Shown piece after piece: positions 1-64,000 of a DNA stretch of 64,000 bases (within the stretch, counting starts at the first letter, position 1; each line of letters starts with the position of its first letter). The DNA is from a virus. Made by a program: the position numbers and the translations under genes. The notes under the pieces are model-generated. The model made no database searches. It saw nothing but the letters and a program-made list of their open reading frames with translations, and had not been told where the DNA came from. The stretch lies in IMG/VR virus record IMGVR_UViG_3300005533_000226, positions 1-64,000 of that record; one strand, written 5' to 3'.

Positions 1-1023
1 TTAGGCAGCCGCGCCACCGCCCCATCCCGGTATAAAGTGGCCGTAGGTTTCCTCAATCTGTTCCGCTGTCGCGCCCACGAGCTGCCCGACCATCCACGGC
101 GACATTCCGCTCATCAGCAAGTGACTGATCCGTGTGTGACGCAGAACGTGAGGCGTCGCATCTTTGATGCCTGCGCGCTCGCAAGCTGCATCCCAACCAT
201 GGCGCACCTCGCTCACGCGCTCACCGCGATAGTGGATCACGTATTTTATGTCATCGCCATCGAGGCGCTTCCACCGGCGCAGGTGAACCATAAGGCGCTT
301 GTCGCCGCGATGGCTGGGGCGCCTCTTATTTCCATGCTCAGCTTCGCCGGGTGCCTTTCTGGCGATCACGTCGAAATCGAAATTGATCCATGACCATTCC
401 GTGCTGAATAGCGCGCCTGAGCGCGTGCCGGAATAGAATCCGAAGATGATGAAGCGAGCTAGATGTCTGACTCGCTGTTTGCCTACAATATGCTTTACGC
501 TACGGGCGGCCCACAATAGACGCGCCACCTCATTGCGCGTTAGAACGCGCTGGCGGCCGGGATTGGGCGGCGGCAGCACGAAAATAGGGACGCGCTTCAG
601 CTCGTGAACGAATTTGTGCCAGCGGTTGACGGCCGCACGAAGCGTCGTCAGTTCACGGCGGCATGACGGCGCCGGGCGGGATAGGGCGTACTCGTTGCAA
701 AGACGCGGATTGATCGCGCTCGTGCGATGCGCTGCCCAAAACAGCGTGAGCATCTTGATGGTGCGCTTCTCTTGCGGCTTATGACTGAGATAGTCACGCA
801 TCACCGACGCCAGAAGCGGATCGGCTTCAGGCTCAGGTTTTTTTCGCTCGGCAATGTAGTCGGCTAATTGGGTTTCCGCATTAGCGCGCTCCGTAAAGCC
901 GCAACCTGTGCGCTTTCCGAAAGTGCCGTCGCGGATGCACCACGTTTTTCTTTTCTTATCCCAATAGAGCCTTGCGCCTTTCGTGCGAATAACGCCCTCG
1001 CTTCCCCAACGGTGGTGAACCAC
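1..1023 (-). CDS. int: tyrosine-recombinase integrase
   Basis: Site-specific recombinase that would integrate and excise the phage chromosome. The N-terminal part (residues 13-60) has the Arg-rich 'IRDG..TGCG' DNA-binding start seen in rhizobial phage integrases. The catalytic domain shows the first Arg in GTRSGAL, the HxxR box as HVLRHT and the Tyr in EETYGHF, which is the nucleophile. The residue usually His between HxxR and Tyr is replaced (LVGATAE), as in one common phage subfamily. The GTG start has only a weak ribosome-binding site. Its first 160 bases overlap the excisionase-like gene in another frame. The stop codon is the first codon of the window, so nothing downstream can be seen. 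Confidence 0.93.
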   Translation of the reverse strand: MVHHRWGSEGVIRTKGARLYWDKKRKTWCIRDGTFGKRTGCGFTERANAETQLADYIAERKKPEPEADPLLASVMRDYLSHKPQEKRTIKMLTLFWAAHRTSAINPRLCNEYALSRPAPSCRRELTTLRAAVNRWHKFVHELKRVPIFVLPPPNPGRQRVLTRNEVARLLWAARSVKHIVGKQRVRHLARFIIFGFYSGTRSGALFSTEWSWINFDFDVIARKAPGEAEHGNKRRPSHRGDKRLMVHLRRWKRLDGDDIKYVIHYRGERVSEVRHGWDAACERAGIKDATPHVLRHTRISHLLMSGMSPWMVGQLVGATAEQIEETYGHFIPGWGGGAAA

Positions 1024-1157
1024 TTACGCCCAAACTTTGCGATGGTGATATTGCCATTCTCCGCCTCTGCCTTCAATACGTGAGGCGTGATTTCGTCATC
1101 GAAGATTTCGGCGCAGGCGCGTTCAAGCGTGATCGGCTTGTCGTTTTCTTCGCTCAA
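864..1157 (-). CDS. excisionase-like small DNA-binding protein
   Basis: A 97-residue protein whose N-terminal half (LTLERACAEIF, then TPHVLKAEAENGNI and GRKWFT) matches the short winged-helix pattern of proteins encoded just upstream of phage integrases, so a role as recombination directionality factor is inferred. It starts with TTG at 1157, which overlaps the TGA of the previous gene as TTGA and is preceded by GAGGGG. Its last 160 bases lie inside the integrase frame. Codon structure is coherent in both frames, so I treat both as real. The Ala/Ser-rich C-terminal third, inside the overlap, looks less conserved. Confidence 0.75.
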   Translation of the reverse strand: MSEENDKPITLERACAEIFDDEITPHVLKAEAENGNITIAKFGRKWFTTVGEARALFARKAQGSIGIRKEKRGASATALSESAQVAALRSALMRKPN

Positions 1158-1348
1158 CGCTCGCCCCTCATTGCCTTCCCGGCCATCACCGTATCGCCAG
1201 CCATTTCATAGCCCAGCGCATTCTTTGCGCGGTTGAGGGCGTGCGCGGTGACGTGCGCACCAAGCTGATGCGCTTCGTGTTCGATGGCCTGAATCTTGGT
1301 GGCAAGGTTAAGGCCGTAGGTGGCGACCTTGGTGGTGCGATCAACCAT
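1154..1348 (-). CDS. small hypothetical phage protein
   Basis: A 64-residue protein of unknown function, rich in Ala and His with no membrane segment. The ATG at 1348 was chosen because it overlaps the end of the preceding gene. The longer upstream reading starts inside that gene and reads as low-quality sequence. It is coupled at its 3' end to the excisionase-like gene through TTGA. Confidence 0.6.
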   Translation of the reverse strand: MVDRTTKVATYGLNLATKIQAIEHEAHQLGAHVTAHALNRAKNALGYEMAGDTVMAGKAMRGER

Positions 1349-1625
1349 GTTTCTTCTCCGCTGGCGGCAGCCGGTGGTAGCCGCGACAGCCACCGCGCAG
1401 GTCGATCTTCTCTGCCTTCGGTTGCTCGATGACCGGCGCCGGATAGGTTTGCTTCAGCTCGCTGATCGACATTCGCATTTCAGCTTCGCTAAGCGGATGC
1501 TCGGCGAGAATGCGCGGGCGCGATTGACCGTAATAGGTGCGGTCATTGTCGGCCCATATCTGCGCTTCAGGGCCACGCATCCCTTCGATCCAAACGAGGA
1601 AGCCATGCGCGCTATTCGCGTTCAT
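1341..1625 (-). CDS. hypothetical phage protein
   Basis: A 94-residue protein, unrecognised. The N-terminus is hydrophobic and aromatic (GFLVWIEGMRG) and the C-terminus is basic and Pro-rich. The ATG at 1625 overlaps the previous stop as ATGA and is preceded by a GGAGACAGC ribosome-binding site, so the longer upstream reading is rejected. Confidence 0.6.
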   Translation of the reverse strand: MNANSAHGFLVWIEGMRGPEAQIWADNDRTYYGQSRPRILAEHPLSEAEMRMSISELKQTYPAPVIEQPKAEKIDLRGGCRGYHRLPPAEKKHG

Positions 1626-1897
1626 GCTGTCTCCTTCGGTTTGACGCGGTATTCCCAGCACTCGCCGTTGAGGCTGATTGCGGGAGACCACCATGGCCAG
1701 TCGCGGCCGATTGTTCCGAATGGCGACATCGCTTCTTGGCGACAGTTGAGCCGCAATCTGCGTTGAATCAACTCGCCGCCAAAGTAAATCACGTCGCCGA
1801 TCTTGACCGGCCAGATGGCGTAATGATCGTGCCACTCCGAGATGCGCGCGTATTCGCGCTCGCGCGCCTCGCGCATAGATGACGTGTCAATGCGCAT
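1622..1897 (-). CDS. hypothetical phage protein
   Basis: A 91-residue protein with a charged N-terminal helix and a Trp-rich C-terminal half (DWPWWSPAISLNGECWEYRV). No family is recognised. The ATG at 1897 overlaps the end of the small membrane-protein gene by 11 bases, which fits the tight packing of this operon. Confidence 0.6.
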   Translation of the reverse strand: MRIDTSSMREAREREYARISEWHDHYAIWPVKIGDVIYFGGELIQRRLRLNCRQEAMSPFGTIGRDWPWWSPAISLNGECWEYRVKPKETA

Positions 1898-2099
1898 TGT
1901 TCGGCCTCCATAGCTCGTAACTGATGTGAAGCGGCACATACGCTGGCCACAAGAAGGCGACCGGCAGCGCGCAAAGCTGCCATCCGTTTTGGCGCTTCGC
2001 ATCGCAATCGCCGTGCGCAGCCCAGCCGTATGTGATCGCAACACCGGCGAGATAGCACCATAGGGTTATCATTGGGGCATGATCGCTGAGGCGCTTCAT
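1887..2099 (-). CDS. small membrane protein
   Basis: A 70-residue protein with two hydrophobic stretches (residues about 8-27 and 40-60) separated by a short charged loop, consistent with a two-pass inner-membrane protein. Function unknown. Its ATG overlaps the stop of the upstream gene as ATGA. Confidence 0.6.
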   Translation of the reverse strand: MKRLSDHAPMITLWCYLAGVAITYGWAAHGDCDAKRQNGWQLCALPVAFLWPAYVPLHISYELWRPNNAH

Positions 2100-2548
2100 G
2101 GCTGACTCCTGTTTTTTTCCAAGAGGCGAATTGCTTCTGTCCTAAGGGCGCCAGCAATCGCGTAGCCGACGCCCTCACCGCCGCGCGCATATTCTTGCGC
2201 TGAAGATAGAATTGATTCTGCAATCTCTTTTCGCAGAAGCTTTGCAGCCGCGTTGCTTGGCGGCGCGTATCGTTCGATCAGCAGCGCCACGGCATCGTGA
2301 TCGGTCATCGGATATGGCGCGAAGAAGGATTGGCAAAGGGCTAGATTGCCAGCGCCGAAAAATAGTTTCCGGCGCTCGTATATTTGCCGCGCGACCGGAA
2401 TCGTTTCCTCAGGCTCACGCGCTCCCGGCATTGTTGATACCGCAAGCGCATGGATGGGCTTGTGGACAATCACCGTGTTGCGGGTCTCTCTTATTATTTC
2501 GGTTTCACCGTCACGGAATCCGCCGACGAATTTTTCGGGACGGTTCAT
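2096..2548 (-). CDS. hypothetical phage protein
   Basis: A 150-residue soluble protein, unrecognised. The N-terminal half is predicted beta-rich (GETEIIRETRNTVIVHKP) and the C-terminal half helical. The internal ATG at 2548 is preferred because it forms ATGA with the previous stop. It lies in the leftward early operon between two small genes. Confidence 0.6.
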   Translation of the reverse strand: MNRPEKFVGGFRDGETEIIRETRNTVIVHKPIHALAVSTMPGAREPEETIPVARQIYERRKLFFGAGNLALCQSFFAPYPMTDHDAVALLIERYAPPSNAAAKLLRKEIAESILSSAQEYARGGEGVGYAIAGALRTEAIRLLEKNRSQP

Positions 2549-2805
2549 GGCTGCCGCTCCGGCATCACCCAATGCCGTTCGGGATATGGCACCTCGCACA
2601 GCGCGTTGATCCACATGGTCATGCCAGCGGTGGGCTGATAGAGGCGTGTTACATCGGGCGTCTTCTTCAGAAGACCAAGCGCGACGAATTCGTTGATGGC
2701 GTCGCGTACCGCTGGCAGCTTTAGGTCGCCGTCGCGATAGTCTTTGTCACCGCCCTCGGTGATCCGATAGAACATTCCGATTTCGATTTTCAGCGGCGTA
2801 GGCAT
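2545..2805 (-). CDS. small hypothetical protein, possible winged helix
   Basis: An 86-residue protein. Residues 29-55 (LPAVRDAINEFVALGLL, then TRLYQPTAG) look like a small winged-helix unit, but this is only a visual impression. It is the first gene of a translational unit and carries the operon's standard leader AAAGGAGACCA just before its ATG. Confidence 0.6.
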   Translation of the reverse strand: MPTPLKIEIGMFYRITEGGDKDYRDGDLKLPAVRDAINEFVALGLLKKTPDVTRLYQPTAGMTMWINALCEVPYPERHWVMPERQP

Positions 2806-2834
2806 TCGGTTGGTCTCCTTTGATTGACGCGCGA

Positions 2835-3311
2835 TCAGTCGCGATATTGGACGCTACGTGGCCACTTGATTTTTCCGGTGGTGAGGAATTCAAGCGCAAC
2901 TTTTCCGGCCACCGTTTCATTTACGATGGTGTAATCCACGCCGGTTGGGCCGAATAGGTCTCTAAGGCAGCGCGAGTATTGGTATTCATAGCCATGAGAT
3001 TTGTTCGCGTTGCACAGCTCATCGCGGCGGCCATCCTGCAACGCCAGCAATTCCATCGTTCCCGCGATGCATCCGGCGGTGTTGCACACGTTCGCAGCAT
3101 CCGCGATGGAAAGTTCTTCGATTGGGCGCATCATTTTTGCGCCGAATTTTTTGATGAATACGCGCGCCCAAGTTTGCATATCGAATTTCCAAGGCCGCCC
3201 GAAGAATCTGAAGCGAACGCCCTTGGCCGCGCCTTCGGCGAATTTGATCAGGTAGTGGCGCTCGACCTCGCGAATGCCAAGCCGCGTTGAGCTGAGATAT
3301 TCCTTTTTCAT
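2835..3311 (-). CDS. conserved hypothetical phage protein
   Basis: A 158-residue protein. The central motif CNTAGCIAGTMELLA followed by CLRDLFG resembles a recurring phage protein type with a C-x-x-x-C-I-A-G core, whose function is not known to me. The start at 3311 is supported by the AAAGGAGACCA cassette directly upstream. Confidence 0.65.
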   Translation of the reverse strand: MKKEYLSSTRLGIREVERHYLIKFAEGAAKGVRFRFFGRPWKFDMQTWARVFIKKFGAKMMRPIEELSIADAANVCNTAGCIAGTMELLALQDGRRDELCNANKSHGYEYQYSRCLRDLFGPTGVDYTIVNETVAGKVALEFLTTGKIKWPRSVQYRD

Positions 3312-3328
3312 GGCTGGTCTCCTTTGAT

Positions 3329-3724
3329 CTATTCGTATCGTGGCGGGACAGGCGATCCATCAAAGCGCCTGTAACCCATCTTGCGTTTACGCCCACGGAT
3401 TCCGCGATGACGCTGCCGCTTGCGGGCTGCGCGCGATTTTTCGCGCACGTCGCGCCGCGTCTTTTCCTTGTGAGGCTTATCCTTGAGCGCGGGCGCGAGA
3501 TTGCTTTCGCGGTTCTCGCCGCCGTTGATGATCGCTTTGATATGGTCGCAATCCCAATGGTCGCCGGGGAAAATTTTGCGGCCGGTGAGGTAGCATTTTC
3601 CTTCATAGCGCCTGAAGACGCGATCCTTGACGCGCGGCGGCGGCGGCGTGTCCGGCGTCTTGCCGATCCATTCCGGCACGCTGCGCGTGTCGAGTGCGAT
3701 AGGGGTGATGGCGGGAACGGTCAC
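3329..3724 (-). CDS. HNH endonuclease-family protein
   Basis: A 131-residue HNH-fold protein: the first zinc-binding Cys in CYLTG, then CDHIKAIINGGENRESNLAP with the DH catalytic pair and the Asn. The tail is strongly basic, suiting DNA binding. It is encoded in the early operon and not beside the terminase, so a role in homing or early DNA processing is more likely than packaging. The ATG overlaps the upstream stop (ATGA). Confidence 0.85.
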   Translation of the reverse strand: MTVPAITPIALDTRSVPEWIGKTPDTPPPPRVKDRVFRRYEGKCYLTGRKIFPGDHWDCDHIKAIINGGENRESNLAPALKDKPHKEKTRRDVREKSRAARKRQRHRGIRGRKRKMGYRRFDGSPVPPRYE

Positions 3725-4440
3725 AGCGCGCTTAACCTTTCCTCGATGGCCTTGGCCGCCGCCTCATAGACCTGTCCGGCCATCTCTTGCCGGTAGGCGC
3801 GCACAATCTCGATGCAGCGCCGGTGCATCGCTGCTTCTTGCCCGGTGTCGGCGGGTAGAGCGGCGAGGGCTTCTATCGCTTCCTTGCAGGCGTCAGCGAT
3901 CAGCTTGTTGCTGATGTTTGTGAATTGACGGATCGCGCGGTTGTTTTCTGACTGAATTCGCTTTACCGCTTCCAGCGCCGTTCGCAGCGTGTTGGATTGG
4001 GCGGTGTCAATCGGCTTCCAATGTCCGCGCTGATAGCATTCACGATCATCAAGGTCGCAATAGCACGCCCCGGCAGGTCGTTTCTTTACCGCTTCTTCGT
4101 ATGAAATCTCGACAGTCGATAGAACGGCTAGTGCTTCTTTGGCCTCTTGAAGCATCGCGTCATAGGTAGAATTCGGAAGGCGCGAATAGCTTCTGTCGAT
4201 TTTTTCTTTGACCAGCGCCCAGTAATTTTCCAGTGCTGCGCGCAGCTTGTCGGTAATTGGCCTCCCGGTGCCGGTGTAAAGGGACAGTGCAGCGAGAAAC
4301 AAAACCCCAAAGTCGTCTTTTGAAATGCGACCTTCGATGATTTTGCGTGGCCCATCGTTCTCAAATTTAGTTGTGGGACAGAATGTCGGGCGGACTCGCG
4401 CTTCAATTGCTCCTAGCGTCGCCAGCAGCTTGTCAGTCAT
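3721..4440 (-). CDS. hypothetical phage protein
   Basis: A 239-residue, mostly helical soluble protein of unknown function. A Cys cluster at CYCDLDDRECYQRGHW (around residue 133) may bind metal. Two Ala-rich helices follow. Both ends are coupled to neighbours by ATGA overlaps. Confidence 0.65.
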   Translation of the reverse strand: MTDKLLATLGAIEARVRPTFCPTTKFENDGPRKIIEGRISKDDFGVLFLAALSLYTGTGRPITDKLRAALENYWALVKEKIDRSYSRLPNSTYDAMLQEAKEALAVLSTVEISYEEAVKKRPAGACYCDLDDRECYQRGHWKPIDTAQSNTLRTALEAVKRIQSENNRAIRQFTNISNKLIADACKEAIEALAALPADTGQEAAMHRRCIEIVRAYRQEMAGQVYEAAAKAIEERLSAL

Positions 4441-4703
4441 GGCTTGCCCTTTCTCTTTGGTTGCCTCGGAGTGACGGCCACTATGACGGCACCGCGCGCA
4501 AAGCCCTTCCCTGTCACGCGCATCCCGACCGCTGGCATGAACGGCGGTGGCGGAGCTGGGCGACGGAATCGCTTCGGCGGCGGATTGATGCCGCCTTTGC
4601 TATTCGAGACCGTTGGCAGCGGTTCCGTGCGCGCCTTCTGCCGCTTCGCGTGCTGCGCGAGCGCGTAGGCGGAGAGACCTTTCGGCTGTGCTTTCTTTTT
4701 CAT
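4437..4703 (-). CDS. small basic hypothetical protein
   Basis: An 88-residue, Lys/Arg- and Pro-rich protein (PPPPFMP in the middle), with a short beta-like stretch VGMRVTGKGFARGAVIVAV. No family is recognised. Both ends overlap neighbours by ATGA. Confidence 0.55.
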   Translation of the reverse strand: MKKKAQPKGLSAYALAQHAKRQKARTEPLPTVSNSKGGINPPPKRFRRPAPPPPFMPAVGMRVTGKGFARGAVIVAVTPRQPKRKGKP

Positions 4704-5953
4704 TTCGGATCGCTGTTTGCAGCCCGCTGGATTAACTCAAGTCTCCGCCACTCTTGGAACATCGCCTTGAGGAATTTTTTCACCACGTAACGGCTCGCTC
4801 TGATGGCGGCATATTCAGCGTAGCTTTCGCGCAATTGGCCATCCGTCATCACCGGCTCGCGGGCAAATTCAGGATTATTTTGCACCTCATATCTGCATCG
4901 GCTGACAAACATTTTTTGCCAGCAGGTCATTTTGTCGTTTTTTTCGATGTCTTCGCCGACAAGAGGGCGTTTCATATAGCCGACAAGGTTATCCTCTATG
5001 AGATGCGCTGCTGCGCGCCGCCGTGGGCTATAGCCAGCATTTTCCCATTCTGATTTTGAAAGTCCCGTGGCGCCCATTTTTCGCCACGTCGCGCAGGCGC
5101 GCACGGTGCCGTCCGCGCCTTTGACTGGCGCGAGACCAAGTCGCTTATAGAGCGCAGAGAATGAGCTGTATTTGGAGATGTCGCCGCATTCGCCGATGAT
5201 GCGAACAAGCGACTTGATGCCAAGTCCTCTGAAGCCTGTAAACCACGTCGCGATAGGAATTGTTTTTGCGATTTTCCCTAGGTATTTATCCAGCTCCTTG
5301 ATTTCATTTTCTATTGAATCGCTGAGTGCGATGATCGGAAGAACAGTGAATTTTTTGTCTTCATCTTCCGGCAGCATATCGCCTGATATAATACGCTTGA
5401 GCGCGTCGCCTCCCTTCTTCCAAGATTCTTTTTGCCCAAGATGACTATAGCTGCGAGCGCAAAATGCGCGCGCGCGATTGTCGATTCCGATTTTCAATTT
5501 TTCCCATGCTCGATGCGTGGGCCATAGAGAAACGATTTGTTCTATGGGCGTGAAATTTTGATCTGACGCTGGGGCGGTGATTTGGGTGCTGCCAATGGTC
5601 CGATCACGGTCAAGCGATGGCTTTTTGAGTTGTGTATTGGAAGCGGCTTGACCAAAATCTTCGGAAGACATCTTCCCACTGATCGGTGGTTTTTGGCTGG
5701 TCTTCCGCGCGGATTTTTTGTCCGCAATAGAGTCGCCCGGCTGGCTCCCTTTGATATGCGTAAGCTTTGTGGCCGGGCGCGCTGATTTCTCAGCGATAGA
5801 TTCGGATGGCAGAAGAAATTTGGTTTGCACCAGCGTTGGGGCCATCCGCGCGGTTTTCTTCCCGCGAACAAGTTTGCCCGGCGTGACCGTTCCGGTTTCG
5901 ACCGCTATAGTGGCCGGGCATCCGCTTTGCGCGGAAATTTCATGCTTGCTCAT
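4700..5953 (-). CDS. phage protein with IS110-type transposase C-terminal domain
   Basis: A 417-residue protein from the ATG at 5953, which has an AAAGG site. Residues 1-140 are Lys/Ser/Thr-rich and probably disordered. Residues about 190-310 resemble the helix-hairpin-helix C-terminal domain of IS110/IS116/IS902 transposases: a helix pair ending in an aliphatic turn, FRGLGIKSLVRIIGECGDIS, then LYKRLGLAPVKG and a Ser/Arg basic segment. I see no N-terminal RuvC-like DEDD domain, inverted repeats or flanking duplications, so this is unlikely to be a mobile element. It looks like a domesticated DNA-binding module in the early operon. Function unknown. Confidence 0.7.
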   Translation of the reverse strand: MSKHEISAQSGCPATIAVETGTVTPGKLVRGKKTARMAPTLVQTKFLLPSESIAEKSARPATKLTHIKGSQPGDSIADKKSARKTSQKPPISGKMSSEDFGQAASNTQLKKPSLDRDRTIGSTQITAPASDQNFTPIEQIVSLWPTHRAWEKLKIGIDNRARAFCARSYSHLGQKESWKKGGDALKRIISGDMLPEDEDKKFTVLPIIALSDSIENEIKELDKYLGKIAKTIPIATWFTGFRGLGIKSLVRIIGECGDISKYSSFSALYKRLGLAPVKGADGTVRACATWRKMGATGLSKSEWENAGYSPRRRAAAHLIEDNLVGYMKRPLVGEDIEKNDKMTCWQKMFVSRCRYEVQNNPEFAREPVMTDGQLRESYAEYAAIRASRYVVKKFLKAMFQEWRRLELIQRAANSDPK

Positions 5954-6419
5954 TGCCAAAAACCTTTCTGTGAATCTTGTTAGCCTGCTGAAGCGAGATG
6001 CACTGGCGAACGGTTTTTCCTTCGCTGATTTTTTTCGCGATGAGTTTATAGAAGCTGCCCTTGGCGAGCATGTTTCTACCCTGCGCAAAATAGAATTCGC
6101 TTTCTTCAAGCAATTCTTCGCGCGTAACGTCGCCAAGTTTTCTTCCTGAACGCAGCATCATATCAAATAGGATGTTGCGCATTCCTTCCGCCGCCGCAGC
6201 CGTGGCTCGCGCCCCTTCTTCGTCCGGCCTGTTGGCGTTATCCCAAATTTGTTTTCGCTGAGCGCGAGTGCAATGGCGGATCACGTTGTCACACGCGGTC
6301 CAAACCATAGCGTCAAAAAGTCCGCGATATAGTGATGGATCGCGTTTGACGCGCTCAACCATCTTCTCGCGCGCTTTCTCAATAATGCCATCACACTCGT
6401 CGAGCGACTCCTTGGCCAC
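5940..6419 (-). CDS. hypothetical phage protein, likely frameshifted 5' end
   Basis: A 159-residue helical protein from a GTG at 6419, unrecognised. The GTG has a poor ribosome-binding site. A well-placed ATG at 6468 (AAGGAGG upstream, ATGA overlap with the previous stop) opens the same protein if one base is removed from the eight-T tract at 6455-6462; the frame then joins at IRDVAKESLDECDG. As written, that ATG ends after 12 codons. The true gene may therefore be 5940-6468 with slippage or a sequencing indel at the tract. Confidence 0.6.
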   Translation of the reverse strand: MAKESLDECDGIIEKAREKMVERVKRDPSLYRGLFDAMVWTACDNVIRHCTRAQRKQIWDNANRPDEEGARATAAAAEGMRNILFDMMLRSGRKLGDVTREELLEESEFYFAQGRNMLAKGSFYKLIAKKISEGKTVRQCISLQQANKIHRKVFGNEQA

Positions 6420-6464
6420 GTCCCGAATTTTATTTTGAGTTGCCGGTGTGACGGAAAAAAAAGT

Positions 6465-6884
6465 TCATGCTGCCTCCTTCATGCGCTTCTGATTCCGCCG
6501 CTGGCCGCTCTTGCAAAGCCAGCGCAGATTGCCGCGCGTATTGTTGAGGGTGTCGGTATCTATGTGATCGCCGGTGTGCCGATCCGTTGGACGCGGCAGG
6601 CCCATGCGATCAAGGATGACATCGTGCATCATTATGGTGACGCGCCGATTTTCTTTGCGCGGACCTACGCGAATACAGCGTCGGGCATAGACGTGATTGC
6701 CGTGGCGCTTGTCGCTGATTTTGAATGTCCACGGCCATTGCATCAGATAGTCATAGTCTTCGGCCGACACGCGCACGCAGTATTGCGCTTTCGCGCCTAT
6801 CGTGATCGTGCGCACATCCTCGTTGCGAGGATCATAAAGCTGGATCACCCGGTCGCCGGGGAATGGGATGACATCGCCGCTCAC
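6465..6884 (-). CDS. HNH homing-type endonuclease
   Basis: A 139-residue protein with the HNH_3 pattern: a beta-rich N-terminal part (YDYLMQWPWTF), then VTIMMHDVILDRMG, then DHIDTDTLNNTRGNLRW carrying the catalytic DH and Asn pair, and a basic tail. Such genes are commonly free-standing homing endonucleases in phages. It is coupled to the exonuclease gene upstream by ATGA. Confidence 0.85.
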   Translation of the reverse strand: MSGDVIPFPGDRVIQLYDPRNEDVRTITIGAKAQYCVRVSAEDYDYLMQWPWTFKISDKRHGNHVYARRCIRVGPRKENRRVTIMMHDVILDRMGLPRPTDRHTGDHIDTDTLNNTRGNLRWLCKSGQRRNQKRMKEAA

Positions 6885-7507
6885 GTCGAGGCTCCCTGCG
6901 TCTCAGTGGGGTCTTCCTCGATGGCGCCCAGCTCGCGCAGCTTCAGAAAGAGCCGCTTGGTGCGTTGCATATCTTGCCAAGCGTTGTGAAAGCCGCTGCG
7001 CGGTTCTTCGCTCAGAAGCTTCACACAAGCCTCATCGAGCGATGGCCACTTAAATGTGCCGTTCTTGCTGCCGTTCTTCGGCGGGATTTTGCAGAGCTGC
7101 GTTGACAGCTTCATCGTGTCGAGCCACGTCAGGCCCGGCCTCAGCCAGTTGTCTGTCGGCTTTCCGCGCCGCAGGATAGCGCCAGCGATCAGGTCTTTGT
7201 CGAAATCGACGCCGTGCCCGATAACGTGAGTGGCTTGGCTGGCGAGGCCGATGAGCATTCCAAGTGCCGTGACCTCGCTGACGCCCCGCCGGGCGGCCTC
7301 CTTGCTGCTGATTCCGTGGATCAGCGCAGCGCCTTCGCGGATTTTCCGCCCCTCAGCGCGCACTTTGATATAGAAGAATTCCTGCGCCCAGCCCTCATCA
7401 TCGAACAGCTCAGCAGCGATGGCGACCGGCCACGGTTGCGCCGGATCATCAAGCGCAAGATGCTGCTTGATCAGGTCGCTGCTTTCGCAATCGAAGGCGA
7501 GGAACAT
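6881..7507 (-). CDS. DnaQ-like 3'-5' exonuclease (DEDDh)
   Basis: A 208-residue nuclease of the RNase-T/DnaQ fold. Exo I is FDCES (Asp6, Glu8), Exo II is GHGVDFDKDLI with its Asp near residue 101, and Exo III is HNAWQDMQRTK, giving the His and last Asp. HGIS, typical of the family, lies between. It probably trims 3' DNA ends in phage recombination or replication. The neighbouring Rad52-like annealing protein gives it a plausible partner, but this pairing is inferred. Confidence 0.85.
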   Translation of the reverse strand: MFLAFDCESSDLIKQHLALDDPAQPWPVAIAAELFDDEGWAQEFFYIKVRAEGRKIREGAALIHGISSKEAARRGVSEVTALGMLIGLASQATHVIGHGVDFDKDLIAGAILRRGKPTDNWLRPGLTWLDTMKLSTQLCKIPPKNGSKNGTFKWPSLDEACVKLLSEEPRSGFHNAWQDMQRTKRLFLKLRELGAIEEDPTETQGAST

Positions 7508-7514
7508 GGCGCGT

Positions 7515-7742
7515 TCACTCGCTGATCAATTCGATCTTGCCGGTGAACGGCTCGAATTCTTCTTCGCCCCAACTTTGGCAATGAAAACCTAGGTGGTATC
7601 CGCCGACATTAACGGCAACAACGGTGCCACAGTTCTCGGCATGGAAAAGCACAACAAATTCGCATCCGCCCTTGGTGTATTTTTTCAAGCAAGGATATGC
7701 GGATCGCGGCGCTTTATTTGATGGCACAATTACTGATCTCAT
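7515..7742 (-). CDS. small hypothetical protein
   Basis: A 75-residue protein, probably beta-rich (CGTVVAVNVGGYHLGFHC), with four Cys and no known family. It carries the AAAGGAGACCA cassette immediately before its ATG. A 12-bp stem-loop in the leader (7768-7810) lies 26 bases upstream of its start codon. Confidence 0.6.
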   Translation of the reverse strand: MRSVIVPSNKAPRSAYPCLKKYTKGGCEFVVLFHAENCGTVVAVNVGGYHLGFHCQSWGEEEFEPFTGKIELISE

Positions 7743-7767
7743 TTTTGGTCTCCTTTGGTTTCCGAGT

Positions 7768-7810
7768 GGCGGGAGGGGGAAGAGTCAGCCGGACAGAACC
7801 CCCTCCCGCC
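7768..7810 (-). terminator. strong stem-loop between two early genes
   Basis: A perfect 12-bp inverted repeat, GGCGGGAGGGGG (7768-7779) with CCCCCTCCCGCC (7799-7810), and a 19-base loop. It lies 31 bases past the stop of the leftward gene at 7842 and ahead of the cassette of the next gene. There is no T tract, so it may block RNA decay or act as a leader structure rather than a classical terminator. Confidence 0.5.
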
Positions 7811-7841
7811 CGCATCCCGCCGGGCGGCCCCGGCGAGCGCG

Positions 7842-8195
7842 TTAGATGTCCAATCTCATTTCAGCGCGCCGCGACGCCTCCATTGATCCAAGTTGCCGAT
7901 CCTTCATCTCGATGTAGCGAAGCTGCACCTTCAGAAGATTCGCCGCCTTCCGCGCCTCGACCATCCTCTGATTGAACTGCGCCCATTCCGGCGAAGCCTT
8001 CACAGTCTGTTGCGCCTTGTTGAACGCCATCTTGGGATTCTGTTCTTGAACGCTGGCGATCAACTGCGCTTCGGTTGCAGAGCGCGTGTTTTCGAGAAGG
8101 GACGCAGCGGCTTCCGCGTCCACCCATTTTTTCGCAGCGATGCGATATTCTTCCGGCCAGTCGCGGCGCCTGTTCGGATCAGCGGGCGCCACCAT
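7842..8195 (-). CDS. coiled-coil phage protein of the recombination cluster
   Basis: A 117-residue, mostly helical protein (two long amphipathic helices, with the C-terminal part ending in ASRRAEMRLDI). It resembles short helical proteins found beside phage annealing proteins, but I cannot name a family. Its ATG overlaps the SSB-like gene stop as TGATG, so it is co-translated with it. Confidence 0.65.
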   Translation of the reverse strand: MVAPADPNRRRDWPEEYRIAAKKWVDAEAAASLLENTRSATEAQLIASVQEQNPKMAFNKAQQTVKASPEWAQFNQRMVEARKAANLLKVQLRYIEMKDRQLGSMEASRRAEMRLDI

Positions 8196-8641
8196 CAGAA
8201 CGGAATTTCATCGTCCATCGCGCGTCCGCGATCATCGGATTCGGGGCCGGGGTCGCCCCGGTCGCGGTCATCGGGGTAGTCATCGTGCCCGCGTCCGCGA
8301 TCATCGCTCCGCCGATCATCCCGGCGGCCACCGCGACGATCATCCCGATCATCATAACGGTCGCGATCACGGTCACGTCCGCGTCCGCTGCGTCCGCCAC
8401 GGCTGTCGCGATCATCGCGATCACGGCCACGTCCACCGCGCCCACGCGACTCTTTTTCGTCGCCGCGCTTGAGCGCAATGTATTCATCGCCGCCCCGGCT
8501 TTCGTTCCACCAGCCCGACAGCCAGTATTCAACGCCGTCGATGTTGATGCTGCCGCTGAAATCGCGATCCGTGCGACGTTTCTTGTCATCGTTCTTGAAA
8601 AGAACGCCTTGGTTGGTGTTGTCATAGTCGTCCCGCGCCAT
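8195..8641 (-). CDS. SSB-like protein with Arg/Asp-rich linker and DDEIPF tip
   Basis: A 148-residue protein with three parts. The N-terminal domain (GVLFKND, then DFSGSINIDGVEYWLSGWW) is a small beta domain common in phages. Next comes about 75 residues of almost only Arg, Asp and Gly. The last six residues, DDEIPF, match the acidic tip with which single-stranded DNA-binding proteins recruit partners. The start at 8641 carries the AAAGGAGACCA cassette. It sits between the annealing-protein genes and the exonuclease, so a role in binding ssDNA or scaffolding recombination is likely. It is not a classical OB-fold SSB by eye. Confidence 0.75.
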   Translation of the reverse strand: MARDDYDNTNQGVLFKNDDKKRRTDRDFSGSINIDGVEYWLSGWWNESRGGDEYIALKRGDEKESRGRGGRGRDRDDRDSRGGRSGRGRDRDRDRYDDRDDRRGGRRDDRRSDDRGRGHDDYPDDRDRGDPGPESDDRGRAMDDEIPF

Positions 8642-8665
8642 GGTTGGTCTCCTTTGGCGTTTCAA

Positions 8666-8965
8666 TTAGAAGGTTGGTTCACGAAACAGGCTCATCACCG
8701 TTTCGATTTTGTCCTTGGATTCCTTCAGGCCATCGCCGGTGAGGCTGCGATAGATTTTGATGGCGTCTATTTTTCTGCGCTCAGCCATGCAACCGATGAG
8801 ATGCGCGACCATCAGGGGAGATGGGGCGTTTTGCTGGCGGCGCTCAGCTTCGTCGAGCCGCTCATTGAGCGAAGCGATTTCGCGGCTCGTGATGCCGCGC
8901 TCGCAGCCCAAGTCTTCCGCCTGCCTTTCGAGGCGGTCGAGAAGAAGGCGCAGCACATCAAACAT
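8666..8965 (-). CDS. small protein with L7/L12-like C-terminal motif
   Basis: A 99-residue protein from the ATG at 8965, which overlaps the Rad52-like gene by 8 bases. The N-terminal half is a coiled coil. The C-terminal segment KIDAIKIYRSLTGDGLKESK strongly resembles the helix-loop-helix of the ribosomal L7/L12 C-terminal domain, a motif also found in many small phage proteins. Function unknown. Confidence 0.65.
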   Translation of the reverse strand: MFDVLRLLLDRLERQAEDLGCERGITSREIASLNERLDEAERRQQNAPSPLMVAHLIGCMAERRKIDAIKIYRSLTGDGLKESKDKIETVMSLFREPTF

Positions 8966-9614
8966 GGGCGCCATCCTTCTTCGTAGCGGTGCCATCCTTC
9001 TTCGCGGCGGCGATTTCCTTCAGCTTGTTGTGAAGGTCGATTCCAATTTCCGCCTTCTGATCATCCGTCAGTGAATTCCAGAACGCCTTATATGTCGGCA
9101 TTCCTTTTTCGGCTGCGGCTTGCGCCCGCTCTTTCACCGGCCGTCCGTAGTTGGCGATGATTTCGGCGAGGCGCGGATATTCGTGATCCTCGATTTCGGC
9201 GACATCTTTTTTGCCGCGCTTGATCCAGCGCACATCGACCATCATTGCCGGGATGGCATAGAGGTAGCGGCCGACATTCCAGTTGACGGCGGCGCGTTTA
9301 AAGGAATCGCTCAGCGATCCTTTTTCCGGTTCGAATTTCGTTTCACCGGCGCCATCCCATTTCCAAACCCAGCCGTCCGGCCCCTTGATGCCGATGCCAG
9401 CGAGCATCACACCGCAAACGTCCTTCTGATCGCGCGCCCAATTCATCGGGCTGCACACCTCATCGAAGCGATTCATCACGTCGCGCGCGTCGATGTAGCA
9501 GAGCGCGAGGCCCGTCCTGTCGCCAGCGTGAGCGAGGCGCCAAGAAACGAGTTTTGAATCGAACGGTTCTGCAAGCGCCTTGAGCAATTCCGGAGTTACG
9601 AAATCTTTTGGCAT
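8958..9614 (-). CDS. Rad52/Rad22-family single-strand annealing protein
   Basis: A 218-residue protein matching phage Rad52-like recombinases: CYIDARDVMNRFDEV, then NWARD, then WKWDGAGETKFEPEKGSLSD and FKRAAVNWNVGRYLY. These proteins bind and anneal single-stranded DNA during phage recombination and genome circularisation. Residues 170-218 are a Lys/Ala-rich linker. It is coupled to the upstream coiled-coil gene by TAATG and is followed by the L7/L12-like and SSB-like genes, forming a recombination cassette. Confidence 0.88.
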   Translation of the reverse strand: MPKDFVTPELLKALAEPFDSKLVSWRLAHAGDRTGLALCYIDARDVMNRFDEVCSPMNWARDQKDVCGVMLAGIGIKGPDGWVWKWDGAGETKFEPEKGSLSDSFKRAAVNWNVGRYLYAIPAMMVDVRWIKRGKKDVAEIEDHEYPRLAEIIANYGRPVKERAQAAAEKGMPTYKAFWNSLTDDQKAEIGIDLHNKLKEIAAAKKDGTATKKDGAHV

Positions 9615-10384
9615 TAGTAGCCTCGTTGGGTTTCAGAGCGGACGCCATTCGGAAGCTTGTTGTGAAGCTTCCGGTAGGCGCGAGCGCCCTTGATGATGGC
9701 CTCGTTGATGTCGTCAGTTGCCCCGATGGCCTTAACGGCTTTCACCGCGTCATCGACAATCAGGGTTTCCTTAGTGCGGACGGCGAGCGCCTTCTGCCCG
9801 TGCCCGGCCGACACACGCACGCTCACATCGCGTTGTGCGAGCGTCGCCTGCCGATCAGCGGATTTGAAATCGTCAACAGCTTCGTGGGCCGCCTCGGTGG
9901 CGGTGCCCACATCAGATTCGACGCCAAGCGAGGCATCTTCTTTTGCGGCGTCGGCAGCGGCGACGGCGGCAAGCGCACGTTCGCGCGCCTCATCCGCTTC
10001 CTTCTTCGCCGCGTCGGCAGCCGCTTGGCGCTTCTGTTCTTCGATGGCGCGGAATGAATTGAGGCGCTTCTTTATCTCGATGCATAAATCATCGAGCAAT
10101 TCTTTGGGTGACTTAAAGAGTGCGTTGATCTTGCGCACCTGATCGTTCAGCGGATCGACTTGTTTTTTGCGCTCAGTCTCGCAGGCATCATAGGCGCCAT
10201 CGGCAAGGCCAATCATCTGCGCGGCCTTACGCGCGCCTTCTTCGGAAACGACAACCGGCTCATCCTTGAGATATTGTTTGAGCGTCTTGTACGCTTCCCG
10301 AGCCTGCGTGATGACAGCAGGCTCATCGGCTGGCGGATTGTTGCCACCGATTACAGCGCGAGGATTTTCTGCCGCCTGATTCAT
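9614..10384 (-). CDS. coiled-coil phage protein, recombination-associated
   Basis: A 256-residue protein. Residues 25-115 are helical (ALFKSPKELLDDL), followed by an Ala/Glu/Lys-rich coiled coil to about residue 190. Similar proteins precede annealing-protein genes in many alphaproteobacterial phages. No enzymatic motif is visible. Its stop overlaps the Rad52-like start. Confidence 0.7.
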   Translation of the reverse strand: MNQAAENPRAVIGGNNPPADEPAVITQAREAYKTLKQYLKDEPVVVSEEGARKAAQMIGLADGAYDACETERKKQVDPLNDQVRKINALFKSPKELLDDLCIEIKKRLNSFRAIEEQKRQAAADAAKKEADEARERALAAVAAADAAKEDASLGVESDVGTATEAAHEAVDDFKSADRQATLAQRDVSVRVSAGHGQKALAVRTKETLIVDDAVKAVKAIGATDDINEAIIKGARAYRKLHNKLPNGVRSETQRGY

Positions 10385-10390
10385 TTCCGT

Positions 10391-10594
10391 TCAGCTCATC
10401 ATGCCGCTGAAGAAGCCACCAGCGAGAAGCAAAAGAAAAAGACCGCCCCACAAGACGAAGACGGCAACAATGCCGGTGATCGTGAGGCTGGTCCGTTGTC
10501 CGTGCGCCATGCATTCGCCTTCGCGCAGAAGCCCGACAACAATGTGCAGGATGATGAAGGCGAGTACCGCCCACTGAGGCCAATACGCAATCAT
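10391..10594 (-). CDS. small two-pass membrane protein
   Basis: A 67-residue protein with two clear transmembrane stretches (residues 5-23 and 36-60) and a short charged loop. It is an early gene, so a holin role is unlikely. Superinfection or membrane modification is possible but unsupported. Confidence 0.6.
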   Translation of the reverse strand: MIAYWPQWAVLAFIILHIVVGLLREGECMAHGQRTSLTITGIVAVFVLWGGLFLLLLAGGFFSGMMS

Positions 10595-10597
10595 TGG

Positions 10598-10921
10598 TTA
10601 CGCTCCCTCCTTGGCTGGCGCGCGTGAATAGAGTGGCGTTGTGCGCGCGTGGCTGCTTTTGATTTTCATTTGGCCATAGCCGACCTTGTGAAGAAGGCCG
10701 CGCTTGACGGCGGTGAGGATCAGCGATCCCCATGCGTTGTGATGATTTGGTTTCACGCCGACATCGGTGAGCATCACACGGATGTCTTCGGCGGTGCCGG
10801 ACCAAGATGCGCTAAGTCCCTCGATGAGCGGAAGCGCAAGCTTGATGAAATTGCTGTTTACGGCGGCGATGGCCGATGTCGCCTGATTGCGCGCCTCGCG
10901 CGCGGCGGTGAGCGTGTTCAT
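10598..10921 (-). CDS. hypothetical phage protein
   Basis: A 107-residue protein. The middle section (EDIRVMLTDVGVKPNHHNAW, then LILTAVKRGLL) looks like a winged-helix fold, with a basic tail that would suit DNA binding. No family is assigned. It is coupled upstream by ATGA. Confidence 0.6.
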   Translation of the reverse strand: MNTLTAAREARNQATSAIAAVNSNFIKLALPLIEGLSASWSGTAEDIRVMLTDVGVKPNHHNAWGSLILTAVKRGLLHKVGYGQMKIKSSHARTTPLYSRAPAKEGA

Positions 10922-11103
10922 ATCGCGCCCACCTCGCGCGCCAGCTCATAGCGCATCTCCGCAAGAAGCTTGAAGACCCCGGCCGGGAACACGCCGTCAT
11001 AGCGCGCTTCCAATAGCCTGATGCCGAAACGCAGCTCGCGCACGCGCTCAGGGTCGGCAGGGCGCTTCAGGTCGGCGAACGATTTGAGGGGCGCGGCGCT
11101 CAC
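10918..11103 (-). CDS. small hypothetical protein
   Basis: A 61-residue charged helical protein. The GTG at 11103 was chosen because it overlaps the stop of the tiny upstream gene as GTGA. The longer frame up to 11178 runs through that gene and reads poorly. Function unknown. Confidence 0.5.
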   Translation of the reverse strand: MSAAPLKSFADLKRPADPERVRELRFGIRLLEARYDGVFPAGVFKLLAEMRYELAREVGAI

Positions 11104-11204
11104 CTGATCACCACACTCAGGATCAGCGCGGCGCTCGCGAGCATCCCAATCACACCAAAGACGGCGGTGCGATTCCATCCGCGCTCGCTAAGGAAAGATT
11201 GCAT
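11100..11204 (-). CDS. 34-residue membrane peptide, first gene of the leftward operon
   Basis: A short gene: ATG at 11204 with AAGAGG 8 bases upstream, TGA at 11100. The peptide has a basic N-terminus (ERGWNR) and one hydrophobic helix (AVFGVIGMLASAALILSVVI). It is the first cistron after the leftward promoter, with a leader of about 35-40 bases, and couples to the next gene by GTGA. Function unknown. Confidence 0.5.
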   Translation of the reverse strand: MQSFLSERGWNRTAVFGVIGMLASAALILSVVIR

Positions 11205-11247
11205 TCCCGGCCTCTTGTCGGTGACGAATCAAGTCGTCACGTTTGCG

Positions 11248-11277
11248 ACAATAGGAATAGGACTCTTACTCTGTCAA
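11248..11277 (-). promoter_or_regulatory. leftward early promoter (PL-like)
   Basis: A consensus -35 TTGACA (11277-11272), an 18-base spacer and -10 TATTGT (11253-11248) face the leftward operon. Two direct AATAGG repeats overlap the -10 and spacer and match half-sites next to the repressor gene, so repression by the S24 repressor is inferred. Confidence 0.75.
11250..11261. promoter_or_regulatory. putative repressor half-sites AATAGG x2
   Basis: Two head-to-tail AATAGG hexamers (11250-11255, 11256-11261) inside the leftward promoter. The same hexamer appears in inverted pairs at 12682-12734. Binding is inferred only from this sharing. Confidence 0.55.
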
Positions 11278-11345
11278 TATGTCCCTACAAAAAATGTTGA
11301 CACCCCCTTTCGGAATTGTGCTGCGCATCTGTATGCATGACGCCC

Positions 11346-11366
11346 GGCCGCGATTCGCTCGCGGCC
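11346..11366. other. short hairpin GGCCGCG/CGCGGCC
   Basis: A seven-bp inverted repeat with a 7-base loop in the intergenic region between the leftward promoter and the structured stretch. No T tract follows on either strand. Its role is unknown. Confidence 0.35.
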
Positions 11367-11439
11367 TCGTATGTCAGTCAGGCGTGACCGATCCGCTGGC
11401 ATATCAGAGCTACCGCGCGATGGATGGGTGCTAAGGAAT

Positions 11440-11640
11440 CGAGCGCGGACAGGTCTCGTCGCGAGGGGTGTGCCTGTTTCCTTCGGCTGCGTCGCCGAAA
11501 AAGTATCCCAGCGTCGCCACGCCGCAGCGTGAGCGCGTTTCCGGCAAGCGTCCGTCCGAACTGCACCTAGCAGAACGTGACCCCCGGAAGACGGTAGCCT
11601 GCGCTTGCTCGCGGGCTAGGTCTTCGTCTTTCCGGGCTTC
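11440..11640 (+). ncRNA. candidate structured RNA / leader
   Basis: This lies within the 476-base stretch 11205-11680, which holds no convincing gene. Successive hairpins can be drawn: ACAGG 11449/CCTGT 11473 with CTCG/CGAG inside; TTCGGC 11482/GCCGAA 11494; CACGC 11518/GCGTG 11527; and a long one with CCCGGAAGAC (11583) against GTCTTTCCGGG (11626) and TAGCCTGCG (11595) against CGCGGGCTA (11610). It ends about 30 bases before the ribosome-binding site of the next rightward gene. It may be a 5' leader or a separate RNA. The promoter is not identified. Confidence 0.4.
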
Positions 11641-11680
11641 GCATCCGAACCGACTACACCAGCAAAATTAAGGAGAAGGA

Positions 11681-11881
11681 ATGAGTCAGAGTCAGGCTTT
11701 GAGTCCGCCTGCGCATAGGCAGTTGAGCAAAGAGGAAATCAGGGAGTTGGAAGGGCAGCACGGCGGATGGACCGCTGACGATCTAGCGCGTTACGGCGTT
11801 CCGTTCCCGCCTCCGCGCGGATGGAAGAAGCAAATCATTCGCCATGGAATCCCATGGCGTGATGAACGCGACTCCCGATGA
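11681..11881 (+). CDS. small conserved alphaproteobacterial phage protein
   Basis: A 66-residue protein with the pattern LSKEEIRELEGQHGGWTADD, then GVPFPPPRGWKK, which I recognise as a recurring small protein of rhizobial phages and plasmids, often near the immunity region. Function unknown. It has an excellent ribosome-binding site (AAGGAGAAGG) and stands alone between the structured non-coding stretch and the repressor, converging with the latter. Confidence 0.75.
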   Translation: MSQSQALSPPAHRQLSKEEIRELEGQHGGWTADDLARYGVPFPPPRGWKKQIIRHGIPWRDERDSR

Positions 11882-11905
11882 AATCAGGAATCGCGTCCAG
11901 TTTTT

Positions 11906-12604
11906 TTATGCGTCTCCCGACATAACGATGCGATGCACTGAGACGACTTGTTCGCGGTCGAAAACGAATGGTCGCTCAGGGTTGAGCTGTTCAAGCCTCA
12001 GCTTCTTGTCATCCATCGAGACAAACCGCTTTACATACGCTGCCGGTGGCTCGCCATCGTCTCCGAGAATTTGAGCGATGACGTAATCTCCTTTGCGCAC
12101 TGGCAGGTGCGGGTTGATGAAGACTGTTTCGCCGGGCATGTAGCGCGGCGTCATGGAATCGCCGACTACATAGACCGCGTAAGCGTCAGGGACGCCCGTG
12201 AGAGACGGCGGCGCCAGCACGTCCGTCACCTTGTTTCCATTGAGAATGAACTGTCCATCTTTGCCCCCTACAGCGTGCCCGTAAACCGGGACTGTTGTGA
12301 ATTTGCCGACTGAACTGCCGATCTTAGCGTTGGCAATTTGTCGCAGGGGTGCGGCATCGGAGTCAAGCGATCCGCGCAGCTCCGATTCAGGAATGCTTAA
12401 AATCTCCGCGACTTGCGGTCGAATTTTTTCTGGCAACACCTTCGGAATTCCGCGCTTGATGAACTGCTGAATATAGGAATGACTTTGGCCGATTTTTTTC
12501 GACAAATCGGACCATGGGATTTTCAGCTCTGACGTTCGTTCTGCAACCAAATCGCGCACGCGCTGATCGCGCTCGTCGTCGATTTTTGTTGGCTTCTTGA
12601 TCAT
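11906..12604 (-). CDS. CI-like repressor, S24 (LexA-type) family
   Basis: A 232-residue repressor from the ATG at 12604 (AGGGAA upstream). Residues 10-70 form a HTH domain (WSDLSKKIGQSHSYIQQFI). The C-terminal domain is a self-cleaving S24 peptidase: catalytic Ser in GDSMTPRYMPGE and Lys in AAYVKRF. The usual Ala-Gly cleavage pair is not clear; the equivalent region is GHAVGGKDG. It probably keeps the prophage silent and is inactivated during the SOS response. It faces the operators at 12682-12734, from which it likely regulates itself. Confidence 0.9.
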   Translation of the reverse strand: MIKKPTKIDDERDQRVRDLVAERTSELKIPWSDLSKKIGQSHSYIQQFIKRGIPKVLPEKIRPQVAEILSIPESELRGSLDSDAAPLRQIANAKIGSSVGKFTTVPVYGHAVGGKDGQFILNGNKVTDVLAPPSLTGVPDAYAVYVVGDSMTPRYMPGETVFINPHLPVRKGDYVIAQILGDDGEPPAAYVKRFVSMDDKKLRLEQLNPERPFVFDREQVVSVHRIVMSGDA

Positions 12605-12681
12605 CTCTGTTCCCTGCTGAACCAACGGTTAATGGTTGTGCGGTTGTCCTTTTTACCCGCTTCGCCCGCCGCCTTCAACAA

Positions 12682-12734
12682 CCTATTTTGCCCGCAATAG
12701 GAACCTGCCTCTTGCGAAATAGGATTTATCCTAT
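12682..12734. promoter_or_regulatory. operator cluster at the divergent immunity promoters
   Basis: It contains CCTATT (12682-12687) facing AATAGG (12696-12701), then AATAGG (12718-12723) facing CCTAT (12730-12734). These half-sites match those in the leftward promoter. They lie between the repressor gene and the first rightward gene, where the CI/Cro-type switch belongs. No consensus -35/-10 pair could be placed with confidence, so promoter positions are not given. Confidence 0.6.
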
Positions 12735-12806
12735 ACGGTGATCGTCTGTTTCCGGGGTGATTCGTGGTGAACGCCACTCCCCCGTTAACCATGCGGGGCG
12801 ATTGCG

Positions 12807-13148
12807 GTGCGGTTTTTCTCCTTAGCCTACACGGGCGAACAGCTCAGGGAAGCCAAACGGCTGATCCTCGACGGCGCCGGATTGATGCAGGTGGTGCGCG
12901 AAACGCAGCTACCTGAGAATTATGTGCGCGTCCTTTTGGGAATCGTTAGCTGCCCGGCCATCGCCCACACATTCGAGATTGCTTCCAAGTTTGACCGGCC
13001 GTTCGCGATGAATGGAACGGCGCGCGTTCTCAACGAAAACGATCACGTCGCATATCGGCGAGTGGTGGTGGACGATTTTGATGAGCCGCGCGTTTATTTC
13101 GTGACCGTGCCGCGCATTCGTTGCATCGAGGAAAGGGCGGCACAGTGA
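12807..13148 (+). CDS. first rightward early protein, possible Cro-position regulator
   Basis: A 113-residue protein with a helical N-terminal part (EAKRLILDGAGLMQVVRETQ, then ENYVRVLLG) that could be a HTH, followed by a beta-rich C-terminal half. It occupies the position of Cro, first gene rightward from the repressor, but has no recognisable Cro signature. The GTG start at 12807 is uncertain because no good ribosome-binding site is visible. Confidence 0.55.
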   Translation: MRFFSLAYTGEQLREAKRLILDGAGLMQVVRETQLPENYVRVLLGIVSCPAIAHTFEIASKFDRPFAMNGTARVLNENDHVAYRRVVVDDFDEPRVYFVTVPRIRCIEERAAQ

Positions 13149-13945
13149 GAGATTTCGAGCGCAAGGCTTGCGGCATTCGGTGGCCACAACACATCGCGGA
13201 TTTTTCCGCTGAGCGTTGGAGGGCCGGTGACAAGGCGCGGCAAATCATCGCGAAGCTAATTGAGATGCACGGCGATGATCCAGCTTGCGGAAATTTCGTC
13301 AAGTCGCTGAAGAAGGAATCGCTTGTCAGCAAGATGGCGCGCATGGGCGTCGAGACGCCGAATCTTTTTGGCAAGGCGTGGCCCGATGATGAATTCCAGT
13401 TTGTGAAGACATCATGGATGAACGGATTGTCGGCCGCCGTTATCGCGCAGCAGGTTTCGATGCGGTTAGACGAAAATCCTCATTGGCGAAAAGTCAGCCG
13501 CAATTCCGTCATTGGGAAAATGAGCCGCCACGGCATTGTCGCGCCCGGCGCGAAAGCCGTGACCAAGGACGGCCGGAAGGTTCTTCGCAAGGCTCGGCCG
13601 AAGGGAATGGCTGATCGGCCGCGCGCGCACCGGCCGCCAAGTCTGTCGATGGTGAAGCGCGCGGAGATGATAGCGAAGCCGCTTGGGCCGCTCGTATCGT
13701 TCGATGCGCTTACTCAGCATCAGTGCAGATATTCGTTCGGGCATCCGAATGAAGAAGGATTCGGTTTCTGCTGCGAGCCTGCTGAGGCGGGGTCGCCTTG
13801 GTGCAAGACGCACAAGGTTGTCTGCACGAGCGGATTCTATGGTCCGAAGACGGCAGAGGATCGGCGCGCACGCGCGGCCTGCGCGGCAAAGCCGCGTTTC
13901 AGTGCCCTGATGTATCGCGCGCTCGACGCGGGGCAGGTGCCATGA
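13145..13945 (+). CDS. GcrA-like transcriptional regulator
   Basis: A 266-residue protein. Residues about 85-140 match the GcrA N-terminal domain (WPDDEFQFVKTSWMNGLSAA, then SRNSVIGKMSRHGIV). The C-terminal part has the family's zinc-binding end (QCRYSFG, FCCEPAEAGSPWCKTH). GcrA acts with sigma70 at GANTC-methylated promoters in alphaproteobacteria. A phage copy could redirect host cell-cycle transcription or phage promoters. It is longer at the N-terminus than cellular GcrA. The GTG start at 13145 overlaps the previous stop (GTGA). A MT-A70 methyltransferase lies two genes downstream. Confidence 0.82.
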   Translation: MRDFERKACGIRWPQHIADFSAERWRAGDKARQIIAKLIEMHGDDPACGNFVKSLKKESLVSKMARMGVETPNLFGKAWPDDEFQFVKTSWMNGLSAAVIAQQVSMRLDENPHWRKVSRNSVIGKMSRHGIVAPGAKAVTKDGRKVLRKARPKGMADRPRAHRPPSLSMVKRAEMIAKPLGPLVSFDALTQHQCRYSFGHPNEEGFGFCCEPAEAGSPWCKTHKVVCTSGFYGPKTAEDRRARAACAAKPRFSALMYRALDAGQVP

Positions 13946-14259
13946 GCATCAAGCCAAGCCGTCCGTGCCCCGATCCTGCATCCTGCGATATTTTTCCGCT
14001 GTGCAGGTGCCCGGTGGATTATGAGCGCAAGCCGCTGGCGGCCGATCCGTCGCATTTGCGCGCCGTGCCGCACGCGCAGCATCAGCGCGAGTGCATGGCG
14101 ATCACCGGCGGCGCGTCCGTTCTTTTCCCCCGCACCGGCTATCTCGTGAAGCTTCGTCCGCAGGTCGCGCAGGCGCTTGAGGAATACGCGGCATCGACGC
14201 AGGGCCAACCCGAAACCGTGGCGGCCGAAATCATCGCAGCGTTCTTGGGGGGTCTATGA
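13942..14259 (+). CDS. hypothetical protein, Cys-rich N-terminus
   Basis: A 105-residue protein with four Cys in the first 30 residues (PCPDPASCDIFPLCRCPVD), possibly metal-binding, and a helical C-terminal half. The start at 13942 makes ATGA with the GcrA-like stop. It couples to the methyltransferase gene by another ATGA. Confidence 0.6.
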   Translation: MSIKPSRPCPDPASCDIFPLCRCPVDYERKPLAADPSHLRAVPHAQHQRECMAITGGASVLFPRTGYLVKLRPQVAQALEEYAASTQGQPETVAAEIIAAFLGGL

Positions 14260-14825
14260 GATTCCCCCGGCGCCGCAAGTATAGAGTGATTTATGCCGAT
14301 CCGCCTTGGGCGTTTTCGTCCGGCCCGTCGCGCAATCCTCGCAATCACTATCCGACGATGAAGGTGGCGGCAATCGCCGCGCTGCCGGTGGCGGCAATCG
14401 CCAATGCGAGCGGATCGCGTTTGCTGATGTGGACAACGATTCCGTTCTTGGAACATTCGTTCACCGTGATCAGGGCGTGGGGCTTTCGCTACGTGAGCGC
14501 CCGCGTGTGGATCAAGACGCAGAAGGGCCACGTTGGCAGATATTTCGCCATTGAAGACCTGTTCCGTGGAACCGGATACGAAAATATCGGCAACGCCGAA
14601 ATTTTGCTGGTGGCGAAGCGCGGCCGTCCCGCGCCTGCACGCGGGCGGAAGCCGTTCGGCGTGATCGTCTCGCCGCGCCGCGAGCATTCTCGCAAACCTG
14701 ATGAGGTCCGCGCTGAGATAGCGCGCTGTTTCGCCGGGCCGCGCATCGAGCTTTTCGCGCGCTCGCGCTCACCCGGTTGGGATGCGTGGGGCAATGAGAC
14801 AGGAAAATTTAAGGAGGCAGCATGA
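14256..14825 (+). CDS. MT-A70 family DNA adenine methyltransferase
   Basis: A 189-residue methyltransferase with the catalytic DPPW at residues 15-18, LLMWTT in the following strand, and WIKTQKGHVGRY. The AdoMet-binding end is at IELFARSRSPGWDAWGN. MT-A70 enzymes methylate adenine N6. It may protect phage DNA from restriction or modify sites read by the GcrA-like protein; the target sequence cannot be told from here. Confidence 0.85.
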   Translation: MRFPRRRKYRVIYADPPWAFSSGPSRNPRNHYPTMKVAAIAALPVAAIANASGSRLLMWTTIPFLEHSFTVIRAWGFRYVSARVWIKTQKGHVGRYFAIEDLFRGTGYENIGNAEILLVAKRGRPAPARGRKPFGVIVSPRREHSRKPDEVRAEIARCFAGPRIELFARSRSPGWDAWGNETGKFKEAA

Positions 14826-15112
14826 AAAAGCGCACTCGCAAGCAGAAGAAGCCGACGCAGCCGAAGACACCTTGGCCGGTGATTGGGATGTTTGCGGCTA
14901 TTGCCGTTGCGGCGGCAACCGCGCCGACGATCAAGCATCAGCGGAATCCGATCCCCGAAATCGTCATCGGTGGTCCGGCTCAGCCGTCGCCCGCGCCTGA
15001 ACGCTCGACCGTGAGCGTCACGGCGCCGCGCAAGGCTGCCGTAAAGCGGCACTCGGCGTCGCGCAAATGCGTCTTCGGCGACCTTCCAGTTTCGCCGGTG
15101 AACGGCGCTTGA
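14822..15112 (+). CDS. small membrane-anchored protein
   Basis: A 96-residue protein with a highly basic N-terminus, one transmembrane helix (residues about 18-35, WPVIGMFAAIAVAAATAP) and a Pro/Lys-rich tail. It is coupled to the methyltransferase gene by ATGA. Function unknown. Confidence 0.6.
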   Translation: MKKRTRKQKKPTQPKTPWPVIGMFAAIAVAAATAPTIKHQRNPIPEIVIGGPAQPSPAPERSTVSVTAPRKAAVKRHSASRKCVFGDLPVSPVNGA

Positions 15113-15288
15113 GGCCGGGCGAAAATTATCGCGCGGCTCGCCGACGCGCGTTCGGAAAGAATTGGCGGAAAATGGGCTTCATCAATTTGAAGCAGGTCCG
15201 CGACAACGGCAAGCGAGTCTCATTTCAGTGCATCCACGCATCGGTGGGCATGACTTGGGCTGATGCGAAGGAGAAGAAGGCCGCATGA
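15109..15288 (+). CDS. small basic hypothetical protein
   Basis: A 59-residue basic protein. A TTG at 15109 overlapping the previous stop (TTGA) is the likely start, since the upstream part of the frame lies inside the preceding gene. No known family. The next gene starts on its stop by ATGA. Confidence 0.5.
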   Translation: MRPGENYRAARRRAFGKNWRKMGFINLKQVRDNGKRVSFQCIHASVGMTWADAKEKKAA

Positions 15289-15845
15289 TTCTGCTTGGTC
15301 TCGATATTTCCAAGCGCGCGACGGGTTGGGAGCTGATCGACCTTTCCAATCCGAAATTCACCGTGCTTACGCACGGCGGCCTTCTGTTGTGTCCATACAA
15401 GCCACCGGCTGAGGGCGCCGTCGAGACAGCCCTTGACGGCGATTACTCATCTCGTGTGTTCGATTGGTTTGATCGCGAGATTTTCCAGCTCGTGCAGGAA
15501 TTCAAGCCAACGCGCGTGGCCATCGAACAGCCGATGCCGACGCAGGGAAACACGAATTTTCTCACCACGCATCTCGTGCATGGATGCATTGGCGTCGCGT
15601 GCCGCATCTTCGGCCGCAAGAGCATCAGGCCAAAATTCGTGGCGTCGCAAACGTGGCGTGCGCATCTTGGTATTGGTCGGCCGCCGAAGGGCGTTAAGAA
15701 CAAATCGGATTGGTACAAGGCGCGTGCGCATGAATGGTGCCGCGCGAATAAAATTGAGGTGGAAAGCGACGATCAGGCTGAGGCCGCGTGCATCGTTTCA
15801 TGGTTCCGCGATTGGATTGCCGTGATGGAACGTGAGGCGGCATGA
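15285..15845 (+). CDS. RuvC-like Holliday junction resolvase
   Basis: A 186-residue protein of the RNase-H-like RuvC fold. LGLDISKRATGW supplies the first acidic residue, VAIEQP the Glu, and DDQAEAACI the last Asp pair near residue 160. It would cut branched DNA from phage replication before packaging. It lies in the replication block just ahead of the primase. Confidence 0.85.
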   Translation: MILLGLDISKRATGWELIDLSNPKFTVLTHGGLLLCPYKPPAEGAVETALDGDYSSRVFDWFDREIFQLVQEFKPTRVAIEQPMPTQGNTNFLTTHLVHGCIGVACRIFGRKSIRPKFVASQTWRAHLGIGRPPKGVKNKSDWYKARAHEWCRANKIEVESDDQAEAACIVSWFRDWIAVMEREAA

Positions 15846-16909
15846 ACATCGACACCCCCGCGTGGAATCTGTGGAAGCAGAAGGCGCTCGCCGCCGACAT
15901 CCTGAACGCCGCGCGCGAACGCGGTGCGCAGCTCAAGCGCGCTGGCAGCGAATGGACCGGCCCGTGCCCGGCGTGCGGCGGCTCGGATCGCTTCTCGATC
16001 AACACGCGCAAGAAGGTTTTTAATTGTCGCGGTGCGAATGGCGGTGACGTGATCGCGATGGTTCAGCACATCGACGGCTGCACCTTTATGGAGGCGGTTG
16101 AGCGCCTTTCGGGTGAAGCACCGCCATCCGGTGAATCGAAGCCGCTGACGCCGGAAGAAAAAGAAAAGCAGGAACGGATTCGGCGCCGCATCGAGCGCAG
16201 GCGCTATCAAGAGCATCAACAGGATGAGCGCAAGGCGCAGGTGAGGGAGAGGGGCGCGCTTGAAATCCTCGCCGAGTCTTCGCCGCCAGCCGGTACGGCC
16301 GCAGAGACGTACCTGAAAAAGCGCGGTCTCGTGAATTTGCCGGATGAGTTGATCAACATGATCCGCTTTCATCCAATGGTCCGGTATGACCTTGATCACC
16401 GCAAGGCGTTCCCCGCGCTCGTGGCGCCGGTGCAGAACGTTGATGGCGAGACGGTTGCTGCGTGGCGCATTTATCTCACGGCAAGCGGGGCAAAGGCAGC
16501 GGTGAAGAAGCCGAAGCTTGGCATCGGACCCGCCGCCGGTGGTGCTGTTCGCTTCGGTGGCCTTGCTCCCAAGATTGGGATTGCTGAGGGAATCGAAACT
16601 GCGCTCGCCGTTTCTTGCATCAACGGTCATCGCTTCCCCGTGTGGGCTGCGCTTTCGACGGCTGGCATGACGCATATACGCTTGCCCATCGAGGTGCAGA
16701 GCGTCGTTATTTTTCCCGATGGCGATTTGCCTGCGAAGAAGAAAGACGGGGAGTGGGTGCCGACTGATTTTGGCCCCGGCCTCGTTGCCGCTCGCAATCT
16801 AAAGCAGCGCCTTCAAAGGATCGGCGTCGATTGCGCGATCAATGAGCCACCATTCGGTTCAGATTTTCTCGACGTGTGGAATGAGATTCAGAGCGCGGGT
16901 GTCGAATGA
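15842..16909 (+). CDS. DNA primase, zinc-finger and Toprim domains
   Basis: A 355-residue primase. The N-terminal zinc finger (CPACGGSDRF, then FNCRGANGGD) keeps three Cys, but the usual fourth ligand after CRG is absent. Residues about 245-340 form the Toprim catalytic domain with EGIETALA and IFPDGD. The middle part is a charged linker. It would make RNA primers for phage replication with the DnaB helicase, whose start overlaps its stop. Confidence 0.88.
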   Translation: MNIDTPAWNLWKQKALAADILNAARERGAQLKRAGSEWTGPCPACGGSDRFSINTRKKVFNCRGANGGDVIAMVQHIDGCTFMEAVERLSGEAPPSGESKPLTPEEKEKQERIRRRIERRRYQEHQQDERKAQVRERGALEILAESSPPAGTAAETYLKKRGLVNLPDELINMIRFHPMVRYDLDHRKAFPALVAPVQNVDGETVAAWRIYLTASGAKAAVKKPKLGIGPAAGGAVRFGGLAPKIGIAEGIETALAVSCINGHRFPVWAALSTAGMTHIRLPIEVQSVVIFPDGDLPAKKKDGEWVPTDFGPGLVAARNLKQRLQRIGVDCAINEPPFGSDFLDVWNEIQSAGVE

Positions 16910-18267
16910 AGAATCCGCGAGCTGAAAAGGCGCTTCTTGGTCTATTGATCAAGACGCCGGGAGAGATTGCGAAAGTGAACGCGATCCTTCAGCCACATCA
17001 TTTCGATGACAAGCTTCACGCTGAAATCTATTCGGCGATCAATGATCTTTGGGAGAAAAACGGCGCGGTGTCTCTGACGCTTCTGGCCTCACGTCTTCCT
17101 CTTGAAGACGAAGAAGGCGCCAGCGTTTCGACTTATCTGGCTGTTCTTTTCAAGAACGCGGAGGCCGGTGGATCGGTGACGGCGTTCGCCGATGAGATTC
17201 TTTCAGAGTGGACTCGCCGTCAGCTCGACGCCGTTGGCGATTGGGCGATCAAGGCGGCGGCCTCAGCGAAGATTTCCGCCGCTGATGCGCTCGCGCGCAT
17301 CGAGGAACGTGTGCGTGATATTGCGCGTGGCTCTGATGTGGTCCGCGAGAAGCCGATGAGCGACATCGCGGCTCGCGTTATTGAGCGTGCTGCCGATGCC
17401 TATAAGGTGGAAAGCCCGCCCGGCATTGAGACTGGCATCCCGGCGCTCGATGAGATTGTTGGCCGGATCATGCCCGGCGATCTTGTGTTCATTGGTGCCA
17501 GTCAGGGCGATAGCAAGACATCGTTGCTGACGCAGATTCTTGAACACAATGCGAAGCCTAAAAACGTTGATGGCGTCGAGAAGCCCGGCTTGCCGTGTCT
17601 GATGTTTCAGCAAGAGATGGGCGACGAAGATGTGGCCCGGCGGTTGTTTGCGGCTCGCACTCAGATTTCGGTTGCTAAGATTGAAGAAGGCGATTTCCAA
17701 CCGGCTGAGTTTGATCGCCTTTGCGCGGCACAGGATGAGTTGGCGAAGCTGAATCTTTCGATCATTGATCAGCCTCGTATGCGTGTTTCGCAAATTCGCT
17801 CGCGCGCGCTTTCGATGAAGCGTTCACGCGGGCTTGCCGTTGTCGGCATCGACCATCTGCGCCTGATCCAAGCCGATAGCCGGACATCGGATATTTTCGA
17901 GCGCATCGAATACGTGACCGGCTCTTTGAAATCTCTTGCCAAAGAACTGCACGCGCCCGTGATCGTGTTGGCGCAGCGCACGCGCTCATCTCAGGATCGC
18001 GATGATCCTGAGCCTCGTATTTCAGATTTATTCGGCGGCGGCTCGATTGAGCAAGATGCCGACATAGTGATTGGTCTTTGGCGCCGGGATATTTGGTTGC
18101 GCCAGCGTGAGCCGCACAGCGCCGCAAGTCGCGGTGAATGGGAGGTCGATCTTGCCAAGTGGCGCGACAAGGTTGGCGCTGTTTGCCTGAAGCGTCGGCG
18201 CGGCCCGGCTATGGGCAAGACTCGATTGAAATGGAATGGCGAGGCAACACGTTTCGAGGGAGAGTGA
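16906..18267 (+). CDS. replicative DNA helicase, DnaB family
   Basis: A 453-residue helicase with the N-terminal DnaB domain (residues 1-110) and the RecA-like motor: a Walker A region GASQGDSKTSLL, Walker B VVGIDHLRLI, then APVIVLAQ and QDADIVIGLWR. The Walker A has Ser where the usual Gly precedes Lys, a noted deviation. It unwinds DNA at the phage fork and is co-translated with the primase. Confidence 0.92.
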   Translation: MKNPRAEKALLGLLIKTPGEIAKVNAILQPHHFDDKLHAEIYSAINDLWEKNGAVSLTLLASRLPLEDEEGASVSTYLAVLFKNAEAGGSVTAFADEILSEWTRRQLDAVGDWAIKAAASAKISAADALARIEERVRDIARGSDVVREKPMSDIAARVIERAADAYKVESPPGIETGIPALDEIVGRIMPGDLVFIGASQGDSKTSLLTQILEHNAKPKNVDGVEKPGLPCLMFQQEMGDEDVARRLFAARTQISVAKIEEGDFQPAEFDRLCAAQDELAKLNLSIIDQPRMRVSQIRSRALSMKRSRGLAVVGIDHLRLIQADSRTSDIFERIEYVTGSLKSLAKELHAPVIVLAQRTRSSQDRDDPEPRISDLFGGGSIEQDADIVIGLWRRDIWLRQREPHSAASRGEWEVDLAKWRDKVGAVCLKRRRGPAMGKTRLKWNGEATRFEGE

Positions 18268-18269
18268 AC

Positions 18270-18965
18270 ATGGTGAAGCGGCTGAAGCTGAAGAAGGCGA
18301 AGGCGAAAAAGCGTTCCACTCATCCCCGCACGCAGGCTGAGATGACAGCCGCATATGACGCGCGGAAAAACCACGGCGCGATCACCGACAACACGCCGGT
18401 CGCTCCCATCGAAATCGTTGACCCGCACGGAACGAATCCGGGTGATAAGATTGTCACCTTCAGGTCGCTGCGTAGCGATCCGATTGCCTCGATCCACGCG
18501 CGCGGCAGCATCACCGACATCCAATACGATGCCGCGCGCCGGTATCAGCGGCTTTACGAGCTGACGCAGATTGGGATGGTGCAGGCGATTGACCCGGCGA
18601 AGCCAGCCGTCGATGGCGGCCGTTTTTCGGATGGCAATACGGACGCGCGGATGCGCGCCGCCGATACGCTCGCGGCTATCAACAAGGAGCTAGGATGGTC
18701 GGCGGCGTGGTTATTCGACATCCTCGTGGCGGAGATGACGCTGCGCGATGCGTGCGCCAAGCGCGGCATGTTCAGCAAGCAGGAACAGATAGGCGCCACG
18801 CTGATCCTTACCGAAGCCCTCAGCAGCGTTGCCGTCGAATTGGGGCTGATGACGGCGCCGGATGTGCCCGTTATCCCGCCGGACGCCAGTGAGAAGCCGC
18901 AGGCGCCTAAAACGCCCGCAAAACAGGTCGTTTCCGCCGAGCGGATGCACCCCTTTCACCCCTAA
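18270..18965 (+). CDS. conserved unknown protein, candidate late regulator
   Basis: A 231-residue protein. The first 20 residues are nearly all Lys/Arg. Residues 70-200 are helical (SITDIQYDAARRYQRLYELT, then ELGWSAAWLFDILVAEMTL), with an overall likeness to DUF6456-type proteins, which I hold only loosely. The C-terminus is Pro-rich. Its position is the striking point: it is last in the replication operon and directly upstream of a strong promoter followed by a terminator, exactly where lambdoid phages place antiterminator Q. That role is inference from context alone. Confidence 0.65.
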   Translation: MVKRLKLKKAKAKKRSTHPRTQAEMTAAYDARKNHGAITDNTPVAPIEIVDPHGTNPGDKIVTFRSLRSDPIASIHARGSITDIQYDAARRYQRLYELTQIGMVQAIDPAKPAVDGGRFSDGNTDARMRAADTLAAINKELGWSAAWLFDILVAEMTLRDACAKRGMFSKQEQIGATLILTEALSSVAVELGLMTAPDVPVIPPDASEKPQAPKTPAKQVVSAERMHPFHP

Positions 18966-18993
18966 TAGGGGGTCGGAAGAAAGGCACCCCCTA
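18966..18993. promoter_or_regulatory. inverted repeat upstream of the 19-kb promoter
   Basis: TAGGGGGT (18966-18973) and ACCCCCTA (18986-18993) form a perfect 8-bp inverted repeat starting at the stop codon of the upstream gene and ending 4 bases before the -35 box. It could terminate the replication operon or be a protein-binding site for the promoter. A related palindrome occurs at 26517-26528. Confidence 0.5.
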
Positions 18994-18997
18994 CCCC

Positions 18998-19026
18998 TTG
19001 ACGGCAGGTAACTTTGCATGTATAAA
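18998..19026 (+). promoter_or_regulatory. strong sigma70-type promoter
   Basis: The -35 TTGACG (18998-19003), exactly 17 bases, then -10 TATAAA (19021-19026). This is the best rightward promoter in the window. The expected start point is near 19033. An intrinsic terminator begins about 13 bases later. Confidence 0.8.
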
Positions 19027-19045
19027 TTGGGCTATGGCAGGAATT

Positions 19046-19073
19046 GCGCCCGGCACAGCGACCGGGCGCTTTT
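19046..19073 (+). terminator. promoter-proximal intrinsic terminator
   Basis: GCGCCCGG (19046-19053) pairs with CCGGGCGC (19062-19069) and TTTT follows (19070-19073). A transcript from the promoter above would be only about 40 bases. A 13-codon leaderless frame (ATG 19034 to TGA 19075) runs through the stem, so attenuation is an alternative to antitermination. Confidence 0.7.
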
Positions 19074-19172
19074 GATTCTGGGCACGCAGGCCCGGCGCGG
19101 CGTTCGCCAACTGCGCAAGGCGATACCGGCGACAGAATGCCGGGGCCGCAACAATTCTCGACAGGATCAGCA

Positions 19173-19415
19173 ATGAAATACGTTGGCGATAACGCGCCAG
19201 CGCCGTCACGATTGACGGTGCCGGTCTCGATTGATTTCGCCTGCGATTGCAAAAATCGCATCACCGCGAATTTCAAACTGCTTCCTGAAATGACGCTCCC
19301 CATGATCGTGAAATGCGGGATGTGTGATCGCCGTTATGAGCATTCGGTTGACGGCAAGACGATCAAACCGATGCCAAGCAACAGACTCATCGGAGTGCGT
19401 AAGAGGTCTTTCTGA
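19173..19415 (+). CDS. small zinc-ribbon-like protein
   Basis: An 80-residue protein with two Cys pairs (CDCKN and CGMCDR, 27 residues apart), likely a zinc ribbon. The start at 19173 is favoured by AGGATCAGCA upstream; the longer frame begins inside the terminator. It is the first gene after the promoter-terminator pair. Confidence 0.6.
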   Translation: MKYVGDNAPAPSRLTVPVSIDFACDCKNRITANFKLLPEMTLPMIVKCGMCDRRYEHSVDGKTIKPMPSNRLIGVRKRSF

Positions 19416-19657
19416 TGCCGCTCGCCATTCGCGAAAAAGAATTGGGCGGCGAATATCTAACCGACGATGAGCTGGCGCGCTTACCCGAATTGTTCAAGCA
19501 CATCGTTTTTCACGGCCGCACTCATCAGAATTTGATGAAGGCGCCCGTGGTCGATTTCAACGAATATAAAAAATCGAAGGCGCGCGTGCGCGAGCTGGCG
19601 GCTGCCGCGCAAAAGCAATATGCGCCGAATTGGTTGGATGGTCCGCAGCACGCATAA
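19415..19657 (+). CDS. small hypothetical protein
   Basis: An 80-residue helical charged protein, unrecognised. Its ATG overlaps the previous stop by one base (TGATG). Confidence 0.55.
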   Translation: MPLAIREKELGGEYLTDDELARLPELFKHIVFHGRTHQNLMKAPVVDFNEYKKSKARVRELAAAAQKQYAPNWLDGPQHA

Positions 19658-19697
19658 CGAAAAAAGACGGGCGAAAAGTCCGCGCTAAGGAATCTGC

Positions 19698-19856
19698 ATG
19701 AGCGTCGAAACATTGCTGGCGTGCGCAGCGTGGAATGACCGCGCCGCGATCCGCGCTCAGCAGAAAAAAGATTTACGGTCGAGCGAGCGCCACGTTGAGA
19801 ATGCAAGGCGGCTTCGCGCTCAGGCTGATGAGGCTCGCGATGCTTCGCAGGATTGA
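19698..19856 (+). CDS. 52-residue helical protein
   Basis: ATG at 19698 with TAAGGA seven bases upstream, TGA at 19854-19856. The product is an amphipathic, Ala/Arg/Gln-rich single helix (SSERHVENARRLRAQADEAR). Function unknown. Confidence 0.5.
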   Translation: MSVETLLACAAWNDRAAIRAQQKKDLRSSERHVENARRLRAQADEARDASQD

Positions 19857-19982
19857 TCGGTTTGTTTTCTTTTATCGCTTATGGCGCCGCTGCAAGAACA
19901 GCCGGGCGACAAGCGCAAGGATGGCTTGGTTAGCTTTTTGAACGTGCGTACTCCCAGCAACCCCGAAACCCACAGGTCATCC

Positions 19983-20213
19983 ATGTTTGGATTCTTCCGG
20001 CCGAAGACCGCCGACGAAATCGTTGGCAAGCATATCGCGAAATTGTCCAGCAAGCTTCAGCGCCATGGCGAACGCCATGCTGCGCTCGCTGAGAGACACG
20101 ATGAGCGCGCGACGAAGCATCGCAAGCGCGCCACCGCCGCCGAAAAGAACGCGGCGAAGAATGCCGAAATGGCGCGGTCGCTGTCTTCGCTTCTGCCGGA
20201 AGCCCACAAGTGA
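19983..20213 (+). CDS. small helical basic protein
   Basis: A 76-residue protein, almost entirely a His/Arg/Ala-rich coiled-coil-like helix after MFGFFRPK. The ATG at 19983 has CAGG upstream. A longer frame from 19881 is possible but lacks a ribosome-binding site. It is followed by the MazG-like gene with a GTGA overlap. Confidence 0.55.
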   Translation: MFGFFRPKTADEIVGKHIAKLSSKLQRHGERHAALAERHDERATKHRKRATAAEKNAAKNAEMARSLSSLLPEAHK

Positions 20214-20542
20214 GCGACGGCATCCTTGAGAAGCTTCGCGCCGCCAACATCGTTCGCGATCCTGAATTTGATCCTGATGGCTTGATCACTCCTTCGTTTC
20301 GCGGAAACGAGTTGGCTGGCGAAGCAGGCGAAGCCTGCAATGTGATCAAGAAGCTTGAGCGCGACCGGCTCAATTTGCGTGGTTCGCGCGCGACCATCGA
20401 CCAGCTCGCGGAAGAATTGGGCGACGTAATTATTTGCGTTGACCTGATCGCGATGGAATACGGAATCGACCTTGCGAAAGCGGTGAGGGAAAAATTCAAC
20501 AAGACATCCGCGAAGCTTGGGTTGGCACCTCGCATTGACTGA
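20210..20542 (+). CDS. MazG-like nucleotide pyrophosphohydrolase
   Basis: A 110-residue all-helical protein with the metal-binding pattern ELAGEAGEACNVIKKLE and EELGDVIICVDLIA, typical of MazG/dUTPase-like helical hydrolases. Phage versions hydrolyse nucleotides or alarmone-type signals to adjust the host pool. The GTG start overlaps the previous stop. About 150 bases without a gene follow, holding one hairpin (GGCCCG 20621 / CGGGCC 20632) with no T tract. Confidence 0.75.
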   Translation: MSDGILEKLRAANIVRDPEFDPDGLITPSFRGNELAGEAGEACNVIKKLERDRLNLRGSRATIDQLAEELGDVIICVDLIAMEYGIDLAKAVREKFNKTSAKLGLAPRID

Positions 20543-20694
20543 ATTCGATGCTCGCGATCTTGCGAGCGTCAAACGAAAATCGAAGCGTTTGAGTCCGAGT
20601 CCGACAAGCATCTCAGTCAAGGCCCGCTGAACGGGCCAGTTCTGATCAGGGATTGCGGGACCGCGCTTCGATCTTCTTTTCCACCGGGGGAATG

Positions 20695-21105
20695 ATGCGT
20701 AAGGCAATCATCATCGGCAGCAGCTTAATTGTCATGGCCGGTGGAACCATGCTCACGCAGCTCGCGGATTCTGAACCTGCAAAGGTTATCGCGACGCCAG
20801 CGAAGCGCATCGAGATTACATCGTGCAAGACCACGCGCTTTGATCTTCAGCGCGAGTTGCCGCAGGTGATTCTCCCCGGCGACAAAATCATCATCCTGAA
20901 TCGCGATGAGCTGCACACCTACGTCGAGGCGGCGGATTCTGTTCAGCGCGCGCCGTTGGCGACATCGGGTGCCGTTCTAGTGCGGCCCAGCAAACCTATC
21001 GCGGCCGTGCTTGTGCGCTTCGCTGGTGATTGCGTTCTCGATCTAGTGCGCGTGCCGTGGAATGAGCATGTGCTGGCGATTGGCGCCGCTAAGCCAGAAG
21101 CGTGA
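20695..21105 (+). CDS. secreted or membrane-anchored hypothetical protein
   Basis: A 136-residue protein with a basic N-terminus and one hydrophobic segment (AIIIGSSLIVMAGGTML), a probable signal anchor, followed by a periplasmic domain with two Cys (SCKTT, GDCVLDL) that could pair. GGGGGA precedes two adjacent ATGs (20692 and 20695); the second fits better. Confidence 0.55.
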   Translation: MRKAIIIGSSLIVMAGGTMLTQLADSEPAKVIATPAKRIEITSCKTTRFDLQRELPQVILPGDKIIILNRDELHTYVEAADSVQRAPLATSGAVLVRPSKPIAAVLVRFAGDCVLDLVRVPWNEHVLAIGAAKPEA

Positions 21106-21443
21106 TGCCTCGTACTACGCCCGGCTCGCGCAAGTCGCAGATGCCCCACCAAGATATTTTCGCGGATATGCGCAAGCTTGATTTGCGCACCGGCGATTTC
21201 GTTGTGATCGAGACGAAGCGCGCACTGTCATGGCACGAGCGCGAGCGCGCTCAAGACCTGTTCCGGCAGGTGGCGTTGAGCATGGGCGTCAGGGTCACGC
21301 TCTTGATCATGGATCAAGACGACAAGTTGAAGGTCTTGCGGCCTGAGCGCCATCCCGAATTTGAGGATCATGTGCGCCGTGTCGCTGTACCGGCCGCGCT
21401 CGATGCCGTGAAGAAAGTGGAAAATCTTTCGGTGCGCAAATGA
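21105..21443 (+). CDS. hypothetical phage protein
   Basis: A 112-residue soluble protein, with a mixed alpha/beta pattern (GDFVVIETKRALSWHERERA, then VTLLIMDQDDKL). Unrecognised. It could also start one codon earlier at a GTG; both overlap the previous stop. Confidence 0.6.
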   Translation: MPRTTPGSRKSQMPHQDIFADMRKLDLRTGDFVVIETKRALSWHERERAQDLFRQVALSMGVRVTLLIMDQDDKLKVLRPERHPEFEDHVRRVAVPAALDAVKKVENLSVRK

Positions 21444-21676
21444 ATGGATGGATCATCGCTCGCGCGTGCGCTGGTGGCGTTTCAGAATTTTGGTGTGGCC
21501 GCGCCTACGGAAACAACAAGATGGCCGCCGTCAGGTTTTTGCGCGAGCAAGATGCGCGGCAGGTCATCGAATGTTTGCTTGGCAGTTCGCATTACACCGT
21601 CAAGCTTGAACAATGTCGCTCATCCGGTGGCAACTGGACTCCTTGGGGCCTGATGCCGTCCGAAACGGGATGTTGA
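21440..21676 (+). CDS. small hypothetical protein
   Basis: A 78-residue protein with several Cys and Trp, no family. It is coupled upstream by ATGA. Confidence 0.55.
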   Translation: MNGWIIARACAGGVSEFWCGRAYGNNKMAAVRFLREQDARQVIECLLGSSHYTVKLEQCRSSGGNWTPWGLMPSETGC

Positions 21677-21840
21677 AAATGAAATCTGTTATCCGGTTGA
21701 TGTGGATGATCGCTGACGGCGATCTAGCCGACATTCGCACGCGCGACCGCGCGTATGAAATCGCGCAGAATTGCGATCCCGGTATGTTTGAGCGCGACCG
21801 CGAAAAGCTATTCTCCGGTCTATTCCGCAACGGCAGATAA
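21670..21840 (+). CDS. small helical protein
   Basis: A 56-residue protein starting at the ATG at 21670, which overlaps the previous gene; ATG 21679 is an alternative. It is charged and helical (DIRTRDRAYEIAQN). Function unknown. Confidence 0.5.
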   Translation: MLKMKSVIRLMWMIADGDLADIRTRDRAYEIAQNCDPGMFERDREKLFSGLFRNGR

Positions 21841-21842
21841 CT

Positions 21843-22130
21843 ATGTTTTGTGCGGGTCAAGTAAGCGTCCCGCGTATTCGTTTCGATGAGCCGAAGGGTA
21901 ACGAGCTGTTCATCGACGAAATCAGAAAAGCTGGTCTCACTGTCCGCGTCTTCTTCAAGGACATCGAGATTGAACAGCGTTGGCTCGTGTTCGCCGACGC
22001 TGAGGCCGGATACATCGAGCGTCTTGTGCCGGGCTATTGCCCGATACAAGGACAGCTCCCTGCAAGAAAAATGTTTGGCAAGGTGGTGATCGCTGTCGCC
22101 GGACCAATTCCAAGTAGGTGCGCAGCATGA
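21843..22130 (+). CDS. hypothetical phage protein
   Basis: A 95-residue, probably beta-rich protein (GLTVRVFFKDIEIEQRWLVF). Unrecognised. It sits in the cluster of small rightward genes and ends in an ATGA overlap with the next. Confidence 0.55.
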   Translation: MFCAGQVSVPRIRFDEPKGNELFIDEIRKAGLTVRVFFKDIEIEQRWLVFADAEAGYIERLVPGYCPIQGQLPARKMFGKVVIAVAGPIPSRCAA

Positions 22131-22405
22131 AACCGATCATGGCCAAGGGTTGCAACGTTGTGCTTGCGTCGCCGGAAGATTGGATTGGCCGCGATCACGG
22201 GCATGACAATTTGCCGGTCACTTATCAAGACGGCAAGTATTTTTCGCTTTGGCAGCCAAGCACTGAGGAATTGCTGGCGATGTTCGCTGGCGCTCCCGTG
22301 CTTTTGCAGTTGGACGGTGACTCGCATCCGCCAGCGTGGGTCTCGATTGGTGAGAAGCCATCGCTTGCTGAACAGCGCAAGGCTCACGTCCATGGGCGCG
22401 GCTAA
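22127..22405 (+). CDS. hypothetical phage protein
   Basis: A 92-residue soluble protein, unrecognised. The ATG at 22127 makes ATGA with the previous stop. Confidence 0.55.
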   Translation: MKPIMAKGCNVVLASPEDWIGRDHGHDNLPVTYQDGKYFSLWQPSTEELLAMFAGAPVLLQLDGDSHPPAWVSIGEKPSLAEQRKAHVHGRG

Positions 22406-22727
22406 ACCAAGATTGGTGTCGGCACCCGGAAGGGTCGCGACTCTTGATACCCGAAAGGTCAGGAACGCAGAGACCGGCACCAACCCGTTTTATCTCACGG
22501 TCGAATGGCGTTCGCTTGTTAAGCATCTGATCAAGGTGCGCGGCTATCGCTGCGAAGACCCGAAATGCAAATACCCTGATCGCAAGCCAACGCGCTTATT
22601 CGGCGATCACATTGTTGAGCTGGCTGACGGCGGCGCGAAGCTTGATCCCGAAAACGTAATGCTGCGTTGTGGCTCGTGTCACACGCGCAAGACGAATGAA
22701 GAACGCGCGAAGCGCATGGCCCGATAG
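22392..22727 (+). CDS. HNH endonuclease
   Basis: A 111-residue HNH protein: zinc Cys in CEDPKCKY, then FGDHIVELADGGAKLDPENV with the DH pair and Asn, then CGSCHTRK with the second Cys pair. It is complete and likely active. It starts inside the preceding gene (14-base overlap). HNH proteins of this type often assist terminase at packaging ends, but this one is 8 kb from the terminase genes. Confidence 0.85.
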   Translation: MGAAKPRLVSAPGRVATLDTRKVRNAETGTNPFYLTVEWRSLVKHLIKVRGYRCEDPKCKYPDRKPTRLFGDHIVELADGGAKLDPENVMLRCGSCHTRKTNEERAKRMAR

Positions 22728-22739
22728 GAAAATAAAAAA

Positions 22740-22973
22740 ATGCACTACAAGAACGGCCGCCCGGCAAAGATTGGTGACAAGGTGGTGCTGATCCCGCAAT
22801 ACGGATCGCCCGTCATCGGCATTCTATACGATGCCGTGGAAGGAAATGATTACTGCAACGGGCGCATCGCTCCGATTGCTCCGAACGATCCTTCGCCGAA
22901 TTTGAAGGAGTGCTTGCATCTCGACGATCTTCTGAAGGCGCTTCCTGAAGACGTGCCCGACTCGTCGAGATGA
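22740..22973 (+). CDS. small conserved phage protein
   Basis: A 77-residue protein with the pattern HYKNGRPAKIGDKVV, then GNDYCNGRIAP and KECLHLDDL. I recognise this as a recurrent small beta-barrel-like protein of phages with no known function. A purine-rich GGAAAATAAAAAA leader precedes it. Confidence 0.65.
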   Translation: MHYKNGRPAKIGDKVVLIPQYGSPVIGILYDAVEGNDYCNGRIAPIAPNDPSPNLKECLHLDDLLKALPEDVPDSSR

Positions 22974-23119
22974 GCCTGCTGATCATTCCGCTTTGGTTTG
23001 GGCGGCTTCACATCAAGCATAATCGCTTTTCGCTGTTTTCTGAGCGCAACGGTTTCGTTCCATCGTTCGCGCTGTTCGGCGTTCGCTTTACGTGGCGCCG
23101 GTATGGATCGCTTCTCTAA
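22970..23119 (+). CDS. 49-residue hypothetical protein
   Basis: ATG 22970 overlaps the previous stop (ATGA); stop TAA at 23117-23119. The peptide is aromatic and basic (LLIIPLWFGRLHIKHNRFSL), with no clear membrane helix. Function unknown. Confidence 0.5.
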   Translation: MSLLIIPLWFGRLHIKHNRFSLFSERNGFVPSFALFGVRFTWRRYGSLL

Positions 23120-23140
23120 AGTTTGAGGCCACAAGTAAGA

Positions 23141-23290
23141 ATGAGGTCCGACAAAGCCTGCGCTGTCCGCAAGACTAATGTGCAGGTGTCAAATCGGGCG
23201 CCGTTTGCGGCGGAATCCGGCGGTGGGCAAACCCGCTGGTCTCTTGTGGTCTCGATCCTTTTCACACGGAGTCCACTTGAGCATCGCTGA
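23141..23290 (+). CDS. 49-residue possible protein
   Basis: ATG 23141 with AAGTAAGA upstream; TGA at 23288-23290. The C-terminal part (GGGQTRWSLVVSILF) is hydrophobic. It overlaps the start of the PAP2 gene by 14 bases. It could be a short leader cistron; the evidence is weak. Confidence 0.35.
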   Translation: MRSDKACAVRKTNVQVSNRAPFAAESGGGQTRWSLVVSILFTRSPLEHR

Positions 23291-23885
23291 TCGCCTCATT
23301 GAAATCGCTATGGTGATTGTTCTGATCATCGGCGGTTATCAATTCTATTTTTGGGCGCAGCGTCAACGCTGGTATGAGGCGCGCTTTCTCGAAACGCGCT
23401 TTGACTCCATGATCAGTTATGACCCGCGCTGGGTGTGGGTTTACAGCGGCCTATATTACCCGATGATCGTGATTGCGGCGTTGTCGCTGCCGACTTGGGA
23501 TGAATTTGCGAAGGCCACCGGCTGCTTCCTTCTGTTACTCGCGGTTCAGGTTTGTTTCTTCTTGTATGCGCCCGTCGAAATTCCCGTGCATTGGCGCGCG
23601 AATGCACGCGGCCCATGGGAGGGCACGCGGTCGCAACGCTTCATCGACGTTGTTTGGAGCTATGACAAGCTTCGCAATTCGATGCCGTCGATGCACGTCA
23701 GCGTCGCGACGATGACTGATCTAACGATTTGGTGGAATTGGCCGACGATTGGTCATGTTGGAATTCTGTTTCCGATTCTCATTGCGATCAGCGCGTTGAA
23801 GACCAAACAGCACTACGTTGTGGACGTGGTGCCCGGCGCGGCGCTCGGCGCGTTCGTATTTTGGGTTTGGCATTTGATGATTTGA
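23277..23885 (+). CDS. PAP2-superfamily membrane phosphatase
   Basis: A 202-residue membrane protein. The catalytic signature is split as expected: SMPSMHVSVATM (Ser and His) and SALKTKQHYVVDVVPG (Lys, the nucleophilic His and Asp). About five hydrophobic helices surround it. PAP2 enzymes remove phosphate from lipid or polyprenyl phosphates, or transfer phosphate headgroups. A phage copy could alter the envelope of the lysogen or infected cell. A TTG at 23277 preceded by ACGGAG is the likely start. The frame upstream of it reads poorly. Confidence 0.8.
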   Translation: MSIADRLIEIAMVIVLIIGGYQFYFWAQRQRWYEARFLETRFDSMISYDPRWVWVYSGLYYPMIVIAALSLPTWDEFAKATGCFLLLLAVQVCFFLYAPVEIPVHWRANARGPWEGTRSQRFIDVVWSYDKLRNSMPSMHVSVATMTDLTIWWNWPTIGHVGILFPILIAISALKTKQHYVVDVVPGAALGAFVFWVWHLMI

Positions 23886-23927
23886 AGACCGCGCGGAATA
23901 GGCCGCGCTTATCGGAGCAACCCAGCC

Positions 23928-24308
23928 ATGAAACGCCTGATGCTCGCGGCGCTCGCCGCGCTCGCACTCATTTTGTCCGCTTCTCTGCAAGGCCCGCGCG
24001 CCGATGATCTTCCCGGCGCCGGATGTGTCCCGGCGGAGAAGGTGAATGTCGCGATGGCGAACAATCCCGACACCGCTGGCAAGTATGAGCTGACGGCAGC
24101 TCAGGTTCAGCTCATCTTGGCCGACAAGGCCACGTATGGCGATCACATCGACGATCCGTCTTGGACCTACGGCATCGCCTTCTATTCGACCGCCGGTTGG
24201 GGCAAGGTCTTCTTGGGCACGCGCGACAACTACTGTCTCGTGATGGACCTAACGCCGGATGCGTGGATCGCGTTTCAGAATCGCGTCGGCGTCGGCGTCT
24301 CGTCCTGA
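23928..24308 (+). CDS. secreted hypothetical protein
   Basis: A 126-residue protein with a typical signal peptide (residues 1-25, LMLAALAALALILSASLQG, cleavage near RADD). The mature part has two Cys that could form a disulfide. Unrecognised. Confidence 0.65.
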   Translation: MKRLMLAALAALALILSASLQGPRADDLPGAGCVPAEKVNVAMANNPDTAGKYELTAAQVQLILADKATYGDHIDDPSWTYGIAFYSTAGWGKVFLGTRDNYCLVMDLTPDAWIAFQNRVGVGVSS

Positions 24309-24580
24309 TGTTCAACATTTCAAAGGCGCTGATGGCAGCGAAATCGCTGCCAGCGCGCGTCACTCAGGCTCTTGTCCGCAAGGCCACTGAGGTACGTTCG
24401 CCGAAGGCGGAAAACGTCTTGGCGAGCCGTCACATCTATTACGCCAAGCTGGCAGCGCGCCAATACGCGCCAGCGCATCGCGCACGCTCGAAATACACGC
24501 CTCATCAGGGCGAGCGCGAGAAGGCGCGGCGTCGCGGTCAAGCGCCGGTAGCGCCGGACGGGCGCGTGGTGCTCGGATGA
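24308..24580 (+). CDS. small basic hypothetical protein
   Basis: A 90-residue, strongly basic protein (YAPAHRARSKYTPHQGEREK). The start at 24308 overlaps the previous stop by TGATG. It may bind nucleic acid. No family. Confidence 0.5.
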   Translation: MFNISKALMAAKSLPARVTQALVRKATEVRSPKAENVLASRHIYYAKLAARQYAPAHRARSKYTPHQGEREKARRRGQAPVAPDGRVVLG

Positions 24581-24675
24581 GCGTCATCCTGTTCATCATC
24601 GCCATCGTTTGCTTTTGCGAGGGGCATTGGTGGTGGGCCGCGTTTTGGTTCTTCCTCACCGCGATGTGCTTATGA
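24577..24675 (+). CDS. 32-residue membrane peptide
   Basis: ATGA-coupled at both ends (24577 and 24672). The peptide is almost wholly hydrophobic with a Trp run (VILFIIAIVCFCEGHWWWAA), so it should span the membrane. Function unknown. Confidence 0.45.
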   Translation: MSVILFIIAIVCFCEGHWWWAAFWFFLTAMCL

Positions 24676-24905
24676 CTCGCGTTCGCTTGATTGACGCCAT
24701 CGAGGCCAACAAGAATGGGTTGGCCTCCCTCGTGAATGAGCGCAATCGTCTTGCTGATGAAGGGCGGCGTTTACTCGACAAGGCCGATTGTTTGACGCGC
24801 GAAATTCAAGCGCGGAAGCAGATGGCCGACGCGATGCAGCGCGTGCAAGACATTTACCCGAAAGATGAAACGCTCAGCTTCAATGTGCCTGAGGTGCGAG
24901 ACTGA
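24672..24905 (+). CDS. small coiled-coil protein
   Basis: A 77-residue charged helical protein (NERNRLADEGRRLLDKADCL). The start at 24672 overlaps the previous stop. Unrecognised. Confidence 0.55.
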   Translation: MTRVRLIDAIEANKNGLASLVNERNRLADEGRRLLDKADCLTREIQARKQMADAMQRVQDIYPKDETLSFNVPEVRD

Positions 24906-24906
24906 T

Positions 24907-25059
24907 ATGCGCCAACTCGCGATGATCTTCGCTTTCGGCGCAGGCTTCGCCGCCGGTGCGCTCCTTGGCGACGTTTGGGGCTTGTTCCTCGGTGTCGCCG
25001 GATCGTGGATTTCGGTGGTCCTGTTGGACATCGCGGATCGGCCTATAGGTGGAAAATGA
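24907..25059 (+). CDS. small Gly-rich membrane protein
   Basis: A 50-residue protein with one or two hydrophobic stretches (AMIFAFGAGFAAGALLGDVW, then LFLGVAGSWISVVLL). It starts two bases after the previous stop and ends in an ATGA overlap with the lipoprotein gene. Confidence 0.5.
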   Translation: MRQLAMIFAFGAGFAAGALLGDVWGLFLGVAGSWISVVLLDIADRPIGGK

Positions 25060-25253
25060 TGCGCTTGGTTGTCATCACAGCGTTGTCGGCGCTTCTCGTT
25101 GCGTGCGGCGATGCGCCGGATCGCAGCCGCCCCGGTTGTGGCGGATCGAATCCGTCAGATAGCTGTTACATCGCGCCGCCATCCGTGATCTTGTGCGCAC
25201 TGTTCGATCCGAATTGCGGGCACGAGAAGCCCGGCAAGCATAAGCGCAAGTGA
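25056..25253 (+). CDS. small lipoprotein
   Basis: A 65-residue protein with a signal peptide ending in the lipobox LLVAC (Cys at residue 17), so it should be lipid-anchored in the envelope. The mature part has five more Cys and a basic tail. It may be a phage-encoded envelope modifier; small lipoproteins of this type can block superinfection, which is speculation here. Confidence 0.6.
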   Translation: MMRLVVITALSALLVACGDAPDRSRPGCGGSNPSDSCYIAPPSVILCALFDPNCGHEKPGKHKRK

Positions 25254-25401
25254 TACCACTGTTCCGCGTCGAGATTCCGCCTGAGCCGCCGACAACGGAT
25301 CAGCAGGCTTTGGCCGATGGCAGGAAATCACAGATTACCTTCGCGATTATTTCGCATCGAAACGATGGAAGGCAACGGTGGTCAATGCCAAAACGTGCTG
25401 A
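25250..25401 (+). pseudogene. frameshifted small gene
   Basis: GTG 25250 overlaps the lipoprotein stop (GTGA) and reads FRVEIPPEPPTTDQQALAD. Around 25318 the sensible reading moves to the -1 frame, WQEITDYLRDYFASKRWKAT, ending at TGA 25399-25401. A one-base change would join them into a protein of about 50 residues. As written, the first frame instead runs on into the next gene. Confidence 0.4.
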
Positions 25402-25708
25402 GGTATATGCGGCGGTTGATAGCGAGCGCGACTATCAGGACGCGCAGCGTGGAAATGCAGCTCGCCACCACGGCTATCAGGCCGGAGTCAATCATCCCGC
25501 CGAATTCATCGTCTATATGCGCAAATGCCTTCGCGACGCGGAAGAAGCGATCTATCGCGGCTCAACCGGAATTGAACAGGCATTGCCGTTCATTCGCAAG
25601 GTAACGGCGCTTGGTGTGGCCTGCATGGAACAGCACGGCGCTCCTATGCGCGATGTTCAATCGTTGCATCCATTCATTGATCCAAATGAAAAAATGTCGC
25701 CACGCTGA
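25385..25708 (+). CDS. conserved phage protein (helical)
   Basis: A 107-residue protein starting with PKRAEVYAAVDSERDYQDAQ, a pattern seen at the N-terminus of a common phage protein of unknown function, followed by AEFIVYMRKCLRDAEEA. The ATG at 25385 is chosen for that reason. The frame is open back to a GTG at 25250, but that stretch appears to belong to the frameshifted gene. Confidence 0.6.
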   Translation: MPKRAEVYAAVDSERDYQDAQRGNAARHHGYQAGVNHPAEFIVYMRKCLRDAEEAIYRGSTGIEQALPFIRKVTALGVACMEQHGAPMRDVQSLHPFIDPNEKMSPR

Positions 25709-25865
25709 CGCTTATCGCGCGATCCGCGCGCCACGCTGCAACGGCGGTAAGCCGTGCGACGTGTGCAAGGCCAAATGGAACATCAGAAAGGCGTTGCAAG
25801 GCTTGCCCATCGAGCAAGCGCGCCGGGCGCTACGCGCCGCTGCGATCATTCTCGGAATCGAGTAA
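25686..25865 (+). CDS. small Cys-containing basic protein
   Basis: A 59-residue protein with four Cys in the first half (KKCRHAD, PRCNGGKPCDVC), possibly zinc-binding, then an Arg/Ala helix. It overlaps the end of the preceding gene by 23 bases. Confidence 0.5.
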   Translation: MKKCRHADAYRAIRAPRCNGGKPCDVCKAKWNIRKALQGLPIEQARRALRAAAIILGIE

Positions 25866-25889
25866 CACTATGACCGGCGGAGGCTGAAG

Positions 25890-26084
25890 ATGGGTTTGCC
25901 CAAGACGATTTACGTGAAGATGGATGGCGATGGCGATGACGCCATTCTGATCGCTGATGAGAATGTGGCGCCGTTGCTCGATCCAAGCGACATTGAGGAT
26001 GGTATCGAGGTCGGCACGTATCAGTTGGTCGAGACCAAGAACGCCAAATTTCAGGTAGTCACTGAGCCGGTGAAAGAGACGTGA
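25890..26084 (+). CDS. small acidic protein
   Basis: A 64-residue acidic, beta-like protein (TIYVKMDGDGDDAILIADEN). CGGAGG lies 10 bases before its ATG. Unrecognised. Confidence 0.55.
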   Translation: MGLPKTIYVKMDGDGDDAILIADENVAPLLDPSDIEDGIEVGTYQLVETKNAKFQVVTEPVKET

Positions 26085-26156
26085 GCGACAACCCATACGC
26101 TCGCGAGCTGATCACCGCCAGCAAGTCGCCAGTCACCATATGCAGATTGTCACGTA

Positions 26157-26261
26157 ATGACGTTTGAACAGGTAGTCGCTGCTGTCGAGCGTGCTGCCGC
26201 TGAGGTGGCATCATGGCCAGAATGGAAGCGCAACGCTTCAACAAGGAAGCGCGCACAGTGA
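26157..26261 (+). CDS. 34-residue conserved small protein
   Basis: ATG 26157, TGA 26259-26261. The peptide TFEQVVAAVERAAAEVASWP resembles short helical proteins found in other phage genomes. A GTG frame just before it (26081-26167, 28 codons, GTGA-coupled) is too weak to call. It ends in a GTGA overlap with the next gene. Confidence 0.45.
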   Translation: MTFEQVVAAVERAAAEVASWPEWKRNASTRKRAQ

Positions 26262-26524
26262 GCAAGCATACCCGCCTCAAGATAGTAGCTGTGCTGGCCC
26301 TCATCGCCATGGCACCAATTACATTGGCCTATCTGATGCAAGTCTGCTTGGTGCTGGTATCGGATGGCATCCAATGGTGTGTGGAAGGCAGAGCGTGGAC
26401 ACGCCCATTCGTGCGTGCATCCGAATTGGTCGAGCTGCACGTTGCGCGTTGGCTTGGTGTCGATGCCGATACGATGTATGAAGAATGGCGCGAGCATATG
26501 CGCCGTCGAGCGGACACCCCCTAG
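26258..26524 (+). CDS. small membrane protein
   Basis: An 88-residue protein with a transmembrane segment (residues about 8-34, VAVLALIAMAPITLAYLMQV) and a charged C-terminal helix (MYEEWREHMRRRAD). The GTG at 26258 overlaps the previous stop. It is the last gene of the rightward small-gene cluster. Its TAG lies in a CCCCCTAGGGGG palindrome. Confidence 0.55.
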   Translation: MSKHTRLKIVAVLALIAMAPITLAYLMQVCLVLVSDGIQWCVEGRAWTRPFVRASELVELHVARWLGVDADTMYEEWREHMRRRADTP

Positions 26525-26528
26525 GGGG
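26517..26528. repeat. palindrome CCCCCTAGGGGG at operon end
   Basis: A perfect 12-base palindrome spanning the stop codon of the last rightward gene, about 60 bases from the end of the convergent leftward operon. It resembles the CCCCTAATAGGGG stop-codon region at 18957-18970. It could serve as a terminator-like or protein-binding element. Confidence 0.35.
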
Positions 26529-26588
26529 GGTCGCATCCTGAATCATTATGGGAGGCGGCAACCGCGCTGGGCCTCACGCAGGGATTTT

Positions 26589-26864
26589 TTATTTGGATTG
26601 GCTGACGCCGATCCCGCGCAAATCCTTTCCCTGCTTGGCTTCGGCAGGTTTTTCCCGTGTGGTCTCGAATGGGCTGCGCAGGCCGGGCGGTAATCCCGGC
26701 GTCCACGGGCCGCGCGTCATATGGTTTGAACGCGGCTCGCCGATTGTCGGCCGCTCGATCCGCCGGTGGCGGAAGGCGATGTCATTCCCGGCCGGTGCGG
26801 CGTGCAGCTCATATCGTGATCCCGGCGGCGTGACATCGCGCCAGTCGATTTCGTGGATTTTCAT
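26589..26864 (-). CDS. hypothetical protein, end of leftward island
   Basis: A 91-residue protein. The first half looks beta-rich (KIHEIDWRDVTPPGSRYEL) and the second half is Pro/Arg-rich. The ATG at 26864 makes ATGA with the previous stop. Unrecognised. Confidence 0.55.
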   Translation of the reverse strand: MKIHEIDWRDVTPPGSRYELHAAPAGNDIAFRHRRIERPTIGEPRSNHMTRGPWTPGLPPGLRSPFETTREKPAEAKQGKDLRGIGVSQSK

Positions 26865-27064
26865 TTGCGTCCTTTCCTGCGCGCTGCGTCTTGCCGCTTC
26901 AATTCGGCAAACATCAGCTCGCATTTTTCTTTGCCATGCTTCTCGATGAAGCGCGGCATTTCGAGCCGCGCGCGAATGCGATCCATCTGATCGCTACTCG
27001 ACGCCATCCAAGTTAGGTAATCGAATTCGTCGAGCTGCTTTTTGGTGTATGGCTTTTTCGCCAT
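26861..27064 (-). CDS. small helical protein
   Basis: A 67-residue, charged helical protein (MDRIRARLEMPRFIEKHGKE). GGAAGGGA lies about 10 bases before the ATG. Function unknown. Confidence 0.55.
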   Translation of the reverse strand: MAKKPYTKKQLDEFDYLTWMASSSDQMDRIRARLEMPRFIEKHGKEKCELMFAELKRQDAARRKGRK

Positions 27065-27068
27065 CGCT

Positions 27069-27227
27069 CTAATCCCTTCCGACTAGCGCCCGCATCGCCG
27101 CGCGCGCCGCTATGATCGCAGCGTGCGCCATCGCGCGGGTGTGATCCTCGCAGGACTCTCGCTTGATCTTTTCGAGTGCCGCGATGAGGTCGGCCACGAT
27201 TAGGTCAGCTCCGGTCGATGACGACAT
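27069..27227 (-). CDS. 52-residue helical protein
   Basis: The ATG at 27227 overlaps the preceding gene's stop as TAATG; stop TAG at 27069-27071. The peptide is one or two Ala-rich helices (ADLIVADLIAALEKIKRESC). Function unknown. Confidence 0.5.
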   Translation of the reverse strand: MSSSTGADLIVADLIAALEKIKRESCEDHTRAMAHAAIIAARAAMRALVGRD

Positions 27228-27358
27228 TACGCCCATCGCTGGTCGATGCGCACCACCGGGTATTCTTCATCGCCCGGCGGGGGCGTCAACACGGCCGCCA
27301 GCGCGATGAGCGTGATGGCGATGGCAGCAAGGTTCACGAGAATCTTGAAGGCTTTCAT
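27227..27358 (-). CDS. 43-residue membrane peptide
   Basis: ATG 27358 directly after the AAAGGAGACCA cassette. The peptide has one hydrophobic segment (FKILVNLAAIAITLIALAAV) and an acidic tail with EEYPVV. It is co-translated with the next gene by TAATG. Confidence 0.55.
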   Translation of the reverse strand: MKAFKILVNLAAIAITLIALAAVLTPPPGDEEYPVVRIDQRWA

Positions 27359-27380
27359 GGTTGGTCTCCTTTGTGATACC

Positions 27381-27402
27381 TAACGCGAGTCCGCTCGCGT
27401 TA
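27381..27402. other. 9-bp hairpin between two SD cassettes
   Basis: TAACGCGAG (27381-27389), a TCCG loop, and CTCGCGTTA (27394-27402). It sits between the cassette used by the gene at 27358 and a second, apparently unused copy at 27408-27420. Near it, GGGGCGCG (27434) and CGCGCCCC (27454) form another 8-bp stem just past the HTH gene. These may separate the transcript of the HTH gene from the next unit. Confidence 0.45.
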
Positions 27403-27468
27403 CGGGCTTGGTCTCCTTTGGCGCGTCGGACACGGGGCGCGTAGTTGACGCTGCGCGCCCCACATCCT

Positions 27469-27705
27469 TTAGCGCCGCTTCTTCTTTCGTTCGGCCTCCT
27501 TCGCCTTGGCGCGATCCGCCATGTATTTCGCAACCTTCTCCTTGGTCATAAGGGCAAGGACAGCCGCCGCGTAGGGCGGCACCGGCGGCCACCGCCGGAC
27601 GGTGCGCTCATTGAGGCCCAAGTAATGAGCGAGTCCGTTCTTGCTCCATTTCAGCTCGCGCAGGCGAGCCTCGAATTGCTGGCCGGTCATTTCGTGATCG
27701 CTCAT
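27469..27705 (-). CDS. small HTH DNA-binding protein
   Basis: A 78-residue protein. Residues 8-45 form a helix-turn-helix (QQFEARLRELKWSKNGLAHY, then LGLNERTVRRW), as in small phage Cro/YdaS-like regulators. The C-terminal half is a basic helix. It may control the two promoters of this leftward island. It is coupled upstream by ATGA. Confidence 0.7.
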   Translation of the reverse strand: MSDHEMTGQQFEARLRELKWSKNGLAHYLGLNERTVRRWPPVPPYAAAVLALMTKEKVAKYMADRAKAKEAERKKKRR

Positions 27706-27866
27706 TTCGATCCCCTTGTTTTAAGTCGGCGCTGGCGCCACGGTGATTTGCGTTTGTCGCCGGTGCCATTGCAGCTTTCGCATTGAACCTCGCCGCGTCG
27801 GCCAAGCGGCACGCGGCCTGTGCCATCGCAGGTTTTGCATTCGTGCTTAGCCGGGATGATCTTCAT
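27702..27866 (-). CDS. 54-residue DnaJ-type zinc-finger protein
   Basis: A 54-residue protein with two CxxCxGTG motifs, CKTCDGTG and CESCNGTG, 19 residues apart, the pattern of the DnaJ central zinc finger, and a basic tail. ATG 27866 overlaps the upstream stop and its own stop overlaps the HTH gene start, both as ATGA. It may be a zinc-dependent nucleic-acid or protein-binding adaptor. Confidence 0.65.
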   Translation of the reverse strand: MKIIPAKHECKTCDGTGRVPLGRRGEVQCESCNGTGDKRKSPWRQRRLKTRGSK

Positions 27867-28135
27867 AGCCTCGCCGCTGCTTTCACAGCAGCGGCCATCG
27901 CTGCTTTTTCGGTGAGGTAGCGCCGTCCGATGGTGATGGATTGTCCTTCACCGCCAGAACGGATGCAGGCCCAATAAGTCGTTCGCTCGAAATTACGCTG
28001 CACCCACAAGCGCCCATCTTCACTGATCATCGCATAGCGATTGATGCTGACGCGATATGAGAAGAATTGAACACCATCGACGGTGACGTGTCCGCGCGAT
28101 GTACGCCGGTAGCTTTCGGGGATAGGGACGGTCAT
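27863..28135 (-). CDS. hypothetical phage protein
   Basis: A 90-residue, mainly beta-rich protein (HVTVDGVQFFSYRVSINRYA, then EGQSITIGRRYLT) with a C-terminal Ala-rich helix. No family. It is coupled to neighbours by ATGA. Confidence 0.6.
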   Translation of the reverse strand: MTVPIPESYRRTSRGHVTVDGVQFFSYRVSINRYAMISEDGRLWVQRNFERTTYWACIRSGGEGQSITIGRRYLTEKAAMAAAVKAAARL

Positions 28136-28335
28136 TGCTGGCTGTCCTTGAGGAATTCGAGCGCCTTTGCGAGCGCGCTGATCATGCCAATTTTCGCGCG
28201 GCCGATGTAATGGATTGCGCCACCGCCGCTCTTGATCAGCCGATATTCTCCGCCGTGCAGCTCAAGCAGATAGTCGGCGCCTTCAAATTCGATGTCGGCC
28301 GCCATACTTGTTTCAGATTCGATTTTGAAGCGCAT
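28132..28335 (-). CDS. small hypothetical protein
   Basis: A 67-residue beta-alpha protein (DYLLELHGGEYRLIKSGGGA, then a helix). The start at 28335 has no clear ribosome-binding site; ATG 28305 is an alternative. It begins after a strong stem-loop that ends the DUF932 gene. Confidence 0.5.
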   Translation of the reverse strand: MRFKIESETSMAADIEFEGADYLLELHGGEYRLIKSGGGAIHYIGRAKIGMISALAKALEFLKDSQQ

Positions 28336-28358
28336 GGTGTGTGTCCGCGTAAAGAGTT

Positions 28359-28382
28359 GCCCGGCGGATTGCTCCGCCGGGC
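28359..28382 (-). terminator. stem-loop after the DUF932 gene
   Basis: A perfect 10-bp stem, GCCCGGCGGA (28359) with TCCGCCGGGC (28373), closed by GCAA on the transcribed strand. It lies just past the DUF932 stop. The T content after it is modest (AACTCTTT), so termination may be partial. Confidence 0.55.
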
Positions 28383-28391
28383 GTTCTCTTG

Positions 28392-29273
28392 TTAGGCGGC
28401 CTCCTTTAGCTTGGCCATCTCATCGGCCAGCACCCAAAGGGCGCGGTTCAGCTTCACGTCACCGTCCACCGATTGAATCGGGCGGGTGTGACGATGAATG
28501 ATCCGGCCTTCTGAGTTGGCTTGCGAGTAGCCGATGCCACCACGCACAAGATTTTCTTGCACGCGGTTGAAAGTCCGCCACAGGTCATTGCCGGTGTCTT
28601 CCGGCCGCCGACCCGCGTTGAGCGCGGACGCCTTGATGGGGGAGTCGCCTTCAAAGCGGAGCTGAGCCGCCGCCGTAGCGAACGCCTGTTGCTCCGGGGC
28701 CGCCAGCATGAGCGTTTGGAAGCGCCCAACCTTCTCGGCCACATGGTCAACCTCATCAATGACGCGGTAAGCGCCGTCGATGACTTGACCTACCACGTCG
28801 CCCTTATGCGGCACGCGAACGTGCGCGTTCGGACGGCTGTGATCGGACACCACCATGCCGTTGAGGCAGATGAGACGAAACCAGCCCATGAACAGTTCAT
28901 AGGCTGACGTACCATCGTGCGAATTCAGCAGGCACACCTCAGGCACGCTATCGCCGACCGCGCGAGCGACAAGGCCGCTCTTGCGAAAGCGAATCATGTG
29001 CTTGGTAAAGCCGCGCTTCATTTCGTCTTTCGATCCGCCTTGCCGAACGGCAACCGGCTGAAAGCCTTCCTTCCGCAAGCCGTCGATCACGGCGCCGGTC
29101 GGCATGTAGGTGTAACGATCCGAACGGCTTTCGTGCTTCTCGATGGCGAACACCGAAGGGCACGCCTTGGCGATTTCCTCATTGCTGAGGCTCGCACCAT
29201 TGCGCGACATCAGTGACGCGCCACCACGGCCGAAGCGGTTGAAGCTACGGGTGGGGTCAAATTGAAGGTTCAT
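28392..29273 (-). CDS. DUF932 phage/plasmid-like protein
   Basis: A 293-residue protein recognised as the DUF932 (phage/plasmid-like TIGR03299) family: SVFAIEKHESRSDRYTYMPT, then DGLRKEGFQPV, MIRFRK and YELFMGWFRLICLNGMVV. The family is common on plasmids and phages but its function is not established. The ATG at 29273 follows the AAAGGAGACCA cassette; the upstream part of the frame overlaps the promoter. It is driven by the promoter at 29319-29348 and ended by a stem-loop. Confidence 0.8.
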   Translation of the reverse strand: MNLQFDPTRSFNRFGRGGASLMSRNGASLSNEEIAKACPSVFAIEKHESRSDRYTYMPTGAVIDGLRKEGFQPVAVRQGGSKDEMKRGFTKHMIRFRKSGLVARAVGDSVPEVCLLNSHDGTSAYELFMGWFRLICLNGMVVSDHSRPNAHVRVPHKGDVVGQVIDGAYRVIDEVDHVAEKVGRFQTLMLAAPEQQAFATAAAQLRFEGDSPIKASALNAGRRPEDTGNDLWRTFNRVQENLVRGGIGYSQANSEGRIIHRHTRPIQSVDGDVKLNRALWVLADEMAKLKEAA

Positions 29274-29318
29274 GCTTGGTCTCCTTTGTGTCCGGGCGTG
29301 ATTGCCCATGACCATTCC

Positions 29319-29348
29319 TTTATAGGGCATAATGCCCTAGGGCGTCAA
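29319..29348 (-). promoter_or_regulatory. regulated promoter of the DUF932 gene
   Basis: The -35 TTGACG (29348-29343), an 18-base spacer and -10 TATAAA (29324-29319). The spacer holds CCCTAGGGC followed by a GCCC arm, giving overlapping inverted repeats. The -35 and first nine spacer bases are identical to the promoter at 29855-29884, so a common regulator is likely. Confidence 0.75.
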
Positions 29349-29351
29349 GCC

Positions 29352-29380
29352 CAAAAATAAACCCCGCCAATGGCGGGGTT
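29352..29380 (-). terminator. intrinsic terminator
   Basis: AACCCCGCC (29360-29368) and GGCGGGGTT (29372-29380) form a 9-bp stem. The transcribed strand then reads TTATTTTT. It ends the leftward unit 29409-29847 before the next promoter. Confidence 0.75.
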
Positions 29381-29408
29381 GGAGGCAGGCGCCGGGGATT
29401 GCAGCTTG

Positions 29409-29636
29409 TTAATTGTCGAATTCGGCGACCGTTGCCATCGTGTGACCGGCAACGAATGCATCCCATGCGGATCGAATGGCGGTAAGGCGATCATTCATCG
29501 CGATCACCCTTAGCTCGTTACCGGCGCGCTTTGCAGATTCGATGGCCGCTTCAATTCGTGATTCGGTAAGTCCAACTATTCTGCAAAAGTCATCGGTGAT
29601 ATTGAGCGCATTGTATTGCTCGATGGGCTTCTCCAT
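29409..29636 (-). CDS. small helical protein
   Basis: A 75-residue, helical, acidic protein (TESRIEAAIESAKRAGNELR). AAAGGAGACC precedes its ATG. Unrecognised. It is transcribed with the zinc-motif gene upstream. Confidence 0.6.
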   Translation of the reverse strand: MEKPIEQYNALNITDDFCRIVGLTESRIEAAIESAKRAGNELRVIAMNDRLTAIRSAWDAFVAGHTMATVAEFDN

Positions 29637-29637
29637 T

Positions 29638-29847
29638 TCAGGTCTCCTTTGCTTTCTTTCGTGATTGACGGAATTTGGGGCAATCGCATTTTGGATACGG
29701 CGCCATCGTGTGAGCTGCGCAATCGTGCGGGGCGCCGTGGAAATGCTGGGCCAGCGTATGACCGCATACGCACATGCGGGTCAGGTCGCCATCGAAGGTG
29801 TAGCGGCCATTGCGCTGATCGCGGTTCTGTCTGTGTTTCGTTTCCAT
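29638..29847 (-). CDS. small zinc-motif protein, probable leaderless mRNA
   Basis: A 69-residue protein with CVCGHTLAQH, a later Cys, and CDCPKF: a Cys/His arrangement found in small actinobacterial and proteobacterial proteins and likely binding zinc. The -10 box of its promoter ends only 7 bases before the ATG, so the transcript should begin at or near the start codon without a ribosome-binding site. Confidence 0.6.
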   Translation of the reverse strand: METKHRQNRDQRNGRYTFDGDLTRMCVCGHTLAQHFHGAPHDCAAHTMAPYPKCDCPKFRQSRKKAKET

Positions 29848-29854
29848 GATTAGG

Positions 29855-29884
29855 ATAATAGGGCAATTCGCCCTAGGGCGTCAA
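29855..29884 (-). promoter_or_regulatory. regulated promoter, twin of 29319-29348
   Basis: The -35 TTGACG (29884-29879), an 18-base spacer and -10 TATTAT (29860-29855). The spacer contains CCCTAGGGC, five bases and GCCC, as in the twin promoter. It drives the zinc-motif gene. Confidence 0.75.
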
Positions 29885-29894
29885 GCCCTATTTT

Positions 29895-29936
29895 TATGTG
29901 CGAATAAGAAGCCCCGATCAGCAATGACCGGGGCTT
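29895..29936 (-). terminator. intrinsic terminator of the peptidase-like gene
   Basis: AAGCCCCG (29909-29916) and CGGGGCTT (29929-29936) pair around a 12-base loop. The transcribed strand continues with TCTTATT. It ends the unit 29950-30839. Confidence 0.6.
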
Positions 29937-29949
29937 AAGCCGTTTTGAT

Positions 29950-30468
29950 TTACGTTGAGGCGTCGCCAATCCTCACTTCATAGTATTTGACTTGCCGCCG
30001 ACGCTTCTTAATGGCGGTGGCGATTCGCTTCGCTCGCGTTTCGAGGCGGGCGAGTGCGCGCCGCGCGCGTTCTGCACGGACGGCGACGTGATCGACCGGC
30101 GGCTTCGTCGCCTTCGGCTTTTCGTCGGCTGGCATTCTTGTCTTGCCGTCGAATTGCCAGAAGCCGGTAACGCGACGTGAGAGTCGCCGATAGTTTTGCC
30201 ACGGCACGCTGTATCCGTCATGGATCATTCCGTGGCTGATGACGAAGACGTGCCCCGGCACGCGGACAATGAACGGCCCCATGTGCGCGCGGTCTTCGCA
30301 GAATGCCCGCACTGTCGGCGCCTTGGCGAAATCGAACGTGCCGCTGTCGGTGACGCGCCAACCGAGTCTGCGCATCACCTCGATGGTCTCGTTGCAGTAC
30401 GTGCCTTGGACCGGCTTGCCCTTCTTCCACCGGCGCAGCCGCCGGTACTTGCGCTCGACTTTGCTCAC
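29950..30468 (-). CDS. cysteine-peptidase-like protein, C-terminal part
   Basis: A 172-residue reading from a GTG at 30468 with GGAG upstream. GTYCNETIEVMRRLGWRV and GPFIVRVPGHVFVISHGMIH resemble phage papain-fold proteins in which His follows a beta strand. The matching nucleophile segment, RAFCGPRAI, lies just upstream in the same frame but is cut off by a TAA at 30487-30489. Restoring one codon would give a protein of about 200 residues. The C-terminal 60 residues are a basic helix. It is either a split gene or a nonsense mutant. The peptidase assignment is inference. Confidence 0.6.
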   Translation of the reverse strand: MSKVERKYRRLRRWKKGKPVQGTYCNETIEVMRRLGWRVTDSGTFDFAKAPTVRAFCEDRAHMGPFIVRVPGHVFVISHGMIHDGYSVPWQNYRRLSRRVTGFWQFDGKTRMPADEKPKATKPPVDHVAVRAERARRALARLETRAKRIATAIKKRRRQVKYYEVRIGDAST

Positions 30469-30486
30469 CGGGACTCCGGTGATGAC

Positions 30487-30552
30487 TTAGATGGCGCGAG
30501 GGCCGCAGAACGCGCGCCCCTCGCGGTCGATGATCGGATCATTGAGCATCAT
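30487..30552 (-). pseudogene. N-terminal fragment of the cysteine-peptidase-like gene
   Basis: A 21-codon frame from ATG 30552 (TGATG overlap with the upstream gene) to TAA 30487. It encodes the FCGP motif that normally carries the catalytic Cys. The reading frame continues after the stop as VITGVPVSKVERK into the downstream gene, which supports one ancestral gene. Confidence 0.5.
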
Positions 30553-30839
30553 CACGCCGCCTCCGCCAGAAGCCTGTCGCGCTTGGCAACAAGCGATTGA
30601 TGGATGCGCTCGGCGACACTCCATTCGGCGGGCAAGATGCTGCGCTTGTTATACGCATCAATCTTCTGATTGAGCCGCCTTAGCTCGCGCTCGCGCGCTT
30701 CGCGTTGTGTTGCGGCTTTCGCCAGCTCACGCCCGCGTTTCATAGTTTCTTTCCAGAGCCGTTCGCTTTCGGCGATACGCTCCGGTGTCCACAGTTTCCT
30801 GTTCAGGAAATCGGGAAGCGTCAGGTCGATGTCAGTCAT
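30552..30839 (-). CDS. hypothetical protein, first gene of the leftward island
   Basis: A 95-residue, charged coiled-coil protein (ERLWKETMKRGRELAKAATQ). The start at 30839 follows the AAGGAGACCA cassette. The promoter with TATAAT lies about 33 bases upstream. Confidence 0.6.
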   Translation of the reverse strand: MTDIDLTLPDFLNRKLWTPERIAESERLWKETMKRGRELAKAATQREARERELRRLNQKIDAYNKRSILPAEWSVAERIHQSLVAKRDRLLAEAA

Positions 30840-30871
30840 TGGCTTGGTCTCCTTTTTTAATTCACGCACGC

Positions 30872-30877
30872 ATTATA
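30872..30877 (-). promoter_or_regulatory. extended -10 promoter for the leftward island
   Basis: TATAAT on the minus strand preceded by TGC, an extended -10 (TGnTATAAT). There is no clear -35, which fits an extended -10 promoter. The divergent 202-base gap (30840-31041) is AT-rich. On the plus strand TTGACT (30968-30973) might serve the terminase genes, but no matching -10 was found. Confidence 0.6.
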
Positions 30878-31041
30878 GCAAACGAGTTTTTTCAGAATTT
30901 CGAGAATCAATGACTTAGCGGCGACCGCCTTTCTGTTTGCGCCGTGAAATTGCGAAAAAAAATTTACTTGACTCGACTTTTTGAATTTTTTTGTGAGCGA
31001 CGATGGATGCGAAATAACAAGAACAAAAAAAGAGAATCAAA

Positions 31042-31500
31042 ATGGGGCGCCCGCAATATGTGCCGACTGAAAAGGACAGAAGGCACGTCGAGCTAGAGCT
31101 GTCGCTTGGCGGCAAGGAAGCCGACATCTGCGCGATTCTCGAAATTGATGAGAAGACCTTTCGCAAGCATTTCGCCGCAGAGATTGCCGCAGGCGTCGAG
31201 GGCGCGAGTAGGCGCGTGGCGCACGCGCTTTACGAAAACGCGGTCGGGCGCCCGGCCGAATACAACGCCAAGGGCAAGCTGATCCGCGAGGAAATCAAGC
31301 CGCAGCTTGGTGCGCAAAAATACTGGCTGGCTTGCCGTGCCGGTTGGTACGAATACGCGCCGCCGAAGCTTCCGAATCCGAATAAGGCAGCGACGCCGCT
31401 TGGAAGGAAACAGCAGGCCACGGCCGATGCGATGACCGCAGCCAAGGGCACGAGCTGGGAAGATGTTCTAGGCAAGTCGCCCGCGCCGTCGCGTCAGTAA
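31042..31500 (+). CDS. terminase small subunit
   Basis: A 152-residue protein. Residues 10-50 hold a HTH (KEADICAILEIDEKTFRKHF), as in small terminase subunits that recognise the packaging site. The context, directly before the large subunit with no gap, settles the call. The purine-rich leader has no strong ribosome-binding site. Confidence 0.82.
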   Translation: MGRPQYVPTEKDRRHVELELSLGGKEADICAILEIDEKTFRKHFAAEIAAGVEGASRRVAHALYENAVGRPAEYNAKGKLIREEIKPQLGAQKYWLACRAGWYEYAPPKLPNPNKAATPLGRKQQATADAMTAAKGTSWEDVLGKSPAPSRQ

Positions 31501-33198
31501 ATGAAAAAGTGGAATTTTGCGTGCCCTGATTGGGAAGACCGCATTAGGGCGCGCGAATCATTACTGCCTGATTTGCCGCTTTACGATGAACAGGTGCGGA
31601 AGGCTCTTATTGTCTTCGGCAAGCTGCACATTCCCGATGTTGTCGGCACGCCATCGTTCGCGGATGTCGGCAAAGATTGGATTTACGATCCCGTTCGCGC
31701 GCTATTCGGTTCCCTCGACCCGGATACGATGATCAGGCATGTGCGCGAGATTTTCCAGCTCGTGCCGAAGAAGAATGCCAAGACCACGAATGGCGCCGCT
31801 ATTATGGTCACGGCGTTGGCGCTGAACATCCGGCCGCGCGCTGAATTCCTTTTGATCGGCCCGACGCAAACGGTTTCCGACCGCGCTTTTGAGCAAGCGG
31901 TTGGCATGATTCAGAATGACCCTGAAGGGTATCTGCAAAAGCGGATGCATATTCAGGATCACCGCAAGCGCATCATCGACCGTATGAACGGCGCGATGCT
32001 GTCGGTGAAAACATTCGACACCAAGATTGTCACCGGCGCCAAGCCTGCTGGCGTTCTCATTGATGAGCTGCACGAAATTTCGTCGATGGCTGACGCCGAC
32101 CGCGTAATTGGACAGCTACGCGGTGGCATTATCTCGCAGAGCGAAGGCTTTCTTATTTTCATCACTACGCAATCCGAACGGCCGCCCGCTGGCGTGTTCA
32201 GGATCGAGTTGAGTAAGGCGCGCGCAATCCGCGACGGTCGGATTGAGGGCGCGATGCTCCCGCTGCTTTATGAATTCCCGGCGGATATGATCAAGTCCGG
32301 CGAATGGGAAAATCCGAAGAACTGGCCGATGGTGACGCCGAATCTTGGATGCGGTCTCACCATCGAGCGCCTTGTTGAAGATGCCCGCGATGCCAAGTTT
32401 GCTGGCGAACAGGAATACCGCCGCTGGGCATCACAGCATTTGAATATCGAGATTGGTCTTGCGCTCGCAGATGATCGTTGGCCCGGCGCCGATTTTTGGG
32501 AGGCGATGGGCGACACCAAGCTGACGCTTGAACAGATTATCTCGCGCTCGGATGTCGGCGTTTTTGGAATTGACGGCGGCGGCCTCGACGATCTTTTGGG
32601 CCTCGCATTCATTGGCCGTGATCGCGAAACCCGCGAATGGCTTCATTGGTCGCACACATGGGCGCATCAGTCCGTGTTTGAGCGCCGCAAGGAAATCGCA
32701 GCGCGCCTGTTGGATTTTCAACAGGATGGCGAATTGACCGTGGTGAAAGAGCTGGGCAGCGACGTTCGGCAGATTGCTGAGATTGTCGCGTGGATCGACT
32801 CGCTTGGAATCCTGCCTGAGAAAAATGCCATCGGCGTTGACCCGGTTGGCATCGGGCAAATCGTCGATGAAATCGCGGCGATGGGATTGGACACCACGCG
32901 CATCGTTGGCGTCCCGCAAGGATGGAAGCTGAACGGCGCTATCAAGGCGCTTGAGCGCAAGCTGGCCGAACGCACGTTCACCCACGCCGGGCAGGCGCTT
33001 ATGGCTTGGTGCGTTGGCAACGCCAAGGCTGAGCCGCGCGGTAATGCAATCAGCATAACGAAGCAGGCGGCCGGTAAGGCGAAAATCGACACGCTGATGG
33101 CGACCTTCAATGCGGCATCGTTGATGAGTTTGAATCCAGAAGCGATGGGCGCCCTCAAGTCTCCTTATGAGAATGAGGGCTTTTCCATCAAAAAGTGA
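31501..33198 (+). CDS. terL: terminase large subunit
   Basis: A 565-residue packaging motor and nuclease of the HK97-type Terminase_1 family. The ATPase has a deviant Walker A (VPKKNAKTT) and a Walker B GVLIDELHEIS. ITTQSERPP follows as the coupling motif. The nuclease half has GIDGGGLDDLLGLAFIGRD and GVDPVGIGQIVDEI. It cuts concatemers and drives DNA into the prohead. It starts immediately after the small-subunit stop. Confidence 0.93.
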   Translation: MKKWNFACPDWEDRIRARESLLPDLPLYDEQVRKALIVFGKLHIPDVVGTPSFADVGKDWIYDPVRALFGSLDPDTMIRHVREIFQLVPKKNAKTTNGAAIMVTALALNIRPRAEFLLIGPTQTVSDRAFEQAVGMIQNDPEGYLQKRMHIQDHRKRIIDRMNGAMLSVKTFDTKIVTGAKPAGVLIDELHEISSMADADRVIGQLRGGIISQSEGFLIFITTQSERPPAGVFRIELSKARAIRDGRIEGAMLPLLYEFPADMIKSGEWENPKNWPMVTPNLGCGLTIERLVEDARDAKFAGEQEYRRWASQHLNIEIGLALADDRWPGADFWEAMGDTKLTLEQIISRSDVGVFGIDGGGLDDLLGLAFIGRDRETREWLHWSHTWAHQSVFERRKEIAARLLDFQQDGELTVVKELGSDVRQIAEIVAWIDSLGILPEKNAIGVDPVGIGQIVDEIAAMGLDTTRIVGVPQGWKLNGAIKALERKLAERTFTHAGQALMAWCVGNAKAEPRGNAISITKQAAGKAKIDTLMATFNAASLMSLNPEAMGALKSPYENEGFSIKK

Positions 33199-33207
33199 GG
33201 AAGCGAT

Positions 33208-33378
33208 ATGGCGCGGAAATTCTTGTTGTCGCTGAAATCATTCGTTGATGAGCGCGACCTGATTTTCCTGATCGGCCTTGGCCTAATCTGCTACGGCTGC
33301 GCGTTGATCTATTTGCCGATGGCCTACATCGTGCCCGGCGCAATCCTTGTGCATCAAGCAAGCGCAAGACAAAAATGA
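33208..33378 (+). CDS. 56-residue membrane protein between terminase and portal
   Basis: ATG 33208 with GAGGAAGC upstream; TGA 33376-33378. Two hydrophobic stretches (LIFLIGLGLICYGCALIYLP, then AYIVPGAILV) follow a charged start. Short membrane proteins at this position are recurrent in related phages. Function unknown. Confidence 0.6.
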   Translation: MARKFLLSLKSFVDERDLIFLIGLGLICYGCALIYLPMAYIVPGAILVHQASARQK

Positions 33379-33399
33379 AAATAAAAAAAGGGCTGCGCA

Positions 33400-34722
33400 A
33401 TGGGAATCCTGTCACGCCTTGATAGGCGCGTGAGCGCCGGTGCTGAGGCGCGCATTTCGCTGGAAAATCCGCAGGTCTCCCTTTCGGACCCGGCAGCCCT
33501 TCGCGAGCTTTTTGGCGCTTGGTATTCGGCGGCGAACGGGATTGAGGTAACGCCTGCGAAGGCGCTTTCCGTTCCGGCCGTGCTTTGCGCTGTCAGCTTC
33601 ATCGGCGGCACCATCGCGTCGCTTCCGCTCGATCTTTACAAGGTCGATCAGGAAAAGGGGCCGATGGTCGATGAAAGCAATCCGCTTTACACGATCATCC
33701 ATGATGAGGTGAATTCAGATTGCCTCACGTCATTCAAATGGCGTCAGGTAATGATGAATGGCACGTTGCTGACGGGCCGCTCATTCTCATACATCGAGCG
33801 CAACGTTGCGCAGCGCGTTGTCAATCTATGGCCGCTGAATCCCAAGGGCGTTACGATCCGCCGCAAGAACGGCCGCACATTCTATGATTACCGCGAAACG
33901 CAGAACACGCGGCTGATCACATACGAGGCGCCCGAAATCATCGACATTCCATTCCTGTTGGATGTCGATGTCATCAGTCACATCAATCTCGTTTCCAACA
34001 TGCGCGACACGTTCGCGCTCTGCATTGCCGCGCAGGAATACGCCACCAAGTATTTCGCCAACGGTGGCGTCCCGCCGCTTGCCTTAAAAGGACCGGCCGC
34101 CACGGCGGCGGCCGTGAAGCGCGCCGCCAACGATGTTCTTGAAGCGGTGCGCGACGCCAACGCGCAGAATCGCAACATGGTGTATTTGCCCGGCGGCCAC
34201 GAGTTGACGCCGGTTGGCTTCAATCCCGAACAGGGCCAGCTCTTGCTCGCGCGACTGTTCCAGATTCAAGAGGTTGCGCGAATCTACAATCTGCCGCCGA
34301 CCTTCCTTCACGATCTTTCGCGCGCGACCTACTCGAATGCTGAACAGGCCGATTTAAGCTTTGTGAAGCATACGCTGATGCATTGGCTGACGGCCATCGA
34401 GCAAGAGCTGAACGCCAAGCTTTTTTCCGCGCGCAATCGTAAGGCATTCGTGAAATTCAATCAGGACGAATTGCTGCGCGGCGACTTTATGTCTCGCATG
34501 GAAGGCTATTCCAACGCCGTTTCCGCCGCCGTGCTGTCGCCGAACGAAGCGCGCGCCAAGGAAGGATTGCCGCCGCTTCCCGGCGGCGACAAGCTTTACA
34601 TCAACAGTGCATCGGTGCCGCTGGAAAGTGCGGGCCAGCAGCAGCAACAAAAGCAAGACACTGGCGCCGGGAAGAAGCCCGTCGATCAGGGGCAACCCAG
34701 CGATAAGACCGGGGACAAGTGA
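33400..34722 (+). CDS. portal protein, HK97 family
   Basis: A 440-residue portal: GIEVTPAKALSVPAVLCAVS at the N-terminus, then PLDLYKVD, NGTLLTGRSFSYIERN, and FQIQEVARIYNLPPTFLHDL, all HK97-type landmarks. The C-terminal 50 residues are Gln/Gly-rich. It forms the dodecameric DNA gate at the capsid vertex. Confidence 0.93.
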   Translation: MGILSRLDRRVSAGAEARISLENPQVSLSDPAALRELFGAWYSAANGIEVTPAKALSVPAVLCAVSFIGGTIASLPLDLYKVDQEKGPMVDESNPLYTIIHDEVNSDCLTSFKWRQVMMNGTLLTGRSFSYIERNVAQRVVNLWPLNPKGVTIRRKNGRTFYDYRETQNTRLITYEAPEIIDIPFLLDVDVISHINLVSNMRDTFALCIAAQEYATKYFANGGVPPLALKGPAATAAAVKRAANDVLEAVRDANAQNRNMVYLPGGHELTPVGFNPEQGQLLLARLFQIQEVARIYNLPPTFLHDLSRATYSNAEQADLSFVKHTLMHWLTAIEQELNAKLFSARNRKAFVKFNQDELLRGDFMSRMEGYSNAVSAAVLSPNEARAKEGLPPLPGGDKLYINSASVPLESAGQQQQQKQDTGAGKKPVDQGQPSDKTGDK

Positions 34723-34723
34723 T

Positions 34724-35335
34724 ATGCCGGACACCAAGAAAGAGGTACGCGCAATCGGCGTTGTCGAGATGCGCGCTACCGATGGGCAGCCGAAGAAGAT
34801 TGTCGGCTATGCTGCCGTGTTCAATTCCATTACGGATATTGGCGGCTATTTCCGCGAACAGATTGCGCCCGGCGCATTTGCCGACGCTATCGGCAGCGAT
34901 GACGTGCGCGCGCTGTTCAACCACGATTCCAATTTCGTTCTTGGGCGGAATACTGCCGGGACGCTCGTGCTTCGCGAGGATGACAAGGGACTCGCTTTCG
35001 AGGTTACGCCGCCCGACACGCAATGGGCGAAAGACCTGATGGCGAGCATTGATCGCGGCGACGTGACGCAATGCTCATTTGCGTTTCGTGCGCGCAAAGA
35101 GGAATGGGATGAATCCGATCCCAAGGCGCTACCCCTTCGCACTTTGCTCAGGTGCGATCTTTCTGATGTGAGCATTGTGACTTATCCCGCGTATGAAGAC
35201 ACGTCAGCCGCGCTGCGCTCATTGGATAGCTACCGCAAGGAGCGTGAAGCGGCGAAATCGACGCTATCGCCGGTCGGCCAGCTTTTGCAGGCGCGATTGA
35301 GGATGCAGCAAAAATTGAGATTCCGCGCGCGCTGA
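34724..35335 (+). CDS. prohead protease, U35 family
   Basis: A 203-residue serine protease of the HK97 prohead type: IVGYAAVFNSITD, FREQIAPGAFADAI, the catalytic His in LFNHDSNFVLGR and the Ser in VTQCSFAFR. It matures the capsid by cleaving the scaffold part. The ATG at 34724 follows the portal stop closely. Confidence 0.9.
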   Translation: MPDTKKEVRAIGVVEMRATDGQPKKIVGYAAVFNSITDIGGYFREQIAPGAFADAIGSDDVRALFNHDSNFVLGRNTAGTLVLREDDKGLAFEVTPPDTQWAKDLMASIDRGDVTQCSFAFRARKEEWDESDPKALPLRTLLRCDLSDVSIVTYPAYEDTSAALRSLDSYRKEREAAKSTLSPVGQLLQARLRMQQKLRFRAR

Positions 35336-35353
35336 ACGCGCTCGCAGATAGAG

Positions 35354-35378
35354 GCCGCGCTAAGCGCGGCTTTCTTAT
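35354..35378 (+). terminator. intrinsic terminator after the protease gene
   Basis: GCCGCGC (35354-35360), a TAA loop, GCGCGGC (35364-35370), then TTTCTTAT. It lies inside the late region, ahead of the capsid gene. Confidence 0.65.
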
Positions 35379-35387
35379 TGCCAGAAA

Positions 35388-35404
35388 CCGCCCTTGGGCA
35401 AGGC
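35388..35404 (+). repeat. 17-base repeat copy 1, leader of capsid gene
   Basis: CCGCCCTTGGGCAAGGC, identical to 39626-39642. Copy 1 lies 60 bases before the major capsid start, copy 2 about 40 bases before the tail-tube start. It contains the short palindrome CTTGGGCAAG. Confidence 0.6.
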
Positions 35405-35464
35405 ACACAACAAGCTGGCAGCCGATAACGGCGGCCCAAAACAAACAAAAATGGGAAGAAAACC

Positions 35465-36760
35465 ATGACTCTCAAAGAGATTCGTGACGCGCAGGCGAAA
35501 GCTGTCGCCGACGCTCGCACTCTGATGGAAAGCATCGGCTCGGATACCACGCCTGAGAAGGCGAAGGAAATCGAGGAACAGCATGACAAGGCCATGGCGG
35601 AGTATGACCGCCTTGAGGCTCTTGCCGTGCGCGAGCAGGAACAGATTAAGCGCGAGAATGCGCTGAACGCTGTTGCCGATCCGGTTCGGACGCCGAAGGG
35701 CGAAGACCGCTCGGTGCCTGCCGTCGAGGTTCCTGAGGAACAGCCCGCGCCGCTCGATGACGTGCAGCGCAAGAAGGCGTTCGATTATTACCTGCGCTAT
35801 GGCCTCACCGATATGCCCGCTGACATGCGGCAGATTATGCGGCGCGCGCAGGCTGAGGCTCGCACCTTCTTGGGGCAGGGCATCTCCACCACCGGCGGCG
35901 GCGCCGCAGGTTCGGACGGCGGCTACCTCGTGCCGACCGGCTTTATGCCTGAGCTGATCAAGTCCCTCAAGGCGTGGGGTCCGATGATGGACCCGGATAT
36001 TGTCCGCGTCCTGAATACGTCCACCGGCGTTTCGATCCCGTGGCCGTCGATGGACGACACCTCCAACGAGGGCGCGCTGATCGCCGAAAACACGGCCGTC
36101 AGCACCGCTGAATTGACGTTCGGCACCAAGTCGCTCGATGCGTGGAAATACACCTCCGGCGTTGTGCTGGTGTCCAACGAGTTGCTTCAGGACGCCGCGC
36201 TTGATGTCGAGACCATCGTGCGTGATGCTATGGCTGAGCGTATCGGCCGCAAGGGCAACCGCGACCTTACCACCGGCGATGGCTCGTCCAAGCCGAATGG
36301 TATCGTTCACGCCACCAGCGGCGGCGTTACGGCCGCGAGCGCGTCGGGTGTCACCTTCGATGACCTGATTGAGCTGGAACACAGCGTCGATCCGGCGTAC
36401 CGCAACGATCCGTCTTGCCGTTGGATGTTCACCGACACCACGCTGAAAATCCTTCGCAAGCTGAAGGACGGTCAGGGCCGGTACATCTGGAATCCGGCGG
36501 ACGTGAAGGCGGGCGAGCCTGCCACGATCAGCGGCTATGCCTATTCGGTGAATCAGCACATGGCCGAAGCGACCACGGGCAACAAGAGCGTCATTTTCGG
36601 CGCCTTCAATCGCTACGTGCGCCGCATGGTGCTTCAGTTCAGCATCCGTCGCTTGACGGAACGCTATGCTGAGGCGGACCAAATCGGCTTCATCGGCTTT
36701 ACCCGTTTCGACGGCGAGCTGTTGGACGCTGGCGCGGTCAAGGCGCTCACGCAGGCGTAA
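35465..36760 (+). CDS. major capsid protein, HK97 fold
   Basis: A 431-residue capsid protein. Residues 1-115 are a charged helical delta domain removed at maturation. The shell part has GGYLVPTGFMPELI, SNEGALIAENTAVSTAELTF and RKGNRDLTTGDGSSKPNGIV, all typical of HK97-like capsids. A strong terminator follows, and a shared 17-base leader repeat precedes it. Confidence 0.94.
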   Translation: MTLKEIRDAQAKAVADARTLMESIGSDTTPEKAKEIEEQHDKAMAEYDRLEALAVREQEQIKRENALNAVADPVRTPKGEDRSVPAVEVPEEQPAPLDDVQRKKAFDYYLRYGLTDMPADMRQIMRRAQAEARTFLGQGISTTGGGAAGSDGGYLVPTGFMPELIKSLKAWGPMMDPDIVRVLNTSTGVSIPWPSMDDTSNEGALIAENTAVSTAELTFGTKSLDAWKYTSGVVLVSNELLQDAALDVETIVRDAMAERIGRKGNRDLTTGDGSSKPNGIVHATSGGVTAASASGVTFDDLIELEHSVDPAYRNDPSCRWMFTDTTLKILRKLKDGQGRYIWNPADVKAGEPATISGYAYSVNQHMAEATTGNKSVIFGAFNRYVRRMVLQFSIRRLTERYAEADQIGFIGFTRFDGELLDAGAVKALTQA

Positions 36761-36780
36761 TCCACACCACCAAAATAGGG

Positions 36781-36806
36781 ACGGCGGGCTTCGGCCCGCC
36801 GTTTTT
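36781..36806 (+). terminator. intrinsic terminator after the capsid gene
   Basis: ACGGCGGGC (36781-36789), a TTCG tetraloop, GCCCGCCGT (36794-36802), then TTTTT. Confidence 0.85.
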
Positions 36807-36812
36807 CTTTTC

Positions 36813-36995
36813 ATGCTCGTGAAGCTTCGCACCGGCTCCGTAGTTGACCTCCCGCAAGGGCAGGCAATCAAGTTGATGAAGGCTGATCGAGCGACACCAT
36901 TTCGCTATGAGCCGTCCGAAAGGGCGGTGAAGCGACCGCCGGAAACGGCGGGTGAGTTTCCGCCCGCGCGTCGGGCAATGGAGCAAGAAAAATGA
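36813..36995 (+). CDS. small head-module protein
   Basis: A 60-residue protein (VVDLPQGQAIKLMKADRATP) of the kind often encoded between capsid and connector genes. The start at 36813 lies just past the terminator. It is coupled to the next gene by ATGA. Function unknown. Confidence 0.55.
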   Translation: MLVKLRTGSVVDLPQGQAIKLMKADRATPFRYEPSERAVKRPPETAGEFPPARRAMEQEK

Positions 36996-37426
36996 AACAC
37001 CTCAGGATCGCTCTTGCTGCGCTTATCATTGGCGCGCTCGGCGGCGCGGCGGCGGCGCAGTATTCGACGCTGAACTATATGCAGGAAGGCGGCGCTTATT
37101 GGGGCGTCGGCGGCACGCTCGAAATCAAGTCCGGCGGCGTCTTCAAGCAGAACGGTATCGTTCTGAAGGTTGCGCGCGGCGTCGATGCCGTTACCGGCAC
37201 GCTCGACAAGACCACGGGCCTTACCACCGTGATCGCGTGCGCGGCGAATCTCGCCGAAGACCCGTCGCTGGCTGCCAATGTTGTTTCCTATGTGATCCCG
37301 ACGCAATCGGGCGGCACGGCCGGTCACGTCACGCTTAAGGTATGGAAGCCCACGGCTTCCGGCGATGCGACTCCGATTGCTGGCACCGCCGCCAAGAATG
37401 TCGGCTGGGTTTGCATCGGTACGTAA
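36992..37426 (+). CDS. head-module protein with apparent signal peptide
   Basis: A 144-residue protein. The first 22 residues look like a classical signal peptide (RIALAALIIGALGGAAAA, then Gln). The rest is beta-rich with LNYMQEGGAYWGVGGTLEIK and KSGGVFKQNG, resembling head-fibre or decoration proteins. A secreted protein within the head operon is unusual. A strong terminator follows it. Confidence 0.6.
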   Translation: MKHLRIALAALIIGALGGAAAAQYSTLNYMQEGGAYWGVGGTLEIKSGGVFKQNGIVLKVARGVDAVTGTLDKTTGLTTVIACAANLAEDPSLAANVVSYVIPTQSGGTAGHVTLKVWKPTASGDATPIAGTAAKNVGWVCIGT

Positions 37427-37444
37427 TACTTGCCCGTTCATGGG

Positions 37445-37482
37445 GCGACGGCCCCGGCCTTCGTGGCCGGGGTCGCTTTTTT
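37445..37482 (+). terminator. strong intrinsic terminator
   Basis: A stem of 12-15 bp, GCGACGGCCCCGGCC (37445) against GGCCGGGGTCGC (37465), followed by TTTTTT. It divides the head genes from the connector genes. Confidence 0.85.
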
Positions 37483-37496
37483 CTTGAGGTGGGGCG

Positions 37497-38135
37497 ATGA
37501 AAAGCTTTTTGACGGTCAACACGCCAGCCTCGTCGATTGACTTGACCACGCGCGATGCGGTCAAGGGTGAATTCGGCATCACTGGAACGGCCGAAGATAC
37601 GCAGCTCGCTACATGGATCACGCAAGCGAGCGCGATCATTGCAAAAGAATGTAACGCGGTATTCGGGGCCGAAGATGTGACGCAAACGTTTGCGCACGTT
37701 ATTGCGTTTGGCACTCAGCGCCGTGGCTCGCCTGAGCTGAACCTGCTGCGCTTTCCCGTCATCGAAATCGAATCCTTGACGGAAGACGGAATCACGTTGG
37801 AAGAAGACACCGACTTTTCTGTTGATAAGGAAACCGGGATTTTATACCGCCTTACGGGCGGCTCTGTTCGCGATTGGTGGGCGCGCGATATTACCGTGAC
37901 CTATCAGGGCGGTTACAGTCTTCCCGGCAGCTCGCCGCCAGAATTGGCGCGTGCCTGCACTATTTTCGTTCGCCATATGCGCGCCTCTGCCCGGCGCGAT
38001 CCACTTGTGAAAAGCGTGAATGTGCCGAACGTCATTCAACGCGATTATTGGGTTGGTCCTGTTGGCCAGAATGCGGCGCTTCCGCCTGAGGTTGACGCGC
38101 TGCTTACTGAGTGGCGCCGCCCGGCGTTCGGCTGA
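37497..38135 (+). CDS. head-tail connector, gp6-like
   Basis: A 212-residue helical adaptor: LTTRDAVKGEFGITGTAEDT, then LATWITQASAIIAKECNAVF, matching HK97 gp6-like head completion proteins that sit under the portal. GAGGTGGGGCG precedes its ATG. Confidence 0.82.
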   Translation: MKSFLTVNTPASSIDLTTRDAVKGEFGITGTAEDTQLATWITQASAIIAKECNAVFGAEDVTQTFAHVIAFGTQRRGSPELNLLRFPVIEIESLTEDGITLEEDTDFSVDKETGILYRLTGGSVRDWWARDITVTYQGGYSLPGSSPPELARACTIFVRHMRASARRDPLVKSVNVPNVIQRDYWVGPVGQNAALPPEVDALLTEWRRPAFG

Positions 38136-38143
38136 GGTGCGAG

Positions 38144-38518
38144 ATGTCACAGGTTGATGACCTCGACAGCGCGCTACAGGAAGACGGCGAGGATTGCATT
38201 CTGCGCCGGTTGGTCGGCAAGTCACCGACCACGAATAACGACCTGCCGGTGCGCGCTAACGTTCGCTCGTATCGCTTGCGCGCCAATCTCCTTGTCAACG
38301 ATATGGCGCAGTATGACCTCGTGGCGATTATGTCGCCGACTGAAATCAAGAATTCAAACGGTGCTTGGCCGGGCGATGGCAGTACGGCCGAATGCGACCT
38401 TTATCCGCGCAAGGGCGACAAGCTGATTGTGCAGGGTCGCGTTCGCGCGATTGATGTGGCTGAGCTGGTGAAAACCGAAGAAGGCGTTGTCCGCATCGAG
38501 CTGATGCTGTTGGGCTGA
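38144..38518 (+). CDS. head closure-type protein
   Basis: A 124-residue beta-rich protein (LRANLLVNDMAQYDLVAIMS, then KGDKLIVQGRVRAID). Position between gp6-like connector and neck proteins suggests a stopper/head-closure protein. Fold not proven. The start is at 38144. Confidence 0.6.
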   Translation: MSQVDDLDSALQEDGEDCILRRLVGKSPTTNNDLPVRANVRSYRLRANLLVNDMAQYDLVAIMSPTEIKNSNGAWPGDGSTAECDLYPRKGDKLIVQGRVRAIDVAELVKTEEGVVRIELMLLG

Positions 38519-39198
38519 TGGCTGTCAAAATTTCAAGCAAGGTCGAGGTTCTTGACCGCGACATCAAGCTGCTATTTCCGGCCGACCTAAGCGATGCTGC
38601 GCGCAGCGAGAAAATTGCTGATTATGCAGAACAGGTATTCGAGTCGGCTGAGGCTCAGAATGAAGCCATCAGCGGCGTAAAGCCGCAACACAAGATTTTC
38701 GTTGACGGCGCGCAAACAGAAGATTTCCACGCCGTCAAGCCTGATGGCACAATCGTAATTGAATTTGAGTTGGTCGATGATCTTTTCCAGTGGATCGACA
38801 GCCAGCTCATCGCGCATTCGCCTGTCAAGAGCGGCCGGTATGGGCGCGGCCATCGTTTCTATGCCGATGGCATTGAGACTGATGTTGGCGGAGCGATCCC
38901 GAACGCCAGTCAGTACGCTTTCGTGAATGTCGAGCCGTATGCGCGCAAGATTGAAAGCGGTGAATCAGCTCAGGCGCCGGAAGGCGTTTATGAGGTGGTC
39001 GCGGCTCTTGCGGCGCAGAGGTATGGAAGCCTCGCCAAGATTCGTTTCACTTATCAGTCGGTGATCGGCGGCGATACTGACTTGGCCAAATGGGCATCCG
39101 TCGCAAAACAAACCCGGCGCGGGCTTCAGTCGCGAAAGTCGAAAAGCGATCTTGAGCGGAATACGCGCAACCCCGCCATTCTCATCACGGTGAAATAA
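38518..39198 (+). CDS. neck / tail-joining protein
   Basis: A 226-residue protein with an N-terminal helix and a segment HSPVKSGRYGRGHRFYADG, reminiscent of gp10-like minor tail/neck proteins. It overlaps the previous stop by TGATG. Assignment is by position and weak likeness. Confidence 0.6.
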   Translation: MAVKISSKVEVLDRDIKLLFPADLSDAARSEKIADYAEQVFESAEAQNEAISGVKPQHKIFVDGAQTEDFHAVKPDGTIVIEFELVDDLFQWIDSQLIAHSPVKSGRYGRGHRFYADGIETDVGGAIPNASQYAFVNVEPYARKIESGESAQAPEGVYEVVAALAAQRYGSLAKIRFTYQSVIGGDTDLAKWASVAKQTRRGLQSRKSKSDLERNTRNPAILITVK

Positions 39199-39200
39199 CA

Positions 39201-39611
39201 ATGGCATCGCAGGCTGTGCAGGCCGCCGTCCGCGCGCGGATCGGCGAAACTTGGAATGGGCTGCCCGTGGTGTATCCGAATGAGAAGGCATCGACGCCGA
39301 ATGACGGCGGCAACTTTCTCAGCGTTCAATATCCGGTCTCGAATTCGCAGCATGTTGGCATGGCGCAGATTGGCGCCCGCACCTTCCGCGAGGAAGGCGG
39401 CATCAGGCTGGTGCTGAGCGCAAATCGAGATACCGGAGTCGATGACGCGATGACGCTCATCGAGGAATTGAAAACACTTTTTCGCGCCGTTCAATTTAGC
39501 GGCGTGATGTGTCTCACGCCATCAGGGCCAGCATTCGACGATAACAACGGCGACGGCAATTACTATCTGCTTTCGCTCGCTGTTCCGTACTATTTCGATG
39601 AGCTTGGATGA
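39201..39611 (+). CDS. tail terminator protein, DUF4128-like
   Basis: A 136-residue protein, pattern NGLPVVYPNEKASTPNDGGN then GGIRLVLSANRDTGVDDAM, as in tail-terminator/DUF4128 proteins that cap the tail tube. It directly precedes the tail-tube gene. Confidence 0.72.
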   Translation: MASQAVQAAVRARIGETWNGLPVVYPNEKASTPNDGGNFLSVQYPVSNSQHVGMAQIGARTFREEGGIRLVLSANRDTGVDDAMTLIEELKTLFRAVQFSGVMCLTPSGPAFDDNNGDGNYYLLSLAVPYYFDELG

Positions 39612-39625
39612 CGCAATAGCCTAAG

Positions 39626-39642
39626 CCGCCCTTGGGCAAGGC
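39626..39642 (+). repeat. 17-base repeat copy 2, leader of tail-tube gene
   Basis: CCGCCCTTGGGCAAGGC, identical to 35388-35404. Both copies lie ahead of the two most abundant structural genes. Confidence 0.6.
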
Positions 39643-39681
39643 GATCCTGCGAAAACAAAAAAAAGAATTTGGAGACCTGCT

Positions 39682-41142
39682 ATGGGTTCAACCAATCGTT
39701 CAGCCTCGGCTTATGTGGCTGAGGTGACGCCGGGCGTTACGCCTGCCAGCCCCGCGATGAAGGCGATTCGCCTCACGTCGAGCGGCCTGAAATTCTCGCC
39801 CAACCGCACCGAAAGCAATGAGCTGCAAGCCGACCGGCAGGTTGCCGATCAGATTCTTGTCGGCCTCACGAATGAAGGCCCGATTGGCAATGAGCTGTCG
39901 TTTCAGGCTTTCGACGATTTTCTTGAAGCGACGTTTCAGGGAACGTGGGCGAACAAGCCATATAAGGCTTGCGTGAATGCTGACACCGAAATTTCGGACC
40001 TCAGCACCACCACCGCGACCGTTGATTCCGGCGGCGCCGCGTTCAAAGCCGGGATGCTCGTGCTGACAAACGGCTTTGCGACGCCCGGCAATAACGGCAT
40101 TCTGTCGCGCGTTGCTTCGTCGAGCGCGACCACCGTTGTCTTTCCGGCGTCTTCGTTTACCGCTGAAGCTTCTGTCCCGGCTGGCGCGTATCTGCGCGTT
40201 GTCGGATTTCAGGGCGCGAGCGGCGATCTTGTGGCTGTCGCTGATGGCATCACGTCAACGTCGCTCGATTTCACCACGCTTGGCTTGAATGTCGGCGAGT
40301 GGGTTAAGATTGGCGGCGATATTGCTGGCAATCAGTTTGCGACCGCCGGGTGCAATGGCTGGGCGCAAATCAAGGCCATCGCTGCGAACAAGCTTACGTT
40401 CAACGTGCTGCCGCCCTCGTGGGCGACGGACGCTGGCACGGGTAAGACCGTGCAGGTCTTCGCTGGCGATCAGGTGAAGAATGGCGTGACGCAGCGTTCA
40501 TTCACCATCGAGCGTCAGCAGCAAGACTTGGTGTCGCCCTCGTATGAGTATTTCCGTGGCTGCCAATTCGACAAATTCAGCGCCACGGTCAAAGCGAACG
40601 CCGTCATTGATCTTCAGTTTGATGTTGTCGGCCTTGGTGCCAGCGCGGGCACCGTCCGCGCGTCCGGCGCAACCGATGTAGCGGCGCCCACCTTTCCGGT
40701 GATGAATTCGGCGTCCAACATCCTTGAGCTGATCGAAGGCGGATCGCCTATCACCGGCCCATCTTTCGTGATGGAGTTGGGATTTCAGATTGCGAACAAT
40801 TTGGCCGGGCAACCGGCCGTTGCCTCGCTGTCGAGTGTTGGCATCCGCAACGGCGAGTTTTCCGTGAGCGGGCCGCTGACGGCATATTTCGGCGACCTTA
40901 CGTTGCTCAACAAGGTGCTGAACGATACGCCGTCATCGCTGATGTTCCGCGCCGGTTATGCGGCATCGCCCCGGCAGAGCTACGTCTTTGATGTTCCGTA
41001 CACGAAAATCAGCGGCGATTCGCCCGTGACGGCGAAGAATACCGACCGCATGTTCAACGGAACGTATAGCGCGTCAAAGCATCCGACGATGGGCTACACG
41101 GCCGCTGTCGGCCGCTACTGGTATTTGCCAGCGAGCGCATAA
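39682..41142 (+). CDS. major tail tube protein
   Basis: A 486-residue tail protein: SASAYVAEVTPGVTPASPAM at the start, then LTSSGLKFSPNRTESNELQA and LSFQAFDDFLEATFQGTW. It is longer than most tube proteins, with an inserted beta-rich region (residues about 110-260) that may decorate the tail. GGAGACC precedes its ATG. A terminator-like stem follows. Confidence 0.85.
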   Translation: MGSTNRSASAYVAEVTPGVTPASPAMKAIRLTSSGLKFSPNRTESNELQADRQVADQILVGLTNEGPIGNELSFQAFDDFLEATFQGTWANKPYKACVNADTEISDLSTTTATVDSGGAAFKAGMLVLTNGFATPGNNGILSRVASSSATTVVFPASSFTAEASVPAGAYLRVVGFQGASGDLVAVADGITSTSLDFTTLGLNVGEWVKIGGDIAGNQFATAGCNGWAQIKAIAANKLTFNVLPPSWATDAGTGKTVQVFAGDQVKNGVTQRSFTIERQQQDLVSPSYEYFRGCQFDKFSATVKANAVIDLQFDVVGLGASAGTVRASGATDVAAPTFPVMNSASNILELIEGGSPITGPSFVMELGFQIANNLAGQPAVASLSSVGIRNGEFSVSGPLTAYFGDLTLLNKVLNDTPSSLMFRAGYAASPRQSYVFDVPYTKISGDSPVTAKNTDRMFNGTYSASKHPTMGYTAAVGRYWYLPASA

Positions 41143-41150
41143 CGAAAAAG

Positions 41151-41177
41151 AGCCGCGCGCCATCCCGGCGCGCGGCT
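41151..41177 (+). terminator. GC-rich stem-loop after the tail-tube gene
   Basis: AGCCGCGCGCC (41151-41161), an ATCCC loop, GGCGCGCGGCT (41167-41177). Only TTCTC follows, so termination may be weak. Confidence 0.6.
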
Positions 41178-41199
41178 TCTCGACTCCAAAGGTCATTCA

Positions 41200-41592
41200 A
41201 TGAGGATCACCGACATCAAGATTGATTCCAATGCCATCGAGCATGGCGATTGGGTTGACGCTCCCTTCATTCCCGGCCTCAGGTTGAAGGTGCGCGGGAT
41301 TGGGAATTCTGATTACAAGGCGCTCGCCGTTAAGCAGGCCGCGCTCAGCGGTTTTCAGAAGACTGACGAAATCGAGGAAGCGAATCTTTCCGAACAGCTC
41401 ATTGAGACCATCTTGGTCGATTGGGATGGTTTGGAAGATGATGACGGAAAGCCAATCCCCTACAGCAAGGACAAGGCGCGAGAATATATCCTTGATCCCG
41501 ACCTGCGCGCATTTCGTTGGTCGGTGAACGCGGCGGCCACCGCGATCCTCAGCAAGAAGAAGGCCACGCAGGAGCAAGTCGCAAAAAACTGA
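41200..41592 (+). CDS. tail assembly chaperone, gpG-like
   Basis: A 130-residue protein between the tail-tube and tape-measure genes, the position of gpG-type chaperones. The chain includes PGLRLKVRGIGNSDYKALAV. Its last codons contain the slippery heptamer A AAA AAC (41583-41589) directly before TGA. A fraction of ribosomes should shift to the -1 frame and make the longer gpGT form. Confidence 0.85.
   Translation: MRITDIKIDSNAIEHGDWVDAPFIPGLRLKVRGIGNSDYKALAVKQAALSGFQKTDEIEEANLSEQLIETILVDWDGLEDDDGKPIPYSKDKAREYILDPDLRAFRWSVNAAATAILSKKKATQEQVAKN
41583..41589 (+). promoter_or_regulatory. -1 programmed frameshift site A AAA AAC
   Basis: A canonical X XXY YYZ heptamer in frame with the chaperone gene, ending one base before its TGA. 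An AGGAG (41570-41574) lies 8 bases upstream, like the internal Shine-Dalgarno stimulator of dnaX. A GCGGG/CCCGC pairing is possible downstream. Confidence 0.85.
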
Positions 41593-41903
41593 GGGCGCGG
41601 GTCGAATGGGAAATTGTTTTCGGCCCGCACGCACTCGACATTGCTCAAGCCGCGCTGTCTCGCGGCCAACCGATTCCTGAAGATGCGATCCCGCCCGTTC
41701 TGCCGCCGGGAATGGATGTCTTCTATAGGGCGTTTCAAGAGCTGAACACTGATCGGCAAGTCGGAATGACTATCGGCCCGATCATGTTTTCCTCGATCAA
41801 CGCCTACGCGCAACGGTACGGCTTCAATGAGCCGGACATATTCGATTGGTTTTTGTGGACCATCAGAATCCTCGATCAAGCATGGCTTGCATCGCAAAAA
41901 TAA
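41589..41903 (+). CDS. frameshift extension of the tail chaperone (T part)
   Basis: The -1 frame reads LRARVEWEIVFGPHALDIAQ and continues to 41903, with IFDWFLWTIRILDQAWLASQ at the end. It has no good own start. The product is expected as a fusion of residues 1-129 of the chaperone with 105 residues here, equivalent to lambda gpGT, which loads the tape measure. Confidence 0.8.
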   Translation: MRARVEWEIVFGPHALDIAQAALSRGQPIPEDAIPPVLPPGMDVFYRAFQELNTDRQVGMTIGPIMFSSINAYAQRYGFNEPDIFDWFLWTIRILDQAWLASQK

Positions 41904-41918
41904 AAAAGAGGCTATGCC

Positions 41919-44348
41919 ATGGCCACCGAAGACCAAATCCGCACCATTACGATCAAGGCCCAAACTGAGGGCTTCGATGATGCCAACAAGCAAGCGAGTC
42001 AGCTTGCCGACTCGATGGGCATGGTCGCTGAGGAAACGGATTCCGTTTCCAAGTCGGCAATCAATGCATCGGGTGCGTATGACCGGCTGCTGAGCCGCAT
42101 TGATCCAACCTATCGCTCGACGCAGCAGCTTGCGCAGGCGCATACGGTTCTGACGAAGGCGTTGGATCAGGGCGTGATCACGCAGGCGCAATATGCGGAT
42201 GCCTTGGACAAGGCGACGAAAAAGTTTCAACCGCAGCCGGTCAATGCGTTTCAGGCTGCGATCAAGGGCGTTCAGGGCCAGCTCGTTGCGCTGTCGGCCG
42301 GGCTTGGCCCGGTTGGAGTTGCGCTCGCGGGTCTTGGTCCGTGGGGTCTCGGCGCTGCTGCCGTTCTTGGCGGCGTGGTGAAATCATTTGAGGCGGCGCG
42401 TGATGCCGCTGTCGATTTCGCGCGCAAGGCGCAGGGCTTGCAATCATTCTCTATCACCACCGGCCTCACCACCGATCAGATTCAAAAGCTGAACATCGAG
42501 GCCGCCAAGTTTGGCATCAATGGCGACGCGATGTCGCGCGCCATCGACCAATTCGATGTTCGGTTGAATGAGGTGCGCCGGTCGCAAGGCCCTTATTTCG
42601 ATCTTCTGCGCGAAATCAATCCTGAGCTGGCGAAGCAGGCTCAGTCGGCGAAGACCACGGCCGACGAATTGAACATCCTCGCCGCCGCCTATGCGCAGGC
42701 GGGCGAGAAGGGCGGCGCGCTCTTGCAGGCTGCCGCCGGTCGCGGCGCGCAGGCGATTGCGCCGATCCTTCAATCCATCAACGGCGCCGGTGGCGTCGGC
42801 AATCTGTCCGGCAAGCCGACAATCGCGAATGATGAGGTTAAGAAGCTTGCGGATGCGCTCGCTGGAATCGAGGCGACATCTGGCCGCGTGCAGGATAAGA
42901 TTGCGAATTGGTTTTCCGAATCCGTTCTGTCCACTTGGCAGCGCGGCCTCGATCTTGATGAGCGCATCGTTGACAAGCTGCAAGGCTTCACGCTCACGAA
43001 GGCGTGGAATGACCTGATTTCCTTTTTCAATAGCACGGCGCCCGGCCGTGGACCCGGCGCGGCGCTCGCATCGCCGCCCGGCTCAACGGGATTCGTTCCC
43101 AACCTTGTGCCGACTCCCGCGTATCCGCCGCAGCTCAACTTGAGCGGCATCGCGCAGCCCGCTCAGCAGAAGACCACCGAAGACCTGCAAAGCGAGTTGA
43201 ACGTATATCGCGAGATGGTGTCGGCGATTGGTGCCGCCGCGACGGCGCACGATCAATACAATCTGCGCATCAAGGAATTGGACCTTTCGCTTTCCAAGCA
43301 CATCATCACCGAAGACCAATACAAGAAGGCGGTTTCGGCTGAGGGATTGCAGTACGCGATCCAAATGGAAAGCCAGCGCAACAGCATCCTTGGCGCGGGC
43401 GCCCCGCTGACTGATCTTCTGAAGCAGAAGCAGGATGAGTTGAATGCTGCGCGTCAGCGCGGCGTGAAGATTACTGCCGATGAACAGGCCGCCGTGCTAG
43501 CGTCCGTGGTCTCGCAGAAGATGCAGGCCGACACGCAGATTCTTGTCGCGAACGGTCTTGCCACGGCCGATCAGCTTCGCGCGACAAAGATGGCTGAGCT
43601 GAATACGCTCTATAAGCAGCACCAAATCACGCTTCAGGATGTCGGCGTGGCGATGGCTGCTTATGAGAAGACCGTTGAAGACACCATCAAGCAGCAGGAA
43701 ATCCTCAAGGCGCAGCTTCCCGGTTTGAAGCAGCTTGAGATTGAATCCGGCAGCCTTCGGACGCAGCTCGACACCACGGGCACTAGCATCGCCAACGGCA
43801 TCAGCTCCGATTTCGTCGATCTAGCGACGCACGCAAAAAACACAGGCGACGCTTTCAAGGATATGGGCCTCGTGATCATCAAGGCGATTGATGAGATGGT
43901 CGCGAAGATGCTCATTGCTGCGCCGATTGCGAAGGGCCTTCAGGCGATCCTTGGCGCCTTTTTGCCGACAGGCGGCACGTCGAGCGGCGGCGGTTTGGTC
44001 GCTTCGGCCAACGGTAACGTTTTCTCGAATGGCCGTTTGGTTCCGTTCGCGAGCGGCGGCGTGATTTCGTCGCCAACGATGTTCGGCATGGCCGATGGCC
44101 GCACTGGCATTATGGCTGAGGCTGGCGATGAGGCGATCATGCCTCTCGCGCGCGGCCCCGGCGGCAAGCTTGGCGTTGTCGCTCGCGGCGCCGGTGGCGG
44201 CGACATTCACATCCATTTTGCGATTGATGCGCGGGGGGCGACGCAGGGCGTTGCCGATCAAATCGTTGCGCGCGCGAAAGCTGAAATTCTTCCGCAAATC
44301 ATTCCGCTGGTGATTGATGCCAAGGATAGGCGAGTGCGGGGGCTATAA
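41919..44348 (+). CDS. tail tape measure protein
   Basis: An 809-residue protein, long and helical with hydrophobic segments near residues 120-150 (LSAGLGPVGVALAGLGPWGL) and a Gly/Ser-rich C-terminal part ending in a basic tail. Size, position after the chaperone pair and the TMP-like GGVISSPTMFGMADGRTGIM region support the call. Its length would set the tail length, about 120 nm by the usual scaling of 0.15 nm per residue. Confidence 0.88.
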   Translation: MATEDQIRTITIKAQTEGFDDANKQASQLADSMGMVAEETDSVSKSAINASGAYDRLLSRIDPTYRSTQQLAQAHTVLTKALDQGVITQAQYADALDKATKKFQPQPVNAFQAAIKGVQGQLVALSAGLGPVGVALAGLGPWGLGAAAVLGGVVKSFEAARDAAVDFARKAQGLQSFSITTGLTTDQIQKLNIEAAKFGINGDAMSRAIDQFDVRLNEVRRSQGPYFDLLREINPELAKQAQSAKTTADELNILAAAYAQAGEKGGALLQAAAGRGAQAIAPILQSINGAGGVGNLSGKPTIANDEVKKLADALAGIEATSGRVQDKIANWFSESVLSTWQRGLDLDERIVDKLQGFTLTKAWNDLISFFNSTAPGRGPGAALASPPGSTGFVPNLVPTPAYPPQLNLSGIAQPAQQKTTEDLQSELNVYREMVSAIGAAATAHDQYNLRIKELDLSLSKHIITEDQYKKAVSAEGLQYAIQMESQRNSILGAGAPLTDLLKQKQDELNAARQRGVKITADEQAAVLASVVSQKMQADTQILVANGLATADQLRATKMAELNTLYKQHQITLQDVGVAMAAYEKTVEDTIKQQEILKAQLPGLKQLEIESGSLRTQLDTTGTSIANGISSDFVDLATHAKNTGDAFKDMGLVIIKAIDEMVAKMLIAAPIAKGLQAILGAFLPTGGTSSGGGLVASANGNVFSNGRLVPFASGGVISSPTMFGMADGRTGIMAEAGDEAIMPLARGPGGKLGVVARGAGGGDIHIHFAIDARGATQGVADQIVARAKAEILPQIIPLVIDAKDRRVRGL

Positions 44349-45007
44349 TGACAATCAGCTATCCGCGCTCATTCCCGTCAGGCATCGACAAATTCAAGCA
44401 GGTCACTTTCGACCTGTCCCGGCAGGAAGGCTACAACATTCTCGGCAGCGGTGCTGTTCAGTCGGCTGAGATTGGTGAGCCGTTGTGGACGGCGAAATAT
44501 ACCACCATTGACTTAACGCCAGCTCAGCGCGGCGCGTGGGCGGCATGGCGGGATTCGCTACGCGGCGCCGGGAAAAGCTTTTACGGCTACAATCCCGACG
44601 CGCCATCGCCGCTGGCGTACATCGGCGGCTCGCTGCCTGCGCTTCGCTATGATGGATCAACGCCGTTCGATGGAACGTGCGCGTTGAATACATGGTCCGG
44701 CGGAAACGTGATCACGCTTGGCAATTTGCCGAATGGGTACATGGTGAAGCCGGGCGATATGATCGGCTGGATTCTCAGCGGCAAGTATGCGCTGCATCGC
44801 GCTCTTGAGGATGTCGCGGCCAATAGCAGCGGCGTTGTCAGCTTTGCGGTCGAGCCGTTCCCGCGCGGGACAGCGCCAGTTTCGCCGATTGCCGCCAACC
44901 TCGTGAAGCCGGTTTGCGTCATGCGCATCGTTCCTCAAACTTGGTCTAGCGATGTTTCCGGCTACACATCGCCGGTTTCGTTTCAGGCCGCACAGGATTT
45001 GTCATAA
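44348..45007 (+). CDS. distal tail-type protein
   Basis: A 219-residue protein. The pattern RSFPSGIDKFKQVTFDLSRQ, then WRDSLRGAGKSFYGYNPD, is found in proteins just after the tape measure. It is probably the tail-tip platform. TAATG overlaps join it to both neighbours. Confidence 0.65.
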   Translation: MTISYPRSFPSGIDKFKQVTFDLSRQEGYNILGSGAVQSAEIGEPLWTAKYTTIDLTPAQRGAWAAWRDSLRGAGKSFYGYNPDAPSPLAYIGGSLPALRYDGSTPFDGTCALNTWSGGNVITLGNLPNGYMVKPGDMIGWILSGKYALHRALEDVAANSSGVVSFAVEPFPRGTAPVSPIAANLVKPVCVMRIVPQTWSSDVSGYTSPVSFQAAQDLS

Positions 45008-45630
45008 TGCGCACGTTTGATTCCGGCACGTTGGCATCGCTCGCCGCCGGTCACATTGTCGCGCGCGGCCTTGTGCTATTCGATTTTGATTCCGGCCTTT
45101 ATGGCTTTTGGGATGGTTACGGAACGCTGACGTTCAACGGCGTCGATTATGTCGGCGCCGGTTCGCTTATCTCGGTTGATCCGATCAGCATGGTTTCGGA
45201 CTTGTCCGCCGTTCCGTTGGTTCTTCGACTGACGGCTGTTCCCAATTCGGACCTTACACCGGACACGCTTGCGACCATCGAGGGCGAGACGTATCACCAA
45301 CGGCCTGTAACGATCTATCGCGCGTATATGGACATCGACACGCGCGCTCTGATTTCGGTGGAGAAGATTTATCGCGGCTATCTGGATCGCATCGACCACG
45401 ATCAGAACATCAATGGCAATGCTCAGCTTGTTGTGAATCTCGAAAGCAAAGCGCGCGATAATACGAAGCACGGCTTTCGCAATCGCGATGACGCTGATCA
45501 GAAAACGATTGACTCGAACGATGGCGGTCTATCGCACGCGGTAATGGCCGCGAGCCTCGACATCTTTTGGGGCCGCGCAACACCGGCCAGTCAAACGAGC
45601 GGCGGCGTTGTTACCGGCACGGCTTCCTGA
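45007..45630 (+). CDS. tail tip protein, DUF2163-like
   Basis: A 207-residue protein (LASLAAGHIVARGLVLFDFD, then GLYGFWDGYGTLTFNGVDY), like the tail proteins between the distal tail and NlpC-type genes in phages and gene-transfer agents. Assignment is by context and partial likeness. Confidence 0.65.
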   Translation: MRTFDSGTLASLAAGHIVARGLVLFDFDSGLYGFWDGYGTLTFNGVDYVGAGSLISVDPISMVSDLSAVPLVLRLTAVPNSDLTPDTLATIEGETYHQRPVTIYRAYMDIDTRALISVEKIYRGYLDRIDHDQNINGNAQLVVNLESKARDNTKHGFRNRDDADQKTIDSNDGGLSHAVMAASLDIFWGRATPASQTSGGVVTGTAS

Positions 45631-46024
45631 TTGGCGGCGACGGTTCGATGCCGTCCTTGCCGCATATGGATCGCGTGATTTCGAGTGGGGCAGCGCCGAT
45701 TGCGTGACGCTCGCGCTCGACACAATGAAGGCGATCACGGGCGTCGATCCGTTTGAATCGCACCGCGTATGGCGGAATGAATTCGGTTCCAAGCGCGTGA
45801 TGTTGCGCCTTGGCTTCTACTCAATCGCAGATGTCTTCTCATCGGTTTGCCCGCGCACGTCAGCATCAATGGCGCGCGCAGGCGACATCGGTGTTGCCAT
45901 CGACGGAAATACAAAAAACGAGGTCGCGATTATTTTCGACGGCCACAAAATCATCGGCATGGCACCTTGCGGGCTTACCCGGCTTCCGCTCAACGCAGCG
46001 AGGTTCGCCTACACCGTGGGGTAA
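45608..46024 (+). CDS. tail NlpC/P60-like (DUF6950-type) protein
   Basis: A 138-residue protein with the nucleophile segment DFEWGSADCVTLALDTM and a later NTKNEVAIIFDGHKIIGMA. The TTG start at 45608 overlaps the previous gene by 23 bases. These proteins are tail-associated hydrolases that help breach the cell wall at injection. Confidence 0.72.
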   Translation: MLPARLPDWRRRFDAVLAAYGSRDFEWGSADCVTLALDTMKAITGVDPFESHRVWRNEFGSKRVMLRLGFYSIADVFSSVCPRTSASMARAGDIGVAIDGNTKNEVAIIFDGHKIIGMAPCGLTRLPLNAARFAYTVG

Positions 46025-46027
46025 ATA

Positions 46028-48574
46028 ATGGCGATCATCGCTGTTGCTATTGTCGGCGCTCTCGCGAGCGCCGCTATCACAGGCATGGCGGTGGTGACGG
46101 CCTTGACCCTTGCGGGTCTCAGCATTGGCTTGAGCTATGCCGCGAAGGCACTCACGAAAACCAAGGCGTCGTCAGTCGCTTCCACATCTGGCGTTCAAAC
46201 GTCGCTGCAAACGGGCGGTGATGTTCCGCGCGGATCGGTGTTCGGGAAGCAGGGCGTCGCTGGGCAGCTCATCTATTTCAACACCTACGGCGCAGATAAC
46301 GCCTATCTTGAAATGGTCTTCGCCATCGGCGACGGCCTGCACGATGGCATCGACGCGGTTTGGGTTGATGGCGTGCGCAAGACGATCACGCGCACATCTA
46401 GCTCGACCTACGCTGAGCATTACACGGTCGATGGGTTTACCGGCTTCACGCTCGACTTTTACCTTGGCAAGAGCGGCCAAACCGCCGACGCGAATCTTGT
46501 CACCAACGCAAACCCCGCTGGGCGGTGGACATCAGATTTTAAGCTGACTGGCATCAGCTACATCATTTGCCGGTTGAAATATGATGCCGACCTGTATCCG
46601 CAGGGTGTTCCGCAGTTTCTTTTCGAGGTGCGTGGGCGTCGCCTCTATGATATTCGCAAGGACGATACAGCAGGGGGGTCGGGTGCGCATCGTTGGGATG
46701 ATGAGACCACTTGGGAATTTTCCGAAAATCCCATTGTGCAGCTCTATAATTTCCGGCGCGGCTTGTATGTCGCTTCCCAGCTCGTTGTCGGATGCGGTGT
46801 CGCGCCCGTCGATCTTGTGCCCGATTATTTCATGGCGGCTGCCACAGCCTGCGATGAAATCGTTGGTAGCAACCCACGTTTCCGGTGCGGTACTTACGTC
46901 TCCGCTGATGAGCAATACGGCGACGTTGTAACCCGGTTCCTTGAGGCTTGCGCTGGTGTCGAGCAAGAGCGCGCAGGCGCATTCGCCCCCATCGCTGGCG
47001 TCGCGCAATCGCTCGCGCTTCCTGATCCGATCACGGACGATGATATTGTATCGGGGCAGCCCGTAAAGTTTTCGGCGAAGCAATCGCGCGCGTCGCTATT
47101 CAATGCCGTGTTCGGCATCTTCACCGATCCCTCGCAGCAATGGAAACAGGTCGCCTATCCGCCGAACACGAATTCGGATGATGAGGCGACGGATGGCGAG
47201 CGCCTTGTTGAAACGCTCGACCTGCCGCAGATTCCATACGTCGATCAGGCTCAGAGGCTTTCCGAGATTGCGCGCAGGCTCGCGCGTCTTCAGGCGACGG
47301 CGACGATCACGCTGCCGTATAAATTCGTTGTGCTTGAGCCGGGCGATTGGATTCAGTGGAATTCCGCGCTGTACGGCAATCGGACTTGGATGGTGACGCA
47401 GGCGACGCTTAACGCCGATCACACGAATACGGTTGCGCTTCGCGAGATTTCGTCCGACGCATATTCGGATGTCACCCCGGCCGCAGGCCCGGCGGTTGGC
47501 ACGCTTCCGACAGTGGCCACGCGGCTTTCGACGGCGCCAAGCTTCTCGATTGGGGGAAGCACAATCTTGGGCGCTGGCGGCCTTAAGATTCAGGCGATTG
47601 TCTGCAACTGGACTCCGATCCTCGATCTAACGGTTGATCGGGTCATCGTCGAATATCGCATTCACACTGATGATGATTCTGGCGCCGTGATGACGGCCTC
47701 ATTCTCCAATGTCCTTTCGGGGCAGGGCGTCATCTCAGCCGGTATTCAGGCGTCAACCGAATACGATGTCCGCGCCACCATCGAGACAACGCCGGAACGC
47801 GCCACAACGTTCACGGCTTGGCAGCAGATGACCACCGGCGCTGAGCATGTGGTGCCCTCCGCCACCGGCGCCGTTCCTGTTGACGTTCAGCTTACAAGCT
47901 TCGATGACGCGCTTCAGGATTTGGTTCGCAATCGCATTATGGGCGCGATCAACGATTTGACTACCACGGTTGCCGCCCTCGCGCTTGCGGTCGCCAATCA
48001 GGATTCTTCAAACGCGCTCGATAAGCAGGAATTGAAGCGCAGTATTTCGGCGTCATACGGCAATGCGCTGGCCGCCTTCAACGAGGCGATCATCGCCGCT
48101 GTTGGCCCCGGCGGCTCTGTTGTCGAATTGCTCGATGAGTTACAGGCCACGCTCGATGATGGCACGGCCCTTGGCACGGCATCGTTCATTGTTGGCGTGA
48201 CACCTTCCGGCGCGGTGGCTTCTTACGAGCTAACCGTGATGTCCAACAATACGAAGGCTGGCCTGAAGGTCGCCACGTATGATGACGGGCATGGCGGCCA
48301 TACATCGCAAGTGCTGATCGAGGCTGATCAGTTTCAGGTCGGCTCGACCGCCGATGGTGTAGGGTTTATGCCGCTGTTCATCGTGTCAGGCGGCGAGGTT
48401 CTTATCAACGGCGACATCATCGCCACCGGCACGATCACGGCCGACAAACTGAGCGTAGCTACGCTTTCTGCTATCGTCGCGAACGTGGGCTTGCTCACGG
48501 CGGGGATGATCCAAAGCGCGGATGGAAAGCTTCAGCTCGACCTAGACAATAACCGCCTTGTGATTTCCGACTGA
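46028..48574 (+). CDS. tail tip / host-specificity protein (gpJ-like)
   Basis: An 848-residue protein. The N-terminus has two hydrophobic stretches, followed by the gpJ-like core (GSVFGKQGVAGQLIYFNTYG, YVSADEQYGDVVTRFLEACA) and a C-terminal fibre-like part with DGVGFMPLFIVSGGEVLING. It contacts the host receptor. It is followed at once by fibre genes. Confidence 0.85.
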   Translation: MAIIAVAIVGALASAAITGMAVVTALTLAGLSIGLSYAAKALTKTKASSVASTSGVQTSLQTGGDVPRGSVFGKQGVAGQLIYFNTYGADNAYLEMVFAIGDGLHDGIDAVWVDGVRKTITRTSSSTYAEHYTVDGFTGFTLDFYLGKSGQTADANLVTNANPAGRWTSDFKLTGISYIICRLKYDADLYPQGVPQFLFEVRGRRLYDIRKDDTAGGSGAHRWDDETTWEFSENPIVQLYNFRRGLYVASQLVVGCGVAPVDLVPDYFMAAATACDEIVGSNPRFRCGTYVSADEQYGDVVTRFLEACAGVEQERAGAFAPIAGVAQSLALPDPITDDDIVSGQPVKFSAKQSRASLFNAVFGIFTDPSQQWKQVAYPPNTNSDDEATDGERLVETLDLPQIPYVDQAQRLSEIARRLARLQATATITLPYKFVVLEPGDWIQWNSALYGNRTWMVTQATLNADHTNTVALREISSDAYSDVTPAAGPAVGTLPTVATRLSTAPSFSIGGSTILGAGGLKIQAIVCNWTPILDLTVDRVIVEYRIHTDDDSGAVMTASFSNVLSGQGVISAGIQASTEYDVRATIETTPERATTFTAWQQMTTGAEHVVPSATGAVPVDVQLTSFDDALQDLVRNRIMGAINDLTTTVAALALAVANQDSSNALDKQELKRSISASYGNALAAFNEAIIAAVGPGGSVVELLDELQATLDDGTALGTASFIVGVTPSGAVASYELTVMSNNTKAGLKVATYDDGHGGHTSQVLIEADQFQVGSTADGVGFMPLFIVSGGEVLINGDIIATGTITADKLSVATLSAIVANVGLLTAGMIQSADGKLQLDLDNNRLVISD

Positions 48575-49125
48575 TGACTCGCAGGGTTGTGATGTCATCG
48601 AGCGGCATTCGATGTTCGCTCCCCGGTATTGATGCGCTGTCGCCACCGACAACGGATGAAGATTCGCTGTCGCTTAATTCGGATTGGGATAGTGTATATC
48701 GGCTGTGGTCGGTGACGCGGCTCGTGAACACGAGCCTTAATCCGCCGGTGGTGATCCCCTTCGCGCCGCTGGATTATCCGCCAGCCGTGCGGTTGTTTAT
48801 GATTGATCGTTCGACCGGCGAGCAAGTTGATATTCCGGTTGTCGGCGGTTCGATTGCGGCCTTCGGCGGGACAGCGTTCTATGCCTCGCAGCGTTATCAG
48901 GTGCAAAGCTTCAGCAATCCGCTTGCGGGAAGCAACCCGCCGTATCTAGTTTCGCTTGCGGCTGCGCAGAATTATGGACTCAGCACTGAGGCCGACACAA
49001 CGGCCGTGCCGCTTCCGGCTTCCGTGAAATTTAATCAGGTTACGGTTTGGCAGCGCCCCACCAACACCACGCCGGTAGATTCCCTCACCTATGATTTCGT
49101 GGTGATGGTTTTCAAAATGCGATGA
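48574..49125 (+). CDS. tail-fibre-region protein
   Basis: A 183-residue beta-rich protein beginning 4 bases before the gpJ-like stop (TGATG). It has a DSLSLNSDWDSVYRLWSVTR motif. Its role is inferred from position only. Confidence 0.6.
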   Translation: MTRRVVMSSSGIRCSLPGIDALSPPTTDEDSLSLNSDWDSVYRLWSVTRLVNTSLNPPVVIPFAPLDYPPAVRLFMIDRSTGEQVDIPVVGGSIAAFGGTAFYASQRYQVQSFSNPLAGSNPPYLVSLAAAQNYGLSTEADTTAVPLPASVKFNQVTVWQRPTNTTPVDSLTYDFVVMVFKMR

Positions 49126-50246
49126 CCAATCGTCTTCTTGTCGGGCATAGGTCGCGGACAGTCCCGACCGGCTATGGTGGAAATGATTCTTACACCAAGG
49201 TTTTGCTCGACTTTGAAAGCGGCGTTGCGGACTCGAACGTTGGCGGCCTCGCGAAGACTTGGACGGCGCACGGGGCGATTGCAACCACCGGATCGCAATT
49301 CGTTTTCGGTTCTAAGTCTCTCGCCTGCACCGGCAATGTAAACGATTATATCGACACGCCGGATTCGGCTGACTTTAATCTTGGCGCAGCCGCCTCGTGG
49401 GAAATTGACTTTTGGTTCAAGGTCGGCGGCGGCGACGGTACGCGCAGGTACATCTTCGGCCAATGCGATTCTGGCGGCAATGATTTTTCGATTGCCTGCG
49501 CGGTCAATGAAAACAACAAGCTGTGGGTGCAGCTCTCAAATACCGGGAACACAATTCCCGCTACGCTAATCACGGGCACTACATTCCTCACGTCAGGGGC
49601 GACGTGGCATCACGCTGTAATTCAGTTCAACGGATATTATTATCTTCTTTTCGTTGATGGCGTGATCCAAAACACCACAAATGGCGTTTTCAGCTCGGCG
49701 CTTTGGAATAGTTCATCGCCCTTTGCGATTGGCCGTCCCGGTGCTGGCGCTTTTAATGCGTTTAATGGCTGGGTTGATGAATTCCGAATTTCAGTCGGCG
49801 AACAACGATTCTATACGTTCGCATATACTGTGCCGACGCAGCCATATGATCAGCTCGGAACATCGACATTCACCGATTACGGCGTTTGGCTGAGCAAGCC
49901 GGGGATTGATGTTTTCACGGCGACTGACGATCAGTGCTTGCTCACCACCGGCGCAAAAAATTTCCAATTCCTGATGCGCGGTTCGGTGGCCGTGCCAGCA
50001 TCGACTAATGTGACCGTTTATTTCGGCACCACGCTGGCATCCATTCCCGTTATCGGTTGGGGCGTGAAGAAAACTGTCGGTGGCTGGATCAATCTTCCGG
50101 CGTTTGATTCCAATTTGCCGAATGATGGCGAGGCGCTTGGCATTGTGATGAAAGTGCAGCCTTTCACTGACAGGATTGTTTTCAAGAACATCTATACCAT
50201 CGACGAAACCGTTGTTTATGTGGTCCTTGGGATGAGCGCGGCATGA
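49122..50246 (+). CDS. LamG/concanavalin-like tail protein
   Basis: A 374-residue protein. Residues about 20-200 match a LamG/concanavalin-type jelly roll (LDFESGVADSNVGGLAKTW, then DFWFKVGGGDGTRRYIFGQC, and DGVIQNTTNGV), often used to bind surface glycans. The C-terminal part is beta-rich. ATGA-coupled at both ends. Confidence 0.72.
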   Translation: MTNRLLVGHRSRTVPTGYGGNDSYTKVLLDFESGVADSNVGGLAKTWTAHGAIATTGSQFVFGSKSLACTGNVNDYIDTPDSADFNLGAAASWEIDFWFKVGGGDGTRRYIFGQCDSGGNDFSIACAVNENNKLWVQLSNTGNTIPATLITGTTFLTSGATWHHAVIQFNGYYYLLFVDGVIQNTTNGVFSSALWNSSSPFAIGRPGAGAFNAFNGWVDEFRISVGEQRFYTFAYTVPTQPYDQLGTSTFTDYGVWLSKPGIDVFTATDDQCLLTTGAKNFQFLMRGSVAVPASTNVTVYFGTTLASIPVIGWGVKKTVGGWINLPAFDSNLPNDGEALGIVMKVQPFTDRIVFKNIYTIDETVVYVVLGMSAA

Positions 50247-50743
50247 GTCGGCGTCTCAAGGTCACGAAGGACGGCATCATTGTCGTCGGCCCCGGCTATG
50301 ATGCCGACACGGCCACGCTCGATCAGATGACGTTCAATTCGCAGCTTGCTGCTGTGAACCGTTCGATTGTCGGAATGGCGTTGGTAGTGCGGCGTCAATT
50401 CGTGACCGTCACAACGAGCAATGCGATTCCTGTGACTACCACATATTTCGGCAAGACGTTTCCTTATCCGCCGTTTTTTGCGTACATCGAAGAACAGGTT
50501 TCAACCAGTGCATTTGATGCTACGCGCGCCAACGTCATTCTGACTTATCGGCCGCCAGCTATGGACCTGTACGGATATTCCAGCGTCGGCACCACGCTAT
50601 ATACAGCGCCGACAACAGGCATCTATGCCGCGATTTTTGAGGATCACGTCGATTGGTACAATTTCAATCAGGGCGGCGATCCACGCAATTCGCCGCCCTA
50701 TGATCACTATTACGATTGCGTGAGGTGGATGGCATACGCATGA
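50243..50743 (+). CDS. tail-region hypothetical protein
   Basis: A 166-residue beta-rich protein (TVTTSNAIPVTTTYFGKTF). No family. It lies between receptor-binding candidates, coupled on both sides by ATGA. Confidence 0.6.
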   Translation: MSRRLKVTKDGIIVVGPGYDADTATLDQMTFNSQLAAVNRSIVGMALVVRRQFVTVTTSNAIPVTTTYFGKTFPYPPFFAYIEEQVSTSAFDATRANVILTYRPPAMDLYGYSSVGTTLYTAPTTGIYAAIFEDHVDWYNFNQGGDPRNSPPYDHYYDCVRWMAYA

Positions 50744-51150
50744 AAACGCTTTTGGTCTATACGCCTGATGACGGTCGCATTATGCAGCGGCAGCAGGGCT
50801 CCTTTTCGCCGACCATCGTTGATCAGTACGCTTCTGCCGGGATGAAATGCCTCATCTTGGAAAAAGACATCTATGACATCTTGTACGTGAAAGACGGCGA
50901 GCTGCGTTCGCGGCCGAAAATGTCGATCACGCAGGACAAGATGGAAGCGATAGGCGACGGTAAGGATGAGGTTACGTTTAGCGGCATCCCGCCGGGCGCC
51001 ACGGTTCTTGTCGATGACGGGCACTCGCAGGCGACCTACGTGCCGACTGACGGCAAGGCGGAAATCTCATCGCCGGAAAGCGGGAACGTCATCGTGCATG
51101 TTGCGCTTTGGCCTTATCTCGAATGGGCTGGGAGTATCACTTTCAAATGA
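50740..51150 (+). CDS. tail-region hypothetical protein
   Basis: A 136-residue protein; the C-terminal half (VTFSGIPPGATVLVDDGHSQ) looks like a small beta-sandwich. The start at 50740 overlaps the previous stop. Confidence 0.6.
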   Translation: MKTLLVYTPDDGRIMQRQQGSFSPTIVDQYASAGMKCLILEKDIYDILYVKDGELRSRPKMSITQDKMEAIGDGKDEVTFSGIPPGATVLVDDGHSQATYVPTDGKAEISSPESGNVIVHVALWPYLEWAGSITFK

Positions 51151-51518
51151 AAATCGCCATCAATCGGAATCTATCTGACAAGGTTGCGAGCGCGGAAGAA
51201 GCCGTCAACGCGCATTTCAACGGTTTCGGGATGGCCCGCACGCACACCGACGAAGCGCACCGACGAAAGCGCATCGAGGCTCAGGATTTTCTAGCGGGCG
51301 CCAATAAGGCGCCCGTTTTGCTTTCCGAAGAAAGCAGGCGCACCGGCATCGCGGTTGAGCTGCTTGCGAAGGCGATCATCAAGAAGCCCGACGAATTTGC
51401 CGGGCGTGAACATGCGCGGCGCGCACTGATTGAGAAGATTCGCGCCGCCAAGAGCGGGCGTGAAATCGACTCGCTGTTGCAGGCCGCCAATATAGGGCGG
51501 GCAAATGGCGTTCGGTGA
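51147..51518 (+). CDS. tail chaperone-like small protein
   Basis: A 123-residue helical protein (NAHFNGFGMARTHTDEAHRR, then a helix rich in Lys/Ala). This type often lies in fibre operons as an assembly factor. Assignment is tentative. ATG 51147 makes ATGA with the previous stop. Confidence 0.55.
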   Translation: MKIAINRNLSDKVASAEEAVNAHFNGFGMARTHTDEAHRRKRIEAQDFLAGANKAPVLLSEESRRTGIAVELLAKAIIKKPDEFAGREHARRALIEKIRAAKSGREIDSLLQAANIGRANGVR

Positions 51519-52392
51519 TCTTTACAGCGCAGGTACGGTATCAGTCACATCGGGCAACACCGCCGTCACCGGCGTAGGCACGCTATGGTCGCTTGCGCTC
51601 GTTGCTGGCGACTCGTTTGAATCGGGCGGCATCCGCGTAACCATCAAGACCGTCACCGACGATACGCACCTTGTTCTTGCGTATGGTTGGCCCGGCAGCA
51701 ATCTCAGCGGCGCCTCATATGTGGTGCGCGAGGATTCTGGCCTTCGTCACGATCCGACTGAGATGACAGGGCGCGTTCGCGATCTTCTGCAAACGCTTCA
51801 GGTCTTTGATACCGCGCTTCCGATCATCGGCGTCAATTCCGCCGTTACCGCGCCAACCGGCAGCGAGGCGACAGGCACCAAGTACCGTGTCCTCCCCGGT
51901 GCAACTGGCGCATTTGCCGGGCACGATAATCAGATTGCGGAGAAGCAGGACACCGGATGGTTCTTCACGGTCCCTGAGGGCGGTTGGCAGGTCTTTGACG
52001 ATTCAACGTTCTATCCGCTGGCTTATGACGGCGCGGGGAATTGGAATCGCCTGTCAGGTCCGTATGACGTTCCCGTGTGGATCGCCGGGCGGCCGATTGA
52101 GTCCGAAATCATCTTCAAGATGAAATTCGTGACGCAGGTGAAATTCGCGACGGCGATTGCCGGGAGTCTCGGCGTCGCTGATGTCGCGGCTACAGCCGAC
52201 TCTATTTTCTCGGTGCAAAAAAACGGCAGCGAGGTTGGGCAGGTCAAATTCGCCGCGTCGTCATCGACGGCGGTATTTATCGCCGCAAGCCCGTTCACTT
52301 TCAATCCCGGCGATGTTCTCAGCATCGTCGCGCCCGCCGTTCGCGACGCAACTCTTTCAAATATCGCGTTCACCCTAACGGGCACGCGCTGA
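51505..52392 (+). CDS. tail fibre protein with DUF2793-like region
   Basis: A 295-residue protein. Residues 1-70 are a repeated beta element, and residues 110-185 (KYRVLPGATGAFAGHDNQIA, then GWFFTVPEGGWQVFDDSTFY) match the DUF2793 type of phage tail protein. The C-terminal 100 residues form a beta-sandwich that may bind receptor. Confidence 0.75.
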   Translation: MAFGDLYSAGTVSVTSGNTAVTGVGTLWSLALVAGDSFESGGIRVTIKTVTDDTHLVLAYGWPGSNLSGASYVVREDSGLRHDPTEMTGRVRDLLQTLQVFDTALPIIGVNSAVTAPTGSEATGTKYRVLPGATGAFAGHDNQIAEKQDTGWFFTVPEGGWQVFDDSTFYPLAYDGAGNWNRLSGPYDVPVWIAGRPIESEIIFKMKFVTQVKFATAIAGSLGVADVAATADSIFSVQKNGSEVGQVKFAASSSTAVFIAASPFTFNPGDVLSIVAPAVRDATLSNIAFTLTGTR

Positions 52393-52416
52393 TCAATCTG
52401 AATAAGGAGACCTAGA

Positions 52417-52923
52417 ATGACACCGACCGTTATGGTGACGGATGGCGGCCCGCATCCTGCTGACAAATGGGCTGAGGTTACGGCTGGCCAGCTTGGCGAC
52501 CTGATCGTGCTTGGCCCGAATGCCTCGCCGAAGGTTCGGCGCGAGAAGGAAAAATTTGTCATCTCGCTTCAGGAAGCTTTCGAGGGCCATCATCAAGACG
52601 TGCAGGATAACGAGGCGGCGGCGCTCAAGAAGGAAGGCACCGCGCGCTTGTCCACCGGCTATCGCGAACACGTCGAGAAGCGGAAGGCTGCTGCGCTCAA
52701 GTCCGTCGCCGACGCCGCGAAGGGCACGTCATTCGAGTCGCATTTCGCGCGCCCCGAAATTCAGGAAATCGTTTGGCGCATGATCAGCCAGCATTTCACC
52801 AGCTCGATGAAGATTCATCGGAGCTGGCACGCTGACGCCAATCCCGACGACAAACACGCGAAGGCGTTCAAGGCGCGTCGGATTGAATCGCCCATCGGCG
52901 GTCTCGCGCCAGCTACCAAGTAA
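52417..52923 (+). CDS. hypothetical protein in fibre region
   Basis: A 168-residue, helical, His/Lys-rich protein. It has AAGGAGACC before its ATG. Unrecognised. It interrupts the beta-rich fibre genes and may be an assembly factor. Confidence 0.6.
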   Translation: MTPTVMVTDGGPHPADKWAEVTAGQLGDLIVLGPNASPKVRREKEKFVISLQEAFEGHHQDVQDNEAAALKKEGTARLSTGYREHVEKRKAAALKSVADAAKGTSFESHFARPEIQEIVWRMISQHFTSSMKIHRSWHADANPDDKHAKAFKARRIESPIGGLAPATK

Positions 52924-52984
52924 CCCGCCCGCATAAGCGGACAACTCCACAAAACGAAAAAGAACAAACGCCTTAACGGGCGGG
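52924..52984 (+). other. leader stem near the ribosome-binding site of the next fibre gene
   Basis: CCCGCCCG (52924-52931) is complementary to CGGGCGGG (52977-52984). The second arm adjoins the GGGGAG ribosome-binding site for the gene at 52995, so pairing could hide it. Confidence 0.4.
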
Positions 52985-52994
52985 GAGTCTATCA

Positions 52995-53663
52995 ATGGCT
53001 GGTATCACCACCGCGTTCTTGACATCGTTCAAGAGCGATCTTTTCTCCGCGTTGCATTGCTTCAACGCTACTGTCGTAAAAACCGGCGTTAACGGAACGT
53101 CCGGCCAATTCGGCCTTACTGGATTGGCGAACGTCACCGGCCTTGCGGTCGGCATGGCCGTGTCGGGCACCAACATTGCCGCTGGCGCCGTTGTAGCGTC
53201 CATCGACTCGTCCACAACCTGTACGTTGTCGAAGGCCCACACCGGCACGATTTCGTCCGGCTCGATTACCTTCACCGGCGACGTGTTCAAGGTCGCGCTG
53301 ATCAAGTCGGGCATGGCGGGCACCTATGGCGCCTCGACCACCAACTACACGGACGTAACGGGCAATTCGGACGAAGCGTCCGGCACCGGCTATACCGCTG
53401 GCGGACAGGCGCTTGCCGGGCAGGCTTCGCCGACCATATCGGGCACCACGGCATTCGTCGATTGGACAACCGATCCATCGTGGACATCCGCGACGCTGAG
53501 CGTTGCCGGTATGATCATTTACAACACCTCGCAACGCGGACCTACCGCGACGCGCGCGATGTCGGTGCATGATTTCGGCGGCACGCAATCGGTGACGGCT
53601 GGCACGTTTACGGTTGTTCTGCCGACCGCTGACTCGTCCAACGCGATCCTGCGCATCGGCTAA
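52995..53663 (+). CDS. tail fibre / tail surface protein
   Basis: A 222-residue Gly/Thr/Ser-rich, beta-rich protein with an immunoglobulin-like N-terminal half (VTGLAVGMAVSGTNIAAGAV). A probable virion-surface protein, inferred from composition and position. Confidence 0.65.
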   Translation: MAGITTAFLTSFKSDLFSALHCFNATVVKTGVNGTSGQFGLTGLANVTGLAVGMAVSGTNIAAGAVVASIDSSTTCTLSKAHTGTISSGSITFTGDVFKVALIKSGMAGTYGASTTNYTDVTGNSDEASGTGYTAGGQALAGQASPTISGTTAFVDWTTDPSWTSATLSVAGMIIYNTSQRGPTATRAMSVHDFGGTQSVTAGTFTVVLPTADSSNAILRIG

Positions 53664-53689
53664 GGCTGAAAAAGAAGAACAAAAAAATG

Positions 53690-53727
53690 GGGGCGCTGCG
53701 CTTCATCGCGGCGCCCCTTCGCCTTTT
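53690..53727 (+). terminator. intrinsic terminator in fibre region
   Basis: An 11-bp stem, GGGGCGCTGCG (53690) against CGCGGCGCCCC (53707), a CTTCAT loop and then TTCGCCTTTT. Confidence 0.65.
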
Positions 53728-53750
53728 GACTTGATGCGCAGGGGGAAGCG

Positions 53751-56618
53751 ATGGCACTTGCTGTTTCTTTCCGAGCGCAAGTTACGGATACGAGCAACGC
53801 CACAACCTACACCTACAACGGTGTGGACATCGGGGCGGTGCAATCCGACAAGATTGTTGTCGTCGGCGTAGCGTCTTCGGCCGTTTCTGTTTCCACCTCG
53901 ATCAGCGGCGTCACGCTGGATTCGGGGGATGGAAACGGCGCCGTCTCGATGACGCGCATCGAAACGCAATTCAACAGCCAAGACACCGTTGCGCTTTTCT
54001 GGCTTGCGGTTCCGGCCGGTAATACGACAGGCAACATTGTCGTTACGAATAGCGCGGGCAAGGGCCGTTGCTCGATTGGCGTGTGGGCCATCACCGGATC
54101 GGCTTCGGTTGGTGTGGTCGATCACAACAATTCGACAGCGACGAATCCGGCGGCCACGCTCACCACGGTCAATGGCGGCGTGTCGATTGGTGTTGCGGCT
54201 ACCCGCAACAGCGTCACCACGTTTACGTGGACGAATCTTACCAAAGATTTCGACACGCAGCCTGAAGCCACGGCGACGTTCAGCGGCGGCAGCGCCACCG
54301 ACTCCTCAACGTCGCGCGCCATCACCGCGACGCCCGGCTCATCGAGCGAGCCGGTTGGCGCGTTCGCTTCGTTCAAGATTCTGGCGCTGATCCCGCCCGG
54401 CGTCTCCGCCACGGCCGCCGTTGGATCGCTTGCGCCTACAGTTAAGATTGCGCCTTCAATCGGCGTCGCAGGCACCGCCGCTGCTGGCATTGCGCAGCGC
54501 GCCGGGACGAATGCTAACCCGACAGGCGTTCATGCTACCGGCATTGTGCCGGGTGCGATTTATGCGCAGCATATTCTTCAGTTTTCTGCGCCTTCGCCGA
54601 ATTCGACTCTCATCCTGTCTAAGAACACCTATTCAGGCACGTTCACGATTAAGGGCGAGTGTCGGACGATTTCGCAGAACGCGGAATTTCCTTGGGTAGT
54701 CGGCAACATTCTTTGGCACTATCAGGACAGCACGCACTTTTTTGCTGTCGCGTTCCAAACGAATCTTCTCGATTTTTACAAAGAAGACCCCGCTTATCTC
54801 GGAAATCAGCGGTTCATTTATACTGACGTTCCGACATCCGCGCTTGGCCAGTGGATGCCGTTTGAGATTGACGTTAACGGTTCCGATGCCGTCATCAAGG
54901 TCAATGGCTCGACCGTTTACACGTTCACGGAAACAGAAAATCCGTACACGTCAGGCAAGATTGGCCTTTATGTCGAATCGGCGGTGTGCGAATTCCGCAA
55001 TATCACCGGGCCGTTCACGGAAGACTTTTCCGGTCTCGCTATCGGCTCGACATACAATAGCGCCGATGATGTTGGCTCGAATTTAAATGTCCAATTCATC
55101 GGAACCGGATCGGGCGGCTTCGTCAAGATTGTCGGCGACACTGGTAACATTGTCGCCAAGACGCCGACCGGCGTTGCTGGCACGGCCGCTGTCGGCTCCC
55201 CGGCTGAGCCGCACAGCCAGCCTGTCAATGGCGTCTCAGCAGCCACATCGGTTGGTTCGCTTACGTTCGTTCGCGGAACAACCGCTGTCGGCGTCTCCGC
55301 CACCGCTGCTGTAGGCACGCCTTCTGATCGGCAAATCACTACCGCGCCCGCGCTCGGTGTTCAGGCTACCGCTGCAACGCCAGCGACGGCTATCCCCATC
55401 GTCTTTAATTGGGCGAGCCATTGCAACGGCGGCGGTGGTTCTATTACGGGCACCAGCGTCACCATCGGCTCGACCAACGTTGGCGTCGCCAACGGGACGT
55501 TCAATCAGGGCGACTTTCTCGTTGCCATTCTGAATATCCACACCACCGGCTCCGATCCCGGCAGCCCCGATCCCGTCAGCGGCTTTACCACGCTAATTGA
55601 TAGCTGGGATTCTGTATCTCATACGCGGGTTTGGGTCGGCTACAAATTTGCCGGTGTTTCCGAAAGCGGAGCGTATCCCGCAAGTTGGTCGGGCAGCGCG
55701 GACGGTATCGCTTGGGCGTTGCTGAATTTTGATAACGTCGATCCGAATAATCCAATCGACGTTAGCGCGGTCGCTGCTTATGGCAATTCTGGAACGCACA
55801 CCGTTCCGTCGATCACGCCGAATTACAGCAATGATTATTGGTTAGCGATTGAGGTTCGGCCCGGCGCAAACACGCCGGACACGCCGCAATCTCCGCTGAT
55901 TGGACTGGCTGACGTTAACGGCAATTCTTCTGCTGGGCGTCCTGAAATTTCGATTGCCGGTCTTCAGCTAACATCAGGATCGGCGACCGGCACTGGCACA
56001 TTTACGCAGGCCAGCTTTACGCAGAACAATCAGGGCGTTTCGATTGGCCTGAAGACGGCGCCGGGGCAGGCGCAGTTTTCAACTGTTTCGATCACCCCGC
56101 TGGGCGCTTCGGCCACAGGCGCGGCAGGCTCACCTTCTCGAATTGTTGCGCCTGCTGGATCGTATGGCGTCTCTGCCACCGCTGCCGTTGGTTCGCAAAG
56201 CTTTATTCGTGGATCGACCGCCGTTGGCGTCTCTGCCACGGCGGCTCTTGGTAGCGTCGCGGTCACGAGCGCAACGCAGGTTCCCGCCGTTGGTGTCTCT
56301 GCCACGGCGGCGGCCGGACAGGCTCAATCGCTTCGCGTGGTTTCGGTTATTGGCGTTGCCGCCAATTCTAATGTTGGCAGCATCGTCAAGCTGAACACTC
56401 CGAACAATGTTGGCGTTCAGGCAAATACTGCCATCGGGGCGTTGGCTGTAAAGGTCAAAATCGCGCCGGGCTTTGGCGTGAGCGCGAGCGGAGTCGTCGG
56501 CACCCTAACGCACGTCGATGTGAAAGCGATCATCGGCGTTGCAGCCAACGCTAACGTTGGGGCGCTCGCGATAAGTCACATCATTAAACGGCGACGAGTC
56601 TTCGCCGTAGCAAGCTGA
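53751..56618 (+). CDS. large repeat-bearing tail surface protein
   Basis: A 955-residue protein. Residues 1-210 and 550-770 are beta-sandwich-like. Residues about 270-430 resemble a concanavalin-type lectin domain (NTYSGTFTIKGECRTISQNA, SDAVIKVNGSTVYTFTE). About fifteen copies of a short unit GVxATxxVGS (for example GVSATAAVGSLAP, GVQANTAIGALAV) lie in three clusters, most densely in the last 180 residues. It is probably an adhesin-like side fibre. No catalytic motif is seen. Confidence 0.7.
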   Translation: MALAVSFRAQVTDTSNATTYTYNGVDIGAVQSDKIVVVGVASSAVSVSTSISGVTLDSGDGNGAVSMTRIETQFNSQDTVALFWLAVPAGNTTGNIVVTNSAGKGRCSIGVWAITGSASVGVVDHNNSTATNPAATLTTVNGGVSIGVAATRNSVTTFTWTNLTKDFDTQPEATATFSGGSATDSSTSRAITATPGSSSEPVGAFASFKILALIPPGVSATAAVGSLAPTVKIAPSIGVAGTAAAGIAQRAGTNANPTGVHATGIVPGAIYAQHILQFSAPSPNSTLILSKNTYSGTFTIKGECRTISQNAEFPWVVGNILWHYQDSTHFFAVAFQTNLLDFYKEDPAYLGNQRFIYTDVPTSALGQWMPFEIDVNGSDAVIKVNGSTVYTFTETENPYTSGKIGLYVESAVCEFRNITGPFTEDFSGLAIGSTYNSADDVGSNLNVQFIGTGSGGFVKIVGDTGNIVAKTPTGVAGTAAVGSPAEPHSQPVNGVSAATSVGSLTFVRGTTAVGVSATAAVGTPSDRQITTAPALGVQATAATPATAIPIVFNWASHCNGGGGSITGTSVTIGSTNVGVANGTFNQGDFLVAILNIHTTGSDPGSPDPVSGFTTLIDSWDSVSHTRVWVGYKFAGVSESGAYPASWSGSADGIAWALLNFDNVDPNNPIDVSAVAAYGNSGTHTVPSITPNYSNDYWLAIEVRPGANTPDTPQSPLIGLADVNGNSSAGRPEISIAGLQLTSGSATGTGTFTQASFTQNNQGVSIGLKTAPGQAQFSTVSITPLGASATGAAGSPSRIVAPAGSYGVSATAAVGSQSFIRGSTAVGVSATAALGSVAVTSATQVPAVGVSATAAAGQAQSLRVVSVIGVAANSNVGSIVKLNTPNNVGVQANTAIGALAVKVKIAPGFGVSASGVVGTLTHVDVKAIIGVAANANVGALAISHIIKRRRVFAVAS

Positions 56619-56670
56619 CGGTAAGGAAAACCAACCCGCGCGCGGGAAGCGCGACCAACCGTCAATTCAT

Positions 56671-56699
56671 GGGGCCGCCTTCGGGCGGCCCCTTCGTTT
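56671..56699 (+). terminator. strong intrinsic terminator before the lysis genes
   Basis: GGGGCCGCC (56671-56679), TTCG, GGCGGCCCC (56684-56692), then TTCGTTTTT. It separates the fibre genes from the lysis genes. Confidence 0.85.
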
Positions 56700-56715
56700 T
56701 TCCGGGGATGAGGCC

Positions 56716-57549
56716 ATGCAACCGAATTTTGAATCGCTCGCGCCGCAATACGCCAAATGGTTCGACTCGATGCACGTTACGCGCAAGAGCGAAATCGAGC
56801 GCACCGCCGACCGGCTCATCAAGCTGATCCCAATTTACAAGGACGTGGAAGCCGAAACCGGCGTGCCCGCCGTTTGGCTTGCGCCGATCAATGAGCGCGA
56901 GTCTAGCTCGAATTTCAGCACCTATCTCGGCAACGGCGACCCTCTTTCGCGGAAGACGATTCACGTTCCCGCCGGGCGCGGCCCGTTCTTCGGCGAGCGT
57001 GCATGGCGTGACGGCGCCTGCGATGCGCTTCATCTCGATCACATTGATCGCGTCAAGGACACGATTGGTTGGACCGTCGAGTCCAAGATGTATGAAGACG
57101 AATTGTGGAATGGCTTCGGCCCGCGCTTTCGCGGTCGCGTGACCGGCTACCTGATGGCCGGAACCGACATTTACACCGGCGGCAAATATATCGCTGACGG
57201 CGTTTGGTCGCCCAGCGCAATCGACACCCAGCTTGGCACCGTCCCGATGTATTGCGCGCTTGTCGAGCGCGATCCGTCGCTGGCGCTTCCTCGCTACGGC
57301 GTGATGGTGAAATCGGATACGCCAAGCGTTCCCGACTCCCGCCCCGATTTCATTCGCGATGCCAGCATTCTTCAGGCGGACCTCAACAAGCTGGTGCCCG
57401 GCGAAAACCTCATCATCGACGGCTCGATTGGCCGCATGACGCGGCTCGCCATCAAGCATTTCCAAGAGAAACACGGCCTCGATGTCGATGGCATCGTTGG
57501 CGACGAAACCACACGCGCCATTCAATCGGCGCTTCAGGAATTGCACTAA
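56716..57549 (+). CDS. endolysin with peptidoglycan-binding domain
   Basis: A 277-residue lysin. The N-terminal domain (residues 1-185) has VPAVWLAPINERESSSNFS and GKYIADGVWSPSAIDTQLG, resembling lysozyme-like phage lysins whose Glu is in the NERES segment. The C-terminal domain (DLNKLVPGENLIIDGSIGRM, then FQEKHGLDVDGIVGDETTR) is a PG_binding_1 fold. It has no signal peptide, so a holin should release it. Confidence 0.82.
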   Translation: MQPNFESLAPQYAKWFDSMHVTRKSEIERTADRLIKLIPIYKDVEAETGVPAVWLAPINERESSSNFSTYLGNGDPLSRKTIHVPAGRGPFFGERAWRDGACDALHLDHIDRVKDTIGWTVESKMYEDELWNGFGPRFRGRVTGYLMAGTDIYTGGKYIADGVWSPSAIDTQLGTVPMYCALVERDPSLALPRYGVMVKSDTPSVPDSRPDFIRDASILQADLNKLVPGENLIIDGSIGRMTRLAIKHFQEKHGLDVDGIVGDETTRAIQSALQELH

Positions 57550-58070
57550 TGAACCGCGTTCGCGCTTTTTGCGTTCGCGGGCTGTTCGGCGCCGTCTTCT
57601 CGACGGGCATGAATGACCTTGCGAATGAGCTAAACACGATCCCCGGCTGTTCGGCCACGGCCGAAGGCAACAGCCTTTTTCCGCTCGCCGTGATCGGCGA
57701 CCTTACGCACGCCGCGATGGCGTCCGCTCTTTCGAGTGGTCGCAAGATTGTTCTTGTCGGGCATTCTTACGGCGGCTTTGCCGTTGAGTCGATTGCGGCT
57801 GGTCTTCGGCTGCACAACATCGACACGGCATTGCTCGTGATGGTGGACACCACGAAGGATTCGCCATACGTGCCCGACAGCGGCGGCATCCGCATCCAAT
57901 ACTATCAGAGCATTGATCCGATGGGCGGCGGCACGCCCGACAGCGTTCCGAATGCGCGCACTCCGCTTGAGCGGGTCAAGCTGAACCTCACCCACACAGA
58001 GATGGACAAGACTCCAATCGTTCATCAGCGCGTGATGGCTGAGGTGAAGAAAATCATCGCCGCCAACTGA
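57549..58070 (+). CDS. alpha/beta hydrolase next to the endolysin
   Basis: A 173-residue hydrolase with the nucleophile elbow VGHSYGGFA (Ser) and a late His in NLTHTEMDKTPIVHQ. It is short for the fold. Its start overlaps the endolysin stop (TAATG), so it is translated with it. Possible roles are cleaving envelope lipids or esters during lysis (LysB-like) or modifying the tail's surface target. Neither is proven. Confidence 0.72.
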   Translation: MNRVRAFCVRGLFGAVFSTGMNDLANELNTIPGCSATAEGNSLFPLAVIGDLTHAAMASALSSGRKIVLVGHSYGGFAVESIAAGLRLHNIDTALLVMVDTTKDSPYVPDSGGIRIQYYQSIDPMGGGTPDSVPNARTPLERVKLNLTHTEMDKTPIVHQRVMAEVKKIIAAN

Positions 58071-58083
58071 AAAGGATTCCGCC

Positions 58084-58275
58084 ATGGCCGCGCCTATGGA
58101 AAAAATGGTCGCTCACGTCAAGACAGTCAGCAGCGCATGGGGTCTCGATTTCCCGACTCTCGTGGCCGGGCTGATTGATATGGCGTCACGCATCGAGAAG
58201 CTTGAGGCCGATGTCGCGGCGATTGGTTCGCAGTTGGCGAAGGTGCAGCAGCCCACTGGCGGGGCCAAATCGTGA
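58084..58275 (+). CDS. small coiled-coil protein
   Basis: A 63-residue protein with a C-terminal coiled coil (ASRIEKLEADVAAIGSQLAK). It ends in a GTGA overlap with the peptidase gene. Function unknown. Confidence 0.55.
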   Translation: MAAPMEKMVAHVKTVSSAWGLDFPTLVAGLIDMASRIEKLEADVAAIGSQLAKVQQPTGGAKS

Positions 58276-59030
58276 ATTTCAAGCGCAAGGGCTGGCGTCG
58301 CGACAGCCTCGATCATCGCGACCGTAGGCTTTCCCTTGCGCGCGCTCAGGCACCGCTACCCTCCCGCGTCGATCTAAGTCCGCGCTTCCCGGCCGTACAC
58401 GATCAACTGAATTGCAATTCCTGCGTCGGTAATGCCGTCGCCGATCTTTCGCAATTCGTGACAGGCAAGCCGCAAGGGCCGTCGCGACTGATGATCTATT
58501 ACGGCGCTCGAAAGCTTGAGGGTGATCCGGCGGCCGACAACGGCTGCGAAATCAGAAACGGCATCAAGTCGCTTTCACGTTGGGCGGCCTGCACCGAAGC
58601 TGACTGGCCATATGACGTGTCTCGCGTTTCGCTGTCGCCAAACGCGAATGCCTATAACCACGCGGCAGCCATCGGCGATTACGCCAAGCTATATTTCCGG
58701 CTCGACCAAACGCTTGATCAGCTCCGCTCGATGTTGGCCGAAGGCTCGCCCTTCGTGTTCGGCTTCAGCGTATTTGAAAGCTTTGAGTCCGATGCCGTGG
58801 CGGCCAGTGGCGTCATGCCGATGCCGGTGCCGAATGAAGGAATCACCGGCGGCCATGCCGTCGCGGCTGTCGGTTATGACGATGATCAGCGCATGTTCAT
58901 TGTCCGTAATAGCTGGGGAGCTGGCTGGGGAAGGTCCGGGTATTTCCTGATGCCATATGCATTCATCGAAAACCCGGACTATTGCGATGATTTTTGGGTG
59001 ATCAAGTCCATCGGGCGCGGTGCGCCCTAA
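58272..59030 (+). CDS. papain-like (C1) cysteine peptidase
   Basis: A 252-residue peptidase: the Cys in QLNCNSCVGNAVADLSQF, the His in GGHAVAAVGYDD and the Asn in IVRNSWGAGWGRSGYF, the full C1A triad. No signal peptide is visible. It lies in the lysis region, where it might act on the virion, a host protein, or a protein inhibitor. Its role is unknown. Confidence 0.85.
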   Translation: MNFKRKGWRRDSLDHRDRRLSLARAQAPLPSRVDLSPRFPAVHDQLNCNSCVGNAVADLSQFVTGKPQGPSRLMIYYGARKLEGDPAADNGCEIRNGIKSLSRWAACTEADWPYDVSRVSLSPNANAYNHAAAIGDYAKLYFRLDQTLDQLRSMLAEGSPFVFGFSVFESFESDAVAASGVMPMPVPNEGITGGHAVAAVGYDDDQRMFIVRNSWGAGWGRSGYFLMPYAFIENPDYCDDFWVIKSIGRGAP

Positions 59031-59061
59031 TTCTCAAACCACAAACCGAAAGAAGGAAACC

Positions 59062-59376
59062 ATGACCAAGAAGATTCTTGGCATCGTGTGCGCGGCTGCG
59101 CTCACGTTCGCCAATGCTGCCTGTACGCCGGAAGAGTCCGCTGCGACGGCGAAGAAGGTTCAGGACGCCGCCGTTGCGATTTGCGGCTTCCTCCCCGAAA
59201 CCGCCGTTGTGACCAACATCCTCGACGCGAACACGGCTGGCGCCATCACCGGCGTTACCGCGATTGCTGAGGCTATCTGTCAGGCGGTGCTTCCGATGAA
59301 GGCTGGCGCCAAGCGTGGCGCTCCCGTGACCGCCGTGGTGAACGGCGTCCGCATCACCGGCCATTTCGTTCAGTAA
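59062..59376 (+). CDS. small secreted / lipoprotein-like protein
   Basis: A 104-residue protein with a signal peptide ending FANAAC; a Cys there could be lipidated, though the lipobox is imperfect. The rest is helical. AGAAGGAAACC precedes its ATG. It may be a spanin-type component because of its place between peptidase and holin genes; this is speculative. Confidence 0.5.
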   Translation: MTKKILGIVCAAALTFANAACTPEESAATAKKVQDAAVAICGFLPETAVVTNILDANTAGAITGVTAIAEAICQAVLPMKAGAKRGAPVTAVVNGVRITGHFVQ

Positions 59377-59405
59377 GCGACGAAGCGGCTAACAGGGGAG
59401 TCTCA

Positions 59406-59615
59406 ATGACCTCTGATCTTGTTATCGCCCTGCTTCGCACGTTCCTGCAAATGGCTGGCATCGCCCTCGCGGCGAAGCCCGGCCTAGTGACGCAGGATGC
59501 GTGGACGCAGTTTAGCAATGAGGTTGTCCAACTGGCGGGCCTTGCGATTTCGGCAGGCTCGTTTGTGTGGATGCTCGTTGCGCGCTGGAACACCAAGAGC
59601 GTTCCGGCGGCATAA
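59406..59615 (+). CDS. holin-like membrane protein
   Basis: A 69-residue protein with two hydrophobic stretches (LLRTFLQMAGIALAA, then AGLAISAGSFVWMLVA), a pattern matching small phage holins. It sits in the lysis region, preceded by GGGGAG, and followed by a terminator. Confidence 0.68.
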   Translation: MTSDLVIALLRTFLQMAGIALAAKPGLVTQDAWTQFSNEVVQLAGLAISAGSFVWMLVARWNTKSVPAA

Positions 59616-59628
59616 GCACGCAAAGCGC

Positions 59629-59654
59629 GCCCCGGCCTCTCGGCCGGGGCGTTT
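59629..59654 (+). terminator. intrinsic terminator after the holin-like gene
   Basis: GCCCCGGCC (59629-59637), TCTC, GGCCGGGGC (59642-59650), then GTTTCG. Confidence 0.65.
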
Positions 59655-59673
59655 CGCGTCAGAAGGAGCATTT

Positions 59674-60096
59674 ATGCTGTCTTCATATACGATGCGCACA
59701 CGCCTGATCGAATGGATGCTGGCGATCCTGATGATCGTGTGGGGCGTCTCTGTTTTATTTCCACAGGTCACGGCACCTGTGTTGAATACCCTTTTCGGCG
59801 GCGACTTGCCGCTTGGCGCCATCGTTGTAAGCGTCGGATGCATCAGGATCATCGCGCTTCTCATCAACGGTCATTGGCGCCGTTCGCCGCTGTTGCGGCT
59901 TCTAGGTTCGATCCTTGGCCTGATGTTTTGGACGGCGGTTGGTATCGCCGCCGGGATGCATTTTTTCGGCATCTTCCCGGTCGCTGAGATTTATCCGACA
60001 TCGTTCTTCTGGATCGTCTTCTTCCTGTTCGAGTTTTTCGCTGCGTTTAACAGCGCATGGGATTTATTCGAGCTGGGCGCAATTTACGGGGAATAA
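59674..60096 (+). CDS. multi-pass membrane protein
   Basis: A 140-residue protein with four hydrophobic segments (IEWMLAILMIVWGVSVLF and LLRLLGSILGLMFWTAVGIA among them). It lies among lysis genes, behind AGAAGGAG. Function unknown. Confidence 0.6.
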   Translation: MLSSYTMRTRLIEWMLAILMIVWGVSVLFPQVTAPVLNTLFGGDLPLGAIVVSVGCIRIIALLINGHWRRSPLLRLLGSILGLMFWTAVGIAAGMHFFGIFPVAEIYPTSFFWIVFFLFEFFAAFNSAWDLFELGAIYGE

Positions 60097-60102
60097 CCGA
60101 CG

Positions 60103-60420
60103 ATGGCCGCGCCTTCCGATCCGAACATTACCGCGCTGAGCGCCATCGCTGTCGCCTTGATCGGAGGCAGCGGATTGAGCGGCGTGATCGTGGCGATCAT
60201 TGGTTATTTCAAGAGCAAGAGCGCCTATGCGCAGGCGAAGACGAATTCCACCACGGCCGCGCTCGCTTCGATTGGATCGCAGCTCGGAGACCGTATGAGC
60301 ATCGAAAGATTCCTTAGATTGTTTCAAGACCTGATCGACGAGATTCGTGAAATCAGAATGATGATGGAACTGAGCGGCAACGGCCGCACGCTCAGAAAAA
60401 AAATAGGAAAGAAGCGATAA
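60103..60420 (+). CDS. membrane-anchored helical protein
   Basis: A 105-residue protein with a transmembrane segment (residues 13-37, IAVALIGGSGLSGVIVAIIG) and a long cytoplasmic or periplasmic helix. It could be an inner-membrane spanin or holin partner. This is inferred from its topology and location only. Confidence 0.5.
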   Translation: MAAPSDPNITALSAIAVALIGGSGLSGVIVAIIGYFKSKSAYAQAKTNSTTAALASIGSQLGDRMSIERFLRLFQDLIDEIREIRMMMELSGNGRTLRKKIGKKR

Positions 60421-60463
60421 GCCGCACGCCTTCCCCGTGTTCAATCTGCATCGGAGTTAAGGA

Positions 60464-61411
60464 ATGCCGAATCCCCGTTTCACGGACAGGGACTTTATTC
60501 GCGTTTTCGAGAAACATGGCGCCGAAGGTGCGGCGCGCAGATTCAAGATGCCGGTGCGTTCGGTTTACTTACGGCGATCCAACGTCGAGAAGCGCATCGG
60601 CCGCCAGCTCAGGTCGCCCAACGGCGGAAACGTATTCCGGCCGGATCGGACGCATCCACAGCGAGCTGAGATGAAGGTGAGGAACGGCAGCGTTTTGATC
60701 GGCAGCGATGGCCACTATTGGCCGGGCAAAGCTACCACGGCGCATCGTGCGTTTGTGAAATTCAGCTCGATGCTGAAGCCGGTTGGAATCGTCTTCAATG
60801 GCGATGCTTTCGATGGCGCGAGGATTTCGCGGCATCCGCCTATCGGCTGGGAAGACAACCCCACGGTCGAGCAAGAGATTGAGACCACCAAGGAACGCCT
60901 CGGCGAGATTGAGGAAGCTGCGCCGGATGCGCGGAAGGTTTGGACGCTCGGCAACCATGACGCCAGATTCGAGACTCGTCTTGCGACCGTGGCGCCTGAA
61001 TACGCGCGCATCCACGGTTTCCATCTCCGTGATCATTTCCCCGTTTGGGAACCGGCTTGGTCATGCTGGATCAACGATAGCGTGGTGGTGAAGCACCGCT
61101 TTCGTGGCGGCACGCACGCCACCTACAACAATACGCTGAACGCTGGGAAGACCGTTGTGACCGGCCACCTGCATTCGCTGAAGGTGACGCCGTTCAACGA
61201 TTACAACGGAACGCGCTACGGCGTGGACACCGGCTGTCTTGCCGATCCTGATGGTCCGCAATTCATGGACTACAGCGAAGACAATCCGCGCAATCACCGC
61301 GCTGGCTTCATCGTGCTGACGTTCCACAAGGGCGTGCTGTTGTGGCCTGAGCCTGTCGCCGTGATCGCGCCGGGCAAGGTGCAATTCCGGGGGCAAATCT
61401 TCAGCGTGTGA
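60464..61411 (+). CDS. calcineurin-like metallophosphoesterase
   Basis: A 315-residue protein. Metal-binding motifs are GSDGHYWPG, VFNGDAFDGA, TLGNHDARFE and VVTGHLHS, in the expected order. The N-terminal 60 residues look like a HTH that may bind nucleic acid (GAARRFKMPVRSVYLRR). Phage relatives act on nucleic acid or phosphorylated substrates. The substrate is unknown. Confidence 0.82.
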   Translation: MPNPRFTDRDFIRVFEKHGAEGAARRFKMPVRSVYLRRSNVEKRIGRQLRSPNGGNVFRPDRTHPQRAEMKVRNGSVLIGSDGHYWPGKATTAHRAFVKFSSMLKPVGIVFNGDAFDGARISRHPPIGWEDNPTVEQEIETTKERLGEIEEAAPDARKVWTLGNHDARFETRLATVAPEYARIHGFHLRDHFPVWEPAWSCWINDSVVVKHRFRGGTHATYNNTLNAGKTVVTGHLHSLKVTPFNDYNGTRYGVDTGCLADPDGPQFMDYSEDNPRNHRAGFIVLTFHKGVLLWPEPVAVIAPGKVQFRGQIFSV

Positions 61412-61469
61412 TGTTGGTGAAAGTGCTGTCAATCCGTATCTTGCAAACATCATCAGGTGACTCGACTCC

Positions 61470-61967
61470 ATGCAATGTCCGCGATGGATTCTTGAACTAT
61501 TGCGGCGGTGGTGCATTCGCATCGTCGCATCGCGCCCGGCCGACTTTTCGGTTGGGCCTTCGCACGATCCCTATATGGATCGGTGGCACATCCTGAAGAC
61601 GCGCTTTGGCGGCGTCTATGTCCATCTGTTCCACCACGATGACGATGACCGCGCGATTCACGATCACCCGTGGTCTTCCATCTCTCTGCTTTTGCAGGGC
61701 ACACAACGCGAGATATACGCCGCGCCCGGCAGCGATCCGAAGGACGCTTTGCAGCATTCATTTCGCACGCTGAGAGAAGGCGCGATTACGGTACGCCCGG
61801 CCAGCTTTGCCCACCGCATCGAGCTGACATCGTTCAAGGCGATGACGCTTTTCATCGTGGGGCCGAAGACTCGCGAGTGGGGCTTTTGGTGTCCGAAAGG
61901 ATTCCGCCACTGGATCGAATACTGCAAGCCCGATGCTATGGGCGAAATCGGGCGAGGGTGCGAGTGA
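61470..61967 (+). CDS. cupin-fold hypothetical protein
   Basis: A 165-residue protein with VHLFHHDDDDRAIHDHPWSS (metal-site His residues), then GAITVRPASFAHRIEL, a pattern of cupins. It probably binds metal. Its substrate is unknown. Next in a run of accessory late genes. Confidence 0.7.
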   Translation: MQCPRWILELLRRWCIRIVASRPADFSVGPSHDPYMDRWHILKTRFGGVYVHLFHHDDDDRAIHDHPWSSISLLLQGTQREIYAAPGSDPKDALQHSFRTLREGAITVRPASFAHRIELTSFKAMTLFIVGPKTREWGFWCPKGFRHWIEYCKPDAMGEIGRGCE

Positions 61968-62170
61968 AGCAATCGCGCGGGATGTCTCTTGCCGAAAGCG
62001 TCGCGAATGCCGTCTTTGGTTTCGCGATAGCTCTTGGTCTCAATTACGCGCTCGTGCGTGATGTTCAGCTCACGTTGGCGTTGTTTGTAGCGTTCACGCT
62101 TGCGTCTATGGCGCGTTCATATGTGATCCGACGCGCTTTTGAATTCATCAGGACAAGGGGGATTCAGTGA
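61964..62170 (+). CDS. small membrane protein, DUF7220-like
   Basis: A 68-residue protein with SLAESVANAVFGFAIALGLN and FTLASMARSYVIRRAFEFIR, which I recognise as a recurring phage membrane protein. The GTG at 61964 overlaps the previous stop. Confidence 0.6.
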   Translation: MKQSRGMSLAESVANAVFGFAIALGLNYALVRDVQLTLALFVAFTLASMARSYVIRRAFEFIRTRGIQ

Positions 62171-62985
62171 CCGTTGTGATCGACAAACCGAAGGCTACCA
62201 GCGCGGCCACCACGGCATTCTGTGCAACGAAGATTTATGGGCCTTCTGACGGCTTCCTGTGGATCGACGGCAACGGAAAGATTACCGCCAATAATGGAAC
62301 GCTCGACGATCCCAAGCCCAATGCCTTCAGCCTTGTCGAAATCCAAGACTGTCCCGGCTCGACAGAGGTATGCCGCGCTGCCTGCTATGTCCACGGCCTG
62401 AAGAAGCACGCGCCAGCTACGCACGCGCTATACGTTCACAACTCGAAAATGATCCGGCAAATCCTCGCCACCAAGGGGCCGGAAAATCGTTGGTCGCTGA
62501 TCGTCGGCCAGTGGATCGAAAAGAATTGCCAAGGCGGCTTCCGGTGGCACGTCAGCGGCGATGTCTTCTCTCTGGAATACGCCTATTGGATCGCGCAGGT
62601 TGTCGGCTTCTCGACCACGGTTGATCACTGGATTTACACGCGGTCATTCGATTTCATCGGGCCGCTTGTCGCTATGAGCCGTCAGCGCGGCGGGAATCTC
62701 GCTATCAATCTATCGTGCGACAGCGAGAATTATTTCAAGGCGCTCAGGCTTGCGAACGAATTCAAGCTGCGCCTGTGCTATCTGACGCGCGACGGCCGCG
62801 TGCCCGAAAACCTGCCGGACGGCAGCGTGATCTTTCCCGACTACAATCTGCGCGGCGGCACGGCTGAGGGCGCTGCTTGGTTCGCCAATCTCCCGGCGCA
62901 TTACAAGTCATTTGTGTGCCCGGTGGATTTCCACGGCAAGAGTGACCGCCGCCGGTGCGGCCCGTGTGATCGGTGCATGTTCTAA
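62167..62985 (+). CDS. gp88-like conserved phage protein
   Basis: A 272-residue protein resembling mycobacteriophage gp88-type proteins. It has DCPGSTEVCRAACYVHGLKK, then HVSGDVFSLEYAYWIAQVVG, and ends in a cluster CVC..RRRCGPCDRCMF. The Cys arrangement suggests bound metal or iron-sulfur. Function unknown. Confidence 0.78.
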   Translation: MTVVIDKPKATSAATTAFCATKIYGPSDGFLWIDGNGKITANNGTLDDPKPNAFSLVEIQDCPGSTEVCRAACYVHGLKKHAPATHALYVHNSKMIRQILATKGPENRWSLIVGQWIEKNCQGGFRWHVSGDVFSLEYAYWIAQVVGFSTTVDHWIYTRSFDFIGPLVAMSRQRGGNLAINLSCDSENYFKALRLANEFKLRLCYLTRDGRVPENLPDGSVIFPDYNLRGGTAEGAAWFANLPAHYKSFVCPVDFHGKSDRRRCGPCDRCMF

Positions 62986-62999
62986 TGCAGGGAGTCTCG

Positions 63000-63539
63000 A
63001 TGAAGCCAATCATCGCCTTTTCCGGCTTGGCGCGTTCTGGCAAATCGACCGCGCTTAATATCCTCGTGAACAAATACGGCTTTACACCGATCCCGCTGGC
63101 GGCTCCGCTAAAGCGAATGCTGATCGCATTGGGCCTTACTGAAGCGCAGGTCTATGGCGATCAGAAGGAAACGCCCTGCGAGCTGCTTTGTGGCAAGACG
63201 CCGCGCTGGGCGATGCAAACGCTTGGCACGGAATGGGGCCGCGACATCATAGCGCCCGATCTATGGACGAGGGCATGGGAGAGTGCGGCGGCCAAGGCTG
63301 GCGGCTTTGGCGTCACCTGCGATGACGTGCGCTTTCCTAACGAGGTCGCGATGATCCGCAAGAACGGCGGTATCATCATTCGCATCGAGCGCAATGGCGC
63401 CGGTCTCAACGATGGCCACGTTTCGGAAAGCATGAACATCGAATTTGATTACCTGATCAGGAACACGGGCACGCTTGATAGCTTTGCCGCCCGCGTTCGC
63501 GCAATCGCTGATCAGCACATCTTCAAAGAAGCTGCCTGA
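63000..63539 (+). CDS. deoxynucleoside monophosphate kinase
   Basis: A 179-residue kinase. The P-loop is GLARSGKSTAL, and the later parts LWTRAWESAAAKAG and VTCDDVRFPNEVAMIRK match phage dNMP kinases. It would phosphorylate nucleotides for phage DNA synthesis. The start at 63000 is favoured by GGGAG. Encoded far from the replication genes. Confidence 0.85.
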   Translation: MKPIIAFSGLARSGKSTALNILVNKYGFTPIPLAAPLKRMLIALGLTEAQVYGDQKETPCELLCGKTPRWAMQTLGTEWGRDIIAPDLWTRAWESAAAKAGGFGVTCDDVRFPNEVAMIRKNGGIIIRIERNGAGLNDGHVSESMNIEFDYLIRNTGTLDSFAARVRAIADQHIFKEAA

Positions 63540-63543
63540 TACA

Positions 63544-63573
63544 CCCCGGCGCCAGTACGGCGTCGGGGCTTTT
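63544..63573 (+). terminator. intrinsic terminator at the end of the late region
   Basis: CCCCGGCGCC (63544-63553) and GGCGTCGGGG (63559-63568) around AGTAC, then TTTT. It ends the last rightward operon. Confidence 0.8.
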
Positions 63574-63580
63574 CGTGTCT

Positions 63581-63952
63581 CTAGTGTTTGCCGTTCAGCT
63601 CAGGGAACGGCTTGAGCGCGCCGCATGGTTCTGTCCGTGCCGCCTCAGCCATGGTGCCGAATGATTCCGCGTGCGTCCGGCCGGGGAATTGAATTCCGAT
63701 CAGTTGGATGCCGGTATAGCCGCCAAGCGCATTCTTGGCGTTCGCCTCGATGCATACGCAATCGCCGCTGCCGTCCCGGCATGTGAATGGCTGGCCGATC
63801 TTCGCATCTCTGATTGAACCGGGGTCGCGGAAGATGCGGTTGCGATCCGCAAGGATCAGCTTTTTGGCGGTGGCGACCGGCAGATTACTCGGCAGCTCTG
63901 CGCGCGCAGGCACCGTGAGCGCAAGCAGTATAAGGAGCGGCGTCAATTTCAT
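63581..63952 (-). CDS. secreted hypothetical protein
   Basis: A 123-residue protein with a signal peptide (KLTPLLILLALTVPARA) and four Cys in the mature part, of which CRDGSGDCVCIEANAKNAL suggests disulfides. The ATG at 63952 is preferred to an upstream one. It lies against the flow of the late genes and may be a moron expressed from the prophage or the first host gene. The window ends 48 bases upstream, so its promoter cannot be judged. Confidence 0.65.
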   Translation of the reverse strand: MKLTPLLILLALTVPARAELPSNLPVATAKKLILADRNRIFRDPGSIRDAKIGQPFTCRDGSGDCVCIEANAKNALGGYTGIQLIGIQFPGRTHAESFGTMAEAARTEPCGALKPFPELNGKH

Positions 63953-64000
63953 GGGCCGGAAGATGGCCCGCGCGCTTTGTCGCATCAAGGTGAACAGATG

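Follow-up and report, generated by a model that had tools for sequence, protein, structure and literature searches.

A GafZ-like regulator gene and a candidate late-gene switch in a temperate alphaproteobacterial phage

The locus described here raises the question of how a phage could use a near-consensus promoter that runs almost at once into an intrinsic terminator, and whether the product of the gene directly upstream decides the fate of the transcript. An initial annotation had compared this arrangement with that of antiterminator Q, promoter pR', and terminator tR' in lambdoid phages. In this phage and in many relatives among alphaproteobacterial phages, a regulator gene distantly related to that of GafZ, the proven anti-terminator of gene transfer agents (GTAs), is followed immediately by a promoter whose transcript meets a terminator about 13 bases on. 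This looks like an on-switch for late genes that has the design of the phage lambda switch and employs a protein of another family. No phage GafZ-like late switch was found in the literature that we searched, from which subscription papers were mostly absent. GafZ was first found in GTAs, and relatives of it that are probable late regulators of ordinary phages suggest an origin for the GTA switch. The comparison also points to a likely function for PHROG 21451 and the DUF6456 phage proteins, until now without an assigned one, and alphaproteobacterial phages thereby gain a testable mechanism of late control.

Setting of the candidate switch in the phage genome

The window, meaning the whole stretch of 64,000 nucleotides that was analyzed, covers nearly all of a 64,840-base IMG/VR virus record. 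Judged by its genes, it belongs to a temperate tailed phage of alphaproteobacteria. The early genes encode, in this order, a GcrA-like regulator, an MT-A70 methylase, a RuvC-like resolvase, a primase, and DnaB, after which comes the gene at 18270; small genes, among them MazG-like and HNH ones, fill 19-28 kb, and the terminase is succeeded by portal, major head protein, tail genes, and endolysin. The genes needed for orientation are these:

11906-12625, minus strand: S24-type repressor
13121-13945: GcrA-like regulator
16906-18267, plus strand: DnaB-like replicative helicase of the early region, directly upstream of the 18270 gene
18270-18965, plus strand: gafZ-like (DUF6456-related) regulator gene encoding P0001 (231 amino acids, PHROG 21451), the candidate anti-terminator; its stop codon TAA is 18963-18965
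19173-19415, plus strand: first gene 3' of the candidate switch (80 amino acids, no family)
28392-29330, minus strand: DUF932 gene, which interrupts the plus strand block before the terminase
31042-31500, plus strand: terminase small subunit, at which the packaging and structural genes start
31501-33198, plus strand: terminase large subunit

Reading the sequence between the regulator gene and its downstream neighbor directly, we found the inverted repeat, the TTGACG-17-TATAAA promoter, and the intrinsic terminator, which the transcript reaches after about 13 bases, just where the initial annotation had placed them:

18966-18973 and 18986-18993, in the gap that separates the stop codon from the -35: two perfectly inverted 8-bp arms, TAGGGGGT-N12-ACCCCCTA
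18998-19026, plus strand: pR'-like promoter with -35 TTGACG (18998-19003), 17-nt spacer (19004-19020), and -10 TATAAA (19021-19026)
19033-19034, plus strand: predicted transcription start, placed 7-8 nt after the -10
19034-19075, plus strand: leaderless frame of 13 codons, MAGIAPGTATGRF, spanning the terminator (ATG at 19034, stop at 19073-19075), not conserved
19039-19046, plus strand: AGGAATTG, a weakly supported element at the same offset from the -35 as AAGAATTG/AAGATTTG in many relatives
19046-19073, plus strand: tR'-like intrinsic terminator starting at about +13, with a stem at 19046-19069 (8 G-C pairs) and the T-run TTTT at 19070-19073

The promoter matches the sigma70 consensus at 10/12 positions and is the best on the plus strand of the window, where only five sites reach 9/12; a default promoter scan had missed it solely because it required T at the last position of the -10. 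The transcript through the terminator folds at -19.2 kcal/mol (z -2.1). On both strands of the 64 kb, this is the sole sigma70-like promoter (at least 9/12) with a terminator no more than 45 nt past its predicted start. The repeat at 18966-18993 folds as RNA no more strongly than shuffled sequences do (z -0.42) and, having no T-run, is not a terminator. The window and two related loci (L036 and L043) have inverted repeats of the form GGGGGT...ACCCCC, with differing spacing, beside the -35 or on both sides of it, possibly as a site for another regulator.

A phage protein family homologous to DUF6456 and GafZ

The initial annotation had assigned the 18270 gene to no confident family. This holds for P0001 compared with Pfam, where it has no match, but the protein matches phrog_21451 (E 1.7e-11), the profile of PHROG 21451 (function unknown), and its family is homologous to DUF6456/GafZ. 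Single-protein scans of viral and genome collections with P0001 returned no relatives. It took an alignment of P0001 with one Bradyrhizobium prophage protein (32% identity) to open the family, and profile searches gathered 24 and then 79 viral loci plus five loci in Bradyrhizobium genomes and a Pseudochrobactrum plasmid prophage. An HMM built from 49 relatives without P0001 matches P0001 at E 3.8e-44 and nothing else among the 546 frames of the window.

In the loci examined, the family gene is the last early gene and packaging genes come after it, in the relatives with genes of the packaging region about 1 kb away. It is preceded in relatives by DUF1376-like and GapR-like (DUF2312) proteins and often by DnaA-domain or GcrA proteins: a protein cluster whose representative carries Bac_DnaA_C lies no more than 3 kb upstream in about 32 relatives, and GcrA-like proteins lie upstream in about 11 as well as in the window. 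These DnaA-domain helix-turn-helix proteins, GafY-like in this domain, are encoded a few genes upstream (e.g., L050:530-1396 and L026:6809-7261). Among the early open reading frames of the window that were tested, no GafY-like protein was found, with the GcrA-like protein in its place.

The homology to DUF6456, a family that the initial annotation had proposed for comparison, was borne out at the level of the family. Pfam DUF6456 is matched by 35/52 members (best 1.5e-7), phage-type members exceed its cut-off in a whole-genome search, and hhalign relates the phage family profile over 142 columns to a chromosomal GafZ/DUF6456 profile of 27 GafZ-type proteins from 27 genomes, with 97% probability and E 1.8e-10. 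P0001 by itself is too diverged to reach the threshold of the DUF6456 or GafZ HMM (E 0.89), so that its membership in the DUF6456/GafZ superfamily is a family-level homology established through its own relatives. Much weaker is the similarity to the KorA/TrfB repressors of plasmid genes (PF16509), which is confined to the helix-turn-helix part and seen in 7/52 members. The remark in the initial annotation that the regulator is not recognizably a Q protein fits the whole family, given that none of the 52 members matched the Pfam Q families (lambda, 21, and 82) at E 0.1. One DUF6456 protein, gp38 of RDJL Phi 1 (GafZ HMM 9.6e-8), was considered as a further late-switch example and set aside, since its gene is a neighbor of ctrA and does not occupy the position of a late switch.

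The relationship is informative due to what has been established for GafZ of Caulobacter crescentus, an experimentally supported GTA anti-terminator that needs, and binds, an element located in the GTA promoter between the -35 and -10, spreads across the gene cluster together with RNA polymerase and Nus factors, and permits terminator readthrough (PMC11150451). The authors of that work noticed no resemblance of GafZ to known anti-terminators (PMC11150451).

In the AlphaFold2 models of P0001 (pLDDT 79.5) and of a family member from locus L005 (79.4), the C-terminal part is helical and predicted with confidence, and the most conserved motif, AIDPxKEAVDGG, falls in a loop of low confidence. Compared with the PDB by Foldseek, the L005 model ranks Q of phage 21 (6p1c) first of 350,542 chains with probability 0.89, TM 0.39/0.45, and sigma factors among the next matches; phage 21 Q is also the most probable match of P0001. 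The E values of these resemblances (0.27 and 0.8 for L005; 1.7 and 3.1 for P0001) are not significant. Searching viral models, we obtained fold matches to a DUF6456 phage protein (E 2e-5) and to a 172-amino-acid protein of Rhodobacter phage RcRhea (3.9e-5). The only RcRhea gene of this length is gp44 (L240:34728-35300), which lies just after primases and has a TTGACT a few bases past its stop codon. No terminator is evident behind gp44 and its sequence has no match to the HMMs; as a fold-level relative in a phage whose host is a laboratory organism, it would make a good experimental model.

Promoter, spacer element, and terminator in relatives

In the relatives, the -35 and -10 enclose a spacer with GCAAATCA; another hexamer resembling the -10 follows at a distance of 9 bp, and a terminator comes last. 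Of the 79 loci, 40 contain the motif GCAAATCA close to the gene's 3' end. In control regions, located upstream or further downstream, no 8-mer was shared by over 16 loci. The motif is placed in the spacer between -35 and -10: TTGACtggtccaGCAAATCAcc(-10). The loci that seeded the PWM for this spacer element also served to score it, and the controls were scanned with this PWM too. The promoter is close to the gene, with a -35 that overlaps the stop codon in ten loci and is no more than 60 nt from it in 38/57.

A promoter followed 40-85 nt on by a hairpin with T-run was found 3' of the gene in 25/78 loci, as compared with 2/281 control stretches of the same contigs (p 2e-16, an optimistic value because the criteria, which accepted TTG[AC]C and hairpin loops of at most 19 nt, were set after the relatives' hairpins had been seen) and with 1/390 shuffles. 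These locus counts are not fully independent since some relatives are close kin. A stricter first version with full sigma70 criteria gave 3/78 versus 1/281 (p 0.03) and was too strict to be useful, and a count based on folding gave 28/46 distinct promoters versus 32/272 control stretches. About 40% of the relatives' promoters, after de-duplication, have no clear terminator within 110 nt. The hairpin mostly starts 46-58 nt from the -35, compared with 48 nt in the window, which puts the relatives' terminator 12-22 nt into the transcript; its sequence varies and its position is kept.

The -10-like hexamer stands exactly 9 bp past the -10 in the relatives (z 5.4; A2 and T6 both present in half of the promoters). 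Q promoters carry a sigma-dependent pause element of -10-like sequence in the initially transcribed region (PMC6606751, PMC9371919), and by analogy this is a plausible place for such an element here. The three cis parts of Q control thus recur next to an unrelated protein family. An inverted copy of GCAAATCA, TGATTTGC, is present in the initially transcribed region of the promoters of L060, L063, L064, L025, L058, and L106 as well as in loci without a spacer copy (L029, L032, and L106), and in L006 (2240-2540) a tRNA-like gene apparently lies, by eye, between late promoter and terminator.

The window agrees with its relatives in -35, -10, 17-nt spacing, and hairpin distance. Its promoter ranks 4 or 28 of 127,902 positions with PWMs of the relatives' promoters, driven by the -35 and -10, and the initially transcribed columns at AGGAATTG place it in the top 2.1% of positions. 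GCAAATCA is absent from the spacer of the window, whose spacer columns taken alone rank 47,253 of 127,902 and lend no support, and the hexamer at +9 past the -10, GGCTAT, is a poor match. The simplest reading would be that the diverged P0001 uses a diverged spacer element. A similarity search with the intergenic DNA and an exact search for the window promoter returned no relatives. For finding the binding code, many natural promoter variants are available.

The comparison with known systems brings out both the kinship and the differences. Like GafZ, the relatives of P0001 are associated with an element between -35 and -10, but theirs is GCAAATCA as opposed to the palindrome GCGCCCG-CTGGCGC of the GafZ system. 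The phage -35 is of consensus type, in contrast to the degenerate -35 of the GafZ system that needs GafY and IHF, GafY being the partner of GafZ with a DnaA-like helix-turn-helix. The terminator sits 12-22 nt into the phage transcript and behind the first gene in the GafZ system, and P0001, unlike GafZ, is encoded by a phage gene adjoining its promoter. Phages 21, 82, and lambda share with the present locus the order of regulator gene, promoter, and terminator, and with its relatives the element between -35 and -10 and a -10-like hexamer in the initially transcribed region (PMC6606751). The P0001 family differs from Q as a sequence family of its own, with no detectable relation to Pfam Q and with the -10-like element 9 bp past the -10. 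A precedent for Q-like anti-termination by a protein without sequence relation to Q is AlpA of Pseudomonas aeruginosa, which likewise has a spacer element and an intrinsic terminator downstream (PMC9371919), but controls host lysis genes and, by its description, belongs to a different protein family.

The DNA element is not exclusive to the P0001 family. A reverse search with the motif yielded 71 viral contigs, of which some carry the gene beside the motif; the majority are from a second phage group, which has 1-4 copies of TTGACACGTCGGGCAAATCACC...CATCGCAAGAATTG and an adjacent GC hairpin and T-run. These modules are oriented like the late genes and stand before DUF5309-type capsid, portal, and terminase genes (L124, L142, L175, L166, L114, L118, and L128 and, in reverse-complement coordinates, L234 at 17844, L235 at 8011, L236 at 6865, and L237 at 11274). 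No P0001 homolog was detected on the contigs of this group, which are fragmentary or incomplete, and either its regulator is unlinked or diverged or GCAAATCA is also read by something else. The promoter core TTGACNCGTCGGGCAAATCA occurs in 2-18 copies per Bradyrhizobium genome (L192-L200; G001-G003), partly as dispersed repeats that end in AATATTCCGAAATC and lack a terminator and partly with terminators in phage-like regions.

Mechanism, rival explanations, and reach

We propose, at a probability of roughly 0.7, that the 18270 product, as a phage protein of the DUF6456/GafZ superfamily, acts in the manner of Q and brings about processive anti-termination. Transcription would start near 19033 and, without P0001, stop at the terminator about 40 nt later (near 19073), leaving a tiny RNA. 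Expression at the replication stage would supply P0001, whose sigma-region-4-like helix-turn-helix would bind the element between -35 and -10. The protein would then load onto RNA polymerase paused close to the start site, a pause for which the -10-like hexamer 9 bp past the -10 is probably responsible in most relatives, and travel with the enzyme through 19046-19073 and the later terminators into the downstream genes. The model builds on a gene family homologous to GafZ, the order of promoter, element, and terminator, a position before the terminase, and in-line terminators; from these, we infer DNA binding by P0001, pausing, loading, and readthrough.

The initial annotation had called the link between gene and promoter positional. 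This understates the case, since the homology to GafZ and the conservation of a promoter-terminator module behind the gene also support it. The likeness to Q/pR'/tR' has accordingly become more specific through a GafZ-homologous family and a module kept in tens of relatives, but in the window itself it lacks GCAAATCA in the spacer and has a poor +9 hexamer. As far as sequence can tell, the candidate switch works like Q without belonging to a known Q family.

The homology could be read differently, with P0001 as a transcription activator that recruits RNA polymerase at -35/-10 and a hairpin that only trims basal transcription. GafA of Rhodobacter capsulatus, a partial homolog with a DUF6456-type domain in its C-terminal part, is described as a recruiter of RNA polymerase through omega (PMC9638019), and this domain binds around the -10/-35/TSS of the target promoter (PMC9638019; PMC11150451); moreover, some relatives have a poor -35 or -10 hexamer (L027, L028, and L049). 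GafA differs, however, in being fused to a DnaA-like DNA-binding part, and GafZ, which was shown to anti-terminate, is the nearer homolog. In addition, the near-consensus promoter of the window (10/12) should need no activator, and the conserved terminator so early in the transcript would block a promoter that is merely activated. We therefore regard an activator as improbable.

The module might instead have nothing to do with the upstream gene and make a short regulatory RNA, for which a predicted product of about 40 nt with a stable hairpin would be suitable, all the more as short modules occur elsewhere as multi-copy elements. Yet no Rfam family matches anywhere in the window, the place of the hairpin and not its sequence is kept in relatives, and the module is tied to the P0001 gene family when compared with other places in the same contigs, which makes this explanation quite improbable. 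The initial annotation had also offered attenuation, with translation of the leaderless 13-codon frame controlling the terminator. The frame is present and overlaps the stem, but a comparable one is found there in 0/56 relatives' promoters (the few ATG or GTG codons at that place open frames of other lengths), and the adjoining gene is a regulator with an anti-terminator relative, so that we give attenuation hardly any credence.

Anti-termination by P0001 would have work to do in the late region. The initial annotation had counted at least eight further terminators; nine intergenic hairpins with T-rich tails were found on the plus strand:

27887, 28358, 29874, 35351, 36777, 37449, 51293, 56671, and 63544, plus strand: intergenic hairpins with T-rich tails
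36777-36806, plus strand: in-line terminator between the major head protein gene and the next gene
37449-37475, plus strand: in-line terminator between head-tail genes

Those at 36777, 37449, 51293, and 56671 lie among head and tail genes, and no sigma70-like plus strand promoter of at least 9/12 is present from 23,440 to 63,223. Both observations fit antitermination into the late genes, as would be the case if P0001 controlled a head-tail gene cluster with in-line terminators as GafZ does. Against full control of the late region counts the position of the terminase 12 kb downstream of the candidate switch and past the minus-strand DUF932 gene. The switch could thus be real and serve only the small genes at 19-28 kb, with head-tail genes under other control, which is compatible with an anti-terminator mechanism and differs in reach. 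This gap with its opposite-strand gene, set beside the distance of about 1 kb in relatives, speaks for such a shorter range, but the missing plus strand promoters and the in-line terminators of the head-tail region speak against it, and we hold it to be rather unlikely.

On a broader scale, and tentatively, phage DUF6456 proteins may form a further class of Q-type anti-terminators that was the source of GafZ and GafA and has a sigma-region-4-like fold in common with phage 21 Q. The repeated modules before capsid, portal, and terminase genes in one Bradyrhizobium-type phage group would then amount to a multi-promoter anti-termination regulon.

As a separate observation, the top minus-strand match of the window to the PWM of the relatives' promoters (TTGACG-18-TATAAA, 29348-29319) lies at the start of the DUF932 gene and contains the palindrome-like CCCTAGGGCATTATGCCC.
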